A program made the translations under genes and the position numbers. Under the pieces are notes generated by a model. That model ran no database searches, had not been told where the DNA came from, and saw only the letters and a program-made list of their open reading frames with translations. Positions 1-64,000 of a DNA stretch of 64,000 nucleotides are shown one piece after another. Source of the DNA: Paraflavisolibacter caeni (GTDB taxonomy: Bacteria; Bacteroidota; Bacteroidia; Chitinophagales; Chitinophagaceae); assembly GCF_025628885.1 (NCBI RefSeq), contig NZ_JAOTIF010000013.1, positions 1-64,000 on the forward strand. Direction: 5' to 3'. How positions within the stretch are numbered: the stretch's first letter is position 1; each line of letters opens with the position of its first letter.

Positions 1-548
1 GGTCCCTGCAATCCATCCTAAGGTTTGTGATGCCTTATTTGGCCTTTGGGGTGTTCCTGTTGATCAACAAGCTGGCCAGCCATGATATCACGCCTTTTTA
101 CCTCTATGCAGGGGTGATCCTGGCCCTCATTATAGGGGACCTCTTAAGTAAGGGCAACCCGGCTAGGCAGCTGTTGCTCTTTTCCCTGCTGGGCATTACC
201 GCTCTTTTGATCGGCATGCTTTCGGAGGGGATGGTGAGTGTGTATGCCTTTATTTCGGTGGGGCTGTTTTGTTCCACGCTCTGGCCCTGCATCTTTACTT
301 TGGCCATTGCGGGTTTGGGTAAGCACACCAATGAGGGGGCTTCCTTCCTGATCATGATGATCATGGGGGGCGGGGTAGTGAGCCTGGTGCAGGGGTATCT
401 GGCCTCGGATGCTTATCTGGGCATTCAGATGTCTTACCTGGTAGGGGTGGCCTGTTTTGCCTACCTGGCCTTCTATGCCCTCAGGGCCAAGGCCATTTTG
501 AAAAGAAAAGGTATCGATTATGATGTGCCAGCAGCCGGCGGGCACTAA
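1..548 (+). CDS. Sugar MFS transporter, FucP/GluP-like (C-terminal part, 5' end outside window)
   Basis: The reading frame is open from the first bases of the window, so this is the C-terminal part of a longer gene and the internal ATG at 27 is not a believable start. The visible ~180 residues are almost wholly hydrophobic, with about five membrane helices, and carry the FucP-type signature TLAIAGLGKHTNEG followed by a Gly-rich helix and QGYLA. This family imports fucose, glucose or galactose with protons across the inner membrane. A sugar kinase follows 53 bases downstream, so uptake and phosphorylation of a hexose is the natural inference. The coding sequence looks clearly richer in G+C than the genes after it. 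Confidence 0.85.
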   Translation, partial: SLQSILRFVMPYLAFGVFLLINKLASHDITPFYLYAGVILALIIGDLLSKGNPARQLLLFSLLGITALLIGMLSEGMVSVYAFISVGLFCSTLWPCIFTLAIAGLGKHTNEGASFLIMMIMGGGVVSLVQGYLASDAYLGIQMSYLVGVACFAYLAFYALRAKAILKRKGIDYDVPAAGGH

Positions 549-601
549 ACCATATTAGCATGACACTAAACAATATTAAATATCTTTTTAACTGAAAAGT
601 T

Positions 602-1597
602 ATGAACAACCAACCCTATGCTATTGGTGTGGATATAGGCGGTACCTCTACAAAATATGGAGTTGTCAATCGCCTTGGAAAAATTGCTTATAAAGGCAGT
701 ATTCCGACAAACCAATACCCGACCGCAGAAGAATTTGTAGAGGCATTACATTGTGCCTTACAACCGATAATAAATGAGATCGGAATTGATCAAATTAAAG
801 GCATTGGTATAGGCGCGCCCAATGGTAATTATTATACAGGAACCGTGGACTATGCACCGAACCTGCCGTGGAATAAGGTAGTACCGTTAGTTGATCTTGT
901 TAGTGGGATTTCCAATTTACCTTGTTGGCTGACCAATGATGCCAATGCTGCAGCCATGGGCGAAATGATGTATGGTGCAGCAAGAGGAATGAAAGACTTT
1001 ATTGTCATTACCTTGGGAACAGGAGTAGGCAGTGGCATTGTGAACAACGGACAATTGGTGTATGGTCATGATGGTTTTGCCGGAGAACTGGGGCATACCA
1101 TTGCGCGCAGAGGCCGAAAGCACTGGTCAACTGGCTATGATGGATCATTGGAGACCTATGTTTCCGCTACAGGTATTGCCTTAACAGCAAAGATATTTCT
1201 AGAAACCTGGACTAAGCCATCTCTTTTGAGAGGCTACAAAGAAGAGGAGATCACTTCAAAGCTGATCTGCGAATGCGCTCTCCAGGGTGATGAACTGGCT
1301 CAGCATGTATTTGACTACACAGGGGAGATCCTGGGTGAAGCACTATCCAATTTTGTGATGTTTTCCTCTCCGGAAGCCGTCATCCTGTTTGGTGGAGTGA
1401 TCAAAGCAGGAGACCTCCTGATGAAACCTGTTAAGGAACATATGGAACGCAACCTGCTGCCCATCTTCCAAAATAAAGTGAAACTGCTCTTTAGTGAGCT
1501 CAAGGAAGCTGATGCAGCCATCCTGGGCGCCAGTGCCCTGGTTTGGGAGGGGAAAATGAGTCTTTCAAATTTGAAGCAGGAAAAATTAATCCAGTAA
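602..1597 (+). CDS. ROK family sugar kinase (glucokinase-like) lacking the zinc cysteines
   Basis: 331 residues, normal length for a ROK kinase. The ATP phosphate motif DIGGT is at residues 11-15, the catalytic loop LTNDANAAA near 115, and the second phosphate motif GTGVGSGIV near 140. Substrate residues ELGHT follow at 162-166. The family's zinc site, CGCGxxGCxE, reads WSTGYDGSLE at 175-184, so all three cysteines are replaced (W175, T177, S182) while H165 is kept. Known ROK members phosphorylate glucose, N-acetylglucosamine or related sugars; the preceding MFS transporter suggests an imported hexose. The substrate cannot be fixed from sequence. ATG at 602 is the first in frame. Confidence 0.9.
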   Translation: MNNQPYAIGVDIGGTSTKYGVVNRLGKIAYKGSIPTNQYPTAEEFVEALHCALQPIINEIGIDQIKGIGIGAPNGNYYTGTVDYAPNLPWNKVVPLVDLVSGISNLPCWLTNDANAAAMGEMMYGAARGMKDFIVITLGTGVGSGIVNNGQLVYGHDGFAGELGHTIARRGRKHWSTGYDGSLETYVSATGIALTAKIFLETWTKPSLLRGYKEEEITSKLICECALQGDELAQHVFDYTGEILGEALSNFVMFSSPEAVILFGGVIKAGDLLMKPVKEHMERNLLPIFQNKVKLLFSELKEADAAILGASALVWEGKMSLSNLKQEKLIQ

Positions 1598-1630
1598 AAA
1601 GTTTAGGCGCTAATAGTTAATAGTTAAAGC

Positions 1631-1660
1631 GAGCTGGCCATTCCTGGCCGGCTCTTTTTT
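1631..1660 (+). terminator. Intrinsic terminator after the ROK kinase
   Basis: A 10-bp stem (1631-1640 with 1645-1654, one G-T wobble), a TTCC loop and six T residues. It ends only 16 bases before the next start codon, which leaves no room for a separate promoter. Confidence 0.85.
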
Positions 1661-1676
1661 CCAAAACAATTACAAT

Positions 1677-2525
1677 ATGAAAAAATTCCAACTGAATTTA
1701 TACAAGCTGAGTCTTGTACTGTTTATTTCGTTAGCAGGATGCTCCGGGGTCTTAAAGACCAGCACAACAGAAAGTTCAAAACAAAGAAAACCTGGTGCAC
1801 CCGTTGAATTAAAAGTAATGACCTATAATGTTCACCACTGCAATCCCCCATCAAAAGCCCAAGCTGGAACAATCGATCTGGCAGCTGTTACAAAGGTTAT
1901 TGCATCTGCATCACCAGACATTGTTTTTCTCCAAGAAATTGATGTTCATACGTCACGCTCAGGAAAAGACATCAACCAGGCAGAGGCTATTGCTAAGCAA
2001 TTGGGGATGAATTATTACTTTGGTAAAGCACTTGATTTTGGCGGTGGTGAATATGGCATTGCCATTCTTTCCCGATTCCAATTAACAGATCCAAAGGTTT
2101 ATTTGCTCCCCAAAAAGGAATCCATACAATCCGAACAAAGGGCTTTGTTAACAGCAACTGCCACCCTGGAAAACAGGCTAAAACTTAGAATAGCCTGCAC
2201 ACACATGGATTATGTAAGTCCGGAAAACAGGATTCTTCAGTACAATAAAATCAGTGAGGTTTTAAAAAATGAAACGCTGCCGGTTGTTTTGGGAGGGGAT
2301 TTTAATGACACTTTAAACAGCAAAGAGATGAGTGATTTCACAAAGACATTCAAATCTCTTTGCAGACCTTGTTTACCTACAGACCCTTCTGATCTTCCGG
2401 AAAAAACTATCGACTATATTTTAACAGACCGGAATCATTCATGGAAGGTCCTCTCCTATTTTGTAGGTGAAGATTCCTATGCTTCCGATCATCGTCCAGT
2501 TTTTTCAACTATATCGTTGCGATAA
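1677..2525 (+). CDS. Endonuclease/exonuclease/phosphatase family lipoprotein
   Basis: 282 residues. The N-terminus is a lipoprotein signal (hydrophobic LVLFISLAGC, lipidated Cys about residue 22), so the enzyme is likely anchored to a membrane facing the periplasm or outside. The EEP metal-phosphoesterase motifs are present in order: MTYNVHH near 50, FLQEID near 86, ACTHMDY, GGDFND near 210 and SDHRPV near 270. Members hydrolyse phosphodiesters in nucleic acids, phosphoinositides or sphingomyelin; the substrate here is unknown. It begins just after a strong terminator, so expression may depend on read-through from the kinase gene. A second terminator follows at 2657. Confidence 0.85.
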   Translation: MKKFQLNLYKLSLVLFISLAGCSGVLKTSTTESSKQRKPGAPVELKVMTYNVHHCNPPSKAQAGTIDLAAVTKVIASASPDIVFLQEIDVHTSRSGKDINQAEAIAKQLGMNYYFGKALDFGGGEYGIAILSRFQLTDPKVYLLPKKESIQSEQRALLTATATLENRLKLRIACTHMDYVSPENRILQYNKISEVLKNETLPVVLGGDFNDTLNSKEMSDFTKTFKSLCRPCLPTDPSDLPEKTIDYILTDRNHSWKVLSYFVGEDSYASDHRPVFSTISLR

Positions 2526-2656
2526 GCAACTTGAACCAGATTTTGAAGGATTATGGAGATCAGGCGGAATAGGATATTAACATACAGGAAAAGTCAGTAA
2601 GGAAGTTTGAGGTACCGGTGAGATGATGAGTTCATAAAAGGATAAAAAGGATATTG

Positions 2657-2685
2657 AAGGCCGCTCGGAAGAGTGGCCTTTTTTT
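2657..2685 (+). terminator. Intrinsic terminator after the EEP lipoprotein
   Basis: Stem 2657-2666 paired with 2671-2680 (10 bp, one G-T wobble), GGAA loop, then a run of T to 2685. Confidence 0.85.
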
Positions 2686-2704
2686 GTTGGAGATCACCCC
2701 CCAG

Positions 2705-2719
2705 TCCGCCTGAGGTGGA
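2705..2719. repeat. Imperfect copy of dispersed dyad TCCGCC-N3-GGCGGA
   Basis: TCCGCC-TGA-GGTGGA, one base from perfect symmetry. A perfect copy lies at 29402-29416. Confidence 0.5.
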
Positions 2720-2790
2720 GAGCAACCGCGCACATGGCCCTGGTTGGATGCGGACTGAGGGATGGAGGGAATGACGTATGGGGTATTGAA

Positions 2791-2818
2791 GTTTGGAGTT
2801 TGAAGTTTGGAGTTGGGG
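2791..2818. repeat. Heptad repeat block, GTTTGRA type
   Basis: Four successive 7-bp units of the GTTTGGA/GTTTGAA type, the last degenerate. The same units recur at 9234 and 24964. Confidence 0.75.
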
Positions 2819-2948
2819 GGCAAAACTTGGAGGGTGGGGTTGGTTTTGTATCTTTAGACTCAGTTCCCTTGCCTCCGTTCAGGGCTTTTTAGGGCGTTCT
2901 GCCTGTAGGTTGTTTTCCCCTTATTTATGAGCATTTGCTCAATTCAGA

Positions 2949-3408
2949 TCGAAGCATAGTCGAAAGATGGTCGAAGGATAGTCGAAGGATGATCGAAGGA
3001 TGGTCGAGGTAGCATCGGCTTAGATACGGCTATGGTACGGCTTAAGTACGGAGTTGGTACGGAGTAAGTAGGGAGTAGGCATCCATTCAGCATGGGGTAA
3101 GTATTGTTCAGGGATGAGTTAAGGGATTAGGGGGCAAAATCTGTTTCGTGCTTGAAGTATGCTTCAGGTATGCTTCAGCTATACTTGATCTACCCTGAAG
3201 GTATGGTTGGGTGGGATAGATAAGGGGATAGTAGGGCGTAGGTATACTTTAGATACGGGGTTGATAGATACGGGGTTGATCCGGAGTAGTATAGGAGTGG
3301 TCGAGGAGGATGTAGTTAGGATGTACGGAGCATGTTTACTATAACTCTACTATATGTTTACTATAACTTTACTGTAAGTTTCCTATAAGATTACTATAAG
3401 ACCTCTAG
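2949..3408. repeat. Degenerate 11-bp tandem repeat array in several sub-blocks
   Basis: Four clear blocks share an exact 11-bp spacing but differ in consensus: TCGAAGGATRG (2949-3014, six units), GGCTTAGGTAC (3017-3082, six units), GCTTCAGGTAT (3150-3215, about five units) and ATGTTTACTAT (3332-3408, seven units). A weaker block with units starting GGAG lies at 3283-3337, and a 15-bp direct repeat at 3252-3281. With units aligned, a TA (sometimes TG) step sits at positions 9-10 of most units. The period is not a multiple of three, so the array is not coding. Confidence 0.85.
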
Positions 3409-3445
3409 TGAATTGCTGCAAAGGGAAATGAAGCGGGAACAGAGG

Positions 3446-3456
3446 GAATGACGAAT
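3446..3456 (+). repeat. Dispersed 11-mer GAATGACGAAT
   Basis: One of five exact copies in the window (also 6152, 29383, 29425, 56001), all in spacers and in the same orientation. Confidence 0.7.
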
Positions 3457-3616
3457 AAATTAAAAATAATTCAAATGCAAATTATTAGGCCAGGTTTGGT
3501 GGTAGTAAGGTTTCGATTGGGGTTTTTGAGATATGTGAAATAAAGGTTATTTTCCAGTTAGGAGGATTACCTGCTCTATAGTTAAAGATTGTCTAAGTTC
3601 AAGATTTTTTAGTCTT

Positions 3617-3636
3617 TTGGCAGAGTATTTTGCCAA
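3617..3636. promoter_or_regulatory. Dyad TTGGCA-N8-TGCCAA, possible operator
   Basis: A perfect 6-bp inverted repeat with an 8-bp spacer, about 125 bases upstream of the sufB promoter box. The spacing suits a dimeric regulator; no regulator is identified. Confidence 0.3.
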
Positions 3637-3761
3637 GGAATTTTGTTTCAAGTTGGGCAAAAAGGTTTACAAATGTTTTTTTAACGGTTTAATAAATGTT
3701 AACTATTAGCCATTGAGAAAACTAATATCACTATTTATACTTTTTTGTACAAATTGAGCCT

Positions 3762-3769
3762 TACCTTTG
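3762..3769 (+). promoter_or_regulatory. Bacteroidota-type -7 box before sufB
   Basis: TACCTTTG matches the TAnnTTTG element exactly. A TTTTTTG tract ends at 3747, only 14 bases upstream, which is closer than the usual spacing of about 19. The leader would be about 30 bases. Confidence 0.55.
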
Positions 3770-3803
3770 CGCGAATAACAAGGCTAAAAAATTTGATGTT
3801 GTT

Positions 3804-5249
3804 ATGAATGAAGGACTATCAACTATAGAGCAAACGGTACTTTCTGACTACAAATATGGTTTCGTTACTCATATTGAAGCAGATGAGGCGCCTAAAGGAT
3901 TGAGCGAGGACATTGTTCGCTTTATTTCTGCCAAAAAGAATGAACCCCAGTGGATGCTAGAGTGGAGACTTAAAGCCTACCGCTACTGGCTGACCTTAAA
4001 AGAACCAAACTGGGCAAATGTAAAGTATCCTGCGATAAATTACCAGGATATTATTTATTATTCTGCTCCCAAACAGAAAGTAAAGCTCAACAGCATGGAT
4101 GAAGTAGATCCTGAGCTGAGGCGTACTTTCGAAAAGTTGGGTATTTCACTGGATGAGCAAAAACGCCTGAGTGGTGTGGCTGTAGATGCGGTAATTGACA
4201 GTGTTTCCATTGCTACCACTTTTAAAGAGCAACTGGCTGAACAGGGCATTATCTTCTGCTCCATGTCGGAAGCTGTACAAGACCACCCTGAGCTTGTAAA
4301 GAAGTATATAGGCTCTGTAGTTCCTATGACAGACAATTATTTTGCAGCTTTGAACTCTGCAGTATTCAGTGATGGATCGTTTTGTTATATTCCAAAAGGC
4401 GTTCGCTGCCCGATGGAGCTTTCTACCTATTTCCGTATCAATGCTGAAAATACAGGCCAATTTGAAAGGACGCTGATCGTTGCAGAAGAAGGCAGCTATG
4501 TAAGCTACCTGGAAGGCTGTACAGCTCCTATGCGTGATGAAAACCAGCTGCATGCTGCCGTTGTAGAACTGATTGCAATGGACAAGGCTGAAATTAAATA
4601 CTCCACAGTTCAAAACTGGTATCCTGGTGATAAAGAAGGAAATGGAGGTATATACAATTTCGTAACTAAACGTGGTATTTGCCAAGGCGTTGGTTCCAAG
4701 ATTTCCTGGACACAGGTTGAAACCGGCTCAGCAATTACCTGGAAATATCCCAGTGTGATCCTGAAAGGAGACAACTCGGTTGGTGAGTTTTATTCTGTAG
4801 CTGTTACGAACAACCACCAACAAGCAGATACTGGTACCAAAATGCAGCATATCGGTAAAAATACCCGCAGCCGCATCGTTTCAAAAGGTATCTCTGCAGG
4901 ATTCAGCAACAATAGCTACCGTGGTTTAGTGCACATGGGCAAAAAGGCAACCAATGCCCGTAACTTCTCCCAGTGTGACTCCCTCCTATTGGGTGATAAA
5001 TGTGGTGCACACACCTTCCCATATATTGAAGTCAAGAACAGCACATCTGTAGCTGAGCATGAGGCGACTACTTCTAAAATTGGTGAAGACCAGATCTTCT
5101 ACTGCAACCAGCGTGGTATCGATACTGAGACTGCAGTAGCATTGATCATCAATGGCTTCGCTAAGGAAGTAATGAACCAATTGCCTATGGAGTTTGCAGT
5201 AGAAGCTCAAAAACTGCTGGCAATCAGTCTTGAAGGAAGTGTAGGATAA
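3804..5249 (+). CDS. sufB: SufB, Fe-S cluster scaffold subunit
   Basis: 481 residues, the usual SufB length. It contains the family blocks [17 protein letters not shown] (about 153-170), the core beta-helix, and the C-terminal [20 protein letters not shown] and [16 protein letters not shown]. SufB is the scaffold on which SufBC2D assembles Fe-S clusters from iron and persulfide delivered by SufE. First gene of the suf operon; sufC follows after a 134-bp spacer rich in 7-bp repeats. ATG at 3804 is preceded by a TAnnTTTG promoter. Confidence 0.97.
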
Positions 5250-5254
5250 ACCAA

Positions 5255-5327
5255 GATTTCGGATTTCGGAATCTTGAGGTTTGGGAATTTAAAAATGGGG
5301 TTGCCGGTTGCCAGTTACCGGTAACAG
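5255..5327. repeat. Heptad repeat blocks between sufB and sufC
   Basis: Two runs of 7-bp units: GATTTCG twice, then degenerate units (5255-5282), and GTTGCCG, GTTGCCA, GTTACCG, GTAACAG (5300-5327). The rest of the 134-bp spacer is AT-rich and also loosely heptadic up to the sufC start. Confidence 0.7.
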
Positions 5328-5383
5328 GACAAGGAACTGGCACCGATTCATAATTAATACAATCAATAATCAACAAATAAAAC

Positions 5384-6148
5384 ATGTTATCGATAAGAAA
5401 CCTGCATGCAGGCATTGAAGAAAAAAAGATTTTAAAAGGAATTAATCTAGACATCAAACCGGGTGAAGTACATGCTATTATGGGACCTAATGGTTCTGGT
5501 AAAAGCACTTTGGCATCTGTACTGGCCGGAAGAGCAGATTATGAAGTATTAGATGGTTCCGTTGATTTTGATGGCAAAGACCTTTTGGAATTGTCACCTG
5601 AGGCTAGAGCCGGGGAAGGTTTGTTTCTTGCGTTCCAGTACCCAGTAGAAATTCCAGGTCTGAGCACAACCAACTTTATTAAAACTGCTGTAAACGAAGT
5701 ACGCAAGTACCGTGGGCAAGAGTCTCTGGATGCTGTAGCTTTCCTACGACTGATGAAAGAAAAGATGGCCATGATGGAAATAGACCAGTCACTTTTGAGC
5801 CGTCCTTTGAATGAAGGTTTCTCTGGTGGTGAGAAAAAACGTAACGAGATCTTCCAAATGGCGATGCTAGAACCAAAGCTGGCTATTTTGGATGAAACTG
5901 ACTCTGGTTTGGATATCGATGCTATCCGCATTGTAGCCAATGGTGTGAACAAGCTGCGCTCTAAAGACAACGCGGTATTGTTAGTAACTCACTATCAGCG
6001 TCTTTTGGATTATATCGTTCCTGATTTTGTACACGTACTGTACAATGGACGTATTGTGAAGTCTGGTACTAAAGAATTGGCACTTGAGCTGGAAGAAAGA
6101 GGATACGACTTTATTAAGAGTGTAGTGGACGCTGTTGAAGAAGCGTAA
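5384..6148 (+). CDS. sufC: SufC, ATPase of the SUF complex
   Basis: 254 residues. ABC ATPase with Walker A GPNGSGKST near residue 33, a SufC-type signature FSGGEKKRNE near 148, and Walker B LAILDETDSGLD near 166; the H-loop is in VTHYQRL. SufC lacks membrane partners and instead drives conformational change of SufB-SufD during cluster assembly in the cytoplasm. Second gene of the operon, 63 bases before sufD. Confidence 0.97.
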   Translation: MLSIRNLHAGIEEKKILKGINLDIKPGEVHAIMGPNGSGKSTLASVLAGRADYEVLDGSVDFDGKDLLELSPEARAGEGLFLAFQYPVEIPGLSTTNFIKTAVNEVRKYRGQESLDAVAFLRLMKEKMAMMEIDQSLLSRPLNEGFSGGEKKRNEIFQMAMLEPKLAILDETDSGLDIDAIRIVANGVNKLRSKDNAVLLVTHYQRLLDYIVPDFVHVLYNGRIVKSGTKELALELEERGYDFIKSVVDAVEEA

Positions 6149-6151
6149 TTT

Positions 6152-6162
6152 GAATGACGAAT
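6152..6162 (+). repeat. Dispersed 11-mer GAATGACGAAT
   Basis: Located four bases after the sufC stop codon, in the sufC-sufD spacer. Confidence 0.7.
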
Positions 6163-6211
6163 CAGTCATAGTCGAGCAGTCCATTTTCTTTCAGTTTTAA
6201 AACCTTATTAG

Positions 6212-7513
6212 ATGACTATAGAACTTTTTAAAGAATATTTCGAGCAGTTGCAACAGGCTGATCATAAAAGCAGCCTGGGCACGGTTCGCCAAAATGCATT
6301 CAATGCTTTCAGCAAGATGGGTATTCCTGGCTTAAAGCATGAAGAATGGAAATATACCCGCATCAGCGGTGTGTTCAATAAAGAATTCAAGGTACCATTC
6401 GTAGCGGATGTTTCTATAACCAAAGCAGAAGTAGATGCTGTACGTTTACCTGGCCACGAAGAAGCCAATGAACTGGTTTTCGTGAATGGTATTTTTTCTT
6501 TCGAGCTTTCCAAGATATTCTCCAAAGACCTTACTGTATTGCCTTTGGAAGAAGCTGCAGCAAATGAATATAAAGAAATCGTTTCCACGCACCTTGGTCA
6601 CAGTGCCCGTTACCAGAAAGATGGTATCAATGCTCTGAATACTGCGTTTGTGCATGGAGGTGTATTCATTCATGTCAGTAAAGGGAAGATCGTTGAACAT
6701 CCTGTTTACATCTACAACATCACTGATGCACGATTTGCGCCTATCCTGTCGCAACCACGCAGCCTGATCTATGTTGGCGTGAACGCACAAATGAAGCTTG
6801 TTGAAACATTTTCAACAATGGGTGAACAAGAAAGCTTCACCAACCAGGTACTGGAAATGGTTGTTGAAAAAGATGCACATGCAGAGTATTACAAAATACA
6901 AAACGATGCTGGTCATAGCCAGGTGAGCACTACGCATATCAGGCAGATCGGCAAAAGCTATACACATACTGTTACCATTTCTTTGGATGGAAGTATTGTG
7001 CGCAACAACCTGAATGTAATATTGGATGCAGATCATTGTGAGTCACATTTGTACGGCTTGTACCTGATGAAGGGTGACACACATGTAGACAATCATACTG
7101 TTGTAGACAATGTGCAACCGAACTGTTTCAGCAATGAGTTGTACAAAGGCATTATGGATGGCAATGCCACAGGTGTTTTCAACGGAAAGATCTTCGTTGA
7201 GCCTGATGCACAAAAGACCAATGCTTACCAGTCGAACAAAAACATATTGCTTTCTGACTCAGCCAGCATCAATGCCAAGCCACAGCTTGAGATTTTTGCA
7301 GATGATGTGAAGTGTTCGCATGGTTGTACAGTAGGTAGTCTTGATGAAGAAGCTATGTTCTATTTACGTTCGAGAGGTATCAGCGAAAAGACTGCCCGCT
7401 CACTGATGCTGCATGCTTTTGCTGATAATGTACTGGAACACATCAACCTGCCTGTGATCAGGGATTATGTAGATGAGCTGATTTCGGAAAGACTTGGATA
7501 CGAAATGGTGTAG
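6212..7513 (+). CDS. sufD: SufD, Fe-S cluster assembly subunit
   Basis: 433 residues, typical of SufD. The N-terminal helical part contains GLKHEEWKYTRIS near residue 39; the C-terminal half is the SufBD core with CSHGCTVGSLDEEAMFYLRSRG near 366. It pairs with SufB and binds SufC. The operon position sufB-C-D-S-E is the standard order in Bacteroidota. Translation starts at ATG 6212; sufS follows after 18 bases. Confidence 0.96.
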   Translation: MTIELFKEYFEQLQQADHKSSLGTVRQNAFNAFSKMGIPGLKHEEWKYTRISGVFNKEFKVPFVADVSITKAEVDAVRLPGHEEANELVFVNGIFSFELSKIFSKDLTVLPLEEAAANEYKEIVSTHLGHSARYQKDGINALNTAFVHGGVFIHVSKGKIVEHPVYIYNITDARFAPILSQPRSLIYVGVNAQMKLVETFSTMGEQESFTNQVLEMVVEKDAHAEYYKIQNDAGHSQVSTTHIRQIGKSYTHTVTISLDGSIVRNNLNVILDADHCESHLYGLYLMKGDTHVDNHTVVDNVQPNCFSNELYKGIMDGNATGVFNGKIFVEPDAQKTNAYQSNKNILLSDSASINAKPQLEIFADDVKCSHGCTVGSLDEEAMFYLRSRGISEKTARSLMLHAFADNVLEHINLPVIRDYVDELISERLGYEMV

Positions 7514-7531
7514 ACTATAAAAACTTTAAAG

Positions 7532-8776
7532 ATGATACAAACTGCCCCCATACAACAGATATATGATGTAGCAGCCATTCGCCGGCAATTTCCCGTATTA
7601 AGCCGGGAAGTAAAAGGCAAAAGACTGATTTACCTTGACAATGCAGCTACTTCTCAAAAGCCCCAGGTGGTATTGGATGCATTAACGCGTTATTATACCG
7701 ACATCAATGCCAATATTCACCGTGGTATTCATACGCTGGCGGAAGAAGCTACTGCTGCTTTTGAATTGACGCGTGATGCCATCCAAAGGTTTTTGAATGC
7801 ATCATCGAGAGAGGAAATCATTTTTACCAAGGGTACTACAGAATCTATCAACCTAGTAGCATATACCTGGGGCAGGCAAAACATCAAAGCCGGAGATGAG
7901 ATCATTATCTCTACTATGGAACACCACTCCAATATTGTTCCCTGGCTTATGTTGTGTGAGGAAAAGGGAGCTGTTTTGAAAGTGATCCCAATCAATGATG
8001 ATGGGGAACTGCTGATGGATGAATATAAAAAACTCATCACAAAGCGGACAAAGCTAGTTTCTGTAGTTCATGTATCTAATGCACTGGGAACGATCAACCC
8101 TGTAAAAGAAATCATCAAAATAGCACATGAGGCTGGCGCCATTGTTTTAGTGGATGGCGCCCAGTCCACAGTGCACTTAGACATAGATGTCACTGACCTT
8201 GATTGCGACTTCTTTGCTTTCTCTGGCCATAAATTGTATGGACCTACAGGCATTGGTGCCTTGTATGGGAAAAGGGACCTGCTCCTGAGCATGCATCCTT
8301 TTCAAGGTGGTGGAGAAATGATCAAGGAAGTTTCATTTCAGTCGTTTTCGTATAATGATCTACCTTACAAGTTTGAAGCAGGCACTCCAAACGTTGCTGA
8401 TGCCGTGGCATTAAAGACCGCTTTTGATTATACAGAAGCACTGGGTAAGGAAAATATCAGACAGCATGAAAATGAGTTGCTGTCCTATGCAACAGAGCAA
8501 CTGGATGCGATTGAAGGTATCAGGATCATTGGCAGGGCCAAAGAAAAGATCAGTGTATTATCGTTCGTGGTAGAAAATGTGCATCCACAGGACCTTGGAA
8601 TTTTACTTGACAATCGTGGTATTGCTGTACGTACCGGTCACCACTGTGCACAACCTTTAATGGATCGCTTTGGCATACCAGGTACCACCAGGGCTTCATT
8701 TGCCTTATACAATACGAAAGAAGAAATAGATGAATTGGCAATTGGTCTTCAAAAAGCCATTAAATTATTATCCTGA
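7532..8776 (+). CDS. sufS: SufS cysteine desulfurase
   Basis: 414 residues, class II (SufS/CsdA type) PLP enzyme. The Schiff-base lysine lies in SGHKLYGPTG (K234), the substrate/PLP histidine in TMEHHSN, and the persulfide cysteine in RTGHHCAQP (C372). It removes sulfur from cysteine and passes it to SufE. The stop codon overlaps the sufE start by one base (TGATG at 8774-8778), so the pair is translationally coupled. Confidence 0.97.
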   Translation: MIQTAPIQQIYDVAAIRRQFPVLSREVKGKRLIYLDNAATSQKPQVVLDALTRYYTDINANIHRGIHTLAEEATAAFELTRDAIQRFLNASSREEIIFTKGTTESINLVAYTWGRQNIKAGDEIIISTMEHHSNIVPWLMLCEEKGAVLKVIPINDDGELLMDEYKKLITKRTKLVSVVHVSNALGTINPVKEIIKIAHEAGAIVLVDGAQSTVHLDIDVTDLDCDFFAFSGHKLYGPTGIGALYGKRDLLLSMHPFQGGGEMIKEVSFQSFSYNDLPYKFEAGTPNVADAVALKTAFDYTEALGKENIRQHENELLSYATEQLDAIEGIRIIGRAKEKISVLSFVVENVHPQDLGILLDNRGIAVRTGHHCAQPLMDRFGIPGTTRASFALYNTKEEIDELAIGLQKAIKLLS

Positions 8777-9216
8777 TGAACAATAATAAGCCGATACTAG
8801 AAATAGAGAATGAGATTGTAGAAGAATTCTCACTTTTCGATACCTGGGATGATAAGTATGAATACATTATTGACCTGGGCAAGAGATTACCGCCACTGGA
8901 AAATGAACATAAAAAAGACGAGAACAAAGTAAGAGGCTGCCAGTCGACTGTTTGGCTGGTTGCAGATTACAAGGATGGCCGTGTTTACTTTAAAGCAGAG
9001 AGTGATGCTGTGATCGTAAAGGGTTTAATCAGCATGCTGATCAGGGTTTTATCGGGTCATACACCTGATGAAATCATCAACGCTAAACTTGATTTCATTA
9101 ACCAGATTGGCATGACTTCGCACCTTGCGCAAACTCGTTCTAATGGTTTATTGTCGATGGTAAAGCAGATGAAGAACTATGCGTTGGCGTATAAGGTGAA
9201 GAACGCGGTGGTGTGA
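8776..9216 (+). CDS. sufE: SufE sulfur acceptor
   Basis: 146 residues. The sulfur-accepting cysteine is in VRGCQSTVW (C55). SufE takes persulfide from SufS and stimulates its activity, delivering sulfur to SufB. Its start overlaps the sufS stop. No SufU or SufA-type carrier is seen in the operon, so SufE appears to be the sulfur shuttle and another gene elsewhere may act as carrier. Confidence 0.96.
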   Translation: MNNNKPILEIENEIVEEFSLFDTWDDKYEYIIDLGKRLPPLENEHKKDENKVRGCQSTVWLVADYKDGRVYFKAESDAVIVKGLISMLIRVLSGHTPDEIINAKLDFINQIGMTSHLAQTRSNGLLSMVKQMKNYALAYKVKNAVV

Positions 9217-9233
9217 GTGATGATAGATGACAG

Positions 9234-9324
9234 ATTTGGAGTTTGAAGTTGGGAGTTTGAGGTTTGGAGTGAAGAGATTGATGATTATTGATTTTTAATT
9301 ATTGATTACTTATATTAATTGTTG
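9234..9324. repeat. Heptad-phased spacer between sufE and the DUF59 gene
   Basis: About thirteen successive 7-bp units keep one phase over 91 bp. The first five are GTTTGRA-like, then units become GATTATT-like and finally AT-rich. It fills the whole spacer. Confidence 0.75.
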
Positions 9325-9330
9325 CGAAAT

Positions 9331-9642
9331 ATGAATAATGAAGAATTGAAGGAAAAAGTAATAGAGAAATTGCAGACAATCTTTGACCCTGAAATTCCTG
9401 TAAGCATTTATGAACTGGGGCTGATCTATGAAATTTCTATTCTGCCCATCAACAATGTGCAGATTGTTATGACATTGACAGCACCGAGTTGTCCTGCTGC
9501 ACAAACTATACCGGTGGAAGTAGATCAAAAGGTCAGGGAGATAGAAGGTGTGAATGATGTACACGTAGCTGTTACCTGGACTCCTACATGGAACAAAAGC
9601 ATGATGTCGGAAGCGGCACAACTGGAATTAGGATTTATGTAA
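9331..9642 (+). CDS. sufT: MIP18/DUF59 family Fe-S assembly protein (SufT-like)
   Basis: 103 residues from ATG 9331; an upstream TTG at 9319 would only add four residues within the repeat spacer and is not preferred. The MIP18 features DPEIPVSIYELGLIY and the conserved Cys in LTAPSCPAA are present. DUF59 proteins assist maturation of Fe-S proteins, and this one commonly sits at the end of suf operons. The biochemical role is less defined than for SufBCDSE. Confidence 0.9.
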   Translation: MNNEELKEKVIEKLQTIFDPEIPVSIYELGLIYEISILPINNVQIVMTLTAPSCPAAQTIPVEVDQKVREIEGVNDVHVAVTWTPTWNKSMMSEAAQLELGFM

Positions 9643-9658
9643 CCAAGAGTTTGAACCT

Positions 9659-9675
9659 CCCCGATATATACGGGG
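9659..9675. promoter_or_regulatory. Short palindrome CCCCG-N7-CGGGG before the Rrf2 gene
   Basis: A 5-bp G+C-only stem around an ATATATA centre, located between the DUF59 stop and the rrf2 start. There is no T-run after it, so it is either an operator or an RNA hairpin rather than a terminator. Confidence 0.4.
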
Positions 9676-9705
9676 AAACCATTGACGAAAACAGATAATC
9701 AACGC

Positions 9706-10197
9706 ATGAAAATAACCGCACAAGAGGAATATGGGCTACGGATATTAATACGAATTGCCCGCTGCCAGGATAAAGATGGCATGAGCATTCCCCAACTGAG
9801 CGAAGCAGAAGAATTGAGTAGTCACTATGTGGCCAAGCTCACCCGCATTTTGCGGATGGAAGGCTTCATTAACAGTACGCCTGGGTACAAGGGAGGTTAT
9901 GTTCTTTCCAGGCCCCCAAAAGAGATCAATATCAACCATGTGCTGAAGGCATTAGGCGGAGCTCTTTATGATAGTGAGTTCTGTAACCTTCATGTAGGCA
10001 TTGGCAAGTTGTGTACTAATTCTGTTGAATGCTCTGCCCGCTCCTTATGGCAAATGATCCAGTATACAGTAGACCAATTACTCAATAAGCTCTCACTTCA
10101 CGAATTAATTACCCCGGATGGACACTCCTCAGGGATTTTGGAAACTATTTTACAACAGAATGTAAAGTCTACGGAAGACAAGTTTTTACAAGTGTAA
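9706..10197 (+). CDS. Rrf2 family (IscR-like) transcription regulator
   Basis: 163 residues from ATG 9706, which gives the canonical N-terminus MKITAQEEYG; a TTG at 9682 could add eight residues. Winged-helix domain in the first ~80 residues with the recognition segment YVAKLTRILR. Three cysteines at C93, C103 and C109 (C-x9-C-x5-C) match the cluster-binding loop of Rrf2 sensors such as IscR or NsrR, though the spacing differs from IscR. Last gene of the suf operon, so Fe-S-dependent feedback on the operon is a reasonable inference. A terminator follows. Confidence 0.92.
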   Translation: MKITAQEEYGLRILIRIARCQDKDGMSIPQLSEAEELSSHYVAKLTRILRMEGFINSTPGYKGGYVLSRPPKEININHVLKALGGALYDSEFCNLHVGIGKLCTNSVECSARSLWQMIQYTVDQLLNKLSLHELITPDGHSSGILETILQQNVKSTEDKFLQV

Positions 10198-10225
10198 TAC
10201 GAGTGTGTCACTTGTTTGATTTATA

Positions 10226-10255
10226 AAGAAGCCATCTCAAATGAGATGGCTTCTT
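10226..10255. terminator. Bidirectional terminator closing the suf operon
   Basis: Perfect stem of 13 bp (10226-10238 with 10243-10255), loop AAAT. It lies between convergent genes and has T-rich flanks on both sides. Confidence 0.85.
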
Positions 10256-10286
10256 ATTTACAAGTGCTTAGCCTGGGTTAGCCTAT

Positions 10287-12986
10287 CTATTTAAGTCCTA
10301 TCAGTTTTCCTGTTACTTGTTGGTCTCCCACCTTGAAGATGTAAATCAGATTAGAACGTTGTGCACCAGGAACATTGTATTCAATGTTTTGCACTTGTCC
10401 TTTCTGTACATAACCCTGGAAGACAGTCTTTACTTTCTGACCCAGCATGTTGTATATTTCCAAAGACCCTTGCCCGGAAACTTCAGATACCAAAGTGAAC
10501 TTGATCTTGTTGTAGAATGGATTTGGAGCAGCCAATACTTTGGTCTTTGCAGCTTCAATCCTAGCATTTACAGTTTCAACCTCAGTACTTTTAAATGTTG
10601 ATGCAATTTCATTTCCTTTAATGCTTGATGCGTTTCCTTGCTGACTGAGGACCTGAGTTAGCGGTGCGTTTGTTTGGCAAATATCAGTGCATGGCTCACC
10701 ACCACATATACTTGGCGCAGCATCGCAACCATTCTTAGTAGCTATAATTCTGTAGCCAGCAGCAAATTTCAGATTTTCAAAAACCTTTTCACCAGCTCCG
10801 GCCGGGATGCTTGAACTGTATGCGCTATTACATGGTTGAGTAACTGTATAGATGGTGTTGGGATCCGGGTCTTTTATCTTTAACTTGAAGCCTGCATCAG
10901 TACATATGATCGGAAGAATATCAGCATCAGGACCAATTATCTGGGCTTTTACCGTTAATGTTACCTCACTTTGTGCAAAACCACAGGAAGGTGTAGCATT
11001 ACTAGTCACAGTTAATCTTAGGGTCACGCTACCACCATTTGTGTTACCACTCAGTTTAACAGATGGCGTCAATGTATTTCCATTTGTTATATTGACTGTG
11101 AAGTTATTTGGATTGCTTTTCACATCCCATAAAGGAGTTCCATTCGTACCTGTTCCTGTCAAGTTAAACGTATTGCCATTAGTATTATAACATTGATCAG
11201 CAGGCGTTGAACCTGCGTTTGCCGTCGGTTTGGAATTTACAACAACAGTTACGTCACTAGTTGTATTACTGCATGAAGGTGTAGCATTGCTGTTAACAGT
11301 CAATCTCAATGTTACACTACCACTTCCACCACTTACTTTGACGGAAGGGCTGAAGGTATTCCCATTTATTATAGGATCCACTGTGAGGTTATTTGGATTG
11401 CTCTGTATGGCCCAAGATGGGTTGCCATTGGATCCTGAACCACTTAAGCTGAAGGTATTACCATTTGTTGGATCCTGACATTGAACAGCAGGAGCGGCTT
11501 CTGCATTTGCTGTAGGATTAGGATTGACTACAACTGTTACATCGTTGGTAGCATTGCCACATGAAGGTGTGGAAGTACTAGCCACCGTTAAGCGGAGTGT
11601 AACACTGCCAGTACCACCACTGACCTTAACTGATGGAGTATAGGTATCTCCATTGGTAATAGCAACGGTTAAGCCATTCGGGTTGTTTTGTACGGCCCAA
11701 GATGGATTGCCATTAGTTCCAGAGCCACTTAAGTTGAAAGTGTTGCCATTTGTTGGATCCTGACATTGTGCAGTTGGTGCTGTTCCGGCATTTGCTGACG
11801 GATTAGGATTGATCTTTAAGGTAACAGGAGTTGCCTGACTTTGGCATCCCTTCAAAGTTTGGGTAACATAATAATTATTGGTCGAAGCGGCCGCATTGCT
11901 AACCCCAGTTGCAAAGGAACTCCCTGTATATAACAAATTAGTAAGAGCTTCATCGCTATACCATTTAAAGGTTGCCCCTGATTCACCAGTAACGGTCAGG
12001 TTTTGAATCGTTTGATCAACGCAATAGGTTGCGCCGGAAGCCGTTGGTTTACCCACATTGATATCTAAATTCACTTGAAGAGGATCAACAAAGTCGGCCA
12101 GATCAGCAGTTACGGATTGGGAAGACTTGGTCATTACAAACATAGTAGATATAGATCCTACGCATGGCGTGGCCGTATTCCTGTAAATTTCAGATATATT
12201 GACAGAAACTTCAATAAATGAATTAATACTATAGGATGTGCCACCAAATACGTCATAAGGCATGCCTGAGATCACAGCACTATTTGTAGCGCCAAAAGCA
12301 GGCATAGGCGTTATCGAAAATGTCACCCATTTGTAAACACCCCCAACGTTTCTCCATTCTTCTAAATAAAGATTCGGGTTAGAGCCACCACCGGTAAATT
12401 CAGCTGATATCTGTACATCACCGACGGTACGGCCCCCAGTTGAACTTGGAGCCTGACTTTTAAATGAGCCATCTGTTTCTTTTGTCATCATTTTCTGGAG
12501 CAATGCAATAGAAATAAAGCTGTTTCCGCTCGTTGACTCCCTGTCTCCTGCCAAAGTAATCCAGGTATCGCCATTTGCATCATCAGAAATGTGCATCAGA
12601 AAATTATTAATATCACATTTTGAAGGAGTTGGATTTCCCGATTTCCATCTATAAGAATTCAGGTCATGATCTTTTTTCAAGCCACCTTCAAAAATATTAT
12701 CACCATTGGTATATAAATCCGTGCGATGATAAGTTGTCGTATTTACAATAGGTACACCAGCAGCAGTCAAAACAGATCCCCCTGTCGCTCCAGCCACTGT
12801 ATTGGGCAGCCAGTCACCAGTATTGGCAGGTGTATTTGCTTTTAAATCACCGTCTAACCGAAACCCACCTACCGGAGGATTTACGGGTGCATTTCCTGAA
12901 ACAACTGCTTGCCCATATATATTTACAGCCATTAAAAAAGGAATAATAAGCAGGATAAAATATTTGAGGTTTGTATTCTTACTCAT
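10287..12986 (-). CDS. Large secreted repeat protein with T9SS sorting domain
   Basis: 899 residues. N-terminal signal peptide ending near IYGQA (residue ~26). Residues ~1-300 form a uniquely structured domain, followed by an Ig-like segment (~310-390). Residues ~391-680 are three tandem copies of a ~95-residue beta-rich module containing GNTFNLSGSG, PSW and GSVTLRLTV. The C-terminal ~85 residues (PNPFYNKIKF to the end) match the type A sorting domain of the type IX secretion system, so the protein is exported and attached to the surface. The DNA repeats have a period of 284-288 bp (about 11812-10960). An adhesin or surface-layer role is inference. Confidence 0.88.
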   Translation of the reverse strand: MSKNTNLKYFILLIIPFLMAVNIYGQAVVSGNAPVNPPVGGFRLDGDLKANTPANTGDWLPNTVAGATGGSVLTAAGVPIVNTTTYHRTDLYTNGDNIFEGGLKKDHDLNSYRWKSGNPTPSKCDINNFLMHISDDANGDTWITLAGDRESTSGNSFISIALLQKMMTKETDGSFKSQAPSSTGGRTVGDVQISAEFTGGGSNPNLYLEEWRNVGGVYKWVTFSITPMPAFGATNSAVISGMPYDVFGGTSYSINSFIEVSVNISEIYRNTATPCVGSISTMFVMTKSSQSVTADLADFVDPLQVNLDINVGKPTASGATYCVDQTIQNLTVTGESGATFKWYSDEALTNLLYTGSSFATGVSNAAASTNNYYVTQTLKGCQSQATPVTLKINPNPSANAGTAPTAQCQDPTNGNTFNLSGSGTNGNPSWAVQNNPNGLTVAITNGDTYTPSVKVSGGTGSVTLRLTVASTSTPSCGNATNDVTVVVNPNPTANAEAAPAVQCQDPTNGNTFSLSGSGSNGNPSWAIQSNPNNLTVDPIINGNTFSPSVKVSGGSGSVTLRLTVNSNATPSCSNTTSDVTVVVNSKPTANAGSTPADQCYNTNGNTFNLTGTGTNGTPLWDVKSNPNNFTVNITNGNTLTPSVKLSGNTNGGSVTLRLTVTSNATPSCGFAQSEVTLTVKAQIIGPDADILPIICTDAGFKLKIKDPDPNTIYTVTQPCNSAYSSSIPAGAGEKVFENLKFAAGYRIIATKNGCDAAPSICGGEPCTDICQTNAPLTQVLSQQGNASSIKGNEIASTFKSTEVETVNARIEAAKTKVLAAPNPFYNKIKFTLVSEVSGQGSLEIYNMLGQKVKTVFQGYVQKGQVQNIEYNVPGAQRSNLIYIFKVGDQQVTGKLIGLK
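10960..11812 (-). repeat. Three tandem ~285-bp coding repeats
   Basis: Unit boundaries near 11800, 11516 and 11228, each beginning at the NPNPxANA type linker. The first two copies are closest; the third is more diverged and shortened at its start. Confidence 0.85.
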
Positions 12987-14009
12987 TTTGAAAGCATTTG
13001 TTGATGAATGGAGTGAAAAAGCCGGATGAGATCATTAATAAAAAAATGACATAAAGATTTGCCATTCCGGGTGGAGAGTGCCCCAGTTTCATCATTGAAT
13101 AAAACTGTATTAAATAAGCCTTTTTTTTACCAGCAATTAAATTGTGGCAATAGTTGTTAACCTGCATAGTTGAATTCTTAGTGGGATAAAAAACACACGA
13201 GTCCCTATGCATGTCCTTCTTAGGTTTATTTACGTTTATTCATAGAGGTACCAGTAGAAAAGAAGGTGTGAAAAAATCAGAGCGTTATTACTCTATTAGG
13301 TTAGATCAAGCATTCATAAGGTGTGAAATGTATGTGATAGAGAGTTGGCTAATTAGATGGCAAGAAAAAGATCAGTTTAAATATATATACAATTCTATTT
13401 TAAATATTTATTTTTTTTCAATTAAAATTCTTTATATTATACATCAACATCTCAATATAATATTTCAGGATAATTATTTGATATTAAATTACTTGGATGC
13501 ATAAACGAAATTTTGCTCTGATTCACTATCATTGACCGTAAATAACAGGAAAATTCAGTAAATCGATTTTACATACAGTAAACAGAAGTTTCACTATCCC
13601 ATTCAAAATTTATGGGAATAAGATTTTGGTATTGAAACAAACGAAGAATTATATAATATACCAATATAAAGAGAAGGACCAGCAAGAATGCTGGTCCCTT
13701 AGCCTAAACCGTCCGACAAAAAAATATTTAGATAAGTTTTTTAAAAGTTTCAGTATTTGGGACAACATCTATGCCAATCATTAAATTTCATCATGTAATT
13801 TTTAGAATTTATTATATGTTTAGCGGAAAGGATAAAAACCTCCTGACTTAAAAGAACCGACTGTAATTTTTTTACTTCCTTGAAATGGCAAGATGACCAG
13901 AAAATTGGTTGAGAAACGGCCATAAAATAGCTGGAAAACAGATGTACTGCGGTTCTTATATTACTACCGGAATGTCCTTTTTAAATCGTAATTTGTACAA
14001 AACCGAACT
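12987..14009. other. AT-rich gene-free spacer
   Basis: About 1 kb with no convincing gene. The 97-codon frame at 13211-13504 is AT-rich, matches no family I know and lacks a ribosome-binding site. The only structured element is a hairpin at 13676-13697. Confidence 0.6.
13676..13697. other. Orphan hairpin GGACCAGC/GCTGGTCC
   Basis: Perfect 8-bp stem with a six-base loop. Downstream on the minus strand is a T-rich stretch (TTCTCTTT), so it could end a minus-strand transcript, but no gene lies next to it. Confidence 0.4.
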
Positions 14010-14750
14010 ATGGCACTACAACCCTGGCGCAAGGGTATCGTGACCAGAATTGAAAACGAAACCATCAATACCAAGAGATTCTGGATCCAAGTACCTGAAC
14101 TTTCCACATTCGATTTTCAACCTGGGCAATTTGTTACCCTAGACCTCCCCATTCATGAGAAGCCTAATAAGCGATGGCGCAGTTATTCTATTGCCTCCTG
14201 GCCGGATGGTACGAATGTATTTGAGTTGCTGATCGTTTTACTGGAAGGTGGTGCGGGCACCCATTATCTATTTCATGAGGTGCATGAAGGGTCGGAATTA
14301 ACGTTGCGAGGACCGCAAGGTATCTTTGTACTGCCGGAAGTTATTGAACAGGACATTTACATGATTTGTACCGGTACTGGCATTGCGCCCTTCCGAAGTA
14401 TGATCCATGACCTTAAAAACCACAATACCCCCCACCGGGACATTTACCTTGTTTTTGGTACCCGCACACAACAAGATCTTTTATACCTGGAGGAAATGAG
14501 GAGGATGGAACAGGAAGTAGCGCATTTCAACTACATCCCTACCCTTTCAAGGGAAAAATGGGAAGGCAGCTGCGGATATGTTCATGCCATTTATGAAAAC
14601 CTGGTTGAGGAAAAAAAGAACGGCTCCCCTGATCTCCCTCCTGCCCTTTTTTACCTCTGTGGATGGAAAGAAATGATCGATGAAGCTAAGGAACGGTTGC
14701 TTAAAATTGGATATGATAGAAAGGCCATACACCAGGAGTTGTATGGATAG
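14010..14750 (+). CDS. Ferredoxin/flavodoxin-NADP reductase-type oxidoreductase
   Basis: 246 residues. FAD-binding barrel with RSYSIAS (residues ~55-61, the RxYS motif) preceded by QPGQFVTL, then an NAD(P) domain with CTGTGIAPFRSM near 127 and FGTRTQQD. The C-terminal LCGWKEMID is the CG-nucleotide motif seen in the FNR superfamily. It transfers electrons between NAD(P)H and a small carrier. No fused ferredoxin domain is present. The partner cannot be named from context. Confidence 0.88.
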   Translation: MALQPWRKGIVTRIENETINTKRFWIQVPELSTFDFQPGQFVTLDLPIHEKPNKRWRSYSIASWPDGTNVFELLIVLLEGGAGTHYLFHEVHEGSELTLRGPQGIFVLPEVIEQDIYMICTGTGIAPFRSMIHDLKNHNTPHRDIYLVFGTRTQQDLLYLEEMRRMEQEVAHFNYIPTLSREKWEGSCGYVHAIYENLVEEKKNGSPDLPPALFYLCGWKEMIDEAKERLLKIGYDRKAIHQELYG

Positions 14751-14757
14751 TAACTAA

Positions 14758-14791
14758 TTAAAATCCCCAACCAAAAGGTTGGGGATTTTAA
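14758..14791. terminator. Bidirectional terminator
   Basis: Stem of 12 bp around CCCCAACC/GGTTGGGG with an AAAA loop (14761-14772, 14777-14788) flanked by A- and T-runs on both sides; serves the two convergent genes. Confidence 0.9.
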
Positions 14792-14815
14792 TTATTGAAG
14801 TCAAAAACACTTCTT

Positions 14816-15355
14816 TTAAAAATTATAACCTACGCTTGCGGCGCCCAAAGGCTGGATATAACCTTTTGCAATCAATGGTGTGAAACCTATTCTCCAAGTG
14901 AATCCACCATTAACAGGCTGACGACGGTACATGAAGGAGGCTGTTCCGAAAAAATTAGATGTCCTATCGTCATAAAAATTCAGGATCTCTAATTTCCTGC
15001 CCATATAAGTAAAACCAGCACCGGCTTCAAATGTATGTGGCGAAGAACTTTTACCGAATATGTAGTTCACCTGCACTGGTACAGTTACTACAGAAGCTGG
15101 CTCATAGTATGGATAACCGCTTCCGTCATCTTTATTTTCATCTGCGGTTACAAAGCCCAGACCTATCCTGCCGCCCCAGCCCAGATGACCAGGCTTAAAG
15201 CGGGTATCAATGTTAGCCGAAAATAAGATACCCGGTCCACCTACTTCAGCAAAAAAGGAAGTACGTCCCGGGATAACGGAAGATGAACCTGTTTCATTTT
15301 GGGCACTAGCCGAAATCGCAACAAATAATAGAGCTAAGAGAAGAGTTTTCTTCAT
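14816..15355 (-). CDS. Outer membrane beta-barrel protein
   Basis: 179 residues from the ATG at 15355, chosen because it starts a clean signal peptide (MKKTLLLALLFVAISASAQ); the in-frame upstream ATG at 15391 would disrupt it. The mature part shows alternating amphipathic strands rich in Gly and aromatic residues and ends in an aromatic residue (VGYNF), typical of outer membrane barrels. Probably eight strands. No specific function is visible. Confidence 0.8.
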   Translation of the reverse strand: MKKTLLLALLFVAISASAQNETGSSSVIPGRTSFFAEVGGPGILFSANIDTRFKPGHLGWGGRIGLGFVTADENKDDGSGYPYYEPASVVTVPVQVNYIFGKSSSPHTFEAGAGFTYMGRKLEILNFYDDRTSNFFGTASFMYRRQPVNGGFTWRIGFTPLIAKGYIQPLGAASVGYNF

Positions 15356-15410
15356 AATAGTTTTTTTAGGGTAGGACATGCTCTGCCGCAACCATGCTTC
15401 AAATTAAATG

Positions 15411-16850
15411 TTAAGAAAGCTGCTGCATTACAATATTCTTTAATTCGGAAATGTTTACGCGTTCCTGCTGCATGGTATCGCGGTAACGAATGGTCACTGT
15501 GTTGTCTTCTTTAGTTTGGTGATCCACAGTTACGCAGAAAGGCGTTCCAATCGCGTCCATACGGCGGTAGCGTTTACCAATGGTATCTTTCTCTTCGTAA
15601 AAACAACGGAAATGCGGTTTGCATTCATCCATGATGGCGCGAGCGATGTCAGGTAATCCGTCTTTTTTCACCAGCGGCAGGATGGCCAGCTTTACAGGAG
15701 CCAGTTTAGCCGGGAGTTTCAGTAAAACGCGGCTATCCTTCTTTTCCGCCGTACTCAAATCCTGTTCTTCATAAGCCTCGCTCATTACCATCATCACAGT
15801 TCTGTCCACACCAATAGAGGTTTCAATTACATATGGAATGTAATTCTGATTAATCTCGCTATCGAAATACTGCATTTTCTTTTTGCTGTATTCCTGGTGG
15901 TTGCGCAAGTCGAAGTCTGTACGGGAGTGAATACCTTCCACTTCTTTAAAGCCAATCGGGAAGTTGTATTCAATATCGCAGGCGGCGTCTGCATAGTGCG
16001 CCAGTTTCACGTGGTCATGGAAACGGTAGCGTTCGGCTGGAATGCCCAGGCTCAGGTGCCATTTCATGCGCTCCTCCTTCCAGTACTCATACCATTCTTT
16101 CTGAGTGCCAGGGCGGATAAAGAACTGCATTTCCATTTGCTCAAACTCGCGCATACGGAAAATGAACTGGCGAGCTACAATTTCATTACGGAAAGCCTTC
16201 CCTATTTGTGCAATACCAAAAGGAATCTTCATCCTACCTGTTTTCTGAACATTCAGGAAGTTGACAAAAATGCCCTGTGCGGTTTCTGGTCTCAGGTAAA
16301 TTTCATTTGCTTCATCGCTCACGCTGCCCATCTGGGTAGAGAACATCAGGTTGAACTGACGCACATCGGTCCAGTTGCTAGTGCCACTCACAGAGCAGGA
16401 GATCTTATAAGTTTCGATCAACCGTTTCAGGCCATCAAAGTCTGATGCTGCCAGCAAGGTATCCATCTCTTTCAGCAATACTTCGGCCTGATCAGCATGG
16501 CCACCTTTTTCCAGGTCATCGGCTTTAGCCTCAATGAGGTGGTCAACGCGGTAGCGTTTATTGCTATCCTTGTTGTCGATCATAGGGTCGCTGAAGTTGT
16601 CTACGTGTCCACTGGCTTTCCAGGTGGTAGGATGCATAAAAATGGCGGCGTCGATACCCACAATATTTTCATACATCTGGGTCATACTTTTCCACCAGTA
16701 GTCTTTAATATTTTTTTTCAACTCGCTGCCCCATTGGCCGTAATCGTAAACGGCACCTAATCCATCATAGATTTCACTAGATGGGAAGATGAAGCCGTAT
16801 TCTTTGGCGTGTGAAATAAGCGCCTGAAATTTATTTGTATCCGTTGCCAT
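15411..16850 (-). CDS. glyS: Glycyl-tRNA synthetase, dimeric class II type
   Basis: 479 residues. The single-chain alpha2 type (as in eukaryotes and many bacteria), not the alpha2beta2 type. Class II motif 2 is in FGIAQIGKAFRNE, preceded by LRPETAQGIFVNF; motif 3 is in ETSIGVDRTVM, and the C-terminal anticodon-binding domain starts near residue 380. It charges tRNA-Gly in the cytoplasm. A TACTTTTG promoter box ends only nine bases before the ATG. Confidence 0.97.
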   Translation of the reverse strand: MATDTNKFQALISHAKEYGFIFPSSEIYDGLGAVYDYGQWGSELKKNIKDYWWKSMTQMYENIVGIDAAIFMHPTTWKASGHVDNFSDPMIDNKDSNKRYRVDHLIEAKADDLEKGGHADQAEVLLKEMDTLLAASDFDGLKRLIETYKISCSVSGTSNWTDVRQFNLMFSTQMGSVSDEANEIYLRPETAQGIFVNFLNVQKTGRMKIPFGIAQIGKAFRNEIVARQFIFRMREFEQMEMQFFIRPGTQKEWYEYWKEERMKWHLSLGIPAERYRFHDHVKLAHYADAACDIEYNFPIGFKEVEGIHSRTDFDLRNHQEYSKKKMQYFDSEINQNYIPYVIETSIGVDRTVMMVMSEAYEEQDLSTAEKKDSRVLLKLPAKLAPVKLAILPLVKKDGLPDIARAIMDECKPHFRCFYEEKDTIGKRYRRMDAIGTPFCVTVDHQTKEDNTVTIRYRDTMQQERVNISELKNIVMQQLS

Positions 16851-16858
16851 ATTGGGCG

Positions 16859-16866
16859 CAAAAGTA
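16859..16866 (-). promoter_or_regulatory. -7 box of glyS, implying a near-leaderless mRNA
   Basis: Minus-strand TACTTTTG fits TAnnTTTG exactly. The ATG at 16850 lies nine bases downstream, so the transcript would start at or just before the start codon. No clear -33 element is visible. Confidence 0.55.
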
Positions 16867-16889
16867 AGGATTTAGGAGTTTGAGGCTCC

Positions 16890-17966
16890 TTACTTCTTCC
16901 CAGATGAACTAACAAAATATAACAAGAGACCTGAGAATATTGTAAACAGGCCCGGTTTGCTACTTTTTTTCTTAGGCCGGACAGGTTCATAACTTTCATA
17001 ATATGGGGAATTGTTCCGTTCAATTTGCTCAATTTCCCCTGGCTCAAATTCAGCTTTAGCACCCGGTACAGCAGGCTCTTTTTCCCAGACCGCGTATTCG
17101 TTTGGTTTTATAGCTCCTCCAAACTGTTTTGAATAAGCCAGTGTAAACTCGGCACCGAAATAAAGGATGAAAGAAGAATAATATACCCACAACAATAAAA
17201 TGACCAGTGAACCGGCGGCTCCATAGGTACTACCTACATCGCTCTGTCCTATGTAAAAGGAGATAGCGAATTTACCAAGCATGAAAAGTATTGCAGTTGT
17301 AATAGCCCCTGCGAGCATGTCTTTCCACTTCATCTTCGCATCTGGCAGCACTTTGAAAATAACCAGAAAAAGTAGTGTAATGACAGTAAAGGAGACTACC
17401 AGGTTCACAACATAAACAATTATTACTGTAACATCCGGGAACATCATCTGAAGGCGTTTCATCAACGCTTCAATTACTGCAGTAACAGCCAGGGAAACGA
17501 GCAATATAAAGCCCAGACTGGCAATCACTGAAAATGAAAGTAACCTGTTTTTGATCAATAACAGCCAACCTGCTTTATTTGGCTTTGGCTTCAAGCCCCA
17601 AATACTATTTATGGAGTCCTGAATCTCAGCAAATACAGAAGTAGCACCAATTAGCAGGGTTGCAAACCCTATGATCGCAGCAATGGTACCTTTACTGCTA
17701 ATGGATGCGTTTTTAATAATTTGCTGTAATTCAAGGGCGGCTTCTTTACCCACAAAGCTCTGCATTTGTGCATAAATAGAGCCTTCTATAGCTTCTCGTC
17801 CAAAGAAGATACTGGCCAGGAAAATGATCACGATCATCAGCGGGCCCAAAGAAAAGACTGTATAATAAGCAAGCGAGGCACTTAACTTGGTTACCTTATC
17901 ATCCCCAAAGCCTTTGAAAGACTGTTTCAAAACACTCCAGATCCCTTTTATTGAAATTCTTGCCAT
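16890..17966 (-). CDS. YihY/BrkB family inner membrane protein
   Basis: 358 residues. The YihY signature LSASLAYYTVFSLGPLMIVI lies near residues 24-43, followed by about six membrane helices through residue ~285 and a charged, Lys/Pro-rich cytoplasmic tail with one last hydrophobic segment. These proteins were once mis-annotated as ribonuclease BN; their actual function is not settled. The gene starts 24 bases before a small inverted repeat (17971-17998) in its leader region. Confidence 0.9.
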   Translation of the reverse strand: MARISIKGIWSVLKQSFKGFGDDKVTKLSASLAYYTVFSLGPLMIVIIFLASIFFGREAIEGSIYAQMQSFVGKEAALELQQIIKNASISSKGTIAAIIGFATLLIGATSVFAEIQDSINSIWGLKPKPNKAGWLLLIKNRLLSFSVIASLGFILLVSLAVTAVIEALMKRLQMMFPDVTVIIVYVVNLVVSFTVITLLFLVIFKVLPDAKMKWKDMLAGAITTAILFMLGKFAISFYIGQSDVGSTYGAAGSLVILLLWVYYSSFILYFGAEFTLAYSKQFGGAIKPNEYAVWEKEPAVPGAKAEFEPGEIEQIERNNSPYYESYEPVRPKKKSSKPGLFTIFSGLLLYFVSSSGKK

Positions 17967-17970
17967 AAAT

Positions 17971-17998
17971 GCTTTTTTGTCTGCTTCAACAAAAAAGC
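17971..17998 (-). other. Inverted repeat in the YihY leader
   Basis: GCTTTTTTGT pairs with ACAAAAAAGC around an 8-base loop, immediately upstream of the YihY start codon. Confidence 0.35.
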
Positions 17999-18066
17999 AG
18001 CCAGAAAAGGTGTGGAGATCTGGGTTTGGCAGAATTATTGGAGGTTTAAGGAATCAAACATGCTTT

Positions 18067-18276
18067 ATGAATCGTCTGTTGCTTGCAATCCTACTTTTAG
18101 GAGCAAGCTGTAACAACAATGGGAAGGGCAGTGAAACTTCTGGCACCGACACTACAACAACCGAGTACAGGGGTGTTGAGAATGTGAATGGCAATATACC
18201 AGATACAATCAATACAGGAGCTGAACCGACAACAGATTATGGATCTGACACAGCAGACACTTCCAGTAAAGACTAA
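18067..18276 (+). CDS. Small lipoprotein
   Basis: 69 residues from ATG 18067; the longer in-frame opening from 17887 is discarded because it overlaps the YihY gene. Lipobox LLLGASC gives a lipidated Cys at about residue 15, followed by a low-complexity, Thr/Asp/Gly-rich chain of ~50 residues. No family recognised. Such short acidic lipoproteins are common in Bacteroidota. A strong terminator follows. Confidence 0.65.
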   Translation: MNRLLLAILLLGASCNNNGKGSETSGTDTTTTEYRGVENVNGNIPDTINTGAEPTTDYGSDTADTSSKD

Positions 18277-18353
18277 AAACAGAAGCATAGACACGGTCGT
18301 TGTTTTAACCTATGACGACACACCAGACAAGTTGGTAAGCCAACATCAATTGC

Positions 18354-18384
18354 AAAAGCACCGCATGAACTATGCGGTGCTTTT
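18354..18384. terminator. Intrinsic terminator
   Basis: Perfect 13-bp stem (18354-18366 with 18372-18384), loop GAACT, ending in four T residues. It follows the small lipoprotein gene. Confidence 0.9.
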
Positions 18385-18429
18385 AGTTTTATCGAAGATT
18401 TCTTCGCTTAGTTTAATAAATTGCATCTC

Positions 18430-18945
18430 ATGAGTTTTCACATTCGATATGCAACTACAGAGGATTCAAAACTTATAGCGGACCTCAGTCATCAGACCTT
18501 TTATGAAGCTTTTGCTGCTCAGAACACCAAAGAGAACATGGATAAGTTCCTGAACCAGCAATTTACAAAAGGCAAATTGATGCTAGAGGTTGGCGCACCT
18601 GGCAACACTTTCTTACTTGCTCAAAATGACCATGAAGTAGTCGGTTATGCCAAGCTTAGAGAAAACACAGAACCAAGATCTTTAGGCATTATACCAGCAC
18701 TTGAAATTGCAAGGCTTTATGTTGTACATCATATGATTGGTAAAGGTGTTGGCAAGTTGCTGATGTCAACTATCTTCGATATTGCAAGACAAAAGAATAT
18801 ACCTGCTGTATGGCTATCTGTATGGGAAAAAAATCAGCGCGCTCTAGACTTTTACAACTATTGGGGCTTTGAGAAGTTTGATGAGACGCTATTTGTTTTG
18901 GGAGATGATGTTCAACATGACTGGCTTATGAGCAAGAAGGTATAG
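18430..18945 (+). CDS. GNAT family N-acetyltransferase
   Basis: 171 residues from ATG 18430 (a TTG three codons upstream is less likely). The acetyl-CoA pyrophosphate loop is in RLYVVHHMIGKGVGKLL, with FYNYWGFE as the C-terminal GNAT motif. The overall pattern resembles PaiA-like polyamine or small-molecule acetyltransferases; substrate unknown. Confidence 0.88.
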   Translation: MSFHIRYATTEDSKLIADLSHQTFYEAFAAQNTKENMDKFLNQQFTKGKLMLEVGAPGNTFLLAQNDHEVVGYAKLRENTEPRSLGIIPALEIARLYVVHHMIGKGVGKLLMSTIFDIARQKNIPAVWLSVWEKNQRALDFYNYWGFEKFDETLFVLGDDVQHDWLMSKKV

Positions 18946-18984
18946 CTTTTGTTTATTTAGCTGTTGCTAAGAATTGGAATGTAC

Positions 18985-21900
18985 TCAACTTAACTTTGCT
19001 ATAAATTCTTCCAATTTAAAATGACCTTCCACTTCAATTCTTGGAAGACGCATCGGATCATCATTAAAACTGCTTAATCTATTTTCCGTGGTAACTCCTA
19101 TTGTGTAACCACAGGCTCCCAAAAGATGGGCCACAACAGTGTCTGTATCACCATATGGATACGCAATTAGTTGAACCGGTCTTTGTAATTCATTTTGCAA
19201 GCTAGTTCGGGATCTTATGCCTTCCTCCACAATCTGGGTAGGTGTTAAAGAAGTAAGGGGTTGATGTGTAGCTGCATGTGAACCAAACTCCACTCCTTGC
19301 TGCTGTAGTTCAATGATTTCCTCCCAGCCCATAAGTGGCAATTTCTCACCATATACTTCATCCCAAGCATTTTGCTGACCAACCTGCCCTGAAACCAAAA
19401 ACACTGTTGCAGTGAAGCCGTATTTTTTTAATAATGGCCAAGCATATTCATAGAAGTCTTTGTAACCATCATCAAAAGTAAATATGACAGCCAAGCCTGG
19501 TAAAGGACGTTTCATTGTAACTGCAGTTGTCCAATCTTCTAAAGTGACACTATAGTAGCCACTTTCTTTTAAAAATTTTAAATGTTCTTCAAAGTCTCCA
19601 GGAGAAACCCGGTACCTGCTCATTTCCTGGGAACCGTGTGGTGCCACACGATGATACATCAAAATAGGCAGTTTCTCTGTTGACAGCTTTGAGATGACTG
19701 TAGTACCAGATGGAATTCCCCCATTCCACCTCACAGAATCCATTACATCTTCAGGAATTGGTGTTGGCTGATCGAGAAATTGAATAGAAGGTTTATTTAT
19801 TGGCAGCAAGGAAAATATATTGGGCTTTGTTTTTTGAAACAATTGAACCCGGTAAAGCGGAGTGCGTATTTCCTTTACTAATCGTAATGAATGGATTTTT
19901 GCAAAAGTTTCACCAATTACCTTGGCACCAAACGAAAGGCCCCAATCAAAACCAGGTTTCTTGGGTTCGTCAATGACCTGATGCGCATGTGCCATGACTA
20001 AATACCCCTTGGGCAATAGTGCATTAGCAATTTTTTTAGCGACGCTTCTCAGCTTGTTCAAATCTCCAACATAATACAGAACTTCACTGCAAACAATCAG
20101 CTCAAATTGACCCGGTAAATTATCTTTTACTAAATCAAGATTTTGGTAGCTAATATGTTCAAAGCGCTCACAACGATGTGCGGTCCTTTCCAATGCCACT
20201 TTCGAAATATCGGCAGCAGTTAAATTATTTACAAGTGGGGCCAATTGTTCGGTAAAGTGCCCTTCTGCACAAGCTATTTCCAATGCTTTATCAATTTTTT
20301 GCCTGGGCAATAGTGACAAAGTAAATTCATATTTTGTTTGCTCGTAAGGATGAGTATACTTCCAAGGGTCTTTTTGTTTTGAAAAGAGCGTTTCAAAATG
20401 TTGCCGGCCATAAACATTCACTTCTTTTACTTCGTTTTCCAATGCATTACTCCACTGTGCATCTTGCAATTGTGCAACGAACTCTGGTGCATACATTACA
20501 TAATCTGCTTGATTCAGGTTAGCAGGCAGTTGAATGACTGGTTCATTGAACGCCTTTGCCATTTCACTTATGGGAGCTGCTGTAGCGGAGGGTAAAGCTG
20601 CCCGGCGTGAAATACTCAAATTCATTTGACCTGCTCTTCGACCTAATAGCATTGAGTTAGCAGTAATCAACTTGTTGTCTGTAATAGAAAAAATGTTGTT
20701 TTGAGTGGAAACAGTTTGACTTTTATTTGCATTAAATGCATGCCTCAGACGTTGAACTAAAGGTGTAGGATCTTTAAGTGTCTTGCCAATCAATGCTTCT
20801 CGTACGCAAACGCGACATAATTCCAGGCCTGAATTAACATTTATAGCTACCCTGATCTCTGATGCTCTTATGAGGTTGTCTTTTACTGGAATGCTGATGA
20901 TGCCAGCATTCACACCTCCAACTGAAAATATTAAATGATGATTTTCTGTTGTAGTTAATATATCAGGTAATTCCTGACTGATTTCAACAACTTCTACATC
21001 AGCTTCGTTTACTTGCTTTATAGACGTTTCTTTTACGCCTGAATCATAAAACTTGTTTATATCCCAGTCTGGCCGATTCCATAATTGTTGCATGAAAGTT
21101 GTCCAACCAATGGTATTATGTATCTCCTCAAATGATTTGCTTTCATTTGTATTTTGAGGATAAGATTTACAATAGACAGTATTTTCAAAGAATCGACCCA
21201 GAATGGGCCAATGATATTGGTTAGCAGTTGCATCTTTTAAAACATAAGCCGAAACAACTCCATCACAAATAGGTAATTCAATTGTACCCAGTAGCTGCCC
21301 TTCCATTCTCAACACACAGTATAGCCGTTCAAGTCCTTTATTTTCAACATATATATCTTCAATAGGTTCTGTTATTTCTATAAATGTTGTATAATATGGG
21401 CCAATAGAAAAAGCTCCGCTAATTTGCGTTCCTTGTAAAATCATTTTTACCAGGTTCAGCTTGCTTCTCTTAGCCAATCCCAGACATTCACTTTGAATTT
21501 CCAAAGCTGAAAGAAACTCGTCTATAGCCGGTTCAAATTGAGGATAAAGTAAGTTCCATTGGGAAAGAGTCTGACAGTTAGGAACGATCGCAGCATCAAA
21601 AATACTATCGGCTACCCAATAGGGTTCTAATGAAGGGGCTTTTTCTGATGTCAAAGCCGATAGTAAATGTTTGGCATCTTGTCCTTCACCCATCAAATAA
21701 CCTGCGATCCAGATTGTAATGTAAAATTTACTGACGGGTAGAAGTTCTGGAGATTCACCATTCGGATAAAGCAAGTTCACACCTTTTAAGCGATCATCAG
21801 GAAAATGCGCCTGGGTTAATACACGCATAGCATCCCTAAAAAATCGCGTAGCATTACTCGATAAAGAATGCCTGCGCATTCTATAGAAAGCCATTACTTC

Positions 21901-22530
21901 CTTCACCAGTTCAAATCTTGCCCCTATACGTGCAATTTTCAACCATAAATCCCAATCCTCACATGTCTTTAAAGAAGTATCGAATCCGCCAGCGGTTTCT
22001 ACCAGTGATTTACGAATGATACAAGCATGGATAGCAAAAGGACAATGCATGGCCAAAACTGGGAAAAGATCATGCAATGCAGATCCATACATTTCTCTTA
22101 CCAGCTCTCCTGCTGGGGTAACGCGTGTCCATCCACAATGTACACCATCTATCTCTGAATGAGCATTTAAAACATTCGTCATTCGCTCCAGGTAATTGTC
22201 AGCAATCCAATCATCTGAATCGAGAAAAAGCAGCCAATCAAATTGAGCTCTTGTTATGCCTGTGTTACGTGCAGAACAAACCCCTTGATTAGATTGTGTT
22301 ATAATGCTTATTCTGCTATCTTTTCCTACCAAATTGTTTATAATTGATCGTGTTTCATCTGTTGAACCATCATCTACAACAATGACTTCCCATCCGTTAA
22401 AAGTTTGGTTCTGTACAGAATGTATTGTTTCGGCTATTGTTGATGCAGAATTATAAGAAGGAATGATTATAGATACTTTGATTGGCCTTTTTTCAATTAC
22501 ATCTTGCACATTTCCTTGCTCACTTATCAT
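18985..22530 (-). CDS. Trifunctional GT2 glycosyltransferase / SAM methyltransferase / polysaccharide deacetylase
   Basis: 1181 residues in one frame. Residues ~18-240 are a GT-A family 2 glycosyltransferase (SIIIPSYN, DDG at 53-55, DSDD at 104-107, EDWD at 191-194). Residues ~240-710 match nothing I know, but two segments (about 390-450 and 545-600) look alike (G-x-L/N-x-G-x-I-x-L/I-P-x-x-D/K), suggesting a duplicated beta-rich module. Residues ~715-880 are a NodS-like SAM methyltransferase (motif I LEIACAEGHF at 750-759). Residues 954-1181 are a NodB-like deacetylase (TFDDGY with D1020/D1021, and H1085/H1089 in SHAATHQP). No signal peptide or membrane helix. I recall this fusion as an annotated but functionally unstudied family; a role in making a modified surface glycan is inference. 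Confidence 0.88.
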   Translation of the reverse strand: MISEQGNVQDVIEKRPIKVSIIIPSYNSASTIAETIHSVQNQTFNGWEVIVVDDGSTDETRSIINNLVGKDSRISIITQSNQGVCSARNTGITRAQFDWLLFLDSDDWIADNYLERMTNVLNAHSEIDGVHCGWTRVTPAGELVREMYGSALHDLFPVLAMHCPFAIHACIIRKSLVETAGGFDTSLKTCEDWDLWLKIARIGARFELVKEVMAFYRMRRHSLSSNATRFFRDAMRVLTQAHFPDDRLKGVNLLYPNGESPELLPVSKFYITIWIAGYLMGEGQDAKHLLSALTSEKAPSLEPYWVADSIFDAAIVPNCQTLSQWNLLYPQFEPAIDEFLSALEIQSECLGLAKRSKLNLVKMILQGTQISGAFSIGPYYTTFIEITEPIEDIYVENKGLERLYCVLRMEGQLLGTIELPICDGVVSAYVLKDATANQYHWPILGRFFENTVYCKSYPQNTNESKSFEEIHNTIGWTTFMQQLWNRPDWDINKFYDSGVKETSIKQVNEADVEVVEISQELPDILTTTENHHLIFSVGGVNAGIISIPVKDNLIRASEIRVAINVNSGLELCRVCVREALIGKTLKDPTPLVQRLRHAFNANKSQTVSTQNNIFSITDNKLITANSMLLGRRAGQMNLSISRRAALPSATAAPISEMAKAFNEPVIQLPANLNQADYVMYAPEFVAQLQDAQWSNALENEVKEVNVYGRQHFETLFSKQKDPWKYTHPYEQTKYEFTLSLLPRQKIDKALEIACAEGHFTEQLAPLVNNLTAADISKVALERTAHRCERFEHISYQNLDLVKDNLPGQFELIVCSEVLYYVGDLNKLRSVAKKIANALLPKGYLVMAHAHQVIDEPKKPGFDWGLSFGAKVIGETFAKIHSLRLVKEIRTPLYRVQLFQKTKPNIFSLLPINKPSIQFLDQPTPIPEDVMDSVRWNGGIPSGTTVISKLSTEKLPILMYHRVAPHGSQEMSRYRVSPGDFEEHLKFLKESGYYSVTLEDWTTAVTMKRPLPGLAVIFTFDDGYKDFYEYAWPLLKKYGFTATVFLVSGQVGQQNAWDEVYGEKLPLMGWEEIIELQQQGVEFGSHAATHQPLTSLTPTQIVEEGIRSRTSLQNELQRPVQLIAYPYGDTDTVVAHLLGACGYTIGVTTENRLSSFNDDPMRLPRIEVEGHFKLEEFIAKLS

Positions 22531-22776
22531 AGGTTCGAATGGTTTTATAAAAAATTTAAAATGAAAAGCTAATAATGCATCCAGATGGAAACAGATTAAA
22601 TTAATTGATCATTGTTTGCAACAAGCAAAAAGAAGGCCTATTCTTGTGAATATTTATAAAATTTGTGACCATGCCTGGTCCAAAGTCAATATTTTTTTTA
22701 TGTGTATATTAATCCACAAGCTCTATAGTAAGCCATCTCAATTTTCGGATTTTGAGATTGAAGTTTTTACAATATT

Positions 22777-22848
22777 ATGGTTTACAACTTATTAAAACAC
22801 TTTGGAACAGCATTTGCGTATATAGGTGTGGTTTTTATAGAATATTAG
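22777..22848 (+). CDS. Possible 23-residue hydrophobic peptide
   Basis: An ATG-started frame encodes a peptide of 23 residues with a hydrophobic stretch (TAFAYIGVVFI) and a basic N-terminal part (LLKHF), then TAG. A terminator-like hairpin begins nine bases after the stop. No family is recognised and the frame may be chance, but the layout is that of a stand-alone small membrane-peptide gene. Confidence 0.35.
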   Translation: MVYNLLKHFGTAFAYIGVVFIEY

Positions 22849-22856
22849 ATTGAACT

Positions 22857-22882
22857 GGGCAGGATTTCTATCCAGCCCTTTT
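22857..22882 (+). terminator. Terminator-like hairpin in the spacer
   Basis: GGGCAGGA pairs with TCCAGCCC (one A-A mismatch), loop TTTCTA, then TTTT. No annotated plus-strand gene lies upstream except the 23-codon frame. Confidence 0.6.
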
Positions 22883-23069
22883 ACTTATAGTAATAAAAAA
22901 TTTCATAAACATGAATGATGCAGAAGTGGTAAAGACATGTAGATGATAACCACGATTTAAGAATAGAACTTAGGTAATGTTTAGATCGAATAATATCGTT
23001 ATTGATGGCGGCGAGGTGGTGTTTGAGCTTAAATTGAATTCTTTCCGGGTAAGGCGTTTATTTTGCAGC

Positions 23070-23573
23070 ATGAAACTGAATTTTCGTGATGCTCACTTAA
23101 ATGACTTACCCGGAATTGTTTCTATATACAATGCAACAATACCTGGCCGGATGGTTACGGCTGACCTGGAGCCAGTTTCTGTCAAAAGCAGGATGGACTG
23201 GTTTTATGAACATACGCCTGAAAGACGCCCGTTATGGGTAATTGAAGATGATCAATCGGAAATGTTGGGATGGGTCAGCTTCCAAGACTTTTATGGCCGT
23301 ATAGCGTACATTGCTACTGCTGAAATCAGCATTTATATTGATGCTGCACACCAGCGTAAAGGCATTGGCAAGCAAGCGTTACAATATGCGATGGATCAAT
23401 GTGCAGGTCTCCAGATCAAAACACTTCTCGGTTTCATTTTCGCGCACAATGAGCCTAGCCTTCAATTATTTTACCAACTGGGTTTTGAAGACTGGGCTAT
23501 GCTTCCCAACATAGCTAACCTGGATGGAATTGAAAGAAGTTTAAAAATTGTAGGAAAGAGGGTTAGCGACTAA
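23070..23573 (+). CDS. GNAT acetyltransferase, phosphinothricin-acetyltransferase-like
   Basis: 167 residues from ATG 23070. An in-frame ATG at 22977 is rejected because the family begins at MKLNFRDAHLNDLPGI and because a TATTTTG box lies only three bases before 23070. Conserved features: IYNATIPGRMVTAD, WVSFQDFYGR, and the CoA loop HQRKGIGKQAL, ending with FYQLGFE. Relatives acetylate phosphinothricin, methionine sulfoximine or similar amino acid analogues. Actual substrate unknown. Confidence 0.85.
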   Translation: MKLNFRDAHLNDLPGIVSIYNATIPGRMVTADLEPVSVKSRMDWFYEHTPERRPLWVIEDDQSEMLGWVSFQDFYGRIAYIATAEISIYIDAAHQRKGIGKQALQYAMDQCAGLQIKTLLGFIFAHNEPSLQLFYQLGFEDWAMLPNIANLDGIERSLKIVGKRVSD

Positions 23574-23581
23574 ACCATCGC

Positions 23582-24955
23582 TTACCTAATGATCTTTTTG
23601 AACCAATTCAACTTTCCTTTGAAGGGAGGGTATTTCAAAGCAGGGTCGAACCAAGTCGGAGTTTTCATGATGGCCTTTTTATGACTAAAGGTTTCGAAGG
23701 AATACTTGCCATGATAAGCTCCTATGCCGCTATTGCCACGGCCGCCAAAAGGAAGGTGATAATTGGTTAATTGCCAGCTCGCATTGTTGATGCATCCTCC
23801 GCCAAAAGAAATTGTTTTCATCCACTTGTCAGCTTTCGCATCACTTGAGGTAAAAATGTAAAGAGCCAGCGGATCATTATTGCGTTCAATGATCCTGTAC
23901 ACATCTTCATCATTGCTCCATGTCAGTATTGGCAACACAGGTCCAAAGATCTCTTCCTGCATCACCTTAGATTCTACAGAAACATTCGTGAGTAATGTAG
24001 GTTGTAAATACAGACTGGCTTCATTATAGGAACCACCATATATAACCGTTCCTTCAACGAGATAGGTCAATAAACGGTTGAACTGTTTTTTGTTGATGAT
24101 TTTTCCATAGTTATATTCACGGACATTATCGGCATTGTAAAATGCATCAATAGCATTTTTCAATTTCACAATAAACTCCTCTTTTATGCTTTCGTGCACC
24201 AGCACGTAATCCGGCGCCACACACATTTGACCTGCATTGGAAAATTTAGGCACTGCTATACGACGTGCTGCCATATCAATGTTTGCATCTGGCTCGATTA
24301 TGCACGGGCTTTTGCCTCCCAGTTCCAGAGTTACAGGAACCAACTGCTGTGCCGCCATTTGATAAATCATCTTGCCCACCTTTGTATTGCCAGTATAAAA
24401 TACATGGCCGAAACGGAAGTTGTTCATTAATCCAGGTACGACAAGGTGCCCCTCTCCTTCTATCACTGAAACAAAATCTGAGGGGAAAGCATCTTGAAGT
24501 ATCTTTTTTATAATAGCAGCGGCAGCAGGAGCAAATTCACTAGGTTTTACTACTGCACAATTACCGGCAGCTATCACACCAATCAATGGAGTGAGTACTA
24601 ACTGTAAAGGATAATTCCAAGGACCGATGACGAGCACTACACCCAGGGGTTCATTTATTACAAAGCTTTTGCTGGGAAAGTTCAAAAGATTTGTTCCTGT
24701 TTTTTGTGGTTTCATCCACCTTTTCAGATTTCCCAGGGCATAATTGATTTCAGAAACTATAAAGCCGATCTCTGTAACCCAGCATTCTTCTTTGTTCTTT
24801 TTAAGGTCGACATAGAGGGCATTATAAATATCCTGCTCATATTTATACAGAGCGTCTTTAAAGCGTTGCAGCTGTTGCATTCTGAATTCATAGCTGCGCG
24901 TTGCTCCACTATCAAAAAACTGCTGGATCTTTTGAAGTTGAGGAAGGTAGGACAT
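23582..24955 (-). CDS. Aldehyde dehydrogenase, ALDH3-like
   Basis: 457 residues, the short ALDH class (ALDH3 / coniferyl aldehyde dehydrogenase type). The catalytic Glu is in TLELGGKSP and the catalytic Cys in NAGQMCVAPDY; the NAD-binding segment is VIGPWNYPLQL. C-terminal PFGGRGNSGIG is conserved. It oxidises fatty or aromatic aldehydes with NAD(P)+. It is transcribed after the DUF2911 gene but a long hairpin separates them. Confidence 0.93.
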   Translation of the reverse strand: MSYLPQLQKIQQFFDSGATRSYEFRMQQLQRFKDALYKYEQDIYNALYVDLKKNKEECWVTEIGFIVSEINYALGNLKRWMKPQKTGTNLLNFPSKSFVINEPLGVVLVIGPWNYPLQLVLTPLIGVIAAGNCAVVKPSEFAPAAAAIIKKILQDAFPSDFVSVIEGEGHLVVPGLMNNFRFGHVFYTGNTKVGKMIYQMAAQQLVPVTLELGGKSPCIIEPDANIDMAARRIAVPKFSNAGQMCVAPDYVLVHESIKEEFIVKLKNAIDAFYNADNVREYNYGKIINKKQFNRLLTYLVEGTVIYGGSYNEASLYLQPTLLTNVSVESKVMQEEIFGPVLPILTWSNDEDVYRIIERNNDPLALYIFTSSDAKADKWMKTISFGGGCINNASWQLTNYHLPFGGRGNSGIGAYHGKYSFETFSHKKAIMKTPTWFDPALKYPPFKGKLNWFKKIIR

Positions 24956-24963
24956 GGAGACAA

Positions 24964-25021
24964 GTTTGGAGTTTATAGTTTGGAGTTTGGTTTAGGTTCC
25001 TCCAAACCCCAAACTATAAAC
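24964..25021 (-). terminator. Long hairpin built of heptad repeats; probable terminator of the DUF2911 gene
   Basis: A 20-bp stem with one mismatch (24971-24990 with 25002-25021) and an 11-base loop. The left arm consists of GTTTGGA-type heptads (from 24964), so the structure seems to have formed from repeat DNA folded onto an inverted copy. Confidence 0.65.
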
Positions 25022-25030
25022 TTTCTGAGA

Positions 25031-25546
25031 CTATTTAACATGTACGGGCACTTCCAGGTTTTCCCACATTAACTCAATACCATCTTTTTCAACTACGTAT
25101 TTCAAACGCTCGTTGAATTCTTTTGACTTTTCAGGTTTCACTGCAACCCGCAGGGCGTCCTGTTTTTCGTCATATTTAAAAGCACCCCACTGGCTTGCGG
25201 TTTTGTTGAAGATAACGGTCCATTCTTTTTCATTGGGAATTACAAAGAATGCATACTTGCCTGCAGGCAGAGTTTTCCCTTCCACTTTAACATCCTTATC
25301 GGTTTCGAAAGTGGTGGCTTCATTAGCACCAGCGCGCCACACTTTGCCATAAGGCACTAATTCACCCCATATAGTGCGGCCTTTAACAGCTGGACTGCTG
25401 TAAGCAATCGTAATGTTGGCACCGCCTGCCTTGCCTGTTGATTTGGCTGCAGGACTAGGGCGGTTTTGCTGATCCTGTGCACATGCAGAAAGAGAAAAGA
25501 GAATTCCTAAGGAAAAAAGGAAAAGGGTTGAAAATACGTTTTTCAT
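25031..25546 (-). CDS. DUF2911 family exported protein
   Basis: 171 residues with a signal peptide or lipobox (FSLSAC, Cys ~21). The body carries DUF2911 hallmarks: YSSPAVKGRTIWGELVPYG, VWRAGANEAT, GKYAFF, and WTVIFNK. The domain is widespread in Bacteroidota; its function is not established. It ends at a long hairpin before the aldehyde dehydrogenase gene. Confidence 0.88.
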   Translation of the reverse strand: MKNVFSTLFLFSLGILFSLSACAQDQQNRPSPAAKSTGKAGGANITIAYSSPAVKGRTIWGELVPYGKVWRAGANEATTFETDKDVKVEGKTLPAGKYAFFVIPNEKEWTVIFNKTASQWGAFKYDEKQDALRVAVKPEKSKEFNERLKYVVEKDGIELMWENLEVPVHVK

Positions 25547-25645
25547 TTTGATGAAATTTGAAATATTTATACATCAATGTTACGAATTTCCATTGAGAGA
25601 TATACCGATCCATAATCTTCTTATCTTGTCGTAAAAAGTACTTAT

Positions 25646-26074
25646 ATGAAACGCGCCCCCTTCCTACTTTTTTTAATAGCTATATTGTCATTGATATCAG
25701 GTTATCTTTTATCCAAAGCATCATGGGTTGGCAAGGCTGGCATTTCCATGTTTTACAGGGAGTACCAGTTCCTGAAAGTATGGTGGCAAGGTGCCCTGGC
25801 TGTATTTGGTGTTTTATTTTTATTGTTTTTGATACAAGGAACTGTTCAAAGGAAAGCAGCAAGAGGAAGGGCCAACTTGATCCATATTATATGCATATTA
25901 TTAGCCCTGACTGGGCTTTATTTCACATATAATGATTTCAGGCATGACCTTTCCCACAGGTTGCTGGGTGAACGGTTTCATCTTGGGGCCTATTTATTTT
26001 GGGTAGGATGGATGATGGTGAGTTTATTTTACATGGCACAGAAGAAGGCGGTGAAGAGGATAGCTGCTATTTAA
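25646..26074 (+). CDS. Four-helix membrane protein of unknown function
   Basis: 142 residues with about four hydrophobic segments (residues ~7-25, 45-66, 80-97, 115-132) and short basic loops. I do not recognise a family. It is divergently arranged with the DUF2911 gene and convergent with the cytochrome gene; there is no operon partner. Confidence 0.65.
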   Translation: MKRAPFLLFLIAILSLISGYLLSKASWVGKAGISMFYREYQFLKVWWQGALAVFGVLFLLFLIQGTVQRKAARGRANLIHIICILLALTGLYFTYNDFRHDLSHRLLGERFHLGAYLFWVGWMMVSLFYMAQKKAVKRIAAI

Positions 26075-26117
26075 AACGGAGGAGTATTTGCCATGAGACC
26101 TCTTACATACTCATTAC

Positions 26118-27044
26118 TTATTGCCTTTTGACTTCATGATGCACAGGCGGCAAACTTTGTAAATAAGAATAGAGTGCATGAACCTGGTTTTCGGTTAAAT
26201 GAGTAAACTTAGGCATGGGAGGGCTGAGTTTTTTCCCCGTAGGTCTTATTCCTTCAGTGACAGCCTTTCGAAAATCTTCTTCACTAAAATTTCCGATTCC
26301 CGTTTGCTTATCGGGCGTTAGATTAGGTCCATACAGTTTTTTTCCAGACGGGCCTTTTAATTTCATGCCTCCTACTAAAAATCCTTTTGTCTTTTCCGCA
26401 TCCAAATAATTCAGCGTTCTTGCTTTTTGGGAGTGACAATGATAACAGCCAATAACCGCTACCAGGTAACGGCCATAAGCCACCGGACTGTTTTCGTCAG
26501 GTCTGGGAACTCCTTTGTTATAAGGCTGAGGGCTGGCCAGATGCCGCAGACCGATCTTACCGATTAAATTGATATGGGTTTTACCCACCGTGGTATCTGC
26601 TGCCTCCAGGCTCGAATCGTTTGATCGCAGGTAAAGAATTATATCATTAACGTCTTCATCCGCCATCATAGGCCGCATCATGTAGGGCATGAATTTTCCA
26701 GTCTTGCTGATACCGGTTTTAAGAAGATAAAATAATTCGGCATCGGTGTATTGCGGCGGAATCCCATGGGTTGTGGAATGGGTAAGGTTGGCGGAATAAA
26801 GCGTGCCGGCAATTTTGGGCAGGTCATTCAAATGTTTGCCGACAAATTTGTTTATAGTACGATCATAGTGGCAACCACCGCAAATATTGAATACCAGATT
26901 TTTCCCTCTTTCAAACGAGTCAGTTTTTTGAGTCACTGTAAATTGATCAGTGGTAGTTTTGAAATACATATTGCAACCGCAAATCAACAAAGTCAAAAAG
27001 CCTGCAACTATTAATTTCTTCTGTGGTTTTCTAAATAAAGCCAT
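26118..27044 (-). CDS. Diheme cytochrome c lipoprotein
   Basis: 308 residues. N-terminal membrane anchor with lipobox LLICGC (Cys ~24). Two CXXCH heme sites: CGGCH at 55-59 and CYHCH at 200-204, each in its own c-type domain; MPYMMRPMMADED and MPKFTHLTENQVHALYSYL supply likely Met ligands. It probably carries electrons at the periplasmic face or outer membrane. No oxidase or dehydrogenase partner lies beside it. Confidence 0.9.
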   Translation of the reverse strand: MALFRKPQKKLIVAGFLTLLICGCNMYFKTTTDQFTVTQKTDSFERGKNLVFNICGGCHYDRTINKFVGKHLNDLPKIAGTLYSANLTHSTTHGIPPQYTDAELFYLLKTGISKTGKFMPYMMRPMMADEDVNDIILYLRSNDSSLEAADTTVGKTHINLIGKIGLRHLASPQPYNKGVPRPDENSPVAYGRYLVAVIGCYHCHSQKARTLNYLDAEKTKGFLVGGMKLKGPSGKKLYGPNLTPDKQTGIGNFSEEDFRKAVTEGIRPTGKKLSPPMPKFTHLTENQVHALYSYLQSLPPVHHEVKRQ

Positions 27045-27224
27045 AGCGATAACATTATGACTCGTGGATGGATTATAGTGCGATTGGATCTGAAATGGTC
27101 CAGTAGTTATGCATCAGTAGCGTGATGTGTACCAGTGGAACAAGCACCACAATTATGCCATAAAATACTGAAGACTCTGTAAAATGACTTACGGCTGATA
27201 TTAACGAGTTTAAAGGTTCGGCAG

Positions 27225-28112
27225 TTAACTTAGACTGTCTGCAATTTTTTCCAACACGTCCTCAATGTAACGGATATAGATTGAGACATGTCCTTCACCT
27301 TCTTTATAATAAATTGCATGGTGAGGTATTTGTTGTTCTATGGCATGGGGGTGTTGATTGATGATTTCGACATCTTCAGATCCCCACCAATAGAAGACAG
27401 GTTGCGTGATACCGGTCAAAGAAAAGCCGTAGTCGTTGAAATAACCGGCAGCTTCTTTTACAGCACCAGTACTCCCATAACGGCAAGCTTCCTGTAGTGT
27501 TATAGATGCCACCTGCATTAAATGTTTTGGATCTTTCAGGTATTCATAATCTACTTCAGGCGTACCTGCTATCCATTGAGGAAAAGACCGGGTAATTTCT
27601 TTTTTTGCCAGATAATTTAATATGCCTTCTAAAATAAGGGGTGTATTAGAGGCGCTTGCGAAATAATATTTATTCCTTTTCATTTCTTCGAAAAGACCAG
27701 GTGTGCTTAAAGGGATGGTAAAGCCTGCTATCATAAAGACAGCCGGTATCAGCTCAGGGTATTTGTGCGCTATTGCCAGTGCATAAGGACCGCCACCCGA
27801 CCAGCATAAGACAGGGCATTGCCTGATATTTTTATGCCTGAGTAATTCGGCAGCATCATCAGCAAAAGATAGAAATGTGCCTTCGGGGTGCAAAGTTGAA
27901 AAACCCATGCCCGGGCGGTCAATAGATAATAATTGTAAGTGATGCTTTTGCAAAAGGGCAATCATATCTATCCCATAAACAGATGGCAGTAAAGGCTCGA
28001 GCCGAGAACTGGGCGTGCCATGAAAATACAAAACCGGCCGCCCATCCGATGGGCCGAAAATGTTGTAATCAAGTGCTCTCCCGTCGGGCAGTTGAATAGA
28101 GTCCTGAATCAT
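27225..28112 (-). CDS. Alpha/beta hydrolase
   Basis: 295 residues from ATG 28112. The frame opens further to 28223, but that part is unlike the family and crosses the terminator hairpin of the upstream gene. Fold features: oxyanion loop YFHGTPSSR, nucleophile motif CWSGGGP (Ser near 105), acid in WWGSEDVEI and histidine in GEGHVSIY. No signal peptide; a cytoplasmic esterase or peptidase-like hydrolase of unknown substrate. Confidence 0.82.
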   Translation of the reverse strand: MIQDSIQLPDGRALDYNIFGPSDGRPVLYFHGTPSSRLEPLLPSVYGIDMIALLQKHHLQLLSIDRPGMGFSTLHPEGTFLSFADDAAELLRHKNIRQCPVLCWSGGGPYALAIAHKYPELIPAVFMIAGFTIPLSTPGLFEEMKRNKYYFASASNTPLILEGILNYLAKKEITRSFPQWIAGTPEVDYEYLKDPKHLMQVASITLQEACRYGSTGAVKEAAGYFNDYGFSLTGITQPVFYWWGSEDVEIINQHPHAIEQQIPHHAIYYKEGEGHVSIYIRYIEDVLEKIADSLS

Positions 28113-28150
28113 CGTAATGGGCTTGTGGGTGAATGAAATATTATTGTAGC

Positions 28151-28199
28151 AAAGGCAAAGCTCAGGCCGATGTTTATCCCGGTACGAAGCTTTGCCTTT
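28151..28199 (-). terminator. Inverted repeat after the M42 peptidase gene
   Basis: AAAGGCAAAGCT pairs with AGCTTTGCCTTT (12 bp) around a 25-base loop, between the M42 gene and the hydrolase gene. The loop is longer than usual and there is no strong T-run, so it may be a weak terminator or an RNA-stability element. Confidence 0.5.
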
Positions 28200-28226
28200 T
28201 GAGAGCGTATATATTTCAACCAAATC

Positions 28227-29351
28227 TTAGCTAAAGTAGCTAAGATTTGTTTTAGGAGTAATTGTCAGCAGTGTTTCGTACATGAGCTGAATGGTTTGTT
28301 CAATGTCATTCCGGTGCAACATCTCTACTGTTGTGTGCATATAACGGAGTGGAATGGAAATTAACACAGAGGGACAACCGTCGTTGGCATAAGCAAATGA
28401 GTCGGTATCTGTGCCGGTACTACGGGATACAGCTCTTAGCTGCACAGGAATAGACTTATGTTCGGCCACATCCTGCACCAGCTGGAGTAGTTTATTATGA
28501 ACTGCAGGACCTAAGGATAAAGAAGGTCCTTTTCCGCAGGAAGTTTCCCCTTCAATGTTTTTATTGATCATTGGTGTGGAGGTATCGTGTGTTACGTCGG
28601 TAATGATGGCCACATTGGGTTTGATGCGGCGGGCAATCATTTCGGCGCCACGAAGGCCTATTTCTTCCTGAACAGCATTAACTATATATAAACTGTAGGG
28701 AAGTTTCTTTTTGTTGGCTTTCAGCTGGCGGGCCACTTCTGCGATCATAAAGCCACCAATGCGGTTATCGAATGCACGGCCAATAAAATAATTATTAGCC
28801 AGTTCATCAAAGCCTTCCTGGTAAGTAACCACATTGCCTACAAAAATTCCCAGGTCTTCTATTTCTTTCTTAGATCTTGCACCACAATCCAAAAACAAGT
28901 TTTCCACTTTAGGGGCCTGCTCTTTTTCAGGATTATTGATACGGGTATGAATAGCAGGCCATCCGAATACGGCTTTTACAGGGCCTTTTTTTCCGTGGAT
29001 GATCACTCTCTGGCCTGGTGCTATCTGGTGGTCCACGCCTCCATTTCGCTTCAGATAGATCAAACCATCATTGTTGATATAATTCACAAACCAGCTGATC
29101 TCATCGGCATGGGCTTCAATTACTACCCTGAATGGCTGACCAGGATTGATAATGCCTACAGCTGTACCATAAGGGTCGGTCATTTCTTCATCAATAAAGG
29201 GCCTGATGTAATCGAGCCACATTTGCTGCCCTGAGGATTCGAAGCCTACCGGAGATGGGTTATTGATATAGTTTTTTAAGAACTGCAGGGCTTCATTGGA
29301 TAAAATAGATTTCGCTTTTGCTTCCTTTGTTTTTTTCACTGCTTTTGCCAT
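28227..29351 (-). CDS. M42 family aminopeptidase
   Basis: 374 residues. Metal-binding motifs typical of M42/FrvX: EAHADEISW (first His-Asp), GRAFDNRIGG (bridging Asp), VQEEIGLRGA (catalytic Glu pair), DVTHDTSTP, and a C-terminal RYMHTTVE histidine. M42 enzymes are cytosolic, dodecameric, cobalt- or zinc-dependent aminopeptidases that trim peptides. A TACATTTG promoter box precedes the start. Confidence 0.93.
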   Translation of the reverse strand: MAKAVKKTKEAKAKSILSNEALQFLKNYINNPSPVGFESSGQQMWLDYIRPFIDEEMTDPYGTAVGIINPGQPFRVVIEAHADEISWFVNYINNDGLIYLKRNGGVDHQIAPGQRVIIHGKKGPVKAVFGWPAIHTRINNPEKEQAPKVENLFLDCGARSKKEIEDLGIFVGNVVTYQEGFDELANNYFIGRAFDNRIGGFMIAEVARQLKANKKKLPYSLYIVNAVQEEIGLRGAEMIARRIKPNVAIITDVTHDTSTPMINKNIEGETSCGKGPSLSLGPAVHNKLLQLVQDVAEHKSIPVQLRAVSRSTGTDTDSFAYANDGCPSVLISIPLRYMHTTVEMLHRNDIEQTIQLMYETLLTITPKTNLSYFS

Positions 29352-29368
29352 AGTTCCAATTTATTCTT

Positions 29369-29376
29369 CAAATGTA
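29369..29376 (-). promoter_or_regulatory. -7 box of the M42 gene
   Basis: Minus-strand TACATTTG fits TAnnTTTG; the start codon is 18 bases downstream. No -33 element is evident because the upstream DNA is the repeat region at 29383-29438. Confidence 0.5.
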
Positions 29377-29382
29377 ATTTAG

Positions 29383-29438
29383 GAATGACGAATGTTTCGA
29401 ATCCGCCAGAGGCGGACAAGTTGCGAATGACGAATTTA
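29383..29438. repeat. Heptad-phased spacer with two GAATGACGAAT copies and a perfect dyad
   Basis: Eight 7-bp units. GAATGAC units at 29383 and 29425 are exactly 42 bp (six units) apart, and between them lies the perfect dyad TCCGCC-AGA-GGCGGA (29402-29416). Confidence 0.75.
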
Positions 29439-29448
29439 GGGAAAAATG

Positions 29449-30303
29449 TTATGAGGAGAAATACTTCGCCAATGGGAGTAATAGGGCGGAGAGCATCATT
29501 AAGCCATCTAATATAAAGTAGTAGAAATAGTCGGAGATGTTGCGTTTTGAGGGCTGATAAAGAATGGCGACAAGAATGCCCGGAATGATCAAGGCAGTAG
29601 CATAAGGAAGAGAAATTCCCTGAAAGTACATTAGTATTCCTGTCATAAAAAAGGCGATCATGGATCCCCAGAAGACAATATCTACCCCCCTTTCGTCGAA
29701 TTGGGTGATCATGCTCCTGATGCCGGCTTTGCGGTCTTCTTCCCTGTCCCGGTAGTCAAACAAGATACAGATCGGATAAATCAGGTAGAAGCGGTTGACG
29801 ACAAATGTAAGCTGGCTGTTCGACCAGCTATGATCATATAATTCCAGGGGCAGGAAGGCTGTTATGTGTGTCCATGCATAGGCAAGAAATATTGTTTTTG
29901 CAATGGCAATCCTTCTTAAAAACAGTGAAGGCTGGAAAGGCATCTTAGGTGCAGAGTATAGGAAAGTAATAAAGGCTGTTGCCAATAGCCATTGCCAGTG
30001 TTCTCTTAATTGCCAAACGTAATAAACTGATGCTACCAGGCTAACGAGGAACAAAGAGAGATGGAGCCATTTGTTGCGCACTGACCAATTGGTTCTGTAA
30101 GACCCTCCAAAAGCAGCCGGGGTCAAATACCAATGGAAACTGTAGCTGCAGAGTGAACCTGCAAACACAAAAAATATGAAGTCGTAGTGTACAGGCAGAT
30201 GAAAAATGTAGAACGACTGCCAAACCATGATCACTGCGCAGAACGCAATGTATAAGCTGCTGAAAACAAAAAAATCGAATGATGCTTTTAGAACCCGAAC
30301 CAA
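29449..30303 (-). CDS. UbiA-like prenyltransferase-family membrane protein lacking the first Asp motif
   Basis: 284 residues with about eight membrane helices. The second catalytic-type motif is present as FDYRDREEDRKAGIRS (near 190-205), as in UbiA enzymes. The first NDxxDxxxD motif expected near residue 50-60 is absent; the corresponding region reads SYSFHWYL. The family attaches prenyl chains to aromatic acceptors, but loss of a metal-binding motif makes activity doubtful. It lies 15 bases after the lipoprotein gene at 30319, so the two may be one transcript. Confidence 0.7.
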   Translation of the reverse strand: MVRVLKASFDFFVFSSLYIAFCAVIMVWQSFYIFHLPVHYDFIFFVFAGSLCSYSFHWYLTPAAFGGSYRTNWSVRNKWLHLSLFLVSLVASVYYVWQLREHWQWLLATAFITFLYSAPKMPFQPSLFLRRIAIAKTIFLAYAWTHITAFLPLELYDHSWSNSQLTFVVNRFYLIYPICILFDYRDREEDRKAGIRSMITQFDERGVDIVFWGSMIAFFMTGILMYFQGISLPYATALIIPGILVAILYQPSKRNISDYFYYFILDGLMMLSALLLPLAKYFSS

Positions 30304-30318
30304 AAGAAAAGACTTTTA

Positions 30319-30792
30319 TTAAGGAGTAATGTTCCTGCTCACAATTATCCTATCAATGATCGCAGTATCGCTGACATTTTTCGCTCTATCTTTTACAACA
30401 AACTTTAAGCGCAAAGTATCATTTTCATTTTTATCACTGCCAGGTATATCGATTGGGTTCAACCCCAGTACCAGCCCGGTAGCATAGGGTAAAAGGACTT
30501 CGAATTCGCCTTTTGATTTATCCGGAAATTCCGGAATATCATATTTCAACTGATAAGGAGGGGCGAATGAGTTCATATTCAATCTTTCTCTGATCACGAT
30601 CAGCGAATCATCAACATCACCTTCTTTGTCCTTAAATTCAAGACGAACACCCAGACTACCTCCCAAGGGAATAAATTCTGAGCTAACAGATTTGATCGAA
30701 ATTTTAGGTTTGGTTTCAAATTCGTTTTTTGAACAAGCCAATAGAACTAAAAGTAATGCTAAGGCGCTATAAGTAATCTTCATTCTCAACAT
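30319..30792 (-). CDS. Hypothetical lipoprotein
   Basis: 157 residues (154 if the second ATG at 30783 is used, which begins a better signal: MKITYSALALLLVLLAC). Lipobox LLAC. The body contains LEFKDKEGDVDDSL, a pattern seen in Ig-like or cadherin-like beta domains of Bacteroidota lipoproteins. No function known. Probably co-transcribed with the UbiA-like gene. Confidence 0.75.
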   Translation of the reverse strand: MLRMKITYSALALLLVLLACSKNEFETKPKISIKSVSSEFIPLGGSLGVRLEFKDKEGDVDDSLIVIRERLNMNSFAPPYQLKYDIPEFPDKSKGEFEVLLPYATGLVLGLNPIDIPGSDKNENDTLRLKFVVKDRAKNVSDTAIIDRIIVSRNITP

Positions 30793-30837
30793 TTATGGAG
30801 TAAACAAATTTAATACATTGCGTTCATTTCCAACTTT

Positions 30838-31836
30838 ATGTATTTACCTAACAGTGGCATTTTCAAACCGAACCTCAACTTTTCACAAAAAGCTTTGGAG
30901 CTTTTTCGATTTCAATATGCACATAATGCGGTCTATAAACGTTATGCTGATGCATTAAATTGTGATGCCGCTAAGGTAAACGCTATTGATCAAATACCCT
31001 TTCTGCCCATTTCTTTTTTCAAGCAGTTTCCAGTTATAACCACTACTTTCGAGCCCCAGGCAATATTTGAGAGCAGTGGCACTACAGGTATGGCAACCAG
31101 CCGGCACCTGGTAAAAGACGAAAAACTCTACGAAGAAAGTTTTATGACTGCATTTGAACAGTTCTATGGGCCGGTGAAAGATTATTGTATTTTAGGCTTA
31201 TTGCCATCTTACCTCGAGCGCAGTTCTTCATCTCTTGTATATATGGTGCAGCACATGATTGCAACCAGTAAGCATTCCCTAAGTGGGTTTTATTTATACA
31301 ATTTCGAAGAACTTTTTCAAACATTGCAGCAACTGCAGGCTTCTGGCCAGAAGACACTGCTAATCGGAGTGACTTATGCCCTACTTGATTTTGCTGCAGC
31401 TTTTCCCCTGAAGTTGAGTAACACCATCATTATGGAAACAGGAGGCATGAAAGGCAGGAAAAAAGAATTGCTACGACCGGAAGTACATGACCTGTTGAAG
31501 CAAGCCTTCGGCGTAGACCAGATCCATTCAGAATATGGCATGACCGAACTATTGTCCCAAGCCTACTCATTCAGCGATGGACTTTTTCATACACCGTCCT
31601 GGATGAAAGTCATAGTCCGGGAAGAAGATGACCCGTTGACGATCATTACAGATACTCAAAAACAGGTATCAGGAGCCATCAATATCATTGACCTCGCCAA
31701 TATTTACTCATGCTGTTTTATTGCCACAGACGATGTTGGCCGGCTTCATCCTGGTGGTACTTTTGAGGTTTTGGGCAGAATGGACAATAGTGATATCAGG
31801 GGGTGCAGTCTTTTGGCAATATCAAATTCAATTTGA
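30838..31836 (+). CDS. LuxE-like acyl-protein synthetase (ANL-type adenylating enzyme)
   Basis: 332 residues. AMP-forming features: FESSGTTGMATSRH (phosphate loop, near residue 80), HSEYGMTE near 226, and TDDVGRLHPGGTFEVLGRMDNSDIRG at the C-terminus. This matches the LuxE/acyl-protein synthetase family, which activates fatty acids as acyl-AMP. No luxC, luxD or luciferase gene is near, so bioluminescence is not implied. The 3' end overlaps the convergent response regulator by nine bases. Confidence 0.85.
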   Translation: MYLPNSGIFKPNLNFSQKALELFRFQYAHNAVYKRYADALNCDAAKVNAIDQIPFLPISFFKQFPVITTTFEPQAIFESSGTTGMATSRHLVKDEKLYEESFMTAFEQFYGPVKDYCILGLLPSYLERSSSSLVYMVQHMIATSKHSLSGFYLYNFEELFQTLQQLQASGQKTLLIGVTYALLDFAAAFPLKLSNTIIMETGGMKGRKKELLRPEVHDLLKQAFGVDQIHSEYGMTELLSQAYSFSDGLFHTPSWMKVIVREEDDPLTIITDTQKQVSGAINIIDLANIYSCCFIATDDVGRLHPGGTFEVLGRMDNSDIRGCSLLAISNSI

Positions 31837-32229
31837 GGATAACCATAACTTGCCGATTGACCGAGTAATTTCAACCAATTTATTAAATGTATCGGGCTTG
31901 GTAATAAAGCAATTTGCACCCAAGTCGTAAGACATCTGCCTGTCTTTATTAGAGGATGATGTGGTAAAAACGATGGTTGGAATTTGCCGGAAGTCTGAAT
32001 GCATCTTTAGCTCTTTCAGCGCTTCTCTTCCATCTTTGCCAGGCATGTTCAGATCTAACATAATCAGAGCAGGAAGGGTTTCACAATTTTCCAGATATTC
32101 CATCAACTTTTCGCCATTCTCAATAAATATAAAATCGGTACTGTTATAGTTAGCCTGGAAAGCGTCGCGAATTATTTCACGATCATCTGCATCATCATCA
32201 ACAATCAGGACGGAATAAACGGTGCTCAT
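31828..32229 (-). CDS. Single-domain response regulator (CheY/Rcp1-like)
   Basis: 133 residues, one receiver domain and no output domain. Acidic pocket VDDDADD (11-16), phospho-acceptor D59 in LDLNMPGKDG, and the conserved Lys in FITKP. The start codon overlaps the stop of the upstream kinase (ATGA at 32226-32229), so it is coupled to and presumably phosphorylated by that kinase. Confidence 0.93.
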   Translation of the reverse strand: MSTVYSVLIVDDDADDREIIRDAFQANYNSTDFIFIENGEKLMEYLENCETLPALIMLDLNMPGKDGREALKELKMHSDFRQIPTIVFTTSSSNKDRQMSYDLGANCFITKPDTFNKLVEITRSIGKLWLSSN

Positions 32230-35200
32230 GCAGGCAAAATTATAGTAAAAACTGCACCTTCTTCAGGACGACCTGCAGCGAATATTACACCTCCGTGGTG
32301 TTCGACAATTTTTTTACAAATCGCCAGTCCTATTCCAGAGCCTTCATATTCCGCACGTCCATGTAGCCGGTGAAATATCTGGAAGATCTTTCCTGAATAT
32401 TCATTTTCAAAACCAATTCCATTGTCTTCGAATTCAATTTTCAGGTATTGGGTTGACGGTTGCAGGCTATAATCTCCTAATTCGTCGGGTTTCAAAAACT
32501 TGTGTGTAATGTTGATGCGAGGTTGGACCCCCTCTCTCATGAACTTTAAGGAATTGCTTAAAAGGTTCTGGAACAATTGCCTGAACTGTGCCGGTATGAT
32601 GCTTGCTTCGGGCAGGTGGTCGGAAGTAATGATCGCATTTTTCTGTTCAATCTTGTATTCCAGGGTTTGCAATGTTTCGTCCAATATCGACTTCAGGCTA
32701 TAATTCTGAAATGCTTTGTTGCCTGAGATCATCGATATTGAAAGAATATCATTAATCATGGTTTGCATTCTTTGAGAAGCATCTACAATTTTATTCAGGA
32801 ACAATTTTTCATCAGGATTGGCGTCTTGCCGTTGTAGTGCGATCAGGCGGTCACCAAAAGTTGAAATCTTTCTCAGTGGTTCTTTTAAATCATGGGAAGC
32901 GACATAGGCAAACTCTTCCAAGCTGGAATTGGATTGCTCCAACTGCATAGATTTTTGTACGAGGTCTCTTTCCACCTCTTTGCGACGGTTAATATCCAGG
33001 GCAGCTCCTAATATTTGTACGGGTCTTCCATCCTGCCCTGTTTTAAATACCACCTCACGTACCAACATCCAACACCAGTTGCCAGATCTTTTTTTCATTC
33101 TGCATTCAAACTGAATCATAGAGCTATTGTGCTGGAATACCGTGGAACTGCCTTTTCTCTCCGGCAACAGCATTATATCGGCAGGATGATAAAGTTTGGA
33201 AATGAGATCACCTTTCATTTCAAGGGCTTCTTCCACGGTATACTCCAAGATGAAATAGATTTCCTTATTCACATAAACAAAGCAATCCTCTTCGACATCG
33301 TACAGGTACAAAACTGTTGGCGACGCATCTGCAAGCTGCTGGATGAAATGTTCCTGTTCTGCCAATTTGTGACCAGCTTGTACACTATCTGTTATATCAT
33401 AGGAGACATAAATCAGGCTATCTACCTTGTCGTCATTGTTCCGGCTAAAAACTGTACCATAAGAGTGCATCCATAGTAGGTTGCCCGAGCAATGCCGTAC
33501 ACGGAAAGTGAATTCTACCGTTTTATTTTCACCTTCTTTTCCATGCATGTTGGCATCGTGTAGGGCCTGATAACTCTTTTCCGTCATATCCTGCAGATCG
33601 TCCGGATGAATGATCCTCCACAACATGGAAGCGCCTTCGCTTTTCAATGTCTCCGGATCATAGCCCAAGATACTTTTAAAGCCCTGATTTACGAACAATA
33701 TCTCTTTTGTTGTTATACTAAAAACAACGATCACTGATGGAGCGGCATCTGCGATCTTCTGGATAAAGTTTTGCTGTTCCACCAATTGTTGTTCAACTTT
33801 CTTCTGCCGGGTGATATCCTGAATGGTTCCGATCATTCTCAAAGGAGAACCTGCGCCATCCGTAATCATTTCACCCCGGAGATGAACTGTTTTTAACTTA
33901 TCATGAACTATGATGCGGTATTGGTAATCAACGGTTCCATTATTAACTGATGCAGCCTTCAATAATTCGTCGACAGCTTTGATATCGTCAGGATGCCTGA
34001 AGCTCCTGATCTCTTCAAAACTGATAGTATTTCTTCCGGGCTCCAGTTCGTAGATACGTCCTATTTCCGGGGTTAACTCAACAGTTCTCTTATTATAATC
34101 ATATACGAAATGACCAACATGACTTAGTGCCTGTGCCAGTTCGTGCAATTTGTTACTGATGCGTAATTGCTCCATTAGTCTTTCTTGTTCGGTAACATCC
34201 TGATCGGTTCCTATCATATAGGCTGGTCGTCCGGCCTCATCAGTAAACAATTGAGATACAGAGTGAATAATTTTAGTTTCTCCGTTATCGGTGATAATTC
34301 TAAACTTATAATTCCTGCTTTTCTCATCATATTGCTTTTCAATGGATTTTTTAACCATTTCCCTATCATCAGGATGTACCAATTTAATAAATTGATTTAA
34401 ATTAACTTCCTCGCTTTGCGGTTCCAGTCCATAAATTTCATAGAGTTGGTCTGTCCATTCCACTTTACCGGTTTCTATATTCCAACTCCAATTTCCGAAG
34501 TTAGTCAGCATTTCAGCTTGCTTATAGATCGCTTCATTATGTTGCAACTTTTGAAGGAGTAATTGAAAAGAAGTTACATCCTGCACTGTTCCTATTACCT
34601 TTTCAATTTCACCCTGATTGTTTACAACAGGCTCACCCCGCAGATGAAGGATCTTTTCTATTTTACCTGGAAGGATAATCCTATAGTTTATATCAATTGG
34701 CTCTCCTTTTTTGAGCAAATTTTCAATTGCATCTTCTACCCGCGAGCTATCAGCAGGGTGTCTCAGCATCTGGAAATATTCATTGTCAATCTTAAAACTG
34801 GAAGGGTCCAATCCGTAAATGCGTGCCAGTTCATCTGTAAATTCAGAAGTTTTCGTCTGGACATTAAATATATAATGTCCTATATGATTGAGCGCCTGGG
34901 CTTGCTCGTACATCTTATTGGTTTGCTGCAACTGCTGCAATAACAGGAGACGTTCTGAATTGACTTTTTCGGAAAGCCTGGTTTGCTCTTCAAGCTTTTT
35001 ACGGAAAATGTCCGTATAAGTATGTGTGAATGCAGCTATAGATTGAGCAAAGAAAAAGTCGATCTCATCGATAAGGGCCAATATTTGCTCTATATGCAGG
35101 CTATACTCCGGAATTATCTGAAGAAAGCCTTTTTTCCATATATAAGTTATCCTGGCAATATCTTCTGTAGTCACATCATTTTGATCTAACTGATGCAATT

Positions 35201-35486
35201 GACTATTTACCCATTGGTTGTTTAGCCACCTATTGACAATTGTACCAATCTGTAGGTTTGAATTGCCTTCGGCAAGAAAACCAAGAAACTCGACAGAAGA
35301 TTCTTTTACAATTTCTAATAATTGTTCATGTGGCAAATGGCTCACATGTTTCATTAAAGGAATATCCAATTCCTGGCACAATTTCACTTGCAGGTCTACA
35401 TACTCCTGCAGCTTATTGTCCAGTATAAAGCGTGCAAAAGGAGGCAGGTAAACGAGGTGTTCAAGTGAAGGGCTTGCGTAATTCAT
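32226..35486 (-). CDS. Multi-PAS sensor histidine kinase
   Basis: 1086 residues, no membrane segment, so cytoplasmic. Residues ~1-165 are helical and resemble the RsbRD N-terminal (globin-like) sensor domain. A coiled coil (~165-200) leads to five PAS domains (about 201-305, 328-432, 456-560, 580-700, 720-833), several with HPxD motifs. HisKA box at H865 (ASHDLKEPLRKI), then a HATPase domain with N box QNLLSNSLKF, EDNGIGF and GSGIGLAICKKIVEHHGG. It makes up a two-component system with the overlapping receiver gene. The input signal is unknown. Confidence 0.92.
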   Translation of the reverse strand: MNYASPSLEHLVYLPPFARFILDNKLQEYVDLQVKLCQELDIPLMKHVSHLPHEQLLEIVKESSVEFLGFLAEGNSNLQIGTIVNRWLNNQWVNSQLHQLDQNDVTTEDIARITYIWKKGFLQIIPEYSLHIEQILALIDEIDFFFAQSIAAFTHTYTDIFRKKLEEQTRLSEKVNSERLLLLQQLQQTNKMYEQAQALNHIGHYIFNVQTKTSEFTDELARIYGLDPSSFKIDNEYFQMLRHPADSSRVEDAIENLLKKGEPIDINYRIILPGKIEKILHLRGEPVVNNQGEIEKVIGTVQDVTSFQLLLQKLQHNEAIYKQAEMLTNFGNWSWNIETGKVEWTDQLYEIYGLEPQSEEVNLNQFIKLVHPDDREMVKKSIEKQYDEKSRNYKFRIITDNGETKIIHSVSQLFTDEAGRPAYMIGTDQDVTEQERLMEQLRISNKLHELAQALSHVGHFVYDYNKRTVELTPEIGRIYELEPGRNTISFEEIRSFRHPDDIKAVDELLKAASVNNGTVDYQYRIIVHDKLKTVHLRGEMITDGAGSPLRMIGTIQDITRQKKVEQQLVEQQNFIQKIADAAPSVIVVFSITTKEILFVNQGFKSILGYDPETLKSEGASMLWRIIHPDDLQDMTEKSYQALHDANMHGKEGENKTVEFTFRVRHCSGNLLWMHSYGTVFSRNNDDKVDSLIYVSYDITDSVQAGHKLAEQEHFIQQLADASPTVLYLYDVEEDCFVYVNKEIYFILEYTVEEALEMKGDLISKLYHPADIMLLPERKGSSTVFQHNSSMIQFECRMKKRSGNWCWMLVREVVFKTGQDGRPVQILGAALDINRRKEVERDLVQKSMQLEQSNSSLEEFAYVASHDLKEPLRKISTFGDRLIALQRQDANPDEKLFLNKIVDASQRMQTMINDILSISMISGNKAFQNYSLKSILDETLQTLEYKIEQKNAIITSDHLPEASIIPAQFRQLFQNLLSNSLKFMREGVQPRINITHKFLKPDELGDYSLQPSTQYLKIEFEDNGIGFENEYSGKIFQIFHRLHGRAEYEGSGIGLAICKKIVEHHGGVIFAAGRPEEGAVFTIILPA

Positions 35487-35593
35487 GGTTTCCTTTCGAT
35501 CAGTTTACAAACGGAAATATCCTAAAAATAATTGAGAATAGGCGTTCGGATATTACTTGTTTCCTAAACTGACAGAACAATGCTTACAGAAGA

Positions 35594-36193
35594 TTATTCC
35601 TGATCCCTTTTGGGCCCTGAATAAGGGTCTTCTTCGTTAAAGCCCCTACGATCACTGCCCAGGCTCCAATAATTATTTTCTTCATCCTCTTCACCAATGA
35701 GTTCGTTTTCATCGTCCAATTCAGTACCAGGAATATCCAGATCTGAATTGAGGTCATCTGTTGAAACATTTTGGGGCGTTCCAATCTCACCAGGAGTTCT
35801 GACCTCATTGTCGATTGCATCCAGGATTGCCAGGTCATCGTCATCTACGTCTGCCTCTGTGCCCTCCTTTATGCCTAAATCGTCGTCACCAGAGACGCCC
35901 GGCGCCGAGGGTTCCCCGGTTTGTTCATTGTTTCGCCCGGGAGCAAACCGCTGACTAACCCCAGTAAGATTTCGAGAATTGGGAAGATTTTCTACATCCA
36001 AATCTTCTCTTTTATAATCATTTCTCTGATCCATAATATCCTCCCGGGCCGGATAATGAGGATATCCAGGGAAATCCTGGTCTATCTTGTTGTCATTTGA
36101 CTGCTCCACTTCCTTTTTACTGTCCATTGCTTTAGAAGGATCGTTCTCAGGAATCCTGGAAGAAGCAGGTTTTTTATTATCCCTAGTTTTCAT
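35594..36193 (-). CDS. Acidic, disordered protein of unknown function
   Basis: 199 residues, very rich in Asp, Glu, Asn and Pro, with no hydrophobic segment and no recognisable domain; runs such as DDDDLAILDAIDNEV and GEEDEENNYW suggest a disordered chain. The frame is maintained over 600 bases with an ATG start. I know similar acidic proteins in related genomes only as hypothetical. Confidence 0.65.
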   Translation of the reverse strand: MKTRDNKKPASSRIPENDPSKAMDSKKEVEQSNDNKIDQDFPGYPHYPAREDIMDQRNDYKREDLDVENLPNSRNLTGVSQRFAPGRNNEQTGEPSAPGVSGDDDLGIKEGTEADVDDDDLAILDAIDNEVRTPGEIGTPQNVSTDDLNSDLDIPGTELDDENELIGEEDEENNYWSLGSDRRGFNEEDPYSGPKRDQE

Positions 36194-36289
36194 ACGATTG
36201 TTTTATACCTATACACAAAATGTTGTGCCGTAATTATATATATGATAAACTAAGGATAAACTAAGGACTTCTCATCGGTTTGAAATGCC

Positions 36290-36297
36290 TATTTTTG
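36290..36297 (+). promoter_or_regulatory. -7 box upstream of the alpha-oxoamine synthase gene
   Basis: TATTTTTG fits TAnnTTTG. It would give a leader of about 140 bases that includes the AAATCGT heptads at 36407-36441. Confidence 0.4.
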
Positions 36298-36406
36298 CGA
36301 CCATATATTTACAGAATCACTCCGATTTACAGAATTAAACAGAAATCAGCGGTAAAAAAGGTACTGAGTATAATTTAAAAGGGTTCCCATTACCGGGATT
36401 TTTAAT

Positions 36407-36441
36407 AAATCGTAAATCAAAAATTGTAAATCGTAAACTTT
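36407..36441. repeat. Heptad repeat block, AAATCGT type, abutting the start codon
   Basis: Five 7-bp units, AAATCGT-like, ending one base before the ATG at 36443, so the ribosome-binding region is made of repeat DNA. Confidence 0.7.
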
Positions 36442-36442
36442 T

Positions 36443-37702
36443 ATGGCAGATATTTTCGAAAGGCTTGTTAAAAATTATGGTCCGATTGGACAGCACCGTG
36501 AGCGTGCCCATGGCTATTTTGCTTTTCCCAAACTTGAGGGCGAAATTGGCAGCCGAATGAAATTCAGAGGTAAAGATGTAGTGGTGTGGAGCTTAAACAA
36601 CTATCTAGGATTGGCTAATCACCCTGAGGTCAGGAAAGCTGATGCAGAGGGAGCAGAAGGATATGGTCTTGCCTACCCGATGGGAGCCCGCATGATGAGT
36701 GGTAACAGTAACTACCATGAGCAACTGGAAGAAGAGTTAGCCCAATTTGTCAGCAAGGAAGATGCGGCTTTGCTCAACTATGGTTACCAAGGTATGGTCA
36801 GCATCATTGATGTACTGTGTGGCCGTCATGATGTAGTGGTATATGATGCAGAGTGCCATGCTTGTATCATTGATGGTTTGCGTCTTCATGCCGGACACAG
36901 ATATGTATTCAAGCACAATGATATTGAAGATTTCGAAAAGCAAATGCAGCGTGCAACTGCTTTGATCGAAAAGCAAAAAGCCGGTGGTATCCTAGTGATT
37001 ACAGAAGGCGTATTTGGCATGGCCGGCGACCAAGGCAAGCTCAAAGAAATTGTTGCTCTAAAAGATAAATTTGATTTCCGCCTCCTGGTGGATGATGCGC
37101 ATGGTTTTGGCACCCTGGGCAAAACAGGAGCCGGTGCAGGTGAAGCGCAAGGTGTACAAGATGGCATTGACCTGTACTTTTCAACTTTCGCCAAATCAAT
37201 GGCATCTATAGGCGCATTTATCGCCGGTGACAGAACCATTATCGATTATATACGTTACAACATCCGCAGCCAGATCTTTGCGAAGAGTTTACCAATGGCT
37301 TTTGTGATTGGGAACCTCAAACGTCTTGAAATGCTACGCTCTATGCCAGAGCTGCGTGAAAAACTTTGGTACAACGCACTGAAACTCCAGGCAGGGTTGA
37401 AAAAGCGTGGTTTTGATATTGGAAACACCGATACCATGGTAACTCCTGTGTATATGAAGGGCGGTGTTGAAGAAGCAACTGCTATGGTTATGGACCTGAG
37501 GGAGAACTACGGTATTTTCTGCTCGATTGTAGTATACCCTGTTATTCCAAAAGGACATATTATCTACCGTTTGATTCCTACTGCAGCCCATACTGATGCT
37601 GATATTGAACAAACTTTAACAGCTTTCAGTGAGACGAAACAAAAGCTGGATGCTGGTGCGTATAAAGTGGAAGCCATACCGGATATGGCGGAGGCGAGAT
37701 AG
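36443..37702 (+). CDS. Alpha-oxoamine synthase (serine palmitoyltransferase / AONS / KBL family)
   Basis: 419 residues, PLP-dependent fold type I. NNYLGLANHPEV, the histidine stacking region YDAECHACIIDG, the Asp in VDDAHGFGTLG and the Schiff-base lysine in STFAKSMASIG are all present. The family condenses an amino acid with an acyl-CoA. Bacteroidota make sphingolipids, and genes of this form are a candidate serine palmitoyltransferase; 2-amino-3-ketobutyrate ligase or biotin synthesis cannot be excluded by sequence alone. No biotin or threonine genes adjoin it. A terminator follows at 37743. Confidence 0.85.
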   Translation: MADIFERLVKNYGPIGQHRERAHGYFAFPKLEGEIGSRMKFRGKDVVVWSLNNYLGLANHPEVRKADAEGAEGYGLAYPMGARMMSGNSNYHEQLEEELAQFVSKEDAALLNYGYQGMVSIIDVLCGRHDVVVYDAECHACIIDGLRLHAGHRYVFKHNDIEDFEKQMQRATALIEKQKAGGILVITEGVFGMAGDQGKLKEIVALKDKFDFRLLVDDAHGFGTLGKTGAGAGEAQGVQDGIDLYFSTFAKSMASIGAFIAGDRTIIDYIRYNIRSQIFAKSLPMAFVIGNLKRLEMLRSMPELREKLWYNALKLQAGLKKRGFDIGNTDTMVTPVYMKGGVEEATAMVMDLRENYGIFCSIVVYPVIPKGHIIYRLIPTAAHTDADIEQTLTAFSETKQKLDAGAYKVEAIPDMAEAR

Positions 37703-37742
37703 AATGGTGAATGATCTAAAACTAAAATAAAGTAATCCATAT

Positions 37743-37775
37743 AAAAAAGCACTGCCATGATAGCGGTGCTTTTTT
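37743..37775. terminator. Intrinsic terminator
   Basis: 13-bp stem with one G-T wobble (37743-37755 with 37763-37775), flanked by A6 and T6, so it can act in both directions. The next plus-strand gene starts 25 bases later. Confidence 0.9.
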
Positions 37776-37799
37776 GTTTAACAAGTTTCCATATTCATT

Positions 37800-38687
37800 G
37801 TGACATCAATACTATTGACCAGCATAGCTGTATTATTGAGGATATTATCCAATCCCCTGGGCAATGTTTTTCAAAAACAACTTACCAAGAAAGGCCATCA
37901 TCCATTAGTGGTGAACTTTTTAACCTACTTTATTTTAAGTGCCGGGTGTATTTTCCTGGCGATAGATGTCAAATGGTCTGAGTTGCCTTCTCAATTCTGG
38001 ATCTATTCATTATTAGGTGGTTTGGCTGGTGGCATTGGCAATGGTTTCCTGGTAAAGGCATTAGAACATGGAGACCTGTCGGTGCTAGGGCCTATTAACT
38101 CTTATAAATCTGTTGTAGGTATTATTGTTGGCATCTTCCTGCTTGGAGAATTGCCAAATTTATGGGGGGCCTTAGGAATGGCATTGATCATTTATGGAAG
38201 TTACTATGTTTTAGACACTACAGAAGACCGGTTCTCGTGGGGGCTATTGAAAAGAAAAGAAATCCAATACCGGATATGGGCAATGGTGCTGACCGCAATA
38301 GAAGCTGTTTTTATCAAGAAAGTCATACTTGCCTCTTCTACAGTTATATCTTTCATCAGCTGGTGCTGGTTTGGAACTCTTTTTTCTTTTTTGCTTTTAC
38401 TTTTTTACAGAGTCAAAATTTCCAGTAGGCAAAAGGGAATAACTTTCCAGGACGCAAGCAAGTACTTATATCTTGTTTTTTGCATTGGTACAATGCAGTT
38501 TACAACCAATTACGTGTTTGACCATATGGAGGTAGGATATGCATTATCGCTATTCCAGCTATCGACCATAGTAAGTGTATTGCTGGGATACAGGATTTTC
38601 CAGGAAACCAATATCCGGCAAAAGCTTTTAGGTTCTGCTATTATGATAGCAGGATCGATCCTAATCATTCTTCTGAAAAGTAAATAA
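37800..38687 (+). CDS. EamA/DMT family transporter
   Basis: 295 residues, starting with GTG at 37800, the only plausible start since the next ATG is deep inside. Ten hydrophobic helices in two EamA halves (about 1-138 and 155-290), with GPINSYKSVVGIIVGIFLLGE as the typical helix 4-5 pattern. The drug/metabolite transporter family exports metabolites; substrate unknown. It begins 25 bases after a terminator. Confidence 0.85.
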   Translation: MTSILLTSIAVLLRILSNPLGNVFQKQLTKKGHHPLVVNFLTYFILSAGCIFLAIDVKWSELPSQFWIYSLLGGLAGGIGNGFLVKALEHGDLSVLGPINSYKSVVGIIVGIFLLGELPNLWGALGMALIIYGSYYVLDTTEDRFSWGLLKRKEIQYRIWAMVLTAIEAVFIKKVILASSTVISFISWCWFGTLFSFLLLLFYRVKISSRQKGITFQDASKYLYLVFCIGTMQFTTNYVFDHMEVGYALSLFQLSTIVSVLLGYRIFQETNIRQKLLGSAIMIAGSILIILLKSK

Positions 38688-38694
38688 CATCCGC

Positions 38695-39672
38695 TCACAA
38701 CCAGTCTGCACGTTTAAAACGCCAATATAGAATTAAACAGACTAAAATTGTCGAACCCAGAACAAAAGGATACCCAAAATGCCATGATAATTCAGGCATG
38801 AAAGAAAAGTTCATTCCATAAACGCCTGCAACCAATGTCGGCACGCCCAATATGGCTGCCCAACCGGCAAACTTCTTTGAAACATCGTTTTGCGCTATTG
38901 AGATCAATGAAAAACTAACTTCCAGAACACTGGTCAGCAACTCCCGTGTGCTATCAACCATTTCGTTAATCCGGACCGTATGATCAAAAACATCGCGAAA
39001 ATATGGGCGGGTTTCATCAGGAATCAGTTGTGTATCAAAACGCATCAAACGGTTGCATATTTCCATAACAGGAGAGATAGCCCGCTTCACCTCCAGCAAC
39101 TCACGTTTTAATTGATAAATACTGGTAATAATTTCGCGGCTAGGTTTTTGAGCAAAGACATCTTCTTCTAGCCTTTCAAGCTCCTCTTCCAGGTCGTTGA
39201 CTACGGGGAAGTATTGATCAACAATGGCATCCATCACTGCATACAAGGCAAAACTTGCTCCTTTATGTAACAAGTGGGGGGTAGTTTCACAACGTGACCT
39301 TACATCGCCATATGATAATGTGGAACCATGACGAACAGAAACCAAGAAGTTAGCACCTAAAAAAAAGTGAGTTTCCCCAAATAAAAGCTCCCTTTTTCCA
39401 GGTATTGACTGTACCGTGCGAAGCACAATAAAGAGAGAATCGCCGTAAACTTCAATCTTTGGCCTCTGGTGGGCCCTGTGCGCATCTTCAATGGCGAGAT
39501 CATGAAGCCCAAATTGCTGTTGAGCCTCTGAAAGCAAATTTTCGTCAGGTTCATGCAATCCAATCCAAACAAATTTATCCTCCTGTTTCAAAAATTTGCT
39601 GATATCGGTAATCTTGACATTTGCTATCCTCCTTCCATTTGAGTATGCTGCACAATTGATAACTGCACTCAT
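38695..39672 (-). CDS. corA: CorA family magnesium/cobalt transporter
   Basis: 325 residues. Large cytoplasmic N-terminal domain and two C-terminal helices; the diagnostic YGMNF motif is near residue 288 (VAGVYGMNFSFMPELSW). Forms pentameric Mg2+ channels in the inner membrane. The last residues are basic as usual. It is convergent with the EamA gene, separated by seven bases. Confidence 0.95.
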   Translation of the reverse strand: MSAVINCAAYSNGRRIANVKITDISKFLKQEDKFVWIGLHEPDENLLSEAQQQFGLHDLAIEDAHRAHQRPKIEVYGDSLFIVLRTVQSIPGKRELLFGETHFFLGANFLVSVRHGSTLSYGDVRSRCETTPHLLHKGASFALYAVMDAIVDQYFPVVNDLEEELERLEEDVFAQKPSREIITSIYQLKRELLEVKRAISPVMEICNRLMRFDTQLIPDETRPYFRDVFDHTVRINEMVDSTRELLTSVLEVSFSLISIAQNDVSKKFAGWAAILGVPTLVAGVYGMNFSFMPELSWHFGYPFVLGSTILVCLILYWRFKRADWL

Positions 39673-39835
39673 TAAAGAAACATTTATGATGTTTTATAAG
39701 TTGTGTTCCCGTTAGCTTGCCAGATGCTTTTATGCCAAAATTTACAGTAAAGATATTACACCGTATTCAGATATTAACTAGCTGATGCCCATCAAAAGCG
39801 CTCACCAAAAGTAAACAGGGAAGAGTCAGAAACAG

Positions 39836-39869
39836 AAAAGGCTGTCCCGATCATTAGAGACAGCCTTTT
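39836..39869 (-). terminator. Intrinsic terminator of the lipoprotein gene
   Basis: 11-bp stem AAAAGGCTGTC/GACAGCCTTTT (39836-39846 with 39859-39869), loop 12 bases, lying 78 bases beyond the stop of the minus-strand gene. Confidence 0.8.
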
Positions 39870-39946
39870 ACAATAAATGGAATTGGTTTTCGTTCAATCA
39901 GAAGACGTTACTATGCATTTCAGTACGCCTTATCTATTTCAAATTT

Positions 39947-40495
39947 TTATTTGAATTTCAGTTTTACAATTAATTGAGCTTTCAATGGTTGCGTAGTGAT
40001 ACGGCGGGCTTTACCAATAACCTTATAAGTAATTGAAGAAGCTTTCAGCAGGTCCAACAAATCCTTGGAATTGTCAACAGTCAATTTTGTTGTTGCGGCA
40101 TATGTATCAGGATTTGTCATAGATGCAATCACCGTTGGAGTGCTGTTACTAGGTGTGGTTACTTGCACTTTGAAGCTTTCAAAGTTTGCAAGGTTATTTA
40201 AGTCATTAGCATTCAGCAAGTTGAGCGTGACTTCTTCAGGGTTTATCTGCTTTAAAATGCCAACACCAAAAAAGCCTTTAGTATTGGCTTTAATTGCACT
40301 GTCGACATTGAAATTCACGGTGGTGGTACTCAAGGTTGCCTCATTCGTATTTGCAATAATAGGAATCGTAAACTCATAGTCGGCACCATTAGCAGAAAAA
40401 GAATCGAAAATCTTTTCTTTGATCTTTTCACAAGAAGAAAAAGCAATAGCAGAAACAACGCTCACAAGAGCCAGAAACATGTAAGTTTTTCGCAT
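39947..40495 (-). CDS. Hypothetical lipoprotein
   Basis: 182 residues. Signal peptide with lipobox AFSSC (Cys ~22) followed by a short coiled or charged linker (EKIKEKIFDSF) and a beta-rich domain without recognised family. A well-formed Bacteroidota promoter (TTTG, 19 bp, TATTTTTG) lies just upstream, and a terminator downstream, so it is a single-gene unit. Confidence 0.8.
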   Translation of the reverse strand: MRKTYMFLALVSVVSAIAFSSCEKIKEKIFDSFSANGADYEFTIPIIANTNEATLSTTTVNFNVDSAIKANTKGFFGVGILKQINPEEVTLNLLNANDLNNLANFESFKVQVTTPSNSTPTVIASMTNPDTYAATTKLTVDNSKDLLDLLKASSITYKVIGKARRITTQPLKAQLIVKLKFK

Positions 40496-40514
40496 AAGGG
40501 GTAAAATTAGGCCG

Positions 40515-40545
40515 CAAAAATAGTCGTAGATAAATCAAATCCAAA
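40515..40545 (-). promoter_or_regulatory. Well-formed Bacteroidota promoter
   Basis: On the minus strand: TTTG (40545-40542), 19-base spacer, TATTTTTG (40522-40515). The start codon at 40495 is 20 bases downstream of the -7 box. Confidence 0.75.
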
Positions 40546-40611
40546 TATTTAAGATGTAAATGTTGTTTTTACGATTATCTGCGATTAATTATTCATTCTA
40601 GCATATGATCC

Positions 40612-40650
40612 ATTAAAAAACCACTTCATTAACAGAAGTGGTTTTTTAAT
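40612..40650 (-). terminator. Strong terminator of the M1 peptidase gene
   Basis: 16-bp perfect stem (40612-40627 with 40635-40650), loop ATTAACA, with an A6/T6 flank on either side of CCACTTC/GAAGTGG. Confidence 0.92.
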
Positions 40651-40682
40651 TTATTAACCGGGAAGATATTCTCACGAATCAG

Positions 40683-43058
40683 TTAAAGCCCCTTTTTGGT
40701 CTCGGCTTTTTGCATTGGATTGATACCAGTTGACTGACCGCGAGCAGCACCCTGCTTTTGTTTGAACACCTGGAAGCGGGAAGGCTCCGGTACAACTTGA
40801 CCCCAGGAGTTATTGCTTTCATTTATGTCTGCAGTCTCTCTCATTGGGTCTAATTTGATTGCAGCAACTTCTTTGTCTTTCATAAAGAGCTTCACTACTT
40901 TATTTTCGTTGTAGCGCCATACCTGGGCAGGAATACGGTCAACCTCTTTCGTACCATCTTTATAAGTCCATTCAATAATGATTGGCATTACAAGACCACC
41001 TTTATTGCTGAATGTCAGTTCATAAAAGTGAGCATTCTGATACTTCTGTTTTGTAGCTTCATCCACCTTTTCAAGATTAGAAGGCATAGCGACACCATAT
41101 TTACTGCTATCATAAGGTTCATACCCACGGGCATAACGCCAATAAAAATCACGCAGGCTGGTATCTACATCTGTTAAAAACCTAATTGAATCAGTATTCC
41201 GGTTACGTATTTTAGAAATATCATCAAATGCAGGCACCTGTGGTTTCGCCAGGTTTTGCAAAACCATTGTGTCTTTGGGTGGTTGAGCAGAAAAATCAAT
41301 GCGGGCATATTTCACAGAGTCCAATGAAATGTCAACTGCATCTGTACTGTAAAACCAACCTCTCCAGAACCAGTCGAGATCCTCTGCGCTAGCATCTTCC
41401 ATGGTGCGAAAAAGGTCTGCAGGTGTTGGGTGTTTGAAGGCCCACCGGCGCGCATATTCTTTGAAAGCATAATCAAACAGTTCGCGTCCCATTATGGTTT
41501 CTCTTAAAATATTCAAGCCTGTAGCAGGTTTTGCATATGCATTAGCGCCAAAGTTGGCAATGTTTTCTGAGTTTGTCATTATTGGCTCCAACTGATCTTT
41601 AGGAAGTTTCATATAGTCCGTAATGGACCAGGCTGGTCCACGACGTGAAGGAAACTTATTATCCCAGAGTTCCTCTGTCAGGTATTCAACAAACGTATTC
41701 AAGCCTTCATCCATCCAAGTCCACTGGCGCTCATCGCTGTTGATGATCATTGGGAAGAAGTTGTGTCCCACTTCATGAATGATCACTCCTATCATACCAT
41801 ATTTAGTCGCTTCACTATAGGTACCATCTTTTTCTGTACGACCATAGTTAAAACAGATCATAGGATATTCCATTCCATTTGAGGCTTCGACGCTCTGCGC
41901 TACAGGATAAGGGTAAGGAATTGTGAATTTGGAATAGGTTTTAATTGTATGAGCAACTGCCTTAGTTGAATATTTACGATATAATCCATAAGCCTCTTTG
42001 CCATAGAAGCTCATACACATTACCTTTTTACCTTCCACCATTGCAGGCATGGCATCCCATACAAACTTGCGGCTAGATGTCCAGGCAAAATCCCGCACAT
42101 TATTCGCATGGAATATCCAGGTCTTTTTGGTTTTAGCCTTATCTTTTTCATTTTCCTTTGCCTCAGCGAGTGTTACCACTTCAACAGGTTCCTTAGCGGT
42201 CTGCGCTGTTTTCCAACGTGCTAATTGAGCAGGAGAAAGTACTTGTGCATAGTTTTGACATTCACCAGTTGCACCAACAACATGGTCAGCAGGAACGGTC
42301 ATTTGCACTTTAAAGTTGCCGAATGTGAGGGCGAACTCACCACGACCAGCAAACTGGTGGTTTTGCCATCCCTGGAAGTCACTGTAGACACATAATCTTG
42401 GATACCATTGTGTGATTGTAAACAGGTAATTGTCTTCTTCGGGAAAGTACTCGTAACCTCCACGTCCACCTCTTGCCATGCGGTCGGTAATTTTATAATT
42501 CCAATCCACCATAAAGGCAAACTTTTGTCCCGGCTTCAAGGGCACAGGCAGTTCAACGCGCATCATCGTTTTATTGATGATATAGGTCAAAGGCTTACCC
42601 AGAACATCTTTCAATTTTGTAATATTAACTCCGTTACCGTTGTCTGTTTTGTCCTCTTCCATTCTTTGTAAGGACTGAACGGTTACCTGAGCAGGCATAG
42701 AGCTGCTTGTCTGGTAATTGGCATTATTTACAGAGCTATGCTGATTTTCATCTAATTGAAGCCACAAATAGGTAAGCGTATTCGGTGAATTGTTATAATA
42801 AGTCACCGTTTCGCTGCCTATAATCTTTAACGCCTGTTCATCCAGATCTGCTTTGATATCATAATCACAACGCTGCTGCCAATATTTAGGACCAGGTGCA
42901 CCACTTGCGGTACGGTATTCATTAGGTGTCGGCAGAATAGAACCTAATTGCTCAAACTTATTGGCATGATTAGATCCGGGATTGTTCTGATCGTTCTGAG
43001 CCATCAGAAAACCGCCGGTCAAAATTTGCAGGATGCCAATAAATAATACTCTTCTCAT
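40683..43058 (-). CDS. M1 family metallopeptidase, exported
   Basis: 791 residues with a signal peptide (ILTGGFLMAQ). Zinc site H428EVGH432 with the third ligand E451 (HExxH-x18-E) in WMDEGLNTFVEYL. Unlike most M1 enzymes the exopeptidase GAMEN motif is not obvious: the region reads NGMEYPMICF, seen in Bacteroidota M1-like proteins. Likely a periplasmic or outer-surface aminopeptidase. It follows hupE by 33 bases and is probably co-transcribed with it. Confidence 0.92.
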   Translation of the reverse strand: MRRVLFIGILQILTGGFLMAQNDQNNPGSNHANKFEQLGSILPTPNEYRTASGAPGPKYWQQRCDYDIKADLDEQALKIIGSETVTYYNNSPNTLTYLWLQLDENQHSSVNNANYQTSSSMPAQVTVQSLQRMEEDKTDNGNGVNITKLKDVLGKPLTYIINKTMMRVELPVPLKPGQKFAFMVDWNYKITDRMARGGRGGYEYFPEEDNYLFTITQWYPRLCVYSDFQGWQNHQFAGRGEFALTFGNFKVQMTVPADHVVGATGECQNYAQVLSPAQLARWKTAQTAKEPVEVVTLAEAKENEKDKAKTKKTWIFHANNVRDFAWTSSRKFVWDAMPAMVEGKKVMCMSFYGKEAYGLYRKYSTKAVAHTIKTYSKFTIPYPYPVAQSVEASNGMEYPMICFNYGRTEKDGTYSEATKYGMIGVIIHEVGHNFFPMIINSDERQWTWMDEGLNTFVEYLTEELWDNKFPSRRGPAWSITDYMKLPKDQLEPIMTNSENIANFGANAYAKPATGLNILRETIMGRELFDYAFKEYARRWAFKHPTPADLFRTMEDASAEDLDWFWRGWFYSTDAVDISLDSVKYARIDFSAQPPKDTMVLQNLAKPQVPAFDDISKIRNRNTDSIRFLTDVDTSLRDFYWRYARGYEPYDSSKYGVAMPSNLEKVDEATKQKYQNAHFYELTFSNKGGLVMPIIIEWTYKDGTKEVDRIPAQVWRYNENKVVKLFMKDKEVAAIKLDPMRETADINESNNSWGQVVPEPSRFQVFKQKQGAARGQSTGINPMQKAETKKGL

Positions 43059-43091
43059 TATTTGATGTTTGTTTATTGTAAAGACTCAAAG

Positions 43092-43664
43092 TCAACTTCT
43101 TTCAATTGCCATTTTTAATGCGAGGGTAAAAACGCCTGCAGAAACAAAAAGTACCCAGTCGTGCCTAGGGACTTTTAGCAATTTAATGAACAAATAGGCT
43201 AGCAATAGTATTATGAACACTATAGCTATCTGGCCGACTTCCAGGCCTATGTTAAAGCCCAAAAGCGACCAACCCAAATTTTGGTCTCGAGCGAGCATAA
43301 AACGCAAGGTATTGGCAAAGCCCAGGCCATGGATCAGCCCGAAAAACAACGCCAGTAAGTAATTAACCTGAATGGTTTTCGGTGAATACCCTTTTTTAAA
43401 AAGGTTAGCAATTGCTGTAAACACAATAGTACAGGGAATCAGGAACTCTACCAACCCTGTTTTTACCTGTAGCAAGTTTAGTGTGCTTAAGACAAGGGTA
43501 AGTGAGTGGCCAATAGTGAATGCGGTGACCAATACTAATACCTGTTTCCAGTCTGCCAACACATAAATTGCAGCCAAAACCAAGATGAATAAAATATGAT
43601 CCAGTGCTTCCACACTCATAATATGCTCCCACCCCAAGTTGAAATAAAAGCCGAAATCGCTCAT
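43092..43664 (-). CDS. HupE/UreJ family membrane protein
   Basis: 190 residues with about five to six membrane helices. The family histidines are in DHILFIL (residue ~23) and AFTIGHSLTL (~52), and the Gly/His helix in GLIHGLGFAN (~115). Relatives transport nickel or cobalt for hydrogenase or urease, but neither enzyme is encoded here, and Bacteroidota members commonly sit beside an M1 peptidase and DUF6702, as here. Metal transport is therefore only a suggestion. Confidence 0.85.
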   Translation of the reverse strand: MSDFGFYFNLGWEHIMSVEALDHILFILVLAAIYVLADWKQVLVLVTAFTIGHSLTLVLSTLNLLQVKTGLVEFLIPCTIVFTAIANLFKKGYSPKTIQVNYLLALFFGLIHGLGFANTLRFMLARDQNLGWSLLGFNIGLEVGQIAIVFIILLLAYLFIKLLKVPRHDWVLFVSAGVFTLALKMAIERS

Positions 43665-43728
43665 TATACCTCTTTTAACCTTTCATAAAATTTAAGCGTT
43701 CAAAATAAAGCAGACTTTTGTAACTATA

Positions 43729-43736
43729 CAAAATTA
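43729..43736 (-). promoter_or_regulatory. -7 box candidate for the hupE-M1 unit
   Basis: Minus-strand TAATTTTG fits TAnnTTTG, 65 bases before the hupE start. Confidence 0.4.
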
Positions 43737-43743
43737 AGTATCG

Positions 43744-44292
43744 ATGGCGCTTCTGCTTTATAAGTGGTTGATTTCAATGTCTTTGTTTACAGTAACTTTC
43801 TTTCCAAGTCATTCTGTTGCAGCAACCGGACAAGTTTCTAAACAGGACATTTATCACCCTTTTTATGTGAGTGTCACAGAAATTTCACACAATAAGCAGG
43901 AAAAATCGTTAGAAATCAGCTGTAAGATCTTTGCAGATGATATGGAAGGAATTCTCAAACAGACCTATAAAAAGGCCATCGACCTTTCTGATGAAAAAAA
44001 GCGGGCTGAAAATGGAAGTTATATCGCTGATTATATCAAGAAGCATTTAAAAATATCAGCAGATGGTATTGTATTAAAACTAAACTATGTAGGTTATGAA
44101 AAAGATAACGAGGCCGCATTTTGTTATTTTGAAGCAGTCCAAATTCCTTCAGTAAAAAAACTGGATGTTGAAAATTCAATTTTACATGATTTCACGGACC
44201 AGCAAATCAATATCATGCATGTAACAGTAAATGGGAAGCGCCAAAGTTATAAACTTGACTATCCTAATCAGAAAGCAAGTTTTAGTTTTTAG
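43744..44292 (+). CDS. DUF6702 family exported protein
   Basis: 182 residues with a signal peptide (TVTFFPSHSVAA). The family start HPFYVSVTEISHN and the central LEISCKIFADDMEG identify DUF6702. Function unknown. It is divergent from hupE-M1, a neighbourhood I recall as recurrent in Bacteroidota. The 3' end overlaps the convergent hybrid kinase gene by four bases. Confidence 0.85.
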   Translation: MALLLYKWLISMSLFTVTFFPSHSVAATGQVSKQDIYHPFYVSVTEISHNKQEKSLEISCKIFADDMEGILKQTYKKAIDLSDEKKRAENGSYIADYIKKHLKISADGIVLKLNYVGYEKDNEAAFCYFEAVQIPSVKKLDVENSILHDFTDQQINIMHVTVNGKRQSYKLDYPNQKASFSF

Positions 44293-46553
44293 GATTTCAC
44301 ATCTCCGTGTAGAAACCTTTTCAAGCATTGTAATAATACCGGCCGTGAAAATGGCTTAGCCTGGTAGTCATTGGCACCAGCCTCCAGGCAACGATCTCTT
44401 TCATCTCTTAGCACAGAAGCTGTTAAAACTATAATTGGTATAGACAGTTTTAATTTTTGTCTTATCCATGACAGCGCCTGAAATCCGTCCATGACTGGCA
44501 TGCGTAGATCTAGAAAGATCAGATCAAAAGCAGGATCAGCCTCCAGGGTTTCAATTGCTTTTTTCCCATCTGCAACTATGGTTACTTCAATACCGTAAAC
44601 TTTCAGCAAGTGCCTGATCACCTGTTGGTTTATTTCATTATCCTCTGCCACTAAAACACGTTTCCCGGTAAAATCCGGCTTATCATTATTTACTGATGGA
44701 GCAAAGGATTCATCTTTATTTTCTACAACTTTCTGGCTAGACAACTCATAAGGGATGCTCACTGTAAAACTGCTGCCTACTCCCTTAGTGCTATTAACAT
44801 TGATAGAACCTCCCTGCAATTCTACTAAGCGTTTTGTTATCGCCAATCCAAGGCCTGTGCCACCAAATTTTCTTGCTGTATCGCTCCCCTCCTGTGCAAA
44901 ACTTTCGAATACATGTTCTACTAATTGCTCATCGATGCCAATACCACTATCGCTGACAATAAAATTCAACACCGCATTACCTGCAATTTTATCTGCCAGT
45001 TCCACTTCTAATTTGATAAATCCTTTATCAGTGAATTTGATCGCATTGCTTAAGAGGTTGTTCAATATCTGAACCAGGCGATGGGGATCACCCAAAAGAG
45101 CTCTTGGGATGCCTGGGTCCATCAAGACAGAAAACCTCATATCTTTTTCCTGGGCTTTTAGTTTAAAAGGAGCCGATTCCTGTTCTATTACTTTAAAGAC
45201 ATCCATCGGAATCTTTTCTATGCGGAATTTGCCTGCCTTAATCTTGGAAAGGTCAAGGATATCATTGATCAGGAACAGAAGGTTGTCGGATGAATGGAGA
45301 ATGCTATGCAAAAACTCTTGCTGCTGAACGTTTAAAGGAGTATTGAGCAAGAGGTTGCTCAAACCAACGATACCATTCAAAGGAGTGCGTATTTCGTGGC
45401 TCATATTGGCCAGGAACTGCTCCTGGAGGCGTTCGCTTTGCTCGGCCCGCTGCCGGGCGGTGACCAAGTTTTCGCGGGTATGTACCAGGTCTGTAACATC
45501 TCTCGCCACAATACATACGCCTATAATGGAACCATCTTCTTTTACAGGGCTGTATGTCAAATGCAGCCAAAGAGACCCCTCCTCAGAAGGAATGTTCCGT
45601 TCAATATCATAGGTTTGACCGCTCAATACTTTAAGTAAGATCTTCTGAACACTTTCAATCTCATCTTCCCTTGTGAATTCAGTAAAATACTGACCAATCT
45701 CAGGCGCTTCGCCTGATCTCATCTCGGCATACTTCCGGCCCTGCTCATTCACCAGGATTAGCTGCAAATTAGAATCATATAAATAAACCCCTTCGCGTGC
45801 ACTTTGCAACAGCGCGTTTACTTTTTGATCAGCCAATTTTCTTTCGGTTATGTCGCGAATGGCAGCCGAAACAAAGATGCCTTCAGTGGTTGTTAGAGGA
45901 CTCAAGCTGATTTCTGCGGGGAATTCGGTACCATTTTTCCTTTTTCCAAACAACTCGACCTCATGTCCCATTGATCTTGACCTGTGATTGTCGATAAAGC
46001 TTCTAACTTGTTCTTTATGATGTGAAGCGAAGCGCTGGGGAATTAGAATTTCCATTTCCTGTCCCTCCAATTCGTCTTTCCGATAGCCAAATAACTGTTC
46101 GGTTTTTGTATTGGCAAATACAATTGCGCCTTCTGCATTTACGATGACCATTGCATCAGGTGCAGTTTCCAGCAATTCCTGTGCTTTACTCGCTATCGTT
46201 TCTCCTTTTATTAACTTTCTTTCAATGCAAGATATGCCGGTAACTTTTCCATGTTCATCCTGAATAGGAGAAAAAGCCGTAGATACTTTTATTAAGGTAT
46301 GATTGGAAGTAATCCTTTCTGATTCAAATGGCTGAATTGATTTTTCAGATAAAACAGAATTAAAAATGCGGTCTAATTCAATATGACGGTTTTGAGGTAA
46401 CAAAAAAGTAAATGGCTTGCCAATGATTTGGAGACTATTATAGCCATATAGCCTTTCAGCACTTTTATTACAGTCAAGAACGATGCCTTCCAAATCAATA
46501 ATGAGGATGGCATCGTTAGCTGTTTCAAAAATATTAACGGTGGTTCGTTTCAT
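44289..46553 (-). CDS. Hybrid sensor histidine kinase with PAS domains and receiver
   Basis: 754 residues, no membrane segment. Three PAS domains (~1-112, 122-240, 243-360). HisKA with H386 in ANMSHEIRTPLNG; HATPase with NNLLSNAIKF, SDSGIGI and GTGLGLAITKRLVELQGG. C-terminal receiver from ~630 with acceptor D682 in FLDLRMPVMDGF. It autophosphorylates and passes phosphate to its own receiver; no Hpt or output protein is adjacent. An inverted repeat lies in its leader. Confidence 0.93.
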   Translation of the reverse strand: MKRTTVNIFETANDAILIIDLEGIVLDCNKSAERLYGYNSLQIIGKPFTFLLPQNRHIELDRIFNSVLSEKSIQPFESERITSNHTLIKVSTAFSPIQDEHGKVTGISCIERKLIKGETIASKAQELLETAPDAMVIVNAEGAIVFANTKTEQLFGYRKDELEGQEMEILIPQRFASHHKEQVRSFIDNHRSRSMGHEVELFGKRKNGTEFPAEISLSPLTTTEGIFVSAAIRDITERKLADQKVNALLQSAREGVYLYDSNLQLILVNEQGRKYAEMRSGEAPEIGQYFTEFTREDEIESVQKILLKVLSGQTYDIERNIPSEEGSLWLHLTYSPVKEDGSIIGVCIVARDVTDLVHTRENLVTARQRAEQSERLQEQFLANMSHEIRTPLNGIVGLSNLLLNTPLNVQQQEFLHSILHSSDNLLFLINDILDLSKIKAGKFRIEKIPMDVFKVIEQESAPFKLKAQEKDMRFSVLMDPGIPRALLGDPHRLVQILNNLLSNAIKFTDKGFIKLEVELADKIAGNAVLNFIVSDSGIGIDEQLVEHVFESFAQEGSDTARKFGGTGLGLAITKRLVELQGGSINVNSTKGVGSSFTVSIPYELSSQKVVENKDESFAPSVNNDKPDFTGKRVLVAEDNEINQQVIRHLLKVYGIEVTIVADGKKAIETLEADPAFDLIFLDLRMPVMDGFQALSWIRQKLKLSIPIIVLTASVLRDERDRCLEAGANDYQAKPFSRPVLLQCLKRFLHGDVKS

Positions 46554-46564
46554 TTAAATTGAAA

Positions 46565-46597
46565 TTTAACAGCAAGTAAAAAGAACAAGCTGTTAAA
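46565..46597 (-). other. Inverted repeat in the hybrid kinase leader
   Basis: TTTAACAGC pairs with GCTGTTAAA (9 bp, 15-base loop), 12 bases upstream of the start codon. It could affect translation initiation. Confidence 0.4.
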
Positions 46598-46654
46598 GCA
46601 ACAGGCCGCATTTAACATGGTTCGTTTATTGACTATTTGTGGTGGCTAATATGG

Positions 46655-46662
46655 CAAATTTA
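46655..46662 (-). promoter_or_regulatory. -7 box candidate of the hybrid kinase gene
   Basis: Minus-strand TAAATTTG fits TAnnTTTG, about 100 bases before the start codon, so the inverted repeat at 46565 would be in the 5' untranslated region. Confidence 0.4.
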
Positions 46663-46736
46663 GAAAATAACCGTGGAACCATGGAAATGCAGGCGTTTTA
46701 ATAATAAAAAGTAAACCTAAGCATGAACTCCAAAAC

Positions 46737-48338
46737 TTAATCCCTGGCACCAGTATCTATTTGTGCAAAAGGAACGACCCCTGCCCTTTTGGCCCATTTA
46801 TCGTAAAGGGCAGCTAATTCAGCCACTTTTTTTGGAAATTGAGCACTTAAGTCAGTAATCTCCGAACGGTCCGTTTTCAGGTTGTACAGCTGCCATTTGT
46901 TGCTTGGATACTCTGAAACTATTTTCCAATCACCCAGGCGGACAGCCCGATTTCCTTCATGTTCAAAGAAGATTGCATCCTTGCGTTTCCAATTTTTGCC
47001 TTCAAATAAAGGCTTCAGGCTAGTTCCTTCGGCAGGCGTAATGTTATGGCCTTTATAAGTTTTAGGATAGGATACTCCGGCCACATCAAGGCAGGTTGCC
47101 ATAATATCTGTAATATGAGCAGATTGATTGCTATTTATTCCCTGTTTTATCAGACCGGGAAAATAAGCGATAAAGGGGGTAGCAATGCCGCCTTCATATA
47201 CATACCTTTTAAAATACCGGAAGGGGGTGTTGCTCACATTAGCGCCGGGAAATTCATAAGCTGTAAATGATGATGAATCGCTGGCCGGTAGTTGGTTGGC
47301 TGCAATAATTTCGGGCGTAAATCCTGGGCCACCCACCCGCTCATAGCTTCCACCATTGTCGGAAAGGAACAGGATCATTGTGTTTTTATCCTCTCCCAAT
47401 TCTTCTAATTTCCTACGGAGGCGCCCAATATTCTGATCCATGCGGTCGACCATGGCAGCATATACAGCCATTTTATCTGCCCATCTATCCTTATCCGTTT
47501 GAGCAAGCGTGTTCCATGCCGGTACTTTTTCATTTCTTTCAGATAGTTTAGCGTTATTACCCAGAATACCTATTTCTTTCATGCGATTGAAACGTTCTTC
47601 CCTGATCTTATCCCATCCTTCTTTGTAGCGATCTTTATACCTAGCAATATCATCTTTTAATGCATGTAATGGCCAGTGTGGCGCCTGAAACGCCAGGTAT
47701 AAAAAGAAAGGTTTTCCACTGCCTTTGTTTTCATCCATGAACTTCATGGCATAATCCGTATAGGCATCTGTAGCATAATAACCTTCACCTGGCTGGACAG
47801 GTTCATTGTCCAAAGCAATTGTCAGCTTTTGATTCGGACGATAAGGACGGAGGCCAAAATAACTATTGGCTCCATTGATCAAACCAAAATAGCGGTCGAA
47901 GCCACGGTCGAGAGGCCAATGTGGACGCTTCTCGCCAACGTGCCATTTACCTGCCATATAAGTTTTATAACCATTTTCTTTCAAAACTTCAGCTATTGTA
48001 ACACAGTTCTCGCTCAGAAATCCCTGGTAAGCAGGAATCGGTCTTTCATTTACCATGTGGCCCACACCGGCCTGATGCTGGTATATGCCTGTTAGCAAAG
48101 AAGCCCTGGTAGGACAGCAACGAGCAGCATTGTAAAACTGGGTCATTCGAAGACCTTCTTTGGCTAAACCATCCAATTGAGGCGTCTGGATTTCCGACCC
48201 AAAACAACCTATATCAGAATAACCCATATCATCGGCCAGGATGATAATAATATTCGGTTTCTTTTTCTGCACAGGTGCTTGCGCAAGACAAACAGCAGTT
48301 AAAATATGTAAGAAAATGATTAAAAATGAGCGGGCCAT
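46737..48338 (-). CDS. Arylsulfatase-family sulfatase, exported
   Basis: 533 residues with a signal peptide (LHILTAVCLAQ). S1 sulfatase: metal-binding DD at 36-37 (ILADDMGYSD), the formylglycine cysteine C74 in CCPTRASLLTG, AGKWHVG near 129, and FLSDNGGSYE near 325. A cysteine-type site, needing formylglycine-generating enzyme. It hydrolyses sulfate esters in the periplasm; with the following esterase gene it may process a substituted polysaccharide. No SusC/SusD pair is present in the window. Confidence 0.95.
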   Translation of the reverse strand: MARSFLIIFLHILTAVCLAQAPVQKKKPNIIIILADDMGYSDIGCFGSEIQTPQLDGLAKEGLRMTQFYNAARCCPTRASLLTGIYQHQAGVGHMVNERPIPAYQGFLSENCVTIAEVLKENGYKTYMAGKWHVGEKRPHWPLDRGFDRYFGLINGANSYFGLRPYRPNQKLTIALDNEPVQPGEGYYATDAYTDYAMKFMDENKGSGKPFFLYLAFQAPHWPLHALKDDIARYKDRYKEGWDKIREERFNRMKEIGILGNNAKLSERNEKVPAWNTLAQTDKDRWADKMAVYAAMVDRMDQNIGRLRRKLEELGEDKNTMILFLSDNGGSYERVGGPGFTPEIIAANQLPASDSSSFTAYEFPGANVSNTPFRYFKRYVYEGGIATPFIAYFPGLIKQGINSNQSAHITDIMATCLDVAGVSYPKTYKGHNITPAEGTSLKPLFEGKNWKRKDAIFFEHEGNRAVRLGDWKIVSEYPSNKWQLYNLKTDRSEITDLSAQFPKKVAELAALYDKWAKRAGVVPFAQIDTGARD

Positions 48339-48381
48339 GAAATGATTTGAATAGAAAGATTATTAATAATTGATTGACTAA

Positions 48382-49302
48382 TTATTTGATTGACTTCAGC
48401 CAGTCTGCTAAACGGTCTGGCCATGTTTCCAAATAACCCTGACCTGTGGCAAGTCCAAAGCCATGTCCACCTTTTGGATAAAGGTGCATTTCAGCAGGGA
48501 CACCATTTGTTTTCAATGCCTGGTAAAATGATAAAGAATTTTCTACCGGCACGCCTTTGTCATCGGTAGCATGCACAATGAAGGTTGGAGGTGTTTCTTT
48601 GGTTACCTGAAGTTCATTGGAATATAATTTTACCATTTCCTCGGTTGGGTTGGTACCAATCAGGTTATTCCTTGAACCTTCGTGTGTATTGGGTTTGCTC
48701 ATGGTGATCACCGGGTAAGCCAATATCATAAAATCGGGTCGAGAACTTATGCGTTCAACGGCATCTTTCGCAGAAGGGTCGCCTGCATCGAAATGGGTAC
48801 CAAGCGTAGAAGCCAGATGACCACCGGCTGAAAAGCCCATGATGCCAACTTTATTTGGATGGATGTTCCATTTTGAAGCATTAGCTCTTACCAAACGAAT
48901 GGCTCTTTTTGCATCGAGCAGGGGAGATTGGTGGGGCACCAAATTGCTTTTTGAATTTGGTAAGCGGTATTTGAGGATAATTCCTGCAATGCCTTTTGCA
49001 TTGAGCCATTTGGCAAAGTCGGTCCCTTCTTTGTCATAAGCAAGTATGCCATAACCGCCACCCGGGCATATCACTACAGCCTGGCCAGTGGCAATTCCTC
49101 TGGTGGGCAAGTAAACAGTGATGTCTGGTTGCTGCACAAGGCTAATACGCAGAGTTCCTGTAGTATCTCTTTTTTCAACTTCTGAAGTTTTCTGAAAATT
49201 AGGGATCGCATTGGCTGGATAGAGGGGTATTCTTTCATCCTGAGCTTCACTGACAAACTGAGATAGCATAAAAATCGAAATTAAGAGTGAAATCCTTTTC
49301 AT
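48382..49302 (-). CDS. Alpha/beta hydrolase, exported esterase (BD-FAE / xylan esterase-like)
   Basis: 306 residues from ATG 49302, which starts a proper signal peptide (MKRISLLISIFMLSQ); the frame extends to 49380 but that part is unlikely. Oxyanion motif CPGGGYGIL, nucleophile GFSAGGHLAS, Asp in HATDDKGVP and His in KGGHGFGL. This group de-esterifies acetylated or feruloylated sugars. It is 43 bases upstream of the sulfatase gene on the same strand, so a shared polysaccharide role is likely. Confidence 0.85.
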   Translation of the reverse strand: MKRISLLISIFMLSQFVSEAQDERIPLYPANAIPNFQKTSEVEKRDTTGTLRISLVQQPDITVYLPTRGIATGQAVVICPGGGYGILAYDKEGTDFAKWLNAKGIAGIILKYRLPNSKSNLVPHQSPLLDAKRAIRLVRANASKWNIHPNKVGIMGFSAGGHLASTLGTHFDAGDPSAKDAVERISSRPDFMILAYPVITMSKPNTHEGSRNNLIGTNPTEEMVKLYSNELQVTKETPPTFIVHATDDKGVPVENSLSFYQALKTNGVPAEMHLYPKGGHGFGLATGQGYLETWPDRLADWLKSIK

Positions 49303-49386
49303 GCAGGTAAAAATAGGGAGAACCAAGCACTTTAATAATCTGAGAAAGATCACTATTATTTTAAGAGACGGCATTAGCATAAAGCA

Positions 49387-49424
49387 AAAGACCTATATGA
49401 ATTTCAGAAATCATATAGGTCTTT
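49387..49424. terminator. Intrinsic terminator between DPP-IV and the esterase genes
   Basis: Perfect 14-bp stem (49387-49400 with 49411-49424), 10-base loop. It lies just beyond the DPP-IV stop on the minus strand. Confidence 0.8.
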
Positions 49425-49453
49425 GTAAACTAATTTCAGATCAATTTAAAACT

Positions 49454-51610
49454 TTAAAATCCTCTCCTGCTATCAGCTACCTGCCCTACAGGAGTGTTGT
49501 TATCTCTCAGGTTTTCTTTCAACCATTCGGTCATTTTCCGGTAGATATGCAAAGTGGAGTTGCCCCCTACTATGCCATGGGCTTTATTTGGATAATAACC
49601 GCTTTCAAAATCAATATTTTTCTGAATCATAGCTTCCACCATGAGTACACTGTTTTGGAAGTGCACATTATCATCACCAGTACCGTGAATAATCAGGAAC
49701 TTGCCCTTGATCTTGTCAACGTAGTTTAGAGGAGAGCCCTCATCATATCCTTTGGGATTTTCCTGGGGCGTGCGCATAAAGCGCTCTGTATAAATATTGT
49801 CGTAGAGCCTCCATGATGTAACAGGTGCTACCGCAATTGCTGCTTTAAAAACATCTGCGCCTTTGGTAATAGCCAACGAGCTCATAAAGCCTCCATAGCT
49901 CCATCCCCAATGCCCAATTCGATTTTTGTCGATGTAAGGAAGCTTACCCAAGTATTTAGCTGCATCTATCTGGTCCTGGATCTCCAGATCTCCCAAATGC
50001 AGGTAAGTTTTCTTTTTAAACTCCTCGCCACGATAACCAGTGCCGGTATTATCTACGCTCACGACAATAAAACCATTTTGCGCCAAAAGCTGATGCCAAA
50101 AGCTTACAGCTCCAAAGCGATTGGCCACCTGCTGGGAACCGGGCCCACCATAGTTACAAAACAAAACAGGATACTTCCTTGAAGCGTCAAAATCGGCAGG
50201 TTTCAGCATCCAACCATTTAAAGTATCACCTTTTGAATTAGGAATCCGGATGAATTCGCCTCCTCCAAGATCATACTGCGCTAAAACGCTTTTTAATTTA
50301 GCGTTTTCACTAACAGTCTTGCTTTTATCAACAGAAATACTATTGCTTTTGCGCGTGATATTGAACAGAGCTACAGTTTGTGGCGTATTAATATTTGAAT
50401 AATAATCGTAATACTGAGTGAACTTACCATTAAATTCAATCCTATGCCAGCCACTACCGGAAGTCAGTTGCCTGGTGGATTTTCCTTCAAAGTCAGAAAC
50501 AAACAAGTTGCGATCCATAGGGGTAGGATATGCAACGGTATAATAAACCAGCCTATTGGCTTCGTCTACCCCATTTACTTCAGCAACGTCATATTTCATT
50601 TTGGTCAATTGTATTTTCCTTTTGCCATCCAGGCTATAGAGGTACAATTGATTGTAACCATTCATTTCGCTTGCAAAAAGGAAATTCCTGCCATCTTTCA
50701 GAAACCACCAATCATCTGTAATATCAACATAGTATTTATTTGTCTCCTCATAAATTGGGCTAACTGAGCCTGTTACTGCATCAGTCTGCAAAAGCTTCAG
50801 GTTATTCTGGAGGCGGTTCATCCAGAATATGACCAGCTTACTGTCGTTCTGAGTCCATTTGATGCGTGGAATATAGATATCGCCCTGTTCGTATTGAGCT
50901 TTTACATCCTGACCATTGGCCACATTGTAAAGATGGATTTCCACTTTGGAGTTTTCTTCGCCAGCCTTAGGATATTTGTAACGGTAATCAACATTATAAC
51001 CATTGTTGTACAAAGTCATGTTGTATTCCTTTACCTTGCTTTCATCAAACTTGTAATAAGCCAGATAAGTTCCATTGGAGCTCCATTCAAATGCACGGGT
51101 AAAGGAAAACTCCTCCTCATACACCCAGTCGCAATTACCATTAATAATATAGTTCCATTTACCGTCTGTGGTCACCGCCGTGGTTTTGCCAGTCAGGATG
51201 TCATAGATATACAAATTATTTTCGAACACATAAGCAAGCTTATTGCCATCAGGAGAAAAGGTTGGATGCAGGATCTTGCCCTGGTGCAGGCGGATTGCTT
51301 TTTTGGTTGCAACATCGTAGAGATAAACCGTTGATTTAGATGAACGGCGGTAGATGTATTCCCGTCCATTGAAGAAAAGAATGCGTTTTTTATCGGCACT
51401 TAATTCGAAATCGGTAGTTTCCAGGCGCTTGCCGGTTTCATCGGTCACGTTCAAAGGATCAAAAAGGCTATCCTCTGGCTGGCCGGCAAAGCCACTAAAG
51501 TATTCACTCCGGAAGGTTCCATTTTTGTAAATGTCTTCCAGGGTAATTTGTTTCTTTTGAGCAAGCGTTAGAAGGGGGATGAAAAACAGTACAATAAAAA
51601 AATTCCTCAT
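49454..51610 (-). CDS. S9 family dipeptidyl peptidase IV-like serine peptidase
   Basis: 718 residues with a signal peptide (VLFFIPLLTLAQ). N-terminal beta-propeller with the DPP-IV glutamates in WVYEEEFSF and a C-terminal hydrolase domain: catalytic Ser in GWSYGG (near 571), Asp in GTGDDNVHF (near 646), His in NKAHGI (near 678). It removes X-Pro dipeptides from peptides in the periplasm, a usual function in peptide-feeding Bacteroidota. Confidence 0.95.
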   Translation of the reverse strand: MRNFFIVLFFIPLLTLAQKKQITLEDIYKNGTFRSEYFSGFAGQPEDSLFDPLNVTDETGKRLETTDFELSADKKRILFFNGREYIYRRSSKSTVYLYDVATKKAIRLHQGKILHPTFSPDGNKLAYVFENNLYIYDILTGKTTAVTTDGKWNYIINGNCDWVYEEEFSFTRAFEWSSNGTYLAYYKFDESKVKEYNMTLYNNGYNVDYRYKYPKAGEENSKVEIHLYNVANGQDVKAQYEQGDIYIPRIKWTQNDSKLVIFWMNRLQNNLKLLQTDAVTGSVSPIYEETNKYYVDITDDWWFLKDGRNFLFASEMNGYNQLYLYSLDGKRKIQLTKMKYDVAEVNGVDEANRLVYYTVAYPTPMDRNLFVSDFEGKSTRQLTSGSGWHRIEFNGKFTQYYDYYSNINTPQTVALFNITRKSNSISVDKSKTVSENAKLKSVLAQYDLGGGEFIRIPNSKGDTLNGWMLKPADFDASRKYPVLFCNYGGPGSQQVANRFGAVSFWHQLLAQNGFIVVSVDNTGTGYRGEEFKKKTYLHLGDLEIQDQIDAAKYLGKLPYIDKNRIGHWGWSYGGFMSSLAITKGADVFKAAIAVAPVTSWRLYDNIYTERFMRTPQENPKGYDEGSPLNYVDKIKGKFLIIHGTGDDNVHFQNSVLMVEAMIQKNIDFESGYYPNKAHGIVGGNSTLHIYRKMTEWLKENLRDNNTPVGQVADSRRGF

Positions 51611-51641
51611 GTATACTTTTTAAGCAGTAAATGTAGGGAGG

Positions 51642-51711
51642 GAATTACGAATTATCAGAATGACAAATGATGAATTATGATTTTATAATGATGAGTGAGG
51701 GATTTGATTGA
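51642..51711. repeat. Heptad-phased spacer, GAATTAC type
   Basis: About ten 7-bp units, the first two GAATTAC and GAATTAT, followed by ATG- and ATT-rich variants, filling the spacer between the DPP-IV start and the helical-repeat gene. Confidence 0.6.
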
Positions 51712-51723
51712 TGTAGTTATTTA

Positions 51724-53289
51724 TCAACTTGCGTCTACACTGTCAGCTCCGCTTTTTTTCAGGAACTTTTCGCGGATTATATCCTGAACGGCCACGTTGC
51801 GTAGTTTACTTTCCAGCCAGGAAATAATGTCCAGGTAAAGGAAGGCACGGGTTTCAAAACGGCTCCTTTCGAGGCTTTTTAAGCGGTGTAGCAGTTTTTC
51901 CAGTTCGGTCTTAATCTGATGTTTGGGTGTTTGTAAAGATTGACGAAGAAATTTCATGATCTCCTCTTCTACCCTACTCATGTTTTCCATTTTAGCCATG
52001 AAACGGTAAACTGATTTAGCCAGGTATTCCAGAATATCAAAGTTTCCGAGTTCATAATGTGCGATCAGGTGCAACAGACGGGCATAACACTGGAGATCGC
52101 TGCGCAGGTCGGTCTTCCAGTTAATGATTTTTTGCAGGTAGTCGATAGACTTATCATAATAACCACCGCCAAAGTAAAGCGACGCAAATTTGTAGTAGAA
52201 TACCAGGACGCGGTGCCTGTCGAGGTAGAGCGTATATTCTGACAACTTTTCTTCAATCTGTGGCACCAATTTCAGACCTTCTTCAAAAGTGCCTTCCATA
52301 AAATGCTTATTAATCCGGGCGATATTCAGGTATACGAACACTTGTATGCGGTTGTTTTCATTCCCTGTCACGATCTTGCTTTCTGCAAACTCCTCGAAAC
52401 GGTTCAATGATTCTTCGAATTTCAGGTAATTCTGAAGGTCGAAATGAGCACTGATGAGGTTGTGCATACCTTTAATATAATTAGCGGTGTCAATCTCGAT
52501 CATAAAAGGCTCGGCATGGAAAATATCTACCCACCTCTGGCAATTCCGGTAATACATTAAAAAATCATGGCGAATGAATGCATACCAACAATAGCTTTGG
52601 TAAAGGTACATCCGCTCGTAAAAGCCAGTTCCATGTTTGGCGCCTTCAGGCAGGTTTTGCCGGAAGAAATTAATCAGATCCGCCTCATCTTTTTCATTGC
52701 GGGCATGCCCATGTTGGATATACCAGCTGTAGAGTTCGAGGGCCAGGTTGGAAAGACGAGTGATCATGATCAAACGCTCATTTACCGTATTAGCCTCGGT
52801 AGTCAGCTGGGTAGCCCGGTCCTGCATACTACGGGTAATGTGAAGTGACTCGATTTTTTTTTCCAGGAAAATTACCTGTACGAGCAAGCTCATCTGATTG
52901 TGAGACTTAGCGGTATCTTTTATTTTATCCAAAAGTTTCAAACTTTGGTGGTACAGGCCTTTTTTATATAAAATATGGGCGTAATCCAGTTGTTCATGCA
53001 ATTGAATATCGATATCCGTTTCATTTTCCAACATCCTAAGACTACCAAGAATCTGCTTATATAAGTGAGCTTTTATATTTGATAACTGTTGTTTCGTGAT
53101 GGAAGGAGCCTTTTTTAACAGAACCGCCTCATCATATTCACTCATCTTGTCAAGAGCATCAAAAAGTTGGAGGAATTTCAGCTCTTCACTGGAAGAAGTT
53201 TTTTTCACATAGAGCTTAAAATTGCGTTTTTCCCACTTTTGGAGCGAATGGACGAGTTGAAACAGAGCATCAGCGGAACGGTTAGGCAT
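51724..53289 (-). CDS. Helical-repeat (TPR-like) protein of unknown function
   Basis: 521 residues, almost entirely amphipathic helices with TPR-like spacing (e.g. ALDKMSEYDEAVLL, YDKSIDYLQKIINW) and basic segments at the N-terminus (WEKRNFKLYVKK). No signal peptide, so cytoplasmic. I do not recognise a named family; I recall similar proteins only as hypotheticals in Bacteroidota. It is divergent from the leuA operon with a 251-base spacer. Confidence 0.75.
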   Translation of the reverse strand: MPNRSADALFQLVHSLQKWEKRNFKLYVKKTSSSEELKFLQLFDALDKMSEYDEAVLLKKAPSITKQQLSNIKAHLYKQILGSLRMLENETDIDIQLHEQLDYAHILYKKGLYHQSLKLLDKIKDTAKSHNQMSLLVQVIFLEKKIESLHITRSMQDRATQLTTEANTVNERLIMITRLSNLALELYSWYIQHGHARNEKDEADLINFFRQNLPEGAKHGTGFYERMYLYQSYCWYAFIRHDFLMYYRNCQRWVDIFHAEPFMIEIDTANYIKGMHNLISAHFDLQNYLKFEESLNRFEEFAESKIVTGNENNRIQVFVYLNIARINKHFMEGTFEEGLKLVPQIEEKLSEYTLYLDRHRVLVFYYKFASLYFGGGYYDKSIDYLQKIINWKTDLRSDLQCYARLLHLIAHYELGNFDILEYLAKSVYRFMAKMENMSRVEEEIMKFLRQSLQTPKHQIKTELEKLLHRLKSLERSRFETRAFLYLDIISWLESKLRNVAVQDIIREKFLKKSGADSVDAS

Positions 53290-53345
53290 CGTAATTCTTT
53301 TTTCTTGAAACCCTTATCTATGAAGGATTTTAGCTATTTTACACC

Positions 53346-53378
53346 TTGTTTTACCACCGTAAAGTAACCGATATTTTG
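53346..53378 (+). promoter_or_regulatory. Candidate promoter of the leu-ilv operon
   Basis: TTG at 53346-53348, a 23-base spacer, and ATATTTTG at 53371-53378, one base short of TAnnTTTG. A transcript from here would start about a dozen bases before the leader frame at 53397. Confidence 0.4.
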
Positions 53379-53396
53379 TTTTCTCCAACTTTTTTT

Positions 53397-53441
53397 ATGA
53401 AACTACTTTACAGTCCGGCAGGCTGTTTTTGTATTTATTAG
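53397..53441 (+). promoter_or_regulatory. Possible 14-residue leader peptide of the leu-ilv operon
   Basis: ATG-started frame of 14 codons with adjacent Leu codons (MKLLYSPAGCFCIY) ending in TAG. It overlaps the left arm of the terminator at 53418-53467, the layout expected for ribosome-mediated attenuation. Leu enrichment is modest. Confidence 0.4.
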
Positions 53442-53473
53442 CAAGCAATCGTTTTAGAACAGCCTGCTTTTTT
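53418..53473 (+). terminator. Terminator in the leuA leader (attenuator candidate)
   Basis: Stem GCAGGCTGTT/AACAGCCTGC (53418-53427 with 53458-53467), 30-base loop, then six T residues. It lies 68 bases upstream of leuA and downstream of the only candidate promoter. Confidence 0.65.
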
Positions 53474-53540
53474 ATAGAATCACCGCTTTAACCAGACCGA
53501 CACTTTAGGCACTTAAATCATTTAATGAATTTTTTAATAT

Positions 53541-54710
53541 ATGGCTGATAACAGAGTATTTATTTTTGACACAACACTTAGAGATGGCGAGCAGGTCCCT
53601 GGCTGTAAACTAAATACATCTGAAAAGATTGAATTGGCTTTACAGTTGGAGCATCTAGGGGTAGATATTATAGAAGCTGGTTTTCCTATTTCCAGCCCCG
53701 GCGATTTTGAATCTGTAAGTAAAATTGCAGGCATAATCAAAAATGCTACTGTTTGCGGGCTCAGCCGTGCAGTACAAAAAGATATTGAAGTAGCTGGAGA
53801 AGCGCTTAAAGGAGCCCAAAGGCCAAGGATCCATACTGGCATTGGAACTTCCGATTATCACATTAAAGGAAAGTTTAATTCTAGAAGAGAAGATATTTTA
53901 CAGCGGGCTATCCAGTGTGTAAAGTGGGCCAGAAACTTTACCGATGATGTTGAGTTTTATGCTGAAGATGCCGGAAGAACTGATAACGATTACCTGGCGC
54001 AGGTGATTGAAGCAGTGATTGCAGCCGGAGCTACTACGGTAAATATTCCTGATACGACAGGCTATTGTCTCCCTCATCAATATGGAGAAAAAATAGCATA
54101 TTTAATTAATAATGTAAAGAATATAGATAAAGCGGTGATTTCATGTCACTGTCATAATGATCTTGGCCTGGCTACCGCGAATTCCATATCGGGAGTTATC
54201 AACGGAGCGCGCCAAATTGAGTGCACGATCAACGGTCTTGGTGAAAGAGCTGGTAATACGGCCCTGGAAGAAGTCGTCATGATCCTAAAACAACACAAGG
54301 GTCTTGGTCTATATACTAATGTGAACAGTAAAATGCTGAATCCGATCAGCCGTCTTGTTTCAGAAACCATGCGTATGCCGGTTCAGCCTAACAAAGCAAT
54401 TGTTGGGGCCAATGCTTTCTCACACTCTTCCGGCATTCACCAGGATGGCTTTTTAAAGGATGCCATTACCTACGAAATCATCAACCCTGAGGAAGTGGGT
54501 GCAGAACAAAGTAAAATTGTTTTAACTGCACGCAGCGGTCGCAGTGCATTAGCTTACCGCCTGCAAAAGCTTGGTTTCCAATTTAACCGCAATGATATTG
54601 ATGTATTGTACGGCATGTTCCTGAAGATTGCAGATGCTAAAAAAGAAGTAGTAGAAGAAGACCTGATGGAAATGGCCAAGCAATATCAATTAGAAGCAAC
54701 CGTTGCTTAA
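53541..54710 (+). CDS. leuA: 2-isopropylmalate synthase, short form
   Basis: 389 residues. The catalytic TIM barrel is complete: [12 protein letters not shown] at 10-21, metal-binding [18 protein letters not shown] and [10 protein letters not shown]. It condenses 2-ketoisovalerate with acetyl-CoA. It stops after the linker region and lacks the ~120-residue C-terminal leucine-binding domain of classic LeuA, a short form seen in Bacteroidota. Homocitrate or citramalate synthase are close relatives; the leuB neighbour favours LeuA. Confidence 0.9.
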
Positions 54711-54774
54711 TAGTATACCTGTGGCAGGCTTCACCCTTAATCAAAAAAGTAAGCAATAGGCGAGCATAATCGGG

Positions 54775-54818
54775 CATATCGTTAAGAAATTTGAGCGTAG
54801 CAGCAACTAAACGATATG
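54775..54818 (+). other. Inverted repeat between leuA and leuB
   Basis: CATATCGTT pairs with AACGATATG (9 bp) around 26 bases. There is no T-run, so it is more likely an RNA structure than a terminator. Confidence 0.35.
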
Positions 54819-54870
54819 AAAGAATAATCTTTAATAGTGATGGGACACCATCCTTAATTTACGGCGATCA

Positions 54871-55986
54871 ATGGTTAAAAATATAGCAGTCATATTGGGA
54901 GATGGAATTGGACCGGAAGTAACCCAACAGGCAATCAGAGTGCTGAATGCTATTGCTGAACAATTCAGGCATCAGTTCAATTATACTTACTGCCTGATGG
55001 GTGCCGGAGCGATTGAAAAGACAGGAAATCCTTTGCCCAGTGAGACATTGGAGATCTGCAAGAAAAGTGATGCGATATTATTTGGAGCTATAGGTCACCC
55101 CCGCTTTGACAACGACCCAACTGCCGATGTGCGTCCCGAACAAGGCTTATTGAAGTTACGCCAGGAACTGCAGTTATTTGCCAACATCAGGCCGGTAAGT
55201 ACTGATCCAGCACTTTTTCATTTATCGCCATTGAAAAGTAAGTATCTGGAAGATGTTGATTTTGTAGTATACCGGGAACTGACCGGAGGCATTTACTTTG
55301 GCGAAAAGAAAATCAATGAAACCTACACAGAAGCCTCTGATCTATGCATTTATACCAGAAGTGAAATAGAACGTATTGCACACCTGGCCTTTCAATCGGC
55401 GAAACAAAGAAAAAAGAAACTTACGCTGATTGATAAAGCCAATGTGCTGGCTACTTCCCGACTCTGGCGAAAAGTAGTGAAGGATCTTTCACATCAGTAT
55501 AAAGATGTGAAGGTTGAATATTTGTATGCAGATAATGCAGCTGTGCAAATTATTATAAACCCCAAACAATTTGATGTCATTTTAACGGAAAACCTGTTAG
55601 GTGACTTTATTTCTGATGTAGCAGCCACTATTGGCGGATCTATTGGTTTATTACCATCAGCTTCAGTAGGCGTATCTACTTCATTATTTGAACCCATTCA
55701 TGGTTCTTACCCGCAAGCAGCAGGAAAAGATATTGCAAATCCTATTGGTTCAATTCTTTCCGCAGCCATGATGTTGGAATATTTCCAGTTAACGGAGGAA
55801 GCCTCTCTTATACGCTCAGGTGTAGCATGGGCTTTAGGAAATGGCTTTGTTACAAAAGATATTGATCCCGTCAATTATTATTTCACATCCACCATAGGTG
55901 AACTCATCTCTGACTTTGTGCAAAATAAGATCACAACAGATGTGAACAGGAACAATATTGAATTGAGAAAGTCGACCATCATTTGA
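54871..55986 (+). CDS. leuB: 3-isopropylmalate dehydrogenase
   Basis: 371 residues. NAD-dependent dehydrogenase with GDGIGPEV (10-17), RPEQGLLKLRQEL, RELTGGIYFGEK (134-145), DKANVL and the C-terminal EPIHGSYPQAAGKDIANP. It oxidises 3-isopropylmalate to 2-oxoisocaproate precursor in leucine synthesis. The isomerase genes leuC and leuD that make its substrate are absent from this locus. Confidence 0.96.
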   Translation: MVKNIAVILGDGIGPEVTQQAIRVLNAIAEQFRHQFNYTYCLMGAGAIEKTGNPLPSETLEICKKSDAILFGAIGHPRFDNDPTADVRPEQGLLKLRQELQLFANIRPVSTDPALFHLSPLKSKYLEDVDFVVYRELTGGIYFGEKKINETYTEASDLCIYTRSEIERIAHLAFQSAKQRKKKLTLIDKANVLATSRLWRKVVKDLSHQYKDVKVEYLYADNAAVQIIINPKQFDVILTENLLGDFISDVAATIGGSIGLLPSASVGVSTSLFEPIHGSYPQAAGKDIANPIGSILSAAMMLEYFQLTEEASLIRSGVAWALGNGFVTKDIDPVNYYFTSTIGELISDFVQNKITTDVNRNNIELRKSTII

Positions 55987-56026
55987 GTGACGAGTGATTC
56001 GAATGACGAATTGAGGGAAGGGTTTG
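55985..56026. repeat. Heptad-phased spacer including GAATGACGAAT
   Basis: Six 7-bp units (GAGTGAC, GAGTGAT, then variants) starting within the leuB stop codon. The exact 11-mer GAATGACGAAT is at 56001-56011. Confidence 0.65.
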
Positions 56027-56100
56027 AAAGTAATGAGCGTTGCTTGTCATTTATAATTATTCAATAAAAGATAATTTACATAAACAGAACATAATAAGGC

Positions 56101-57813
56101 ATGGAACTTAACAAATACAGTAAAATACTAACGCAAGATGAAACACAGCCAGCAGCACAAGCGATGTTGTACGGCATCGGTCTGACTGATGAAGATCTGA
56201 AAAAAGCACAGGTTGGTGTGGTAAGTATGGGCTATGATGGCAATACCTGTAATATGCACCTTAATGACCTGGCAAAGATCGTGAAACAATCGGTCTGGGA
56301 TAATGAACTGGTTGGATTGATCTTCAACACTATAGGCGTTAGTGACGGCATGAGCAACGGCACTGACGGCATGCGCTATTCGCTGGTGAGCCGTGATGTA
56401 ATTGCTGATTCCATTGAAACTGTTTGTGGTGCCCAATATTATGATGGCCTGATCGCATTGCCGGGATGTGACAAAAACATGCCCGGATCTCTAATCGCAA
56501 TGGGCAGGCTGAACCGTCCTTCTATAATGGTTTATGGAGGAACAATTGCCCCTGGCCATTACAACGGACAAGACCTGAATATTGTATCTGCTTTTGAAGC
56601 ATTAGGCCAAAAAATAGCAGGAACTATTACAGAAGAAGACTTCAGATGTGTTGTTAAAGGAGCCTGTCCCGGAGCCGGAGCCTGTGGTGGTATGTATACT
56701 GCTAATACCATGGCTGCAGCTATTGAAGCTTTGGGGATGAGCTTACCTTATTCTTCTTCCAACCCTGCGACCAGTGAAGAAAAGAAACAAGAGTGCCAGG
56801 AAGCAGGAAAAGCAATTCGCGTTCTGCTTGAAAAAGATATCAAGCCTAAAGACATCATGACCCGTAAGGCATTTGAAAATGCTATCGTGGTGATCATGGC
56901 AACCGGAGGCTCTACCAATGCGGTATTGCACCTTTTGGCTATGGCAAAAAGCGTGGATATCGATCTTACACAAGACGACTTCCAGGCAATCAGTGACAGG
57001 ATACCGGTGCTGGCTGACTTTAAGCCCAGTGGAAAATATTTAATGCAGGATCTGCACACACATGGTGGTATTCCTGCTGTAATGAAGTATCTCCTGCAAA
57101 ATGGCCTGTTACATGGCGATTGTTTGACAGTTACCGGCAAGACGCTAGCCGAAAACTTAGCGAATGTTCCAGACCTGGATTTTGAAAACCAAAACATCAT
57201 CCATCCTTTGGAAAGAGCAATCAAGAAAACAGGCCATTTACAAATCCTTTATGGCAACCTTGCAGAAGAAGGCAGTGTTGCAAAAATCAGTGGTAAAGAA
57301 GGAGAACGCTTTGAAGGTCCTGCCCGTGTATTTGACGGAGAATTTGAACTGATTGCAGGTATCAGCAGCGGAAAAGTAAAACCAGGTGATGTTGTCGTCA
57401 TCCGCTACGTCGGTCCTAAAGGCGGTCCTGGTATGCCTGAAATGTTGAAACCGACTTCCGCAATCATTGGTGCAGGTTTAGGCAAATCAGTTGCTTTGAT
57501 TACTGACGGACGTTTCAGCGGCGGTACACATGGATTCGTCGTCGGACACATTGCGCCGGAAGCTTTCGAAGGCGGTTTGATTGCCTTTGTACAAGATGAA
57601 GATGTGATTGAACTCGATGCAGTTAACAATACCATCATCCTCAAAGTGGCTGATGAAGAAATAGCCCGGCGTAAGAGTCAATGGAAACAACCTCAATTAA
57701 AAGCAACCAAAGGCGTTCTTTATAAGTATGCACAGTGCGTTCAAAATGCAGCAAACGGCTGTGTAACGGATGCACCCCAGGTTCCTAAAAAGAAGCCTGC
57801 AAGTGTTCTCTAA
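56101..57813 (+). CDS. ilvD: Dihydroxy-acid dehydratase
   Basis: 570 residues. Fe-S and substrate motifs: [25 protein letters not shown] (cluster Cys) and [16 protein letters not shown] (second Cys). C-terminal signatures [14 protein letters not shown] and [20 protein letters not shown] are intact. It makes 2-keto acids for isoleucine and valine synthesis; its Fe-S cluster links it to the suf operon's role. Confidence 0.97.
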
Positions 57814-57848
57814 AGGAAGGACCCTTTGAACTAAAAAAACAAGAAACA

Positions 57849-59624
57849 ATGAGCACTCAACTTAATATAGATACTATTACTAAAAGTCAGGAACCTGCAA
57901 ATCAACCCTCAACTTCAACGAAAGGCGGTGTGCAAGGTGAAGTGACTGGCTCTGTTGCTGTTTTAGAGGCAATGATTGCCGAAGGTGTTGACACCATCTT
58001 TGGTTATCCCGGCGGTGCCATAATGCCTATCTACGATGCACTATATGATTATAATGATAAGCTGCAACACATCCTGGTTCGTCATGAGCAAGGTGGCATT
58101 CATGCAGCACAAGGTTACGCCCGCGCCTCTGGCCGGGTAGGTGTTACGTTTGCCACTAGTGGACCAGGTGCGACCAACCTTGTTACAGGCCTGGCAGATG
58201 CCATGATTGACAGCACACCAATTGTTGCCATCACAGGACAAGTTTTTGCACATCTGCTCGGAACTGATGCGTTCCAGGAAACCGATGTAATCAATATTAC
58301 CACTCCTGTAACCAAGTGGAATTACCAGGTTACAGACGCAACAGAAATACCCGATGTGCTGGCAAAAGCATTTTATATCGCTAGGAGCGGAAGACCTGGA
58401 CCAGTATTGATTGACATTACTAAAAATGCCCAGATCCAGAAGTTTGAATACAAAGGATATACACGTTGCAATCATATACGTAGCTACCGTCCAAAGCCAA
58501 TTGTACGTAAAGAATATATTGAAGAAGCTGCCCAACTGATCAATGCTGCGAAAAAGCCATTCGTTTTGTTCGGACAGGGTGTGATCCTTGGTAAAGCTGA
58601 AAAAGAATTTAAAAAGTTCATTGAAAAAGGAGGCTTACCTGCTGCCTGGACCATTCTTGGTCTCAGTGCATTATCAACCGACCATCCTTTGAATGTTGGC
58701 ATGCTGGGCATGCACGGTAATTATGGTCCCAACGTACTTACCAATGATTGCGATGTACTTATTGCAGTAGGTATGCGCTTCGACGACCGGGTTACCGGGA
58801 GATTGGACAAATATGCCAAGCAGGCAAAAATTATTCATTTGGATATTGATCCTTCGGAAATCGACAAGAACGTAAAAGTAGCTGTGCCAGTTTGGGGTGA
58901 TTGTAAAGAAACGCTCCCTTTGCTTACAGAGCTGATCGAACAGAAACAACATGAAGCATGGCTGGCTGAGTTCAGAGCATACCAAAAGAAAGAAGAAGAA
59001 TTGTGCATTTACCCGGAAATGAACCCGAGTACTGATGTGATGTCGATGGCAGAAGTTATGAATGTGCTCAATGAACTGACTGGTGGAAATGCCATCATAG
59101 TAACTGACGTAGGCCAGCACCAAATGGTAGCCTGCCGTTATGCACAGTTCAATCAATCTAAAAGCAACATAACTTCGGGCGGCTTAGGAACCATGGGCTT
59201 CGGGTTGCCTGCAGCAATCGGTGCTAAATTCGGTGCTCCAAACAGGACAGTGATCGGTATAATCGGTGATGGCGGCATTCAAATGACCATTCAGGAATTC
59301 GGAACCATCATGCAGAGCGAGGTTGATGTTAAGATACTAATCTTAAACAACCAATTCCTGGGTATGGTGCGCCAATGGCAGCAATTGTTTCATGACAAGC
59401 GATATTCCTTTGTAGATATTGCAAGTCCTGATTATGTAACAGTAGCCAAGGGATACAGAATCGAAGGCAACAGTATTTCTAAAAGGGAAGAGCTCAGGAG
59501 TGCACTCCAGGCTATGCTTGACCACAAAGGTGCATACCTTCTTGAGGTCATGGTAGGCAAGGAAAACAACGTATTCCCTATGGTACCACAGGGATGCAGT
59601 GTGAGTGAGATCAGGCTATCATAA
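57849..59624 (+). CDS. ilvB: Acetolactate synthase large subunit
   Basis: 591 residues. TPP enzyme: GYPGGAIMPIYDAL, catalytic Glu in RHEQGGIHAAQGYAR, FAD region near 310-350 (GMRFDDRVTG), and TPP-binding GDGGIQMTIQE with LNNQFLGMVRQWQ. The N-terminal ~30 residues are a Ser/Thr/Gln-rich extension. It condenses pyruvate with pyruvate or 2-ketobutyrate. ilvN follows after 14 bases. Confidence 0.97.
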   Translation: MSTQLNIDTITKSQEPANQPSTSTKGGVQGEVTGSVAVLEAMIAEGVDTIFGYPGGAIMPIYDALYDYNDKLQHILVRHEQGGIHAAQGYARASGRVGVTFATSGPGATNLVTGLADAMIDSTPIVAITGQVFAHLLGTDAFQETDVINITTPVTKWNYQVTDATEIPDVLAKAFYIARSGRPGPVLIDITKNAQIQKFEYKGYTRCNHIRSYRPKPIVRKEYIEEAAQLINAAKKPFVLFGQGVILGKAEKEFKKFIEKGGLPAAWTILGLSALSTDHPLNVGMLGMHGNYGPNVLTNDCDVLIAVGMRFDDRVTGRLDKYAKQAKIIHLDIDPSEIDKNVKVAVPVWGDCKETLPLLTELIEQKQHEAWLAEFRAYQKKEEELCIYPEMNPSTDVMSMAEVMNVLNELTGGNAIIVTDVGQHQMVACRYAQFNQSKSNITSGGLGTMGFGLPAAIGAKFGAPNRTVIGIIGDGGIQMTIQEFGTIMQSEVDVKILILNNQFLGMVRQWQQLFHDKRYSFVDIASPDYVTVAKGYRIEGNSISKREELRSALQAMLDHKGAYLLEVMVGKENNVFPMVPQGCSVSEIRLS

Positions 59625-59638
59625 TCTAAATTAATTTT

Positions 59639-60235
59639 ATGAAACAAGAATTTACCATAACCGTTTATACTGAAAACCACATTGGTTTACTCAACCGGAT
59701 CGCCATTATATTCTCCAGAAGGAAGATCAATATCGAAAGCCTTAATACGTCTCCTTCTGAAATAGACAGCATTCACCGCTTTACTATTGTCATCAATGAA
59801 AGCGAGGAAGTTGTGCACAAGCTTGTCAGGCAAATTGAAAAGCAGGTGCAGGTATTAAAAGCGTATTACAACAACAATGAAGAGATCATCTGGCAGGAAA
59901 TGGCATTGTATAAAGTTCCTACGAATGTTATTGCAGAAAAGGTAAAAGTTGAAAGGCTTTTACACCAGTATGGTGCAAGAGCAGTAGTGATCAGGAACGA
60001 TTACGTTGTATTTGAAGCAACCGGACATCGTGAAGAAACAGAAAAGCTTATCGAAGTGTTGGCTCCTTACGGTCTCATTGAATTTGTGCGTAGTGCGCGG
60101 ATCGCCATTATCAAAGACTCCAGTGGTTTCCATGAGAAATTAAAAGAGTTTGAAGAACAGGAACCAGGCGAAGAGGTCATTGAAAATGAATTCTTGAGTC
60201 TACAGCAGGAGGTATTTCCGGATACGGGATATTAG
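59639..60235 (+). CDS. ilvN: Acetolactate synthase small (regulatory) subunit
   Basis: 198 residues. N-terminal ACT domain (TITVYTENHIGLLNRIAIIFSRR) that binds valine for feedback inhibition, and a C-terminal ALS_ss_C-like domain. It pairs with the ilvB product. Slightly longer than enteric IlvN or IlvH at the C-terminus (EEQEPGEEVIENEF). The spacer after it starts with 7-bp repeats. Confidence 0.93.
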   Translation: MKQEFTITVYTENHIGLLNRIAIIFSRRKINIESLNTSPSEIDSIHRFTIVINESEEVVHKLVRQIEKQVQVLKAYYNNNEEIIWQEMALYKVPTNVIAEKVKVERLLHQYGARAVVIRNDYVVFEATGHREETEKLIEVLAPYGLIEFVRSARIAIIKDSSGFHEKLKEFEEQEPGEEVIENEFLSLQQEVFPDTGY

Positions 60236-60263
60236 ATATTAGATGATGGAAGGGAGATAATCA
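60229..60263. repeat. Heptad repeats across the ilvN stop and spacer
   Basis: GATATTA twice (60229-60242), then GATGATG, GAAGGGA and GATAATC in the same 7-bp phase. Confidence 0.55.
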
Positions 60264-60316
60264 ATCAAAATTCTTAGAAATAGTTTAATCATTAAAAATC
60301 AATAAATCAGAAGTTC

Positions 60317-61387
60317 ATGGCAAAGTTAAATTTTGGCGGTGTGGAAGAAAACGTGGTTACACGCGAAGAATTCCCGCTTTCCAAAGCACAAGAAGTATTA
60401 GCAAATGAAGTAGTAGCAGTTATAGGTTACGGTGTGCAAGGTCCCGGCCAAGCATTAAACCAAAAGGATAATGGTATTAATGTTATCGTTGGTCAGCGCA
60501 AGAATTCAAAAACATGGGATAAAGCAATTGCTGACGGTTTTGTTCCAGGTGAAACTCTTTTTGAAATTGAAGAAGCGCTACAACGAGGCACTATCATTTG
60601 CTATCTGCTGAGCGATGCTGCCCAAATTGAATTGTGGCCAACCGTTCAAAAACACTTAACCCCTGGCAAGGCATTATATTTCTCTCATGGCTTTGGTATC
60701 ACCTTCAATGAAAAAACAGGCATCGTTCCTCCAAAAGATGTTGACGTATTCCTAGTTGCTCCTAAAGGTTCCGGAACATCTTTGCGCAGAATGTTCCTGG
60801 AAGGCCGCGGTTTAAACAGCTCTTATGCTATTTACCAAGATGCTACAGGAAAAGCTAAAGAAAGAGTCATTGCATTAGGTATTGCAGTGGGTAGCGGTTA
60901 TCTTTTTGAAACAGATTTCAAAAAAGAAGTATTTTCTGATTTGACTGGTGAGCGTGGAACCTTGATGGGTGCCATCCAAGGTATTTTTGCAGCACAGTAT
61001 CAAGTATTGCGTGAAAAAGGACACACTCCTTCTGAGGCATTCAACGAAACAGTTGAAGAATTGACACAATCCCTGATGCCATTGGTTGCAGAAAACGGTA
61101 TGGACTGGATGTACGCCAACTGCTCTACAACTGCACAACGTGGTGCATTGGACTGGTGGAAGAAGTTCCGTGATGCGACATTACCTGTTTTCAACGAATT
61201 GTATGACAGCGTTGCTACAGGTAAAGAAGCTCAGCGCTCTATCGATTCAAACAGCCAGGCTGATTACCGCGTGAAACTGGAAGGAGAACTGAAAGAACTT
61301 CGTGACAGTGAAATGTGGCAAGCGGGTAAAACAGTAAGAAGTCTGCGTCCTGAAAATCAGAAAGCAGAAGCAGAAGCAAAAGCTTAA
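60317..61387 (+). CDS. ilvC: Ketol-acid reductoisomerase, fungal-like type
   Basis: 356 residues. NADPH fingerprint GYGVQGPGQALNQKDNG near 35-51, with basic QRKNSKTW in the cofactor loop. Magnesium ligands lie in FSDLTGERG and in the C-terminal helices (NETVEELTQSL). The GPGQ loop, GVRK-like continuation, CSTTAQRGALDWW and the terminal SLRPENQ resemble my memory of yeast Ilv5 more than enteric or class I bacterial forms. It makes dihydroxy acids for valine and isoleucine. Confidence 0.95.
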   Translation: MAKLNFGGVEENVVTREEFPLSKAQEVLANEVVAVIGYGVQGPGQALNQKDNGINVIVGQRKNSKTWDKAIADGFVPGETLFEIEEALQRGTIICYLLSDAAQIELWPTVQKHLTPGKALYFSHGFGITFNEKTGIVPPKDVDVFLVAPKGSGTSLRRMFLEGRGLNSSYAIYQDATGKAKERVIALGIAVGSGYLFETDFKKEVFSDLTGERGTLMGAIQGIFAAQYQVLREKGHTPSEAFNETVEELTQSLMPLVAENGMDWMYANCSTTAQRGALDWWKKFRDATLPVFNELYDSVATGKEAQRSIDSNSQADYRVKLEGELKELRDSEMWQAGKTVRSLRPENQKAEAEAKA

Positions 61388-61403
61388 TCATTAAGAACAT
61401 AAG

Positions 61404-61470
61404 AAGGGCTGTGCCATATAACCAATAATTAACGTTCGTTAATTATTGGTTTTGAGTACAGCCCTTTTTT
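61404..61470 (+). terminator. Very strong two-part hairpin between ilvC and ilvA
   Basis: Inner perfect stem of 15 bp (61420-61434 with 61437-61451) around a very tight turn, enclosed by an outer 9-bp stem (61404-61412 with 61458-61466) and followed by T residues to 61470. The ilvA start codon is nine bases further. Confidence 0.85.
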
Positions 61471-61478
61471 CACCAACA

Positions 61479-62738
61479 ATGCCAGAGGTAGTTACTCATA
61501 AAAAACCAGTGTTTGATTTTCAGAAAGCGGCTGAAAGATTAAGTAGCGTGGTGATCAAAACACCACTGATGTTTAATTCCAATCTTTCCCGTAAGTATGA
61601 GGCCAATATTTACTTAAAACGTGAGGATCTTCAGGTTGTACGTTCGTACAAACTACGAGGTGCTTACAACATGATGAGCAGCCTCACTCCTGAACAATTA
61701 CAATGTGGTGTGGTGTGCGCATCTGCTGGTAATCATGCACAGGGTTTTGCTTTTTCGTGCAAGAAGCTCGGCATTAAGGGTATGGTATTCATGCCGATCA
61801 TTACTCCTCAGCAAAAAGTACAGCAGACAAGGATGTTTGGTGAACAATTTATAGAAATCAAACTGGTGGGAGACACGTTTGATGATTGTGCAATCGCAGC
61901 CAAGCAATTCACTGTTGAACACGGCATGACTTTTATCCCTCCATTTGATGATTACAGAATCATTGAAGGACAGGGAACAATCGGGATAGAAATCCTGGAT
62001 GAACTCCAGGATGTTAATTATTTATTTATTCCCATCGGTGGTGGCGGTTTATGTGCAGGGGTTGGGACCTATATCAAAACCTTTTCTCCAAAGACACAAA
62101 TTATAGGCTTAGAACCAGAAGGTGCGCCCTCGATGAAAGCTGCTTTAGCGGCAGGACACCCTGTAACACTTGAAAACATTGACCGATTCGTTGATGGTGC
62201 GGCTGTAAAACGCGTAGGCGATCTAACTTTTCCCCTGTGCAAGGATGTTTTAGATGAGATGAGCCTGGTGCCAGAAGGCAAGGTATGCTCCACCATCCTA
62301 AAGCTTTATAATGAAGATGCATTGGTGGCAGAACCAGCTGGCGCTTTATCTATAGCAGCTTTAGATGACTATGCTGAAAAAATCAAAGGCAAAACTGTAG
62401 TGTGCATTGTCAGTGGAAGTAACAATGATATTGACCGAATGCAGGAGATCAAGGAACGGTCTCTACAGTATGAAGGATTAAAGCATTATTTTCTCATACG
62501 TTTTGCCCAAAGGCCTGGAGCACTGAAAGAATTTGTAAATCATGTGCTTGGCCCCAATGATGATATTACACGTTTTGAATACATGCAAAAACATAATAAG
62601 GAAACGGGCCCTGCCCTGGTGGGTATAGAGTTGCAATCTCCAAAGGATTATGAAGTATTAGTTAAAAATCTTGACAGGCACCATATTAACTATACTATTC
62701 TTAATAAAGATGACAATCTATTTGGGTATCTTGTATAG
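61479..62738 (+). CDS. ilvA: Threonine ammonia-lyase (dehydratase), short form
   Basis: 419 residues from ATG 61479; a TTG at 61446 would put the start inside the hairpin and is rejected. PLP lysine in VRSYKLRGAYNMM (~K50), serine-type loop SAGNHAQG, and GGGGLCAGV. One C-terminal ACT-like regulatory domain (HYFLIRFAQRPGAL onward), as in short B. subtilis-type IlvA. It converts threonine to 2-ketobutyrate, the entry to isoleucine. Confidence 0.95.
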   Translation: MPEVVTHKKPVFDFQKAAERLSSVVIKTPLMFNSNLSRKYEANIYLKREDLQVVRSYKLRGAYNMMSSLTPEQLQCGVVCASAGNHAQGFAFSCKKLGIKGMVFMPIITPQQKVQQTRMFGEQFIEIKLVGDTFDDCAIAAKQFTVEHGMTFIPPFDDYRIIEGQGTIGIEILDELQDVNYLFIPIGGGGLCAGVGTYIKTFSPKTQIIGLEPEGAPSMKAALAAGHPVTLENIDRFVDGAAVKRVGDLTFPLCKDVLDEMSLVPEGKVCSTILKLYNEDALVAEPAGALSIAALDDYAEKIKGKTVVCIVSGSNNDIDRMQEIKERSLQYEGLKHYFLIRFAQRPGALKEFVNHVLGPNDDITRFEYMQKHNKETGPALVGIELQSPKDYEVLVKNLDRHHINYTILNKDDNLFGYLV

Positions 62739-63070
62739 AAAAGAAACGTTTTATATGGCATATCTATAAAGAAACAGTCTAATAGACGATAAAAAAGGCA
62801 AAATCTTTATATTAACAGATTTCGATCTTGTTTAATAATTTTCATATATAAGGCCCAAATCTTAAATTATATTTAAAAAAATAGATAAAAAATTATTTAA
62901 AAAAGCGAAAAAATTACATTTCCAAGACATTTCAGTAGTAAGAATGTAATGTTTTTTAGCCCGTCAGTTGGGCATTTTGTTGTAATTTCGACCCCCGCTT
63001 GCCATGTTTTACCCGAGACCATATCCGAACCGTAAGAAAGTTTTTTAATATTCATCCTTTTAATTTTATT
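62739..63070. other. AT-rich spacer before gltB
   Basis: No gene. An inverted repeat ATTACATT/AATGTAAT (62913-62920, 62943-62950) followed by T6 may be a weak terminator, and a short GCCC/GGGC hairpin (62959-62973) follows. TAATTTCG at 62983-62990 is a one-mismatch -7 box that could serve gltB. Confidence 0.5.
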
Positions 63071-64000
63071 ATGAGCACTGGTTTGTATTCTCCGGCATTT
63101 GAACGTGATTCCTGTGGTATTGGGTTTGTTGCTAATATTAAAAGCAATAAATCCCATCAGATTGTTTCAGATGCTTTAACTATTCTGGAGAACATGGAGC
63201 ACCGCGGTGCCTGTGGTTGTGAGAATAATACCGGCGATGGCGCGGGTATTATGCTACAAACTCCGCATGAATTTTTCTTTGACGAATGTGTCAAGTTAGG
63301 CGTTCACCTGCCTGCATTTGGTAAGTATGGCGTTGGTGTTTTATTCTTTCCTAAAGACATCCGTTTAAAGGAAGAATGCCGGGACATTTTCAACCGTTCT
63401 GCTGAAAAGCTGGGATTGGAAATCCTGGTTTACCGCAAAGTTCCGGTAAACCCTAACGGTATAGGTCCTACAGCTTTGTCTGTTGAGCCGGAAATCGAGC
63501 AGGTTTTTATTGCCTGCCCTGACCACATTAATAACCCGGATGAATTTGAGCGAAAGCTTTTTTTACTACGCAACTATGCCACTCACACAGTAAACAATAC
63601 TATTAAGAAAGATGCAATAGGTTTCTATATTGCTTCTCTTTCGTACAAAACTGTTGTATACAAAGGCCAGTTGACCTCTACCCAAGTAAGAGGATATTTC
63701 CCTGACCTGAACAACAAAAGGGTAGTTTCAGCTTTTGGCCTGGTACACTCCCGTTTTGCTACCAATACTTTCCCATCGTGGAAACTGGCACAGCCATTCC
63801 GTTACATTGCACACAATGGTGAGATCAATACTGTACAAGGTAACGTCAACTGGTTGAAGACCAATGAAAGAAGTTTTACCTCTCCTTATTTCACCAAGGA
63901 AGAAATGGACATGTTGCTGCCTATCATCGGCGAAGGCCAGTCAGACTCTGCCTGCCTGGACAACATGATCGAACTGTTGACACTTTGTGGCCGTTCACTG
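63071..64000 (+). CDS. gltB: Glutamate synthase large subunit, N-terminal part (cut by window end)
   Basis: The frame is open from ATG 63071 to the window end, 310 codons of a protein that is normally ~1500 residues. The catalytic Cys of the glutaminase domain is C15 in RDSCGIGF, so a 14-residue propeptide must be removed. MEHRGACGCENNTGDGAGI, GLVHSRFATNTFPSWKLAQPFRYIAHNGEINT and the Gln-binding region are intact. It makes glutamate from 2-oxoglutarate and glutamine, the nitrogen donor for the branched-chain pathway. Confidence 0.97.
   Translation, partial: MSTGLYSPAFERDSCGIGFVANIKSNKSHQIVSDALTILENMEHRGACGCENNTGDGAGIMLQTPHEFFFDECVKLGVHLPAFGKYGVGVLFFPKDIRLKEECRDIFNRSAEKLGLEILVYRKVPVNPNGIGPTALSVEPEIEQVFIACPDHINNPDEFERKLFLLRNYATHTVNNTIKKDAIGFYIASLSYKTVVYKGQLTSTQVRGYFPDLNNKRVVSAFGLVHSRFATNTFPSWKLAQPFRYIAHNGEINTVQGNVNWLKTNERSFTSPYFTKEEMDMLLPIIGEGQSDSACLDNMIELLTLCGRSL

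Follow-up and report, generated by a model that had tools for sequence, protein, structure and literature searches.

The window, a stretch of 64,000 nucleotides, encodes a chain of 1181 residues that combines three plausibly active enzymes: a GT2 glycosyltransferase, a NodS-type class I SAM-dependent methyltransferase and a CE4 polysaccharide deacetylase. The protein probably finishes an exported glycan. The best explanation, given a probability of about 0.4, is that this cytosolic enzyme decorates a lipid-linked glycan with a modified amino sugar ahead of ABC export, the chemistry being presumed. The computed evidence consists of three folds with conserved active sites, the co-inheritance of the domains, the lack of a clear membrane segment in the chain, and the many relatives that are linked to ABC exporters. 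The role on a cytoplasmic glycan carrier that the original prediction had put forward is counted as supported.

The gene is complete and forms a single-gene unit on the minus strand (18985..22530). Its reading frame, which starts with an ATG at 22530 and ends with a stop codon at 18985-18987, is unbroken through all 1181 codons; the plus strand across 18985-22530 carries many stops. These coordinates had been predicted exactly, without the strand. The upstream neighbour is a divergent ORF (22977-23573, plus strand) and the downstream neighbour a convergent one (18421-18945, plus strand). The AlphaFold2 model of the whole chain has a mean pLDDT of 86.7 and a pTM of 0.77. Re-examination of the Foldseek top 1000 chains gave solved-structure matches for all three domains, which answers the structure-prediction check proposed earlier for the entire chain. 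Together with the Pfam matches, this bears out the assignment of a GT2, a NodS-type methyltransferase and a deacetylase to one 1181-residue chain. That description was incomplete in one respect, as it left residues about 261-705 (~440 residues) unaccounted for. With its frame intact and its active-site residues kept, the gene shows no sign of being an inactive remnant.

Residue conservation was examined in an alignment of 37 out of 46 rows (L009-L014 and L016 were omitted, as were L031 and L055 as near duplicates). The GT2 domain (residues about 18-250; 21781..22479, minus strand) is defined by its fold, by the motifs DDGS, DSDDW and CEDWDLW, and by a match to Pfam Glycos_transf_2 (PF00535) over residues 20-125 (121.5 bits for a cut-off of 23.3, E 4.4e-35). 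Its model resembles chondroitin and heparosan synthase domains with Z about 27. Against the NCBIfam model of NodC-type chitooligosaccharide synthases it scores 38.9 bits, below the cut-off of 550. Residues D54, D104, D106 and D194 are kept in 37/37 rows, and E191 in 36/37.

The methyltransferase domain (residues 706-902; 19825..20415, minus strand) is the part that most resembles a Nod-factor enzyme. NodS methylates de-N-acetylated GlcNAc. The Pfam NodS family matches residues 720-877 (91.8 bits for a cut-off of 24, E 6.6e-26), and the model superimposes onto NodS (3ofk) with Z 25.0 and 1.9 Å over 187 residues at 30% identity. By sequence, the best solved-structure match is also NodS (3ofj, phmmer E 2.1e-21). 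The score of 99.7 bits does not reach the 300-bit cut-off of the NCBIfam equivalog nod_mtase_NodS. Among the motifs ACAEG and SEVLYY, the latter has a Tyr-Tyr pair in common with NodS (AEVLYY). Residues E751, D774, E816 and Y819 are kept in every one of the 36 rows with a methyltransferase domain. The available text of PMC3482155 describes two His or two Tyr at the methyl site of NodS and RebM, and two His lining that of WbdD, which methylates a phosphate. It is presumed that the Tyr pair of SEVLYY corresponds to the methyl-site Tyr pair described there.

The CE4 domain (residues 951-1181; 18988..19680, minus strand) matches Pfam Polysacc_deac_1 (PF01522) over residues 1011-1144 (89.5 bits for a cut-off of 23.1, E 2.1e-25). 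Its motifs are ILMYH at 956-960 (H960), TFDDG at 1018-1022 (D1020, D1021), HAATH at 1085-1089 (H1085, H1089), AYPYG at 1123-1127 and LPR (R1164); HAATH has the spacing of HTX2H with A in place of T. NodB itself has the NodB1 motif order, with MT5 C-terminal, which the window deacetylase does not follow. Instead, MT5 stands at the N-terminus of the domain, in the circularly permuted NodB2 order of PgaB, IcaB and PplD. As given in the available text of PMC10967932, the NodB2 consensus has MT5 (VLMYH) N-terminal, then TFDDG, HTX2H or H(T/S)X3H, and AYPYG, and the order is known from poly-GlcNAc de-N-acetylases. The closest solved structures agree with this order: PplD (6dq3, Z 30.9), IcaB (4wcj, Z 27.7) and PgaB (4f9d, Z 27.2). 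Because the deacetylase has the NodB2 order, the analogy with Nod-factor synthesis drawn originally is good only for the methyltransferase, which is NodS-like by Pfam and by fold; for the glycosyltransferase and the deacetylase a close analogy is not supported. Residues D1020, H1089 and R1164 are kept in 37/37 rows, and D1021, H1085 and H960 in 36/37. The residues taken as catalytic, whose loss among orthologues would have told against the original prediction, are kept with two exceptions over the 37 rows (36 for the methyltransferase), and some motif positions beside them differ in one or two rows.

Since it is fused to a SAM-dependent enzyme, the CE4 domain would have to act in the cytosol. 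The hydropathy scan found no clear membrane segment in the window protein, the top 19-residue value being 1.58, within the GT domain; values in the 12 of the 37 alignment rows examined range from 1.43 to 2.27. The protein had been called soluble, and this holds in the sense of a chain without a clear membrane segment.

The middle region begins with a helical segment (residues 261-367; 21430..21750, minus strand), predicted by AlphaFold2 with 10-residue pLDDT means above 90. It is followed by two copies of an unnamed α/β module at residues 383-438 (21217..21384, minus strand) and 514-566 (20833..20991, minus strand). Aligning one half of the region with the other by hhalign (7 rows) revealed the duplication, with a probability of 94.4% and E 9.2e-8. 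No Pfam family was found above its cut-off in this region, the top match reaching 12.5 bits (E 0.14) for a cut-off of 22; the Pfam search of the whole chain at E 0.1 placed nothing here. A separate model of the region (463 residues, 7 rows, pLDDT 72.5) resembles no solved structure clearly (best Z 4.0; Foldseek best E 0.05), which does not amount to a new fold.

All three domains are encoded at no fewer than 44 other loci from several phyla, the count from the contig scan being a lower bound. With these loci and the full-length alignment to a Gloeothece protein, a local chimera or assembly artefact was rejected, and confinement of the fusion to one genome, which would have undermined the original prediction, did not materialise. 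The annotated family mentioned in the original prediction exists: RefSeq uses the name 'trifunctional glycosyltransferase/class I SAM-dependent methyltransferase/polysaccharide deacetylase', for instance for WP_013334356.1 of Gloeothece verrucosa. The window protein has this architecture, with an N-terminal GT2, a central class I methyltransferase and a C-terminal deacetylase on one chain, and is a new member of an already named, uncharacterised architecture; a search of the open-licence PMC literature found no functional study of it. The word 'trifunctional' in the available text of PMC10936431 refers to WaaA. Alphaproteobacterial members, of about 950-1030 residues, have a much shorter middle region than the window protein.

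The distances computed for each of the three domains correlate with one another across 21 diverged members (r of 0.69, 0.78 and 0.85; 0/2000 permutations as high), obtained by dropping L021 and L022 and thinning 44 rows to less than 75% mutual identity. This computation shows that the domains are co-inherited as one unit. L021 and L049 are GT-deacetylase fusions with no methyltransferase, so methylation seems to be an added step. No match was found in viral contigs with the single-protein scan; with an alignment as the query, 220 viral stretches encoded a relative, of which the best 80 match query residues up to 335 only, the GT part, and include no phage-borne copy.

A survey of gene neighbourhoods, as had been suggested, found that relatives often adjoin ABC exporters like those that handle surface sugars and that the window copy stands alone. 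Among 45 loci listed, Wzm/Wzt lies within 10 kb in 6, a full-length HepA/MsbA-like exporter (at least 480 residues, within 10 kb; a looser count gave 24/45 MsbA-like) in 20, only another GT in 1, and none of these in 18. The last comprise 14 loci of one Mesorhizobium clade, 3 whose flanking DNA falls short of 2 kb on one or both sides, and 1 other. Outside the Mesorhizobium clade, 26 of the 28 loci with enough flanking DNA have an ABC exporter within 10 kb; L036, the window copy and all 14 loci of that clade have no such exporter nearby. As the ORF caller skipped some genes in GC-rich loci (initially at L049), a neighbour's absence is less certain than its presence. With identical profiles, exporters were found in 10 of the 25 GT2-only control loci of at least 15 kb and in 11/37 control loci overall, counts that cover entire loci with a simpler gene caller and are not strictly comparable with the 10-kb count. 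Association with exporters exceeds this GT2 control only moderately, and many of the loci are closely related. The HepA/MsbA-like exporters belong to a type with other cargo as well, and the four tested all scored under the cut-offs of the named models. In Coleofasciculus, the trifunctional frame begins 6 bases past the end of wzt. The neighbourhoods of the relatives suggest ABC-exported glycans rather than lipo-chitooligosaccharides, and the acceptor may differ between clades since the two exporter types differ.

In the best explanation, the GT2 domain would add an N-acetylhexosamine to the lipid-linked glycan, the CE4 domain would take off the N-acetyl group of the added residue, and the NodS-type domain would N-methylate the exposed amine, so that the glycan would bear an N-methyl-hexosamine as an end or a branch. 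The ABC transporter would then export the modified glycan. The middle region would probably keep the domains and the acceptor together. We infer the order of the steps, the sugar, N- versus O-methylation, the acceptor and the carriage of the product by the exporters, and likewise that the orphan window copy still serves a glycan-export pathway.

As aligned, L022 has an altered CE4 active site (H960R, D1021E, H1085Y) and an intact methyltransferase, which does not fit a methylation dependent on the fused deacetylase. In Thiobacillus, where the cluster is unfused, the separate methyltransferase belongs to a type other than NodS, and this also counts against the scheme. The case of L022, together with the loss of the methyltransferase alone in L021 and L049, suits a rather unlikely alternative in which the GT transfers a single sugar whereas the deacetylase and the methyltransferase modify other residues of that glycan, for example by O-methylation, and the fusion merely co-locates them. 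Class I methyltransferases include both O- and N-methylating enzymes. The strong co-inheritance of the three domains and the close NodS match favour a chained pathway over this alternative.

A somewhat less probable possibility is that the modified residue caps an ABC-exported polysaccharide at its non-reducing end, where it would stop growth and be the tag read by the carbohydrate-binding Wzt_C domain, like the methyl phosphate made by WbdD in E. coli O9a. The available text of PMC3482155 and PMC11231755 describes known terminators that join methyltransferase, other catalytic and sometimes GT modules in one large protein, with the end group read by the Wzt domain. Linked wzm-wzt genes with Wzt_C above cut-off occur at L018, L019, L021 and L047, and a wzm-wzt-like pair lies about 30 kb from the trifunctional gene in Gloeothece; yet Wzt_C is under cut-off in L022 and was not detected in the Gloeothece protein, and the wzt of L020 is truncated at the contig edge. 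Moreover, of the 20 loci with a HepA/MsbA-like exporter and no Wzm/Wzt nearby, 18 have the short Pseudomonadota-type enzyme or offer no evidence of a CBM-read cap. The terminators described in the available text of PMC11231755 carry a coiled-coil ruler, whereas the longest helix predicted in the AlphaFold2 model of the window protein has 29 residues. The window copy is also unlinked to the wzm-wzt cluster of its own genome. It is still more doubtful that a terminal N-methyl-hexosamine, made by one enzyme through transfer, de-N-acetylation and N-methylation, is a new ABC-export cap, recognised as the mark of an export-ready glycan by the neighbouring Wzt_C or by a HepA-like exporter; if so, Nod-factor-like end chemistry would serve as a general signal for export in different phyla.

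The gene is a probable acquisition. At E 1e-100 it was found in 0 of 97 further genomes from the same genus, family and order. It clusters with cyanobacterial copies from Gloeothece and Nostoc (SH-aLRT 99) in a quick tree with several long branches and a query row of odd letter composition. Its GC3 of 0.295 is the lowest of 33 ORFs of at least 250 residues (mean of the other 32, 0.408; s.d. 0.045). Acquisition is considered probable because of these three observations. They would also agree with a recent, possibly idle acquisition without a present glycan partner in this genome, as would the absence of a GT or exporter profile match adjoining the window copy. This reading appears improbable, given a frame intact over 1181 codons with active-site residues kept, and given that contig C11 carries a wzm-wzt and GT cluster, unlinked to the gene, from which an acceptor could come.

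By appearance, the protein is a self-contained three-step glycan modifier that has kept its active sites and is present in several phyla. As all steps lie on one seemingly soluble chain, purifying this one protein could bring a new amino-sugar decoration to light. A product with an N-methylated or free amino-sugar end would account for the finishing of some ABC-exported surface glycans and tie Nod-factor type chemistry to ordinary surface polysaccharides.

Known systems resemble the protein in parts. NodS is a standalone protein of the Nod-factor pathway, whereas the window domain is fused and far under the NodS equivalog cut-off. PplD, IcaB and PgaB have in common with the window CE4 domain the permuted motif order and the fold (Z 27-31), but work outside the cytosol, whereas the window domain is predicted to work inside. 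WbdD, whose methyltransferase has NodS and RebM as its nearest structural relatives, and Klebsiella O7 ORF6 are large proteins of several modules, a methyltransferase among them, whose genes accompany those of Wzm/Wzt; as far as the available text goes (PMC3482155, PMC11231755), they have a kinase and a coiled-coil ruler with no deacetylase described, and the likeness is one of description. In the Acinetobacter baumannii LOS core, according to the available text of PMC10936431, genes 2900/2901, predicted to encode a GT and a polysaccharide deacetylase, are both required for one core glucosamine; their products are likened by description only, being two separate proteins with no methyltransferase mentioned in that text. 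WP_013334356.1, whose RefSeq name derives only from domain content, has the three domains in matching order, with 47.6% identity over 99% of the chain.

The trifunctional gene occupies positions 18985-22530 of the window on the minus strand, runs from an ATG at 22530 to the stop codon at 18985-18987 and encodes 1181 residues; the plus strand across this interval contains many stops. It forms a single-gene unit flanked by one divergent (22977-23573, plus strand) and one convergent neighbour (18421-18945, plus strand), both labelled GNAT-like from reading of their translations. Pfam profiles for GT2 (4.4e-35), NodS (6.6e-26) and Polysacc_deac_1 (2.1e-25) match the protein far over their cut-offs. 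The full chain was modelled by AlphaFold2 from a 37-row alignment with a mean pLDDT of 86.7 and a pTM of 0.77. The N-terminal domain of the model resembles chondroitin and heparosan synthase domains (Z about 27), the central domain matches NodS (3ofk; Z 25.0, 1.9 Å over 187 residues, 30% identity), and the C-terminal domain matches PplD (Z 30.9), as well as IcaB and PgaB. No clear membrane segment was found in the window protein, the best 19-residue hydropathy being 1.58.

The trifunctional protein is real, intact and phylum-crossing. All three domains are carried on one chain in at least 44 of 87 loci, 7 of which had been fetched earlier and 80 kept from a genome scan; these member counts are lower bounds. 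The three-domain loci belong to Cyanobacteriota, Planctomycetota, Gemmatimonadota, Verrucomicrobiota, Acidobacteriota, a 'Deltaproteobacteria' bin and Pseudomonadota, with one further genome from the phylum of the window (presumably Bacteroidota, judging by the window's proteins), and several come from metagenome bins. The residues taken as catalytic are conserved in 37 aligned rows, with the exception of L021, which lacks the methyltransferase and has a proline aligned at E191, and L022, which carries H960R, D1021E and H1085Y. Further motif positions differ in one or two rows, such as E756 in L019 and D58 in L036. Domain distances co-vary across 21 diverged members (r 0.69-0.85), none of 2000 permutations being as high. 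The architecture already has a RefSeq name, and no characterization of it was found as far as the literature searches reach. On a cyanobacterial plasmid (L010:11753-12397), the record label 'N-methyl-D-aspartate receptor NMDAR2C subunit' is surely a misnomer.

Two loci, L021 and L049, encode GT-deacetylase fusions devoid of methyltransferase. In Scalindua (L021:8940-13012), a radical SAM (SPASM/twitch) gene immediately precedes that of this enzyme. A Planctomycetota copy that retains the methyltransferase (L020:7936-12617) has a member of the same sequence cluster in the corresponding position. A possible unfused counterpart is the wzm-wzt cluster of Thiobacillus (L066:5372-14779), in which deacetylase, methyltransferase and GT2 are encoded by separate genes lying side by side; its methyltransferase gave no match to Pfam NodS or to the methyltransferase profile of the family.

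In the middle of the protein (residues about 261-705), the Pfam search gave no family over the cut-off, and no clear match to a solved fold was obtained (best Z 4.0, which carries little weight). This region consists of a helical part and an alpha/beta module in two copies (hhalign probability 94.4%, E 9.2e-8). The module profile found matches in 10 of the 16 genomes or records searched, including weaker copies joined to GT2 domains in the same genome (C1:1002905, E 2.5e-5) and in Coleofasciculus (E 3.9e-6). Since copies are joined to GT2 domains elsewhere, the duplicated module looks like a GT2-associated accessory module. At one end of contig C1 (L195:3003-8585), several neighbouring genes carry an unnamed module, not in Pfam, before or after GT2 domains. 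It resembles the duplicated module at window positions 20833-21384, in one place by profile match (E 2.5e-5) and in the others by reading of the sequence only.

The context within 10 kb was counted for 45 loci, the 44 three-domain loci and L021. A Wzm/Wzt-type exporter was present in 6 and a HepA/MsbA-like exporter of at least 480 residues in 20, while one had only another GT. None of these was found within that distance in 18, namely the Mesorhizobium clade of 14 loci (L012, L033, L035, L037-L039, L043, L045, L046, L050, L052, L054-L056), which keeps the gene, three short loci in which one or both flanks are under 2 kb, and L036. With the clade and the short loci set aside, 26 of 28 loci have an exporter, compared with 10 of 25 GT2-only control loci of at least 15 kb analysed with the same profiles (whole loci, simpler gene caller). 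This is an excess over the control and no proof; many loci are close relatives. The usual rhizobial order is epimerase, GT2, trifunctional gene, GT2, exporter, GT2, and in Coleofasciculus the trifunctional frame begins 6 bases past wzt. The best NCBIfam model was HepA for three of four exporters tested and MsbA for that of Gloeothece, all under the cut-off, so that the cargo is not thereby assigned. In the window, the profile scan matched no GT or glycan exporter apart from the trifunctional gene, the sole exporter-profile matches being to a SufC-like ATPase (5384-6148). The window also encodes an 899-residue protein (10287-12986, minus strand) with, by eye, about three degenerate repeats 'NPTANAG..Q..DPTNGNTF.LSGSGTNG.P.W' and a C-terminus that looks like a sorting signal of Bacteroidota.

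The gene was likely gained horizontally by this genome. At E 1e-100, it was absent from all 97 other genomes compared, of which 17 represent the genus, 41 the family and 39 the order, some of them incomplete; among the 86 genomes at least 90% complete, only its own has it. A phylum sample of 395, own genome included, yielded one other at E 1e-60. In a quick tree, the nearest rows are those of Nostoc and Gloeothece (SH-aLRT 99). The GC3 of 0.295 is the lowest among the 33 window ORFs of at least 250 residues, the other 32 averaging 0.408 (s.d. 0.045).

In the most likely reading, with a probability of about 0.4, the predicted activities would act in succession on one residue. A HexNAc would be transferred to a lipid-linked glycan in the cytosol, its acetyl group would be taken off, the freed amine would be N-methylated, and the finished glycan would be exported by an ABC transporter. 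NodB followed by NodS is a precedent for chained deacetylation and N-methylation. The substitutions in L022 disfavour this succession. A further precedent comes from A. baumannii, where a predicted GT and a predicted deacetylase are both needed for one glucosamine (PMC10936431). WbdD is an example of a methyltransferase of the NodS fold that works for an ABC-exported O antigen, and there the end modification is required for export (PMC3482155; PMC11231755).

It is less probable, and on balance unlikely, that the modified residue terminates an ABC-exported polysaccharide as a tag for Wzt_C, in the manner of WbdD. Wzt_C is over the cut-off in L018, L019, L021 and L047 and below it in L022; in Gloeothece, the protein encoded about 30 kb away from the trifunctional gene gave no Wzt_C match. 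In the window's own genome, contig C11 carries a cluster of wzm-wzt(Wzt_C) and GT genes, unlinked to the trifunctional gene. A coiled-coil ruler is missing from the predicted model, and the HepA/MsbA-like contexts also speak against a terminal tag.

To the original prediction of a fusion analogous to the Nod-factor enzymes, the analysis adds the NodB2 deacetylase order, the apparently GT2-associated duplicated module, the frequent proximity of relatives to ABC exporters and a likely acquisition of the gene by horizontal transfer. Judged by its motifs, the deacetylase is of the NodB2 (circularly permuted) order and not of the plain NodB type proposed: ILMYH (H960) comes at the start, followed by TFDDG, HAATH and AYPYG, with R1164 late in the domain. 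In the NodB2 description, MT5 (VLMYH) comes first, MT2 is HTX2H or H(T/S)X3H, MT3 is AYPYG, and the arginine, to which R1164 presumably corresponds, comes from elsewhere; to date, the order is described as related to poly-GlcNAc de-N-acetylases alone (PMC10967932). PgaB has a permuted CE4 order (PMC13366581). HAATH has the same spacing as the HTX2H consensus, with alanine replacing threonine. The likeness of the GT to NodC does not hold (38.9 bits against a cut-off of 550). The Nod resemblance is retained only by the methyltransferase, which is NodS-like as predicted but falls under the NodS equivalog cut-off (99.7 against 300).
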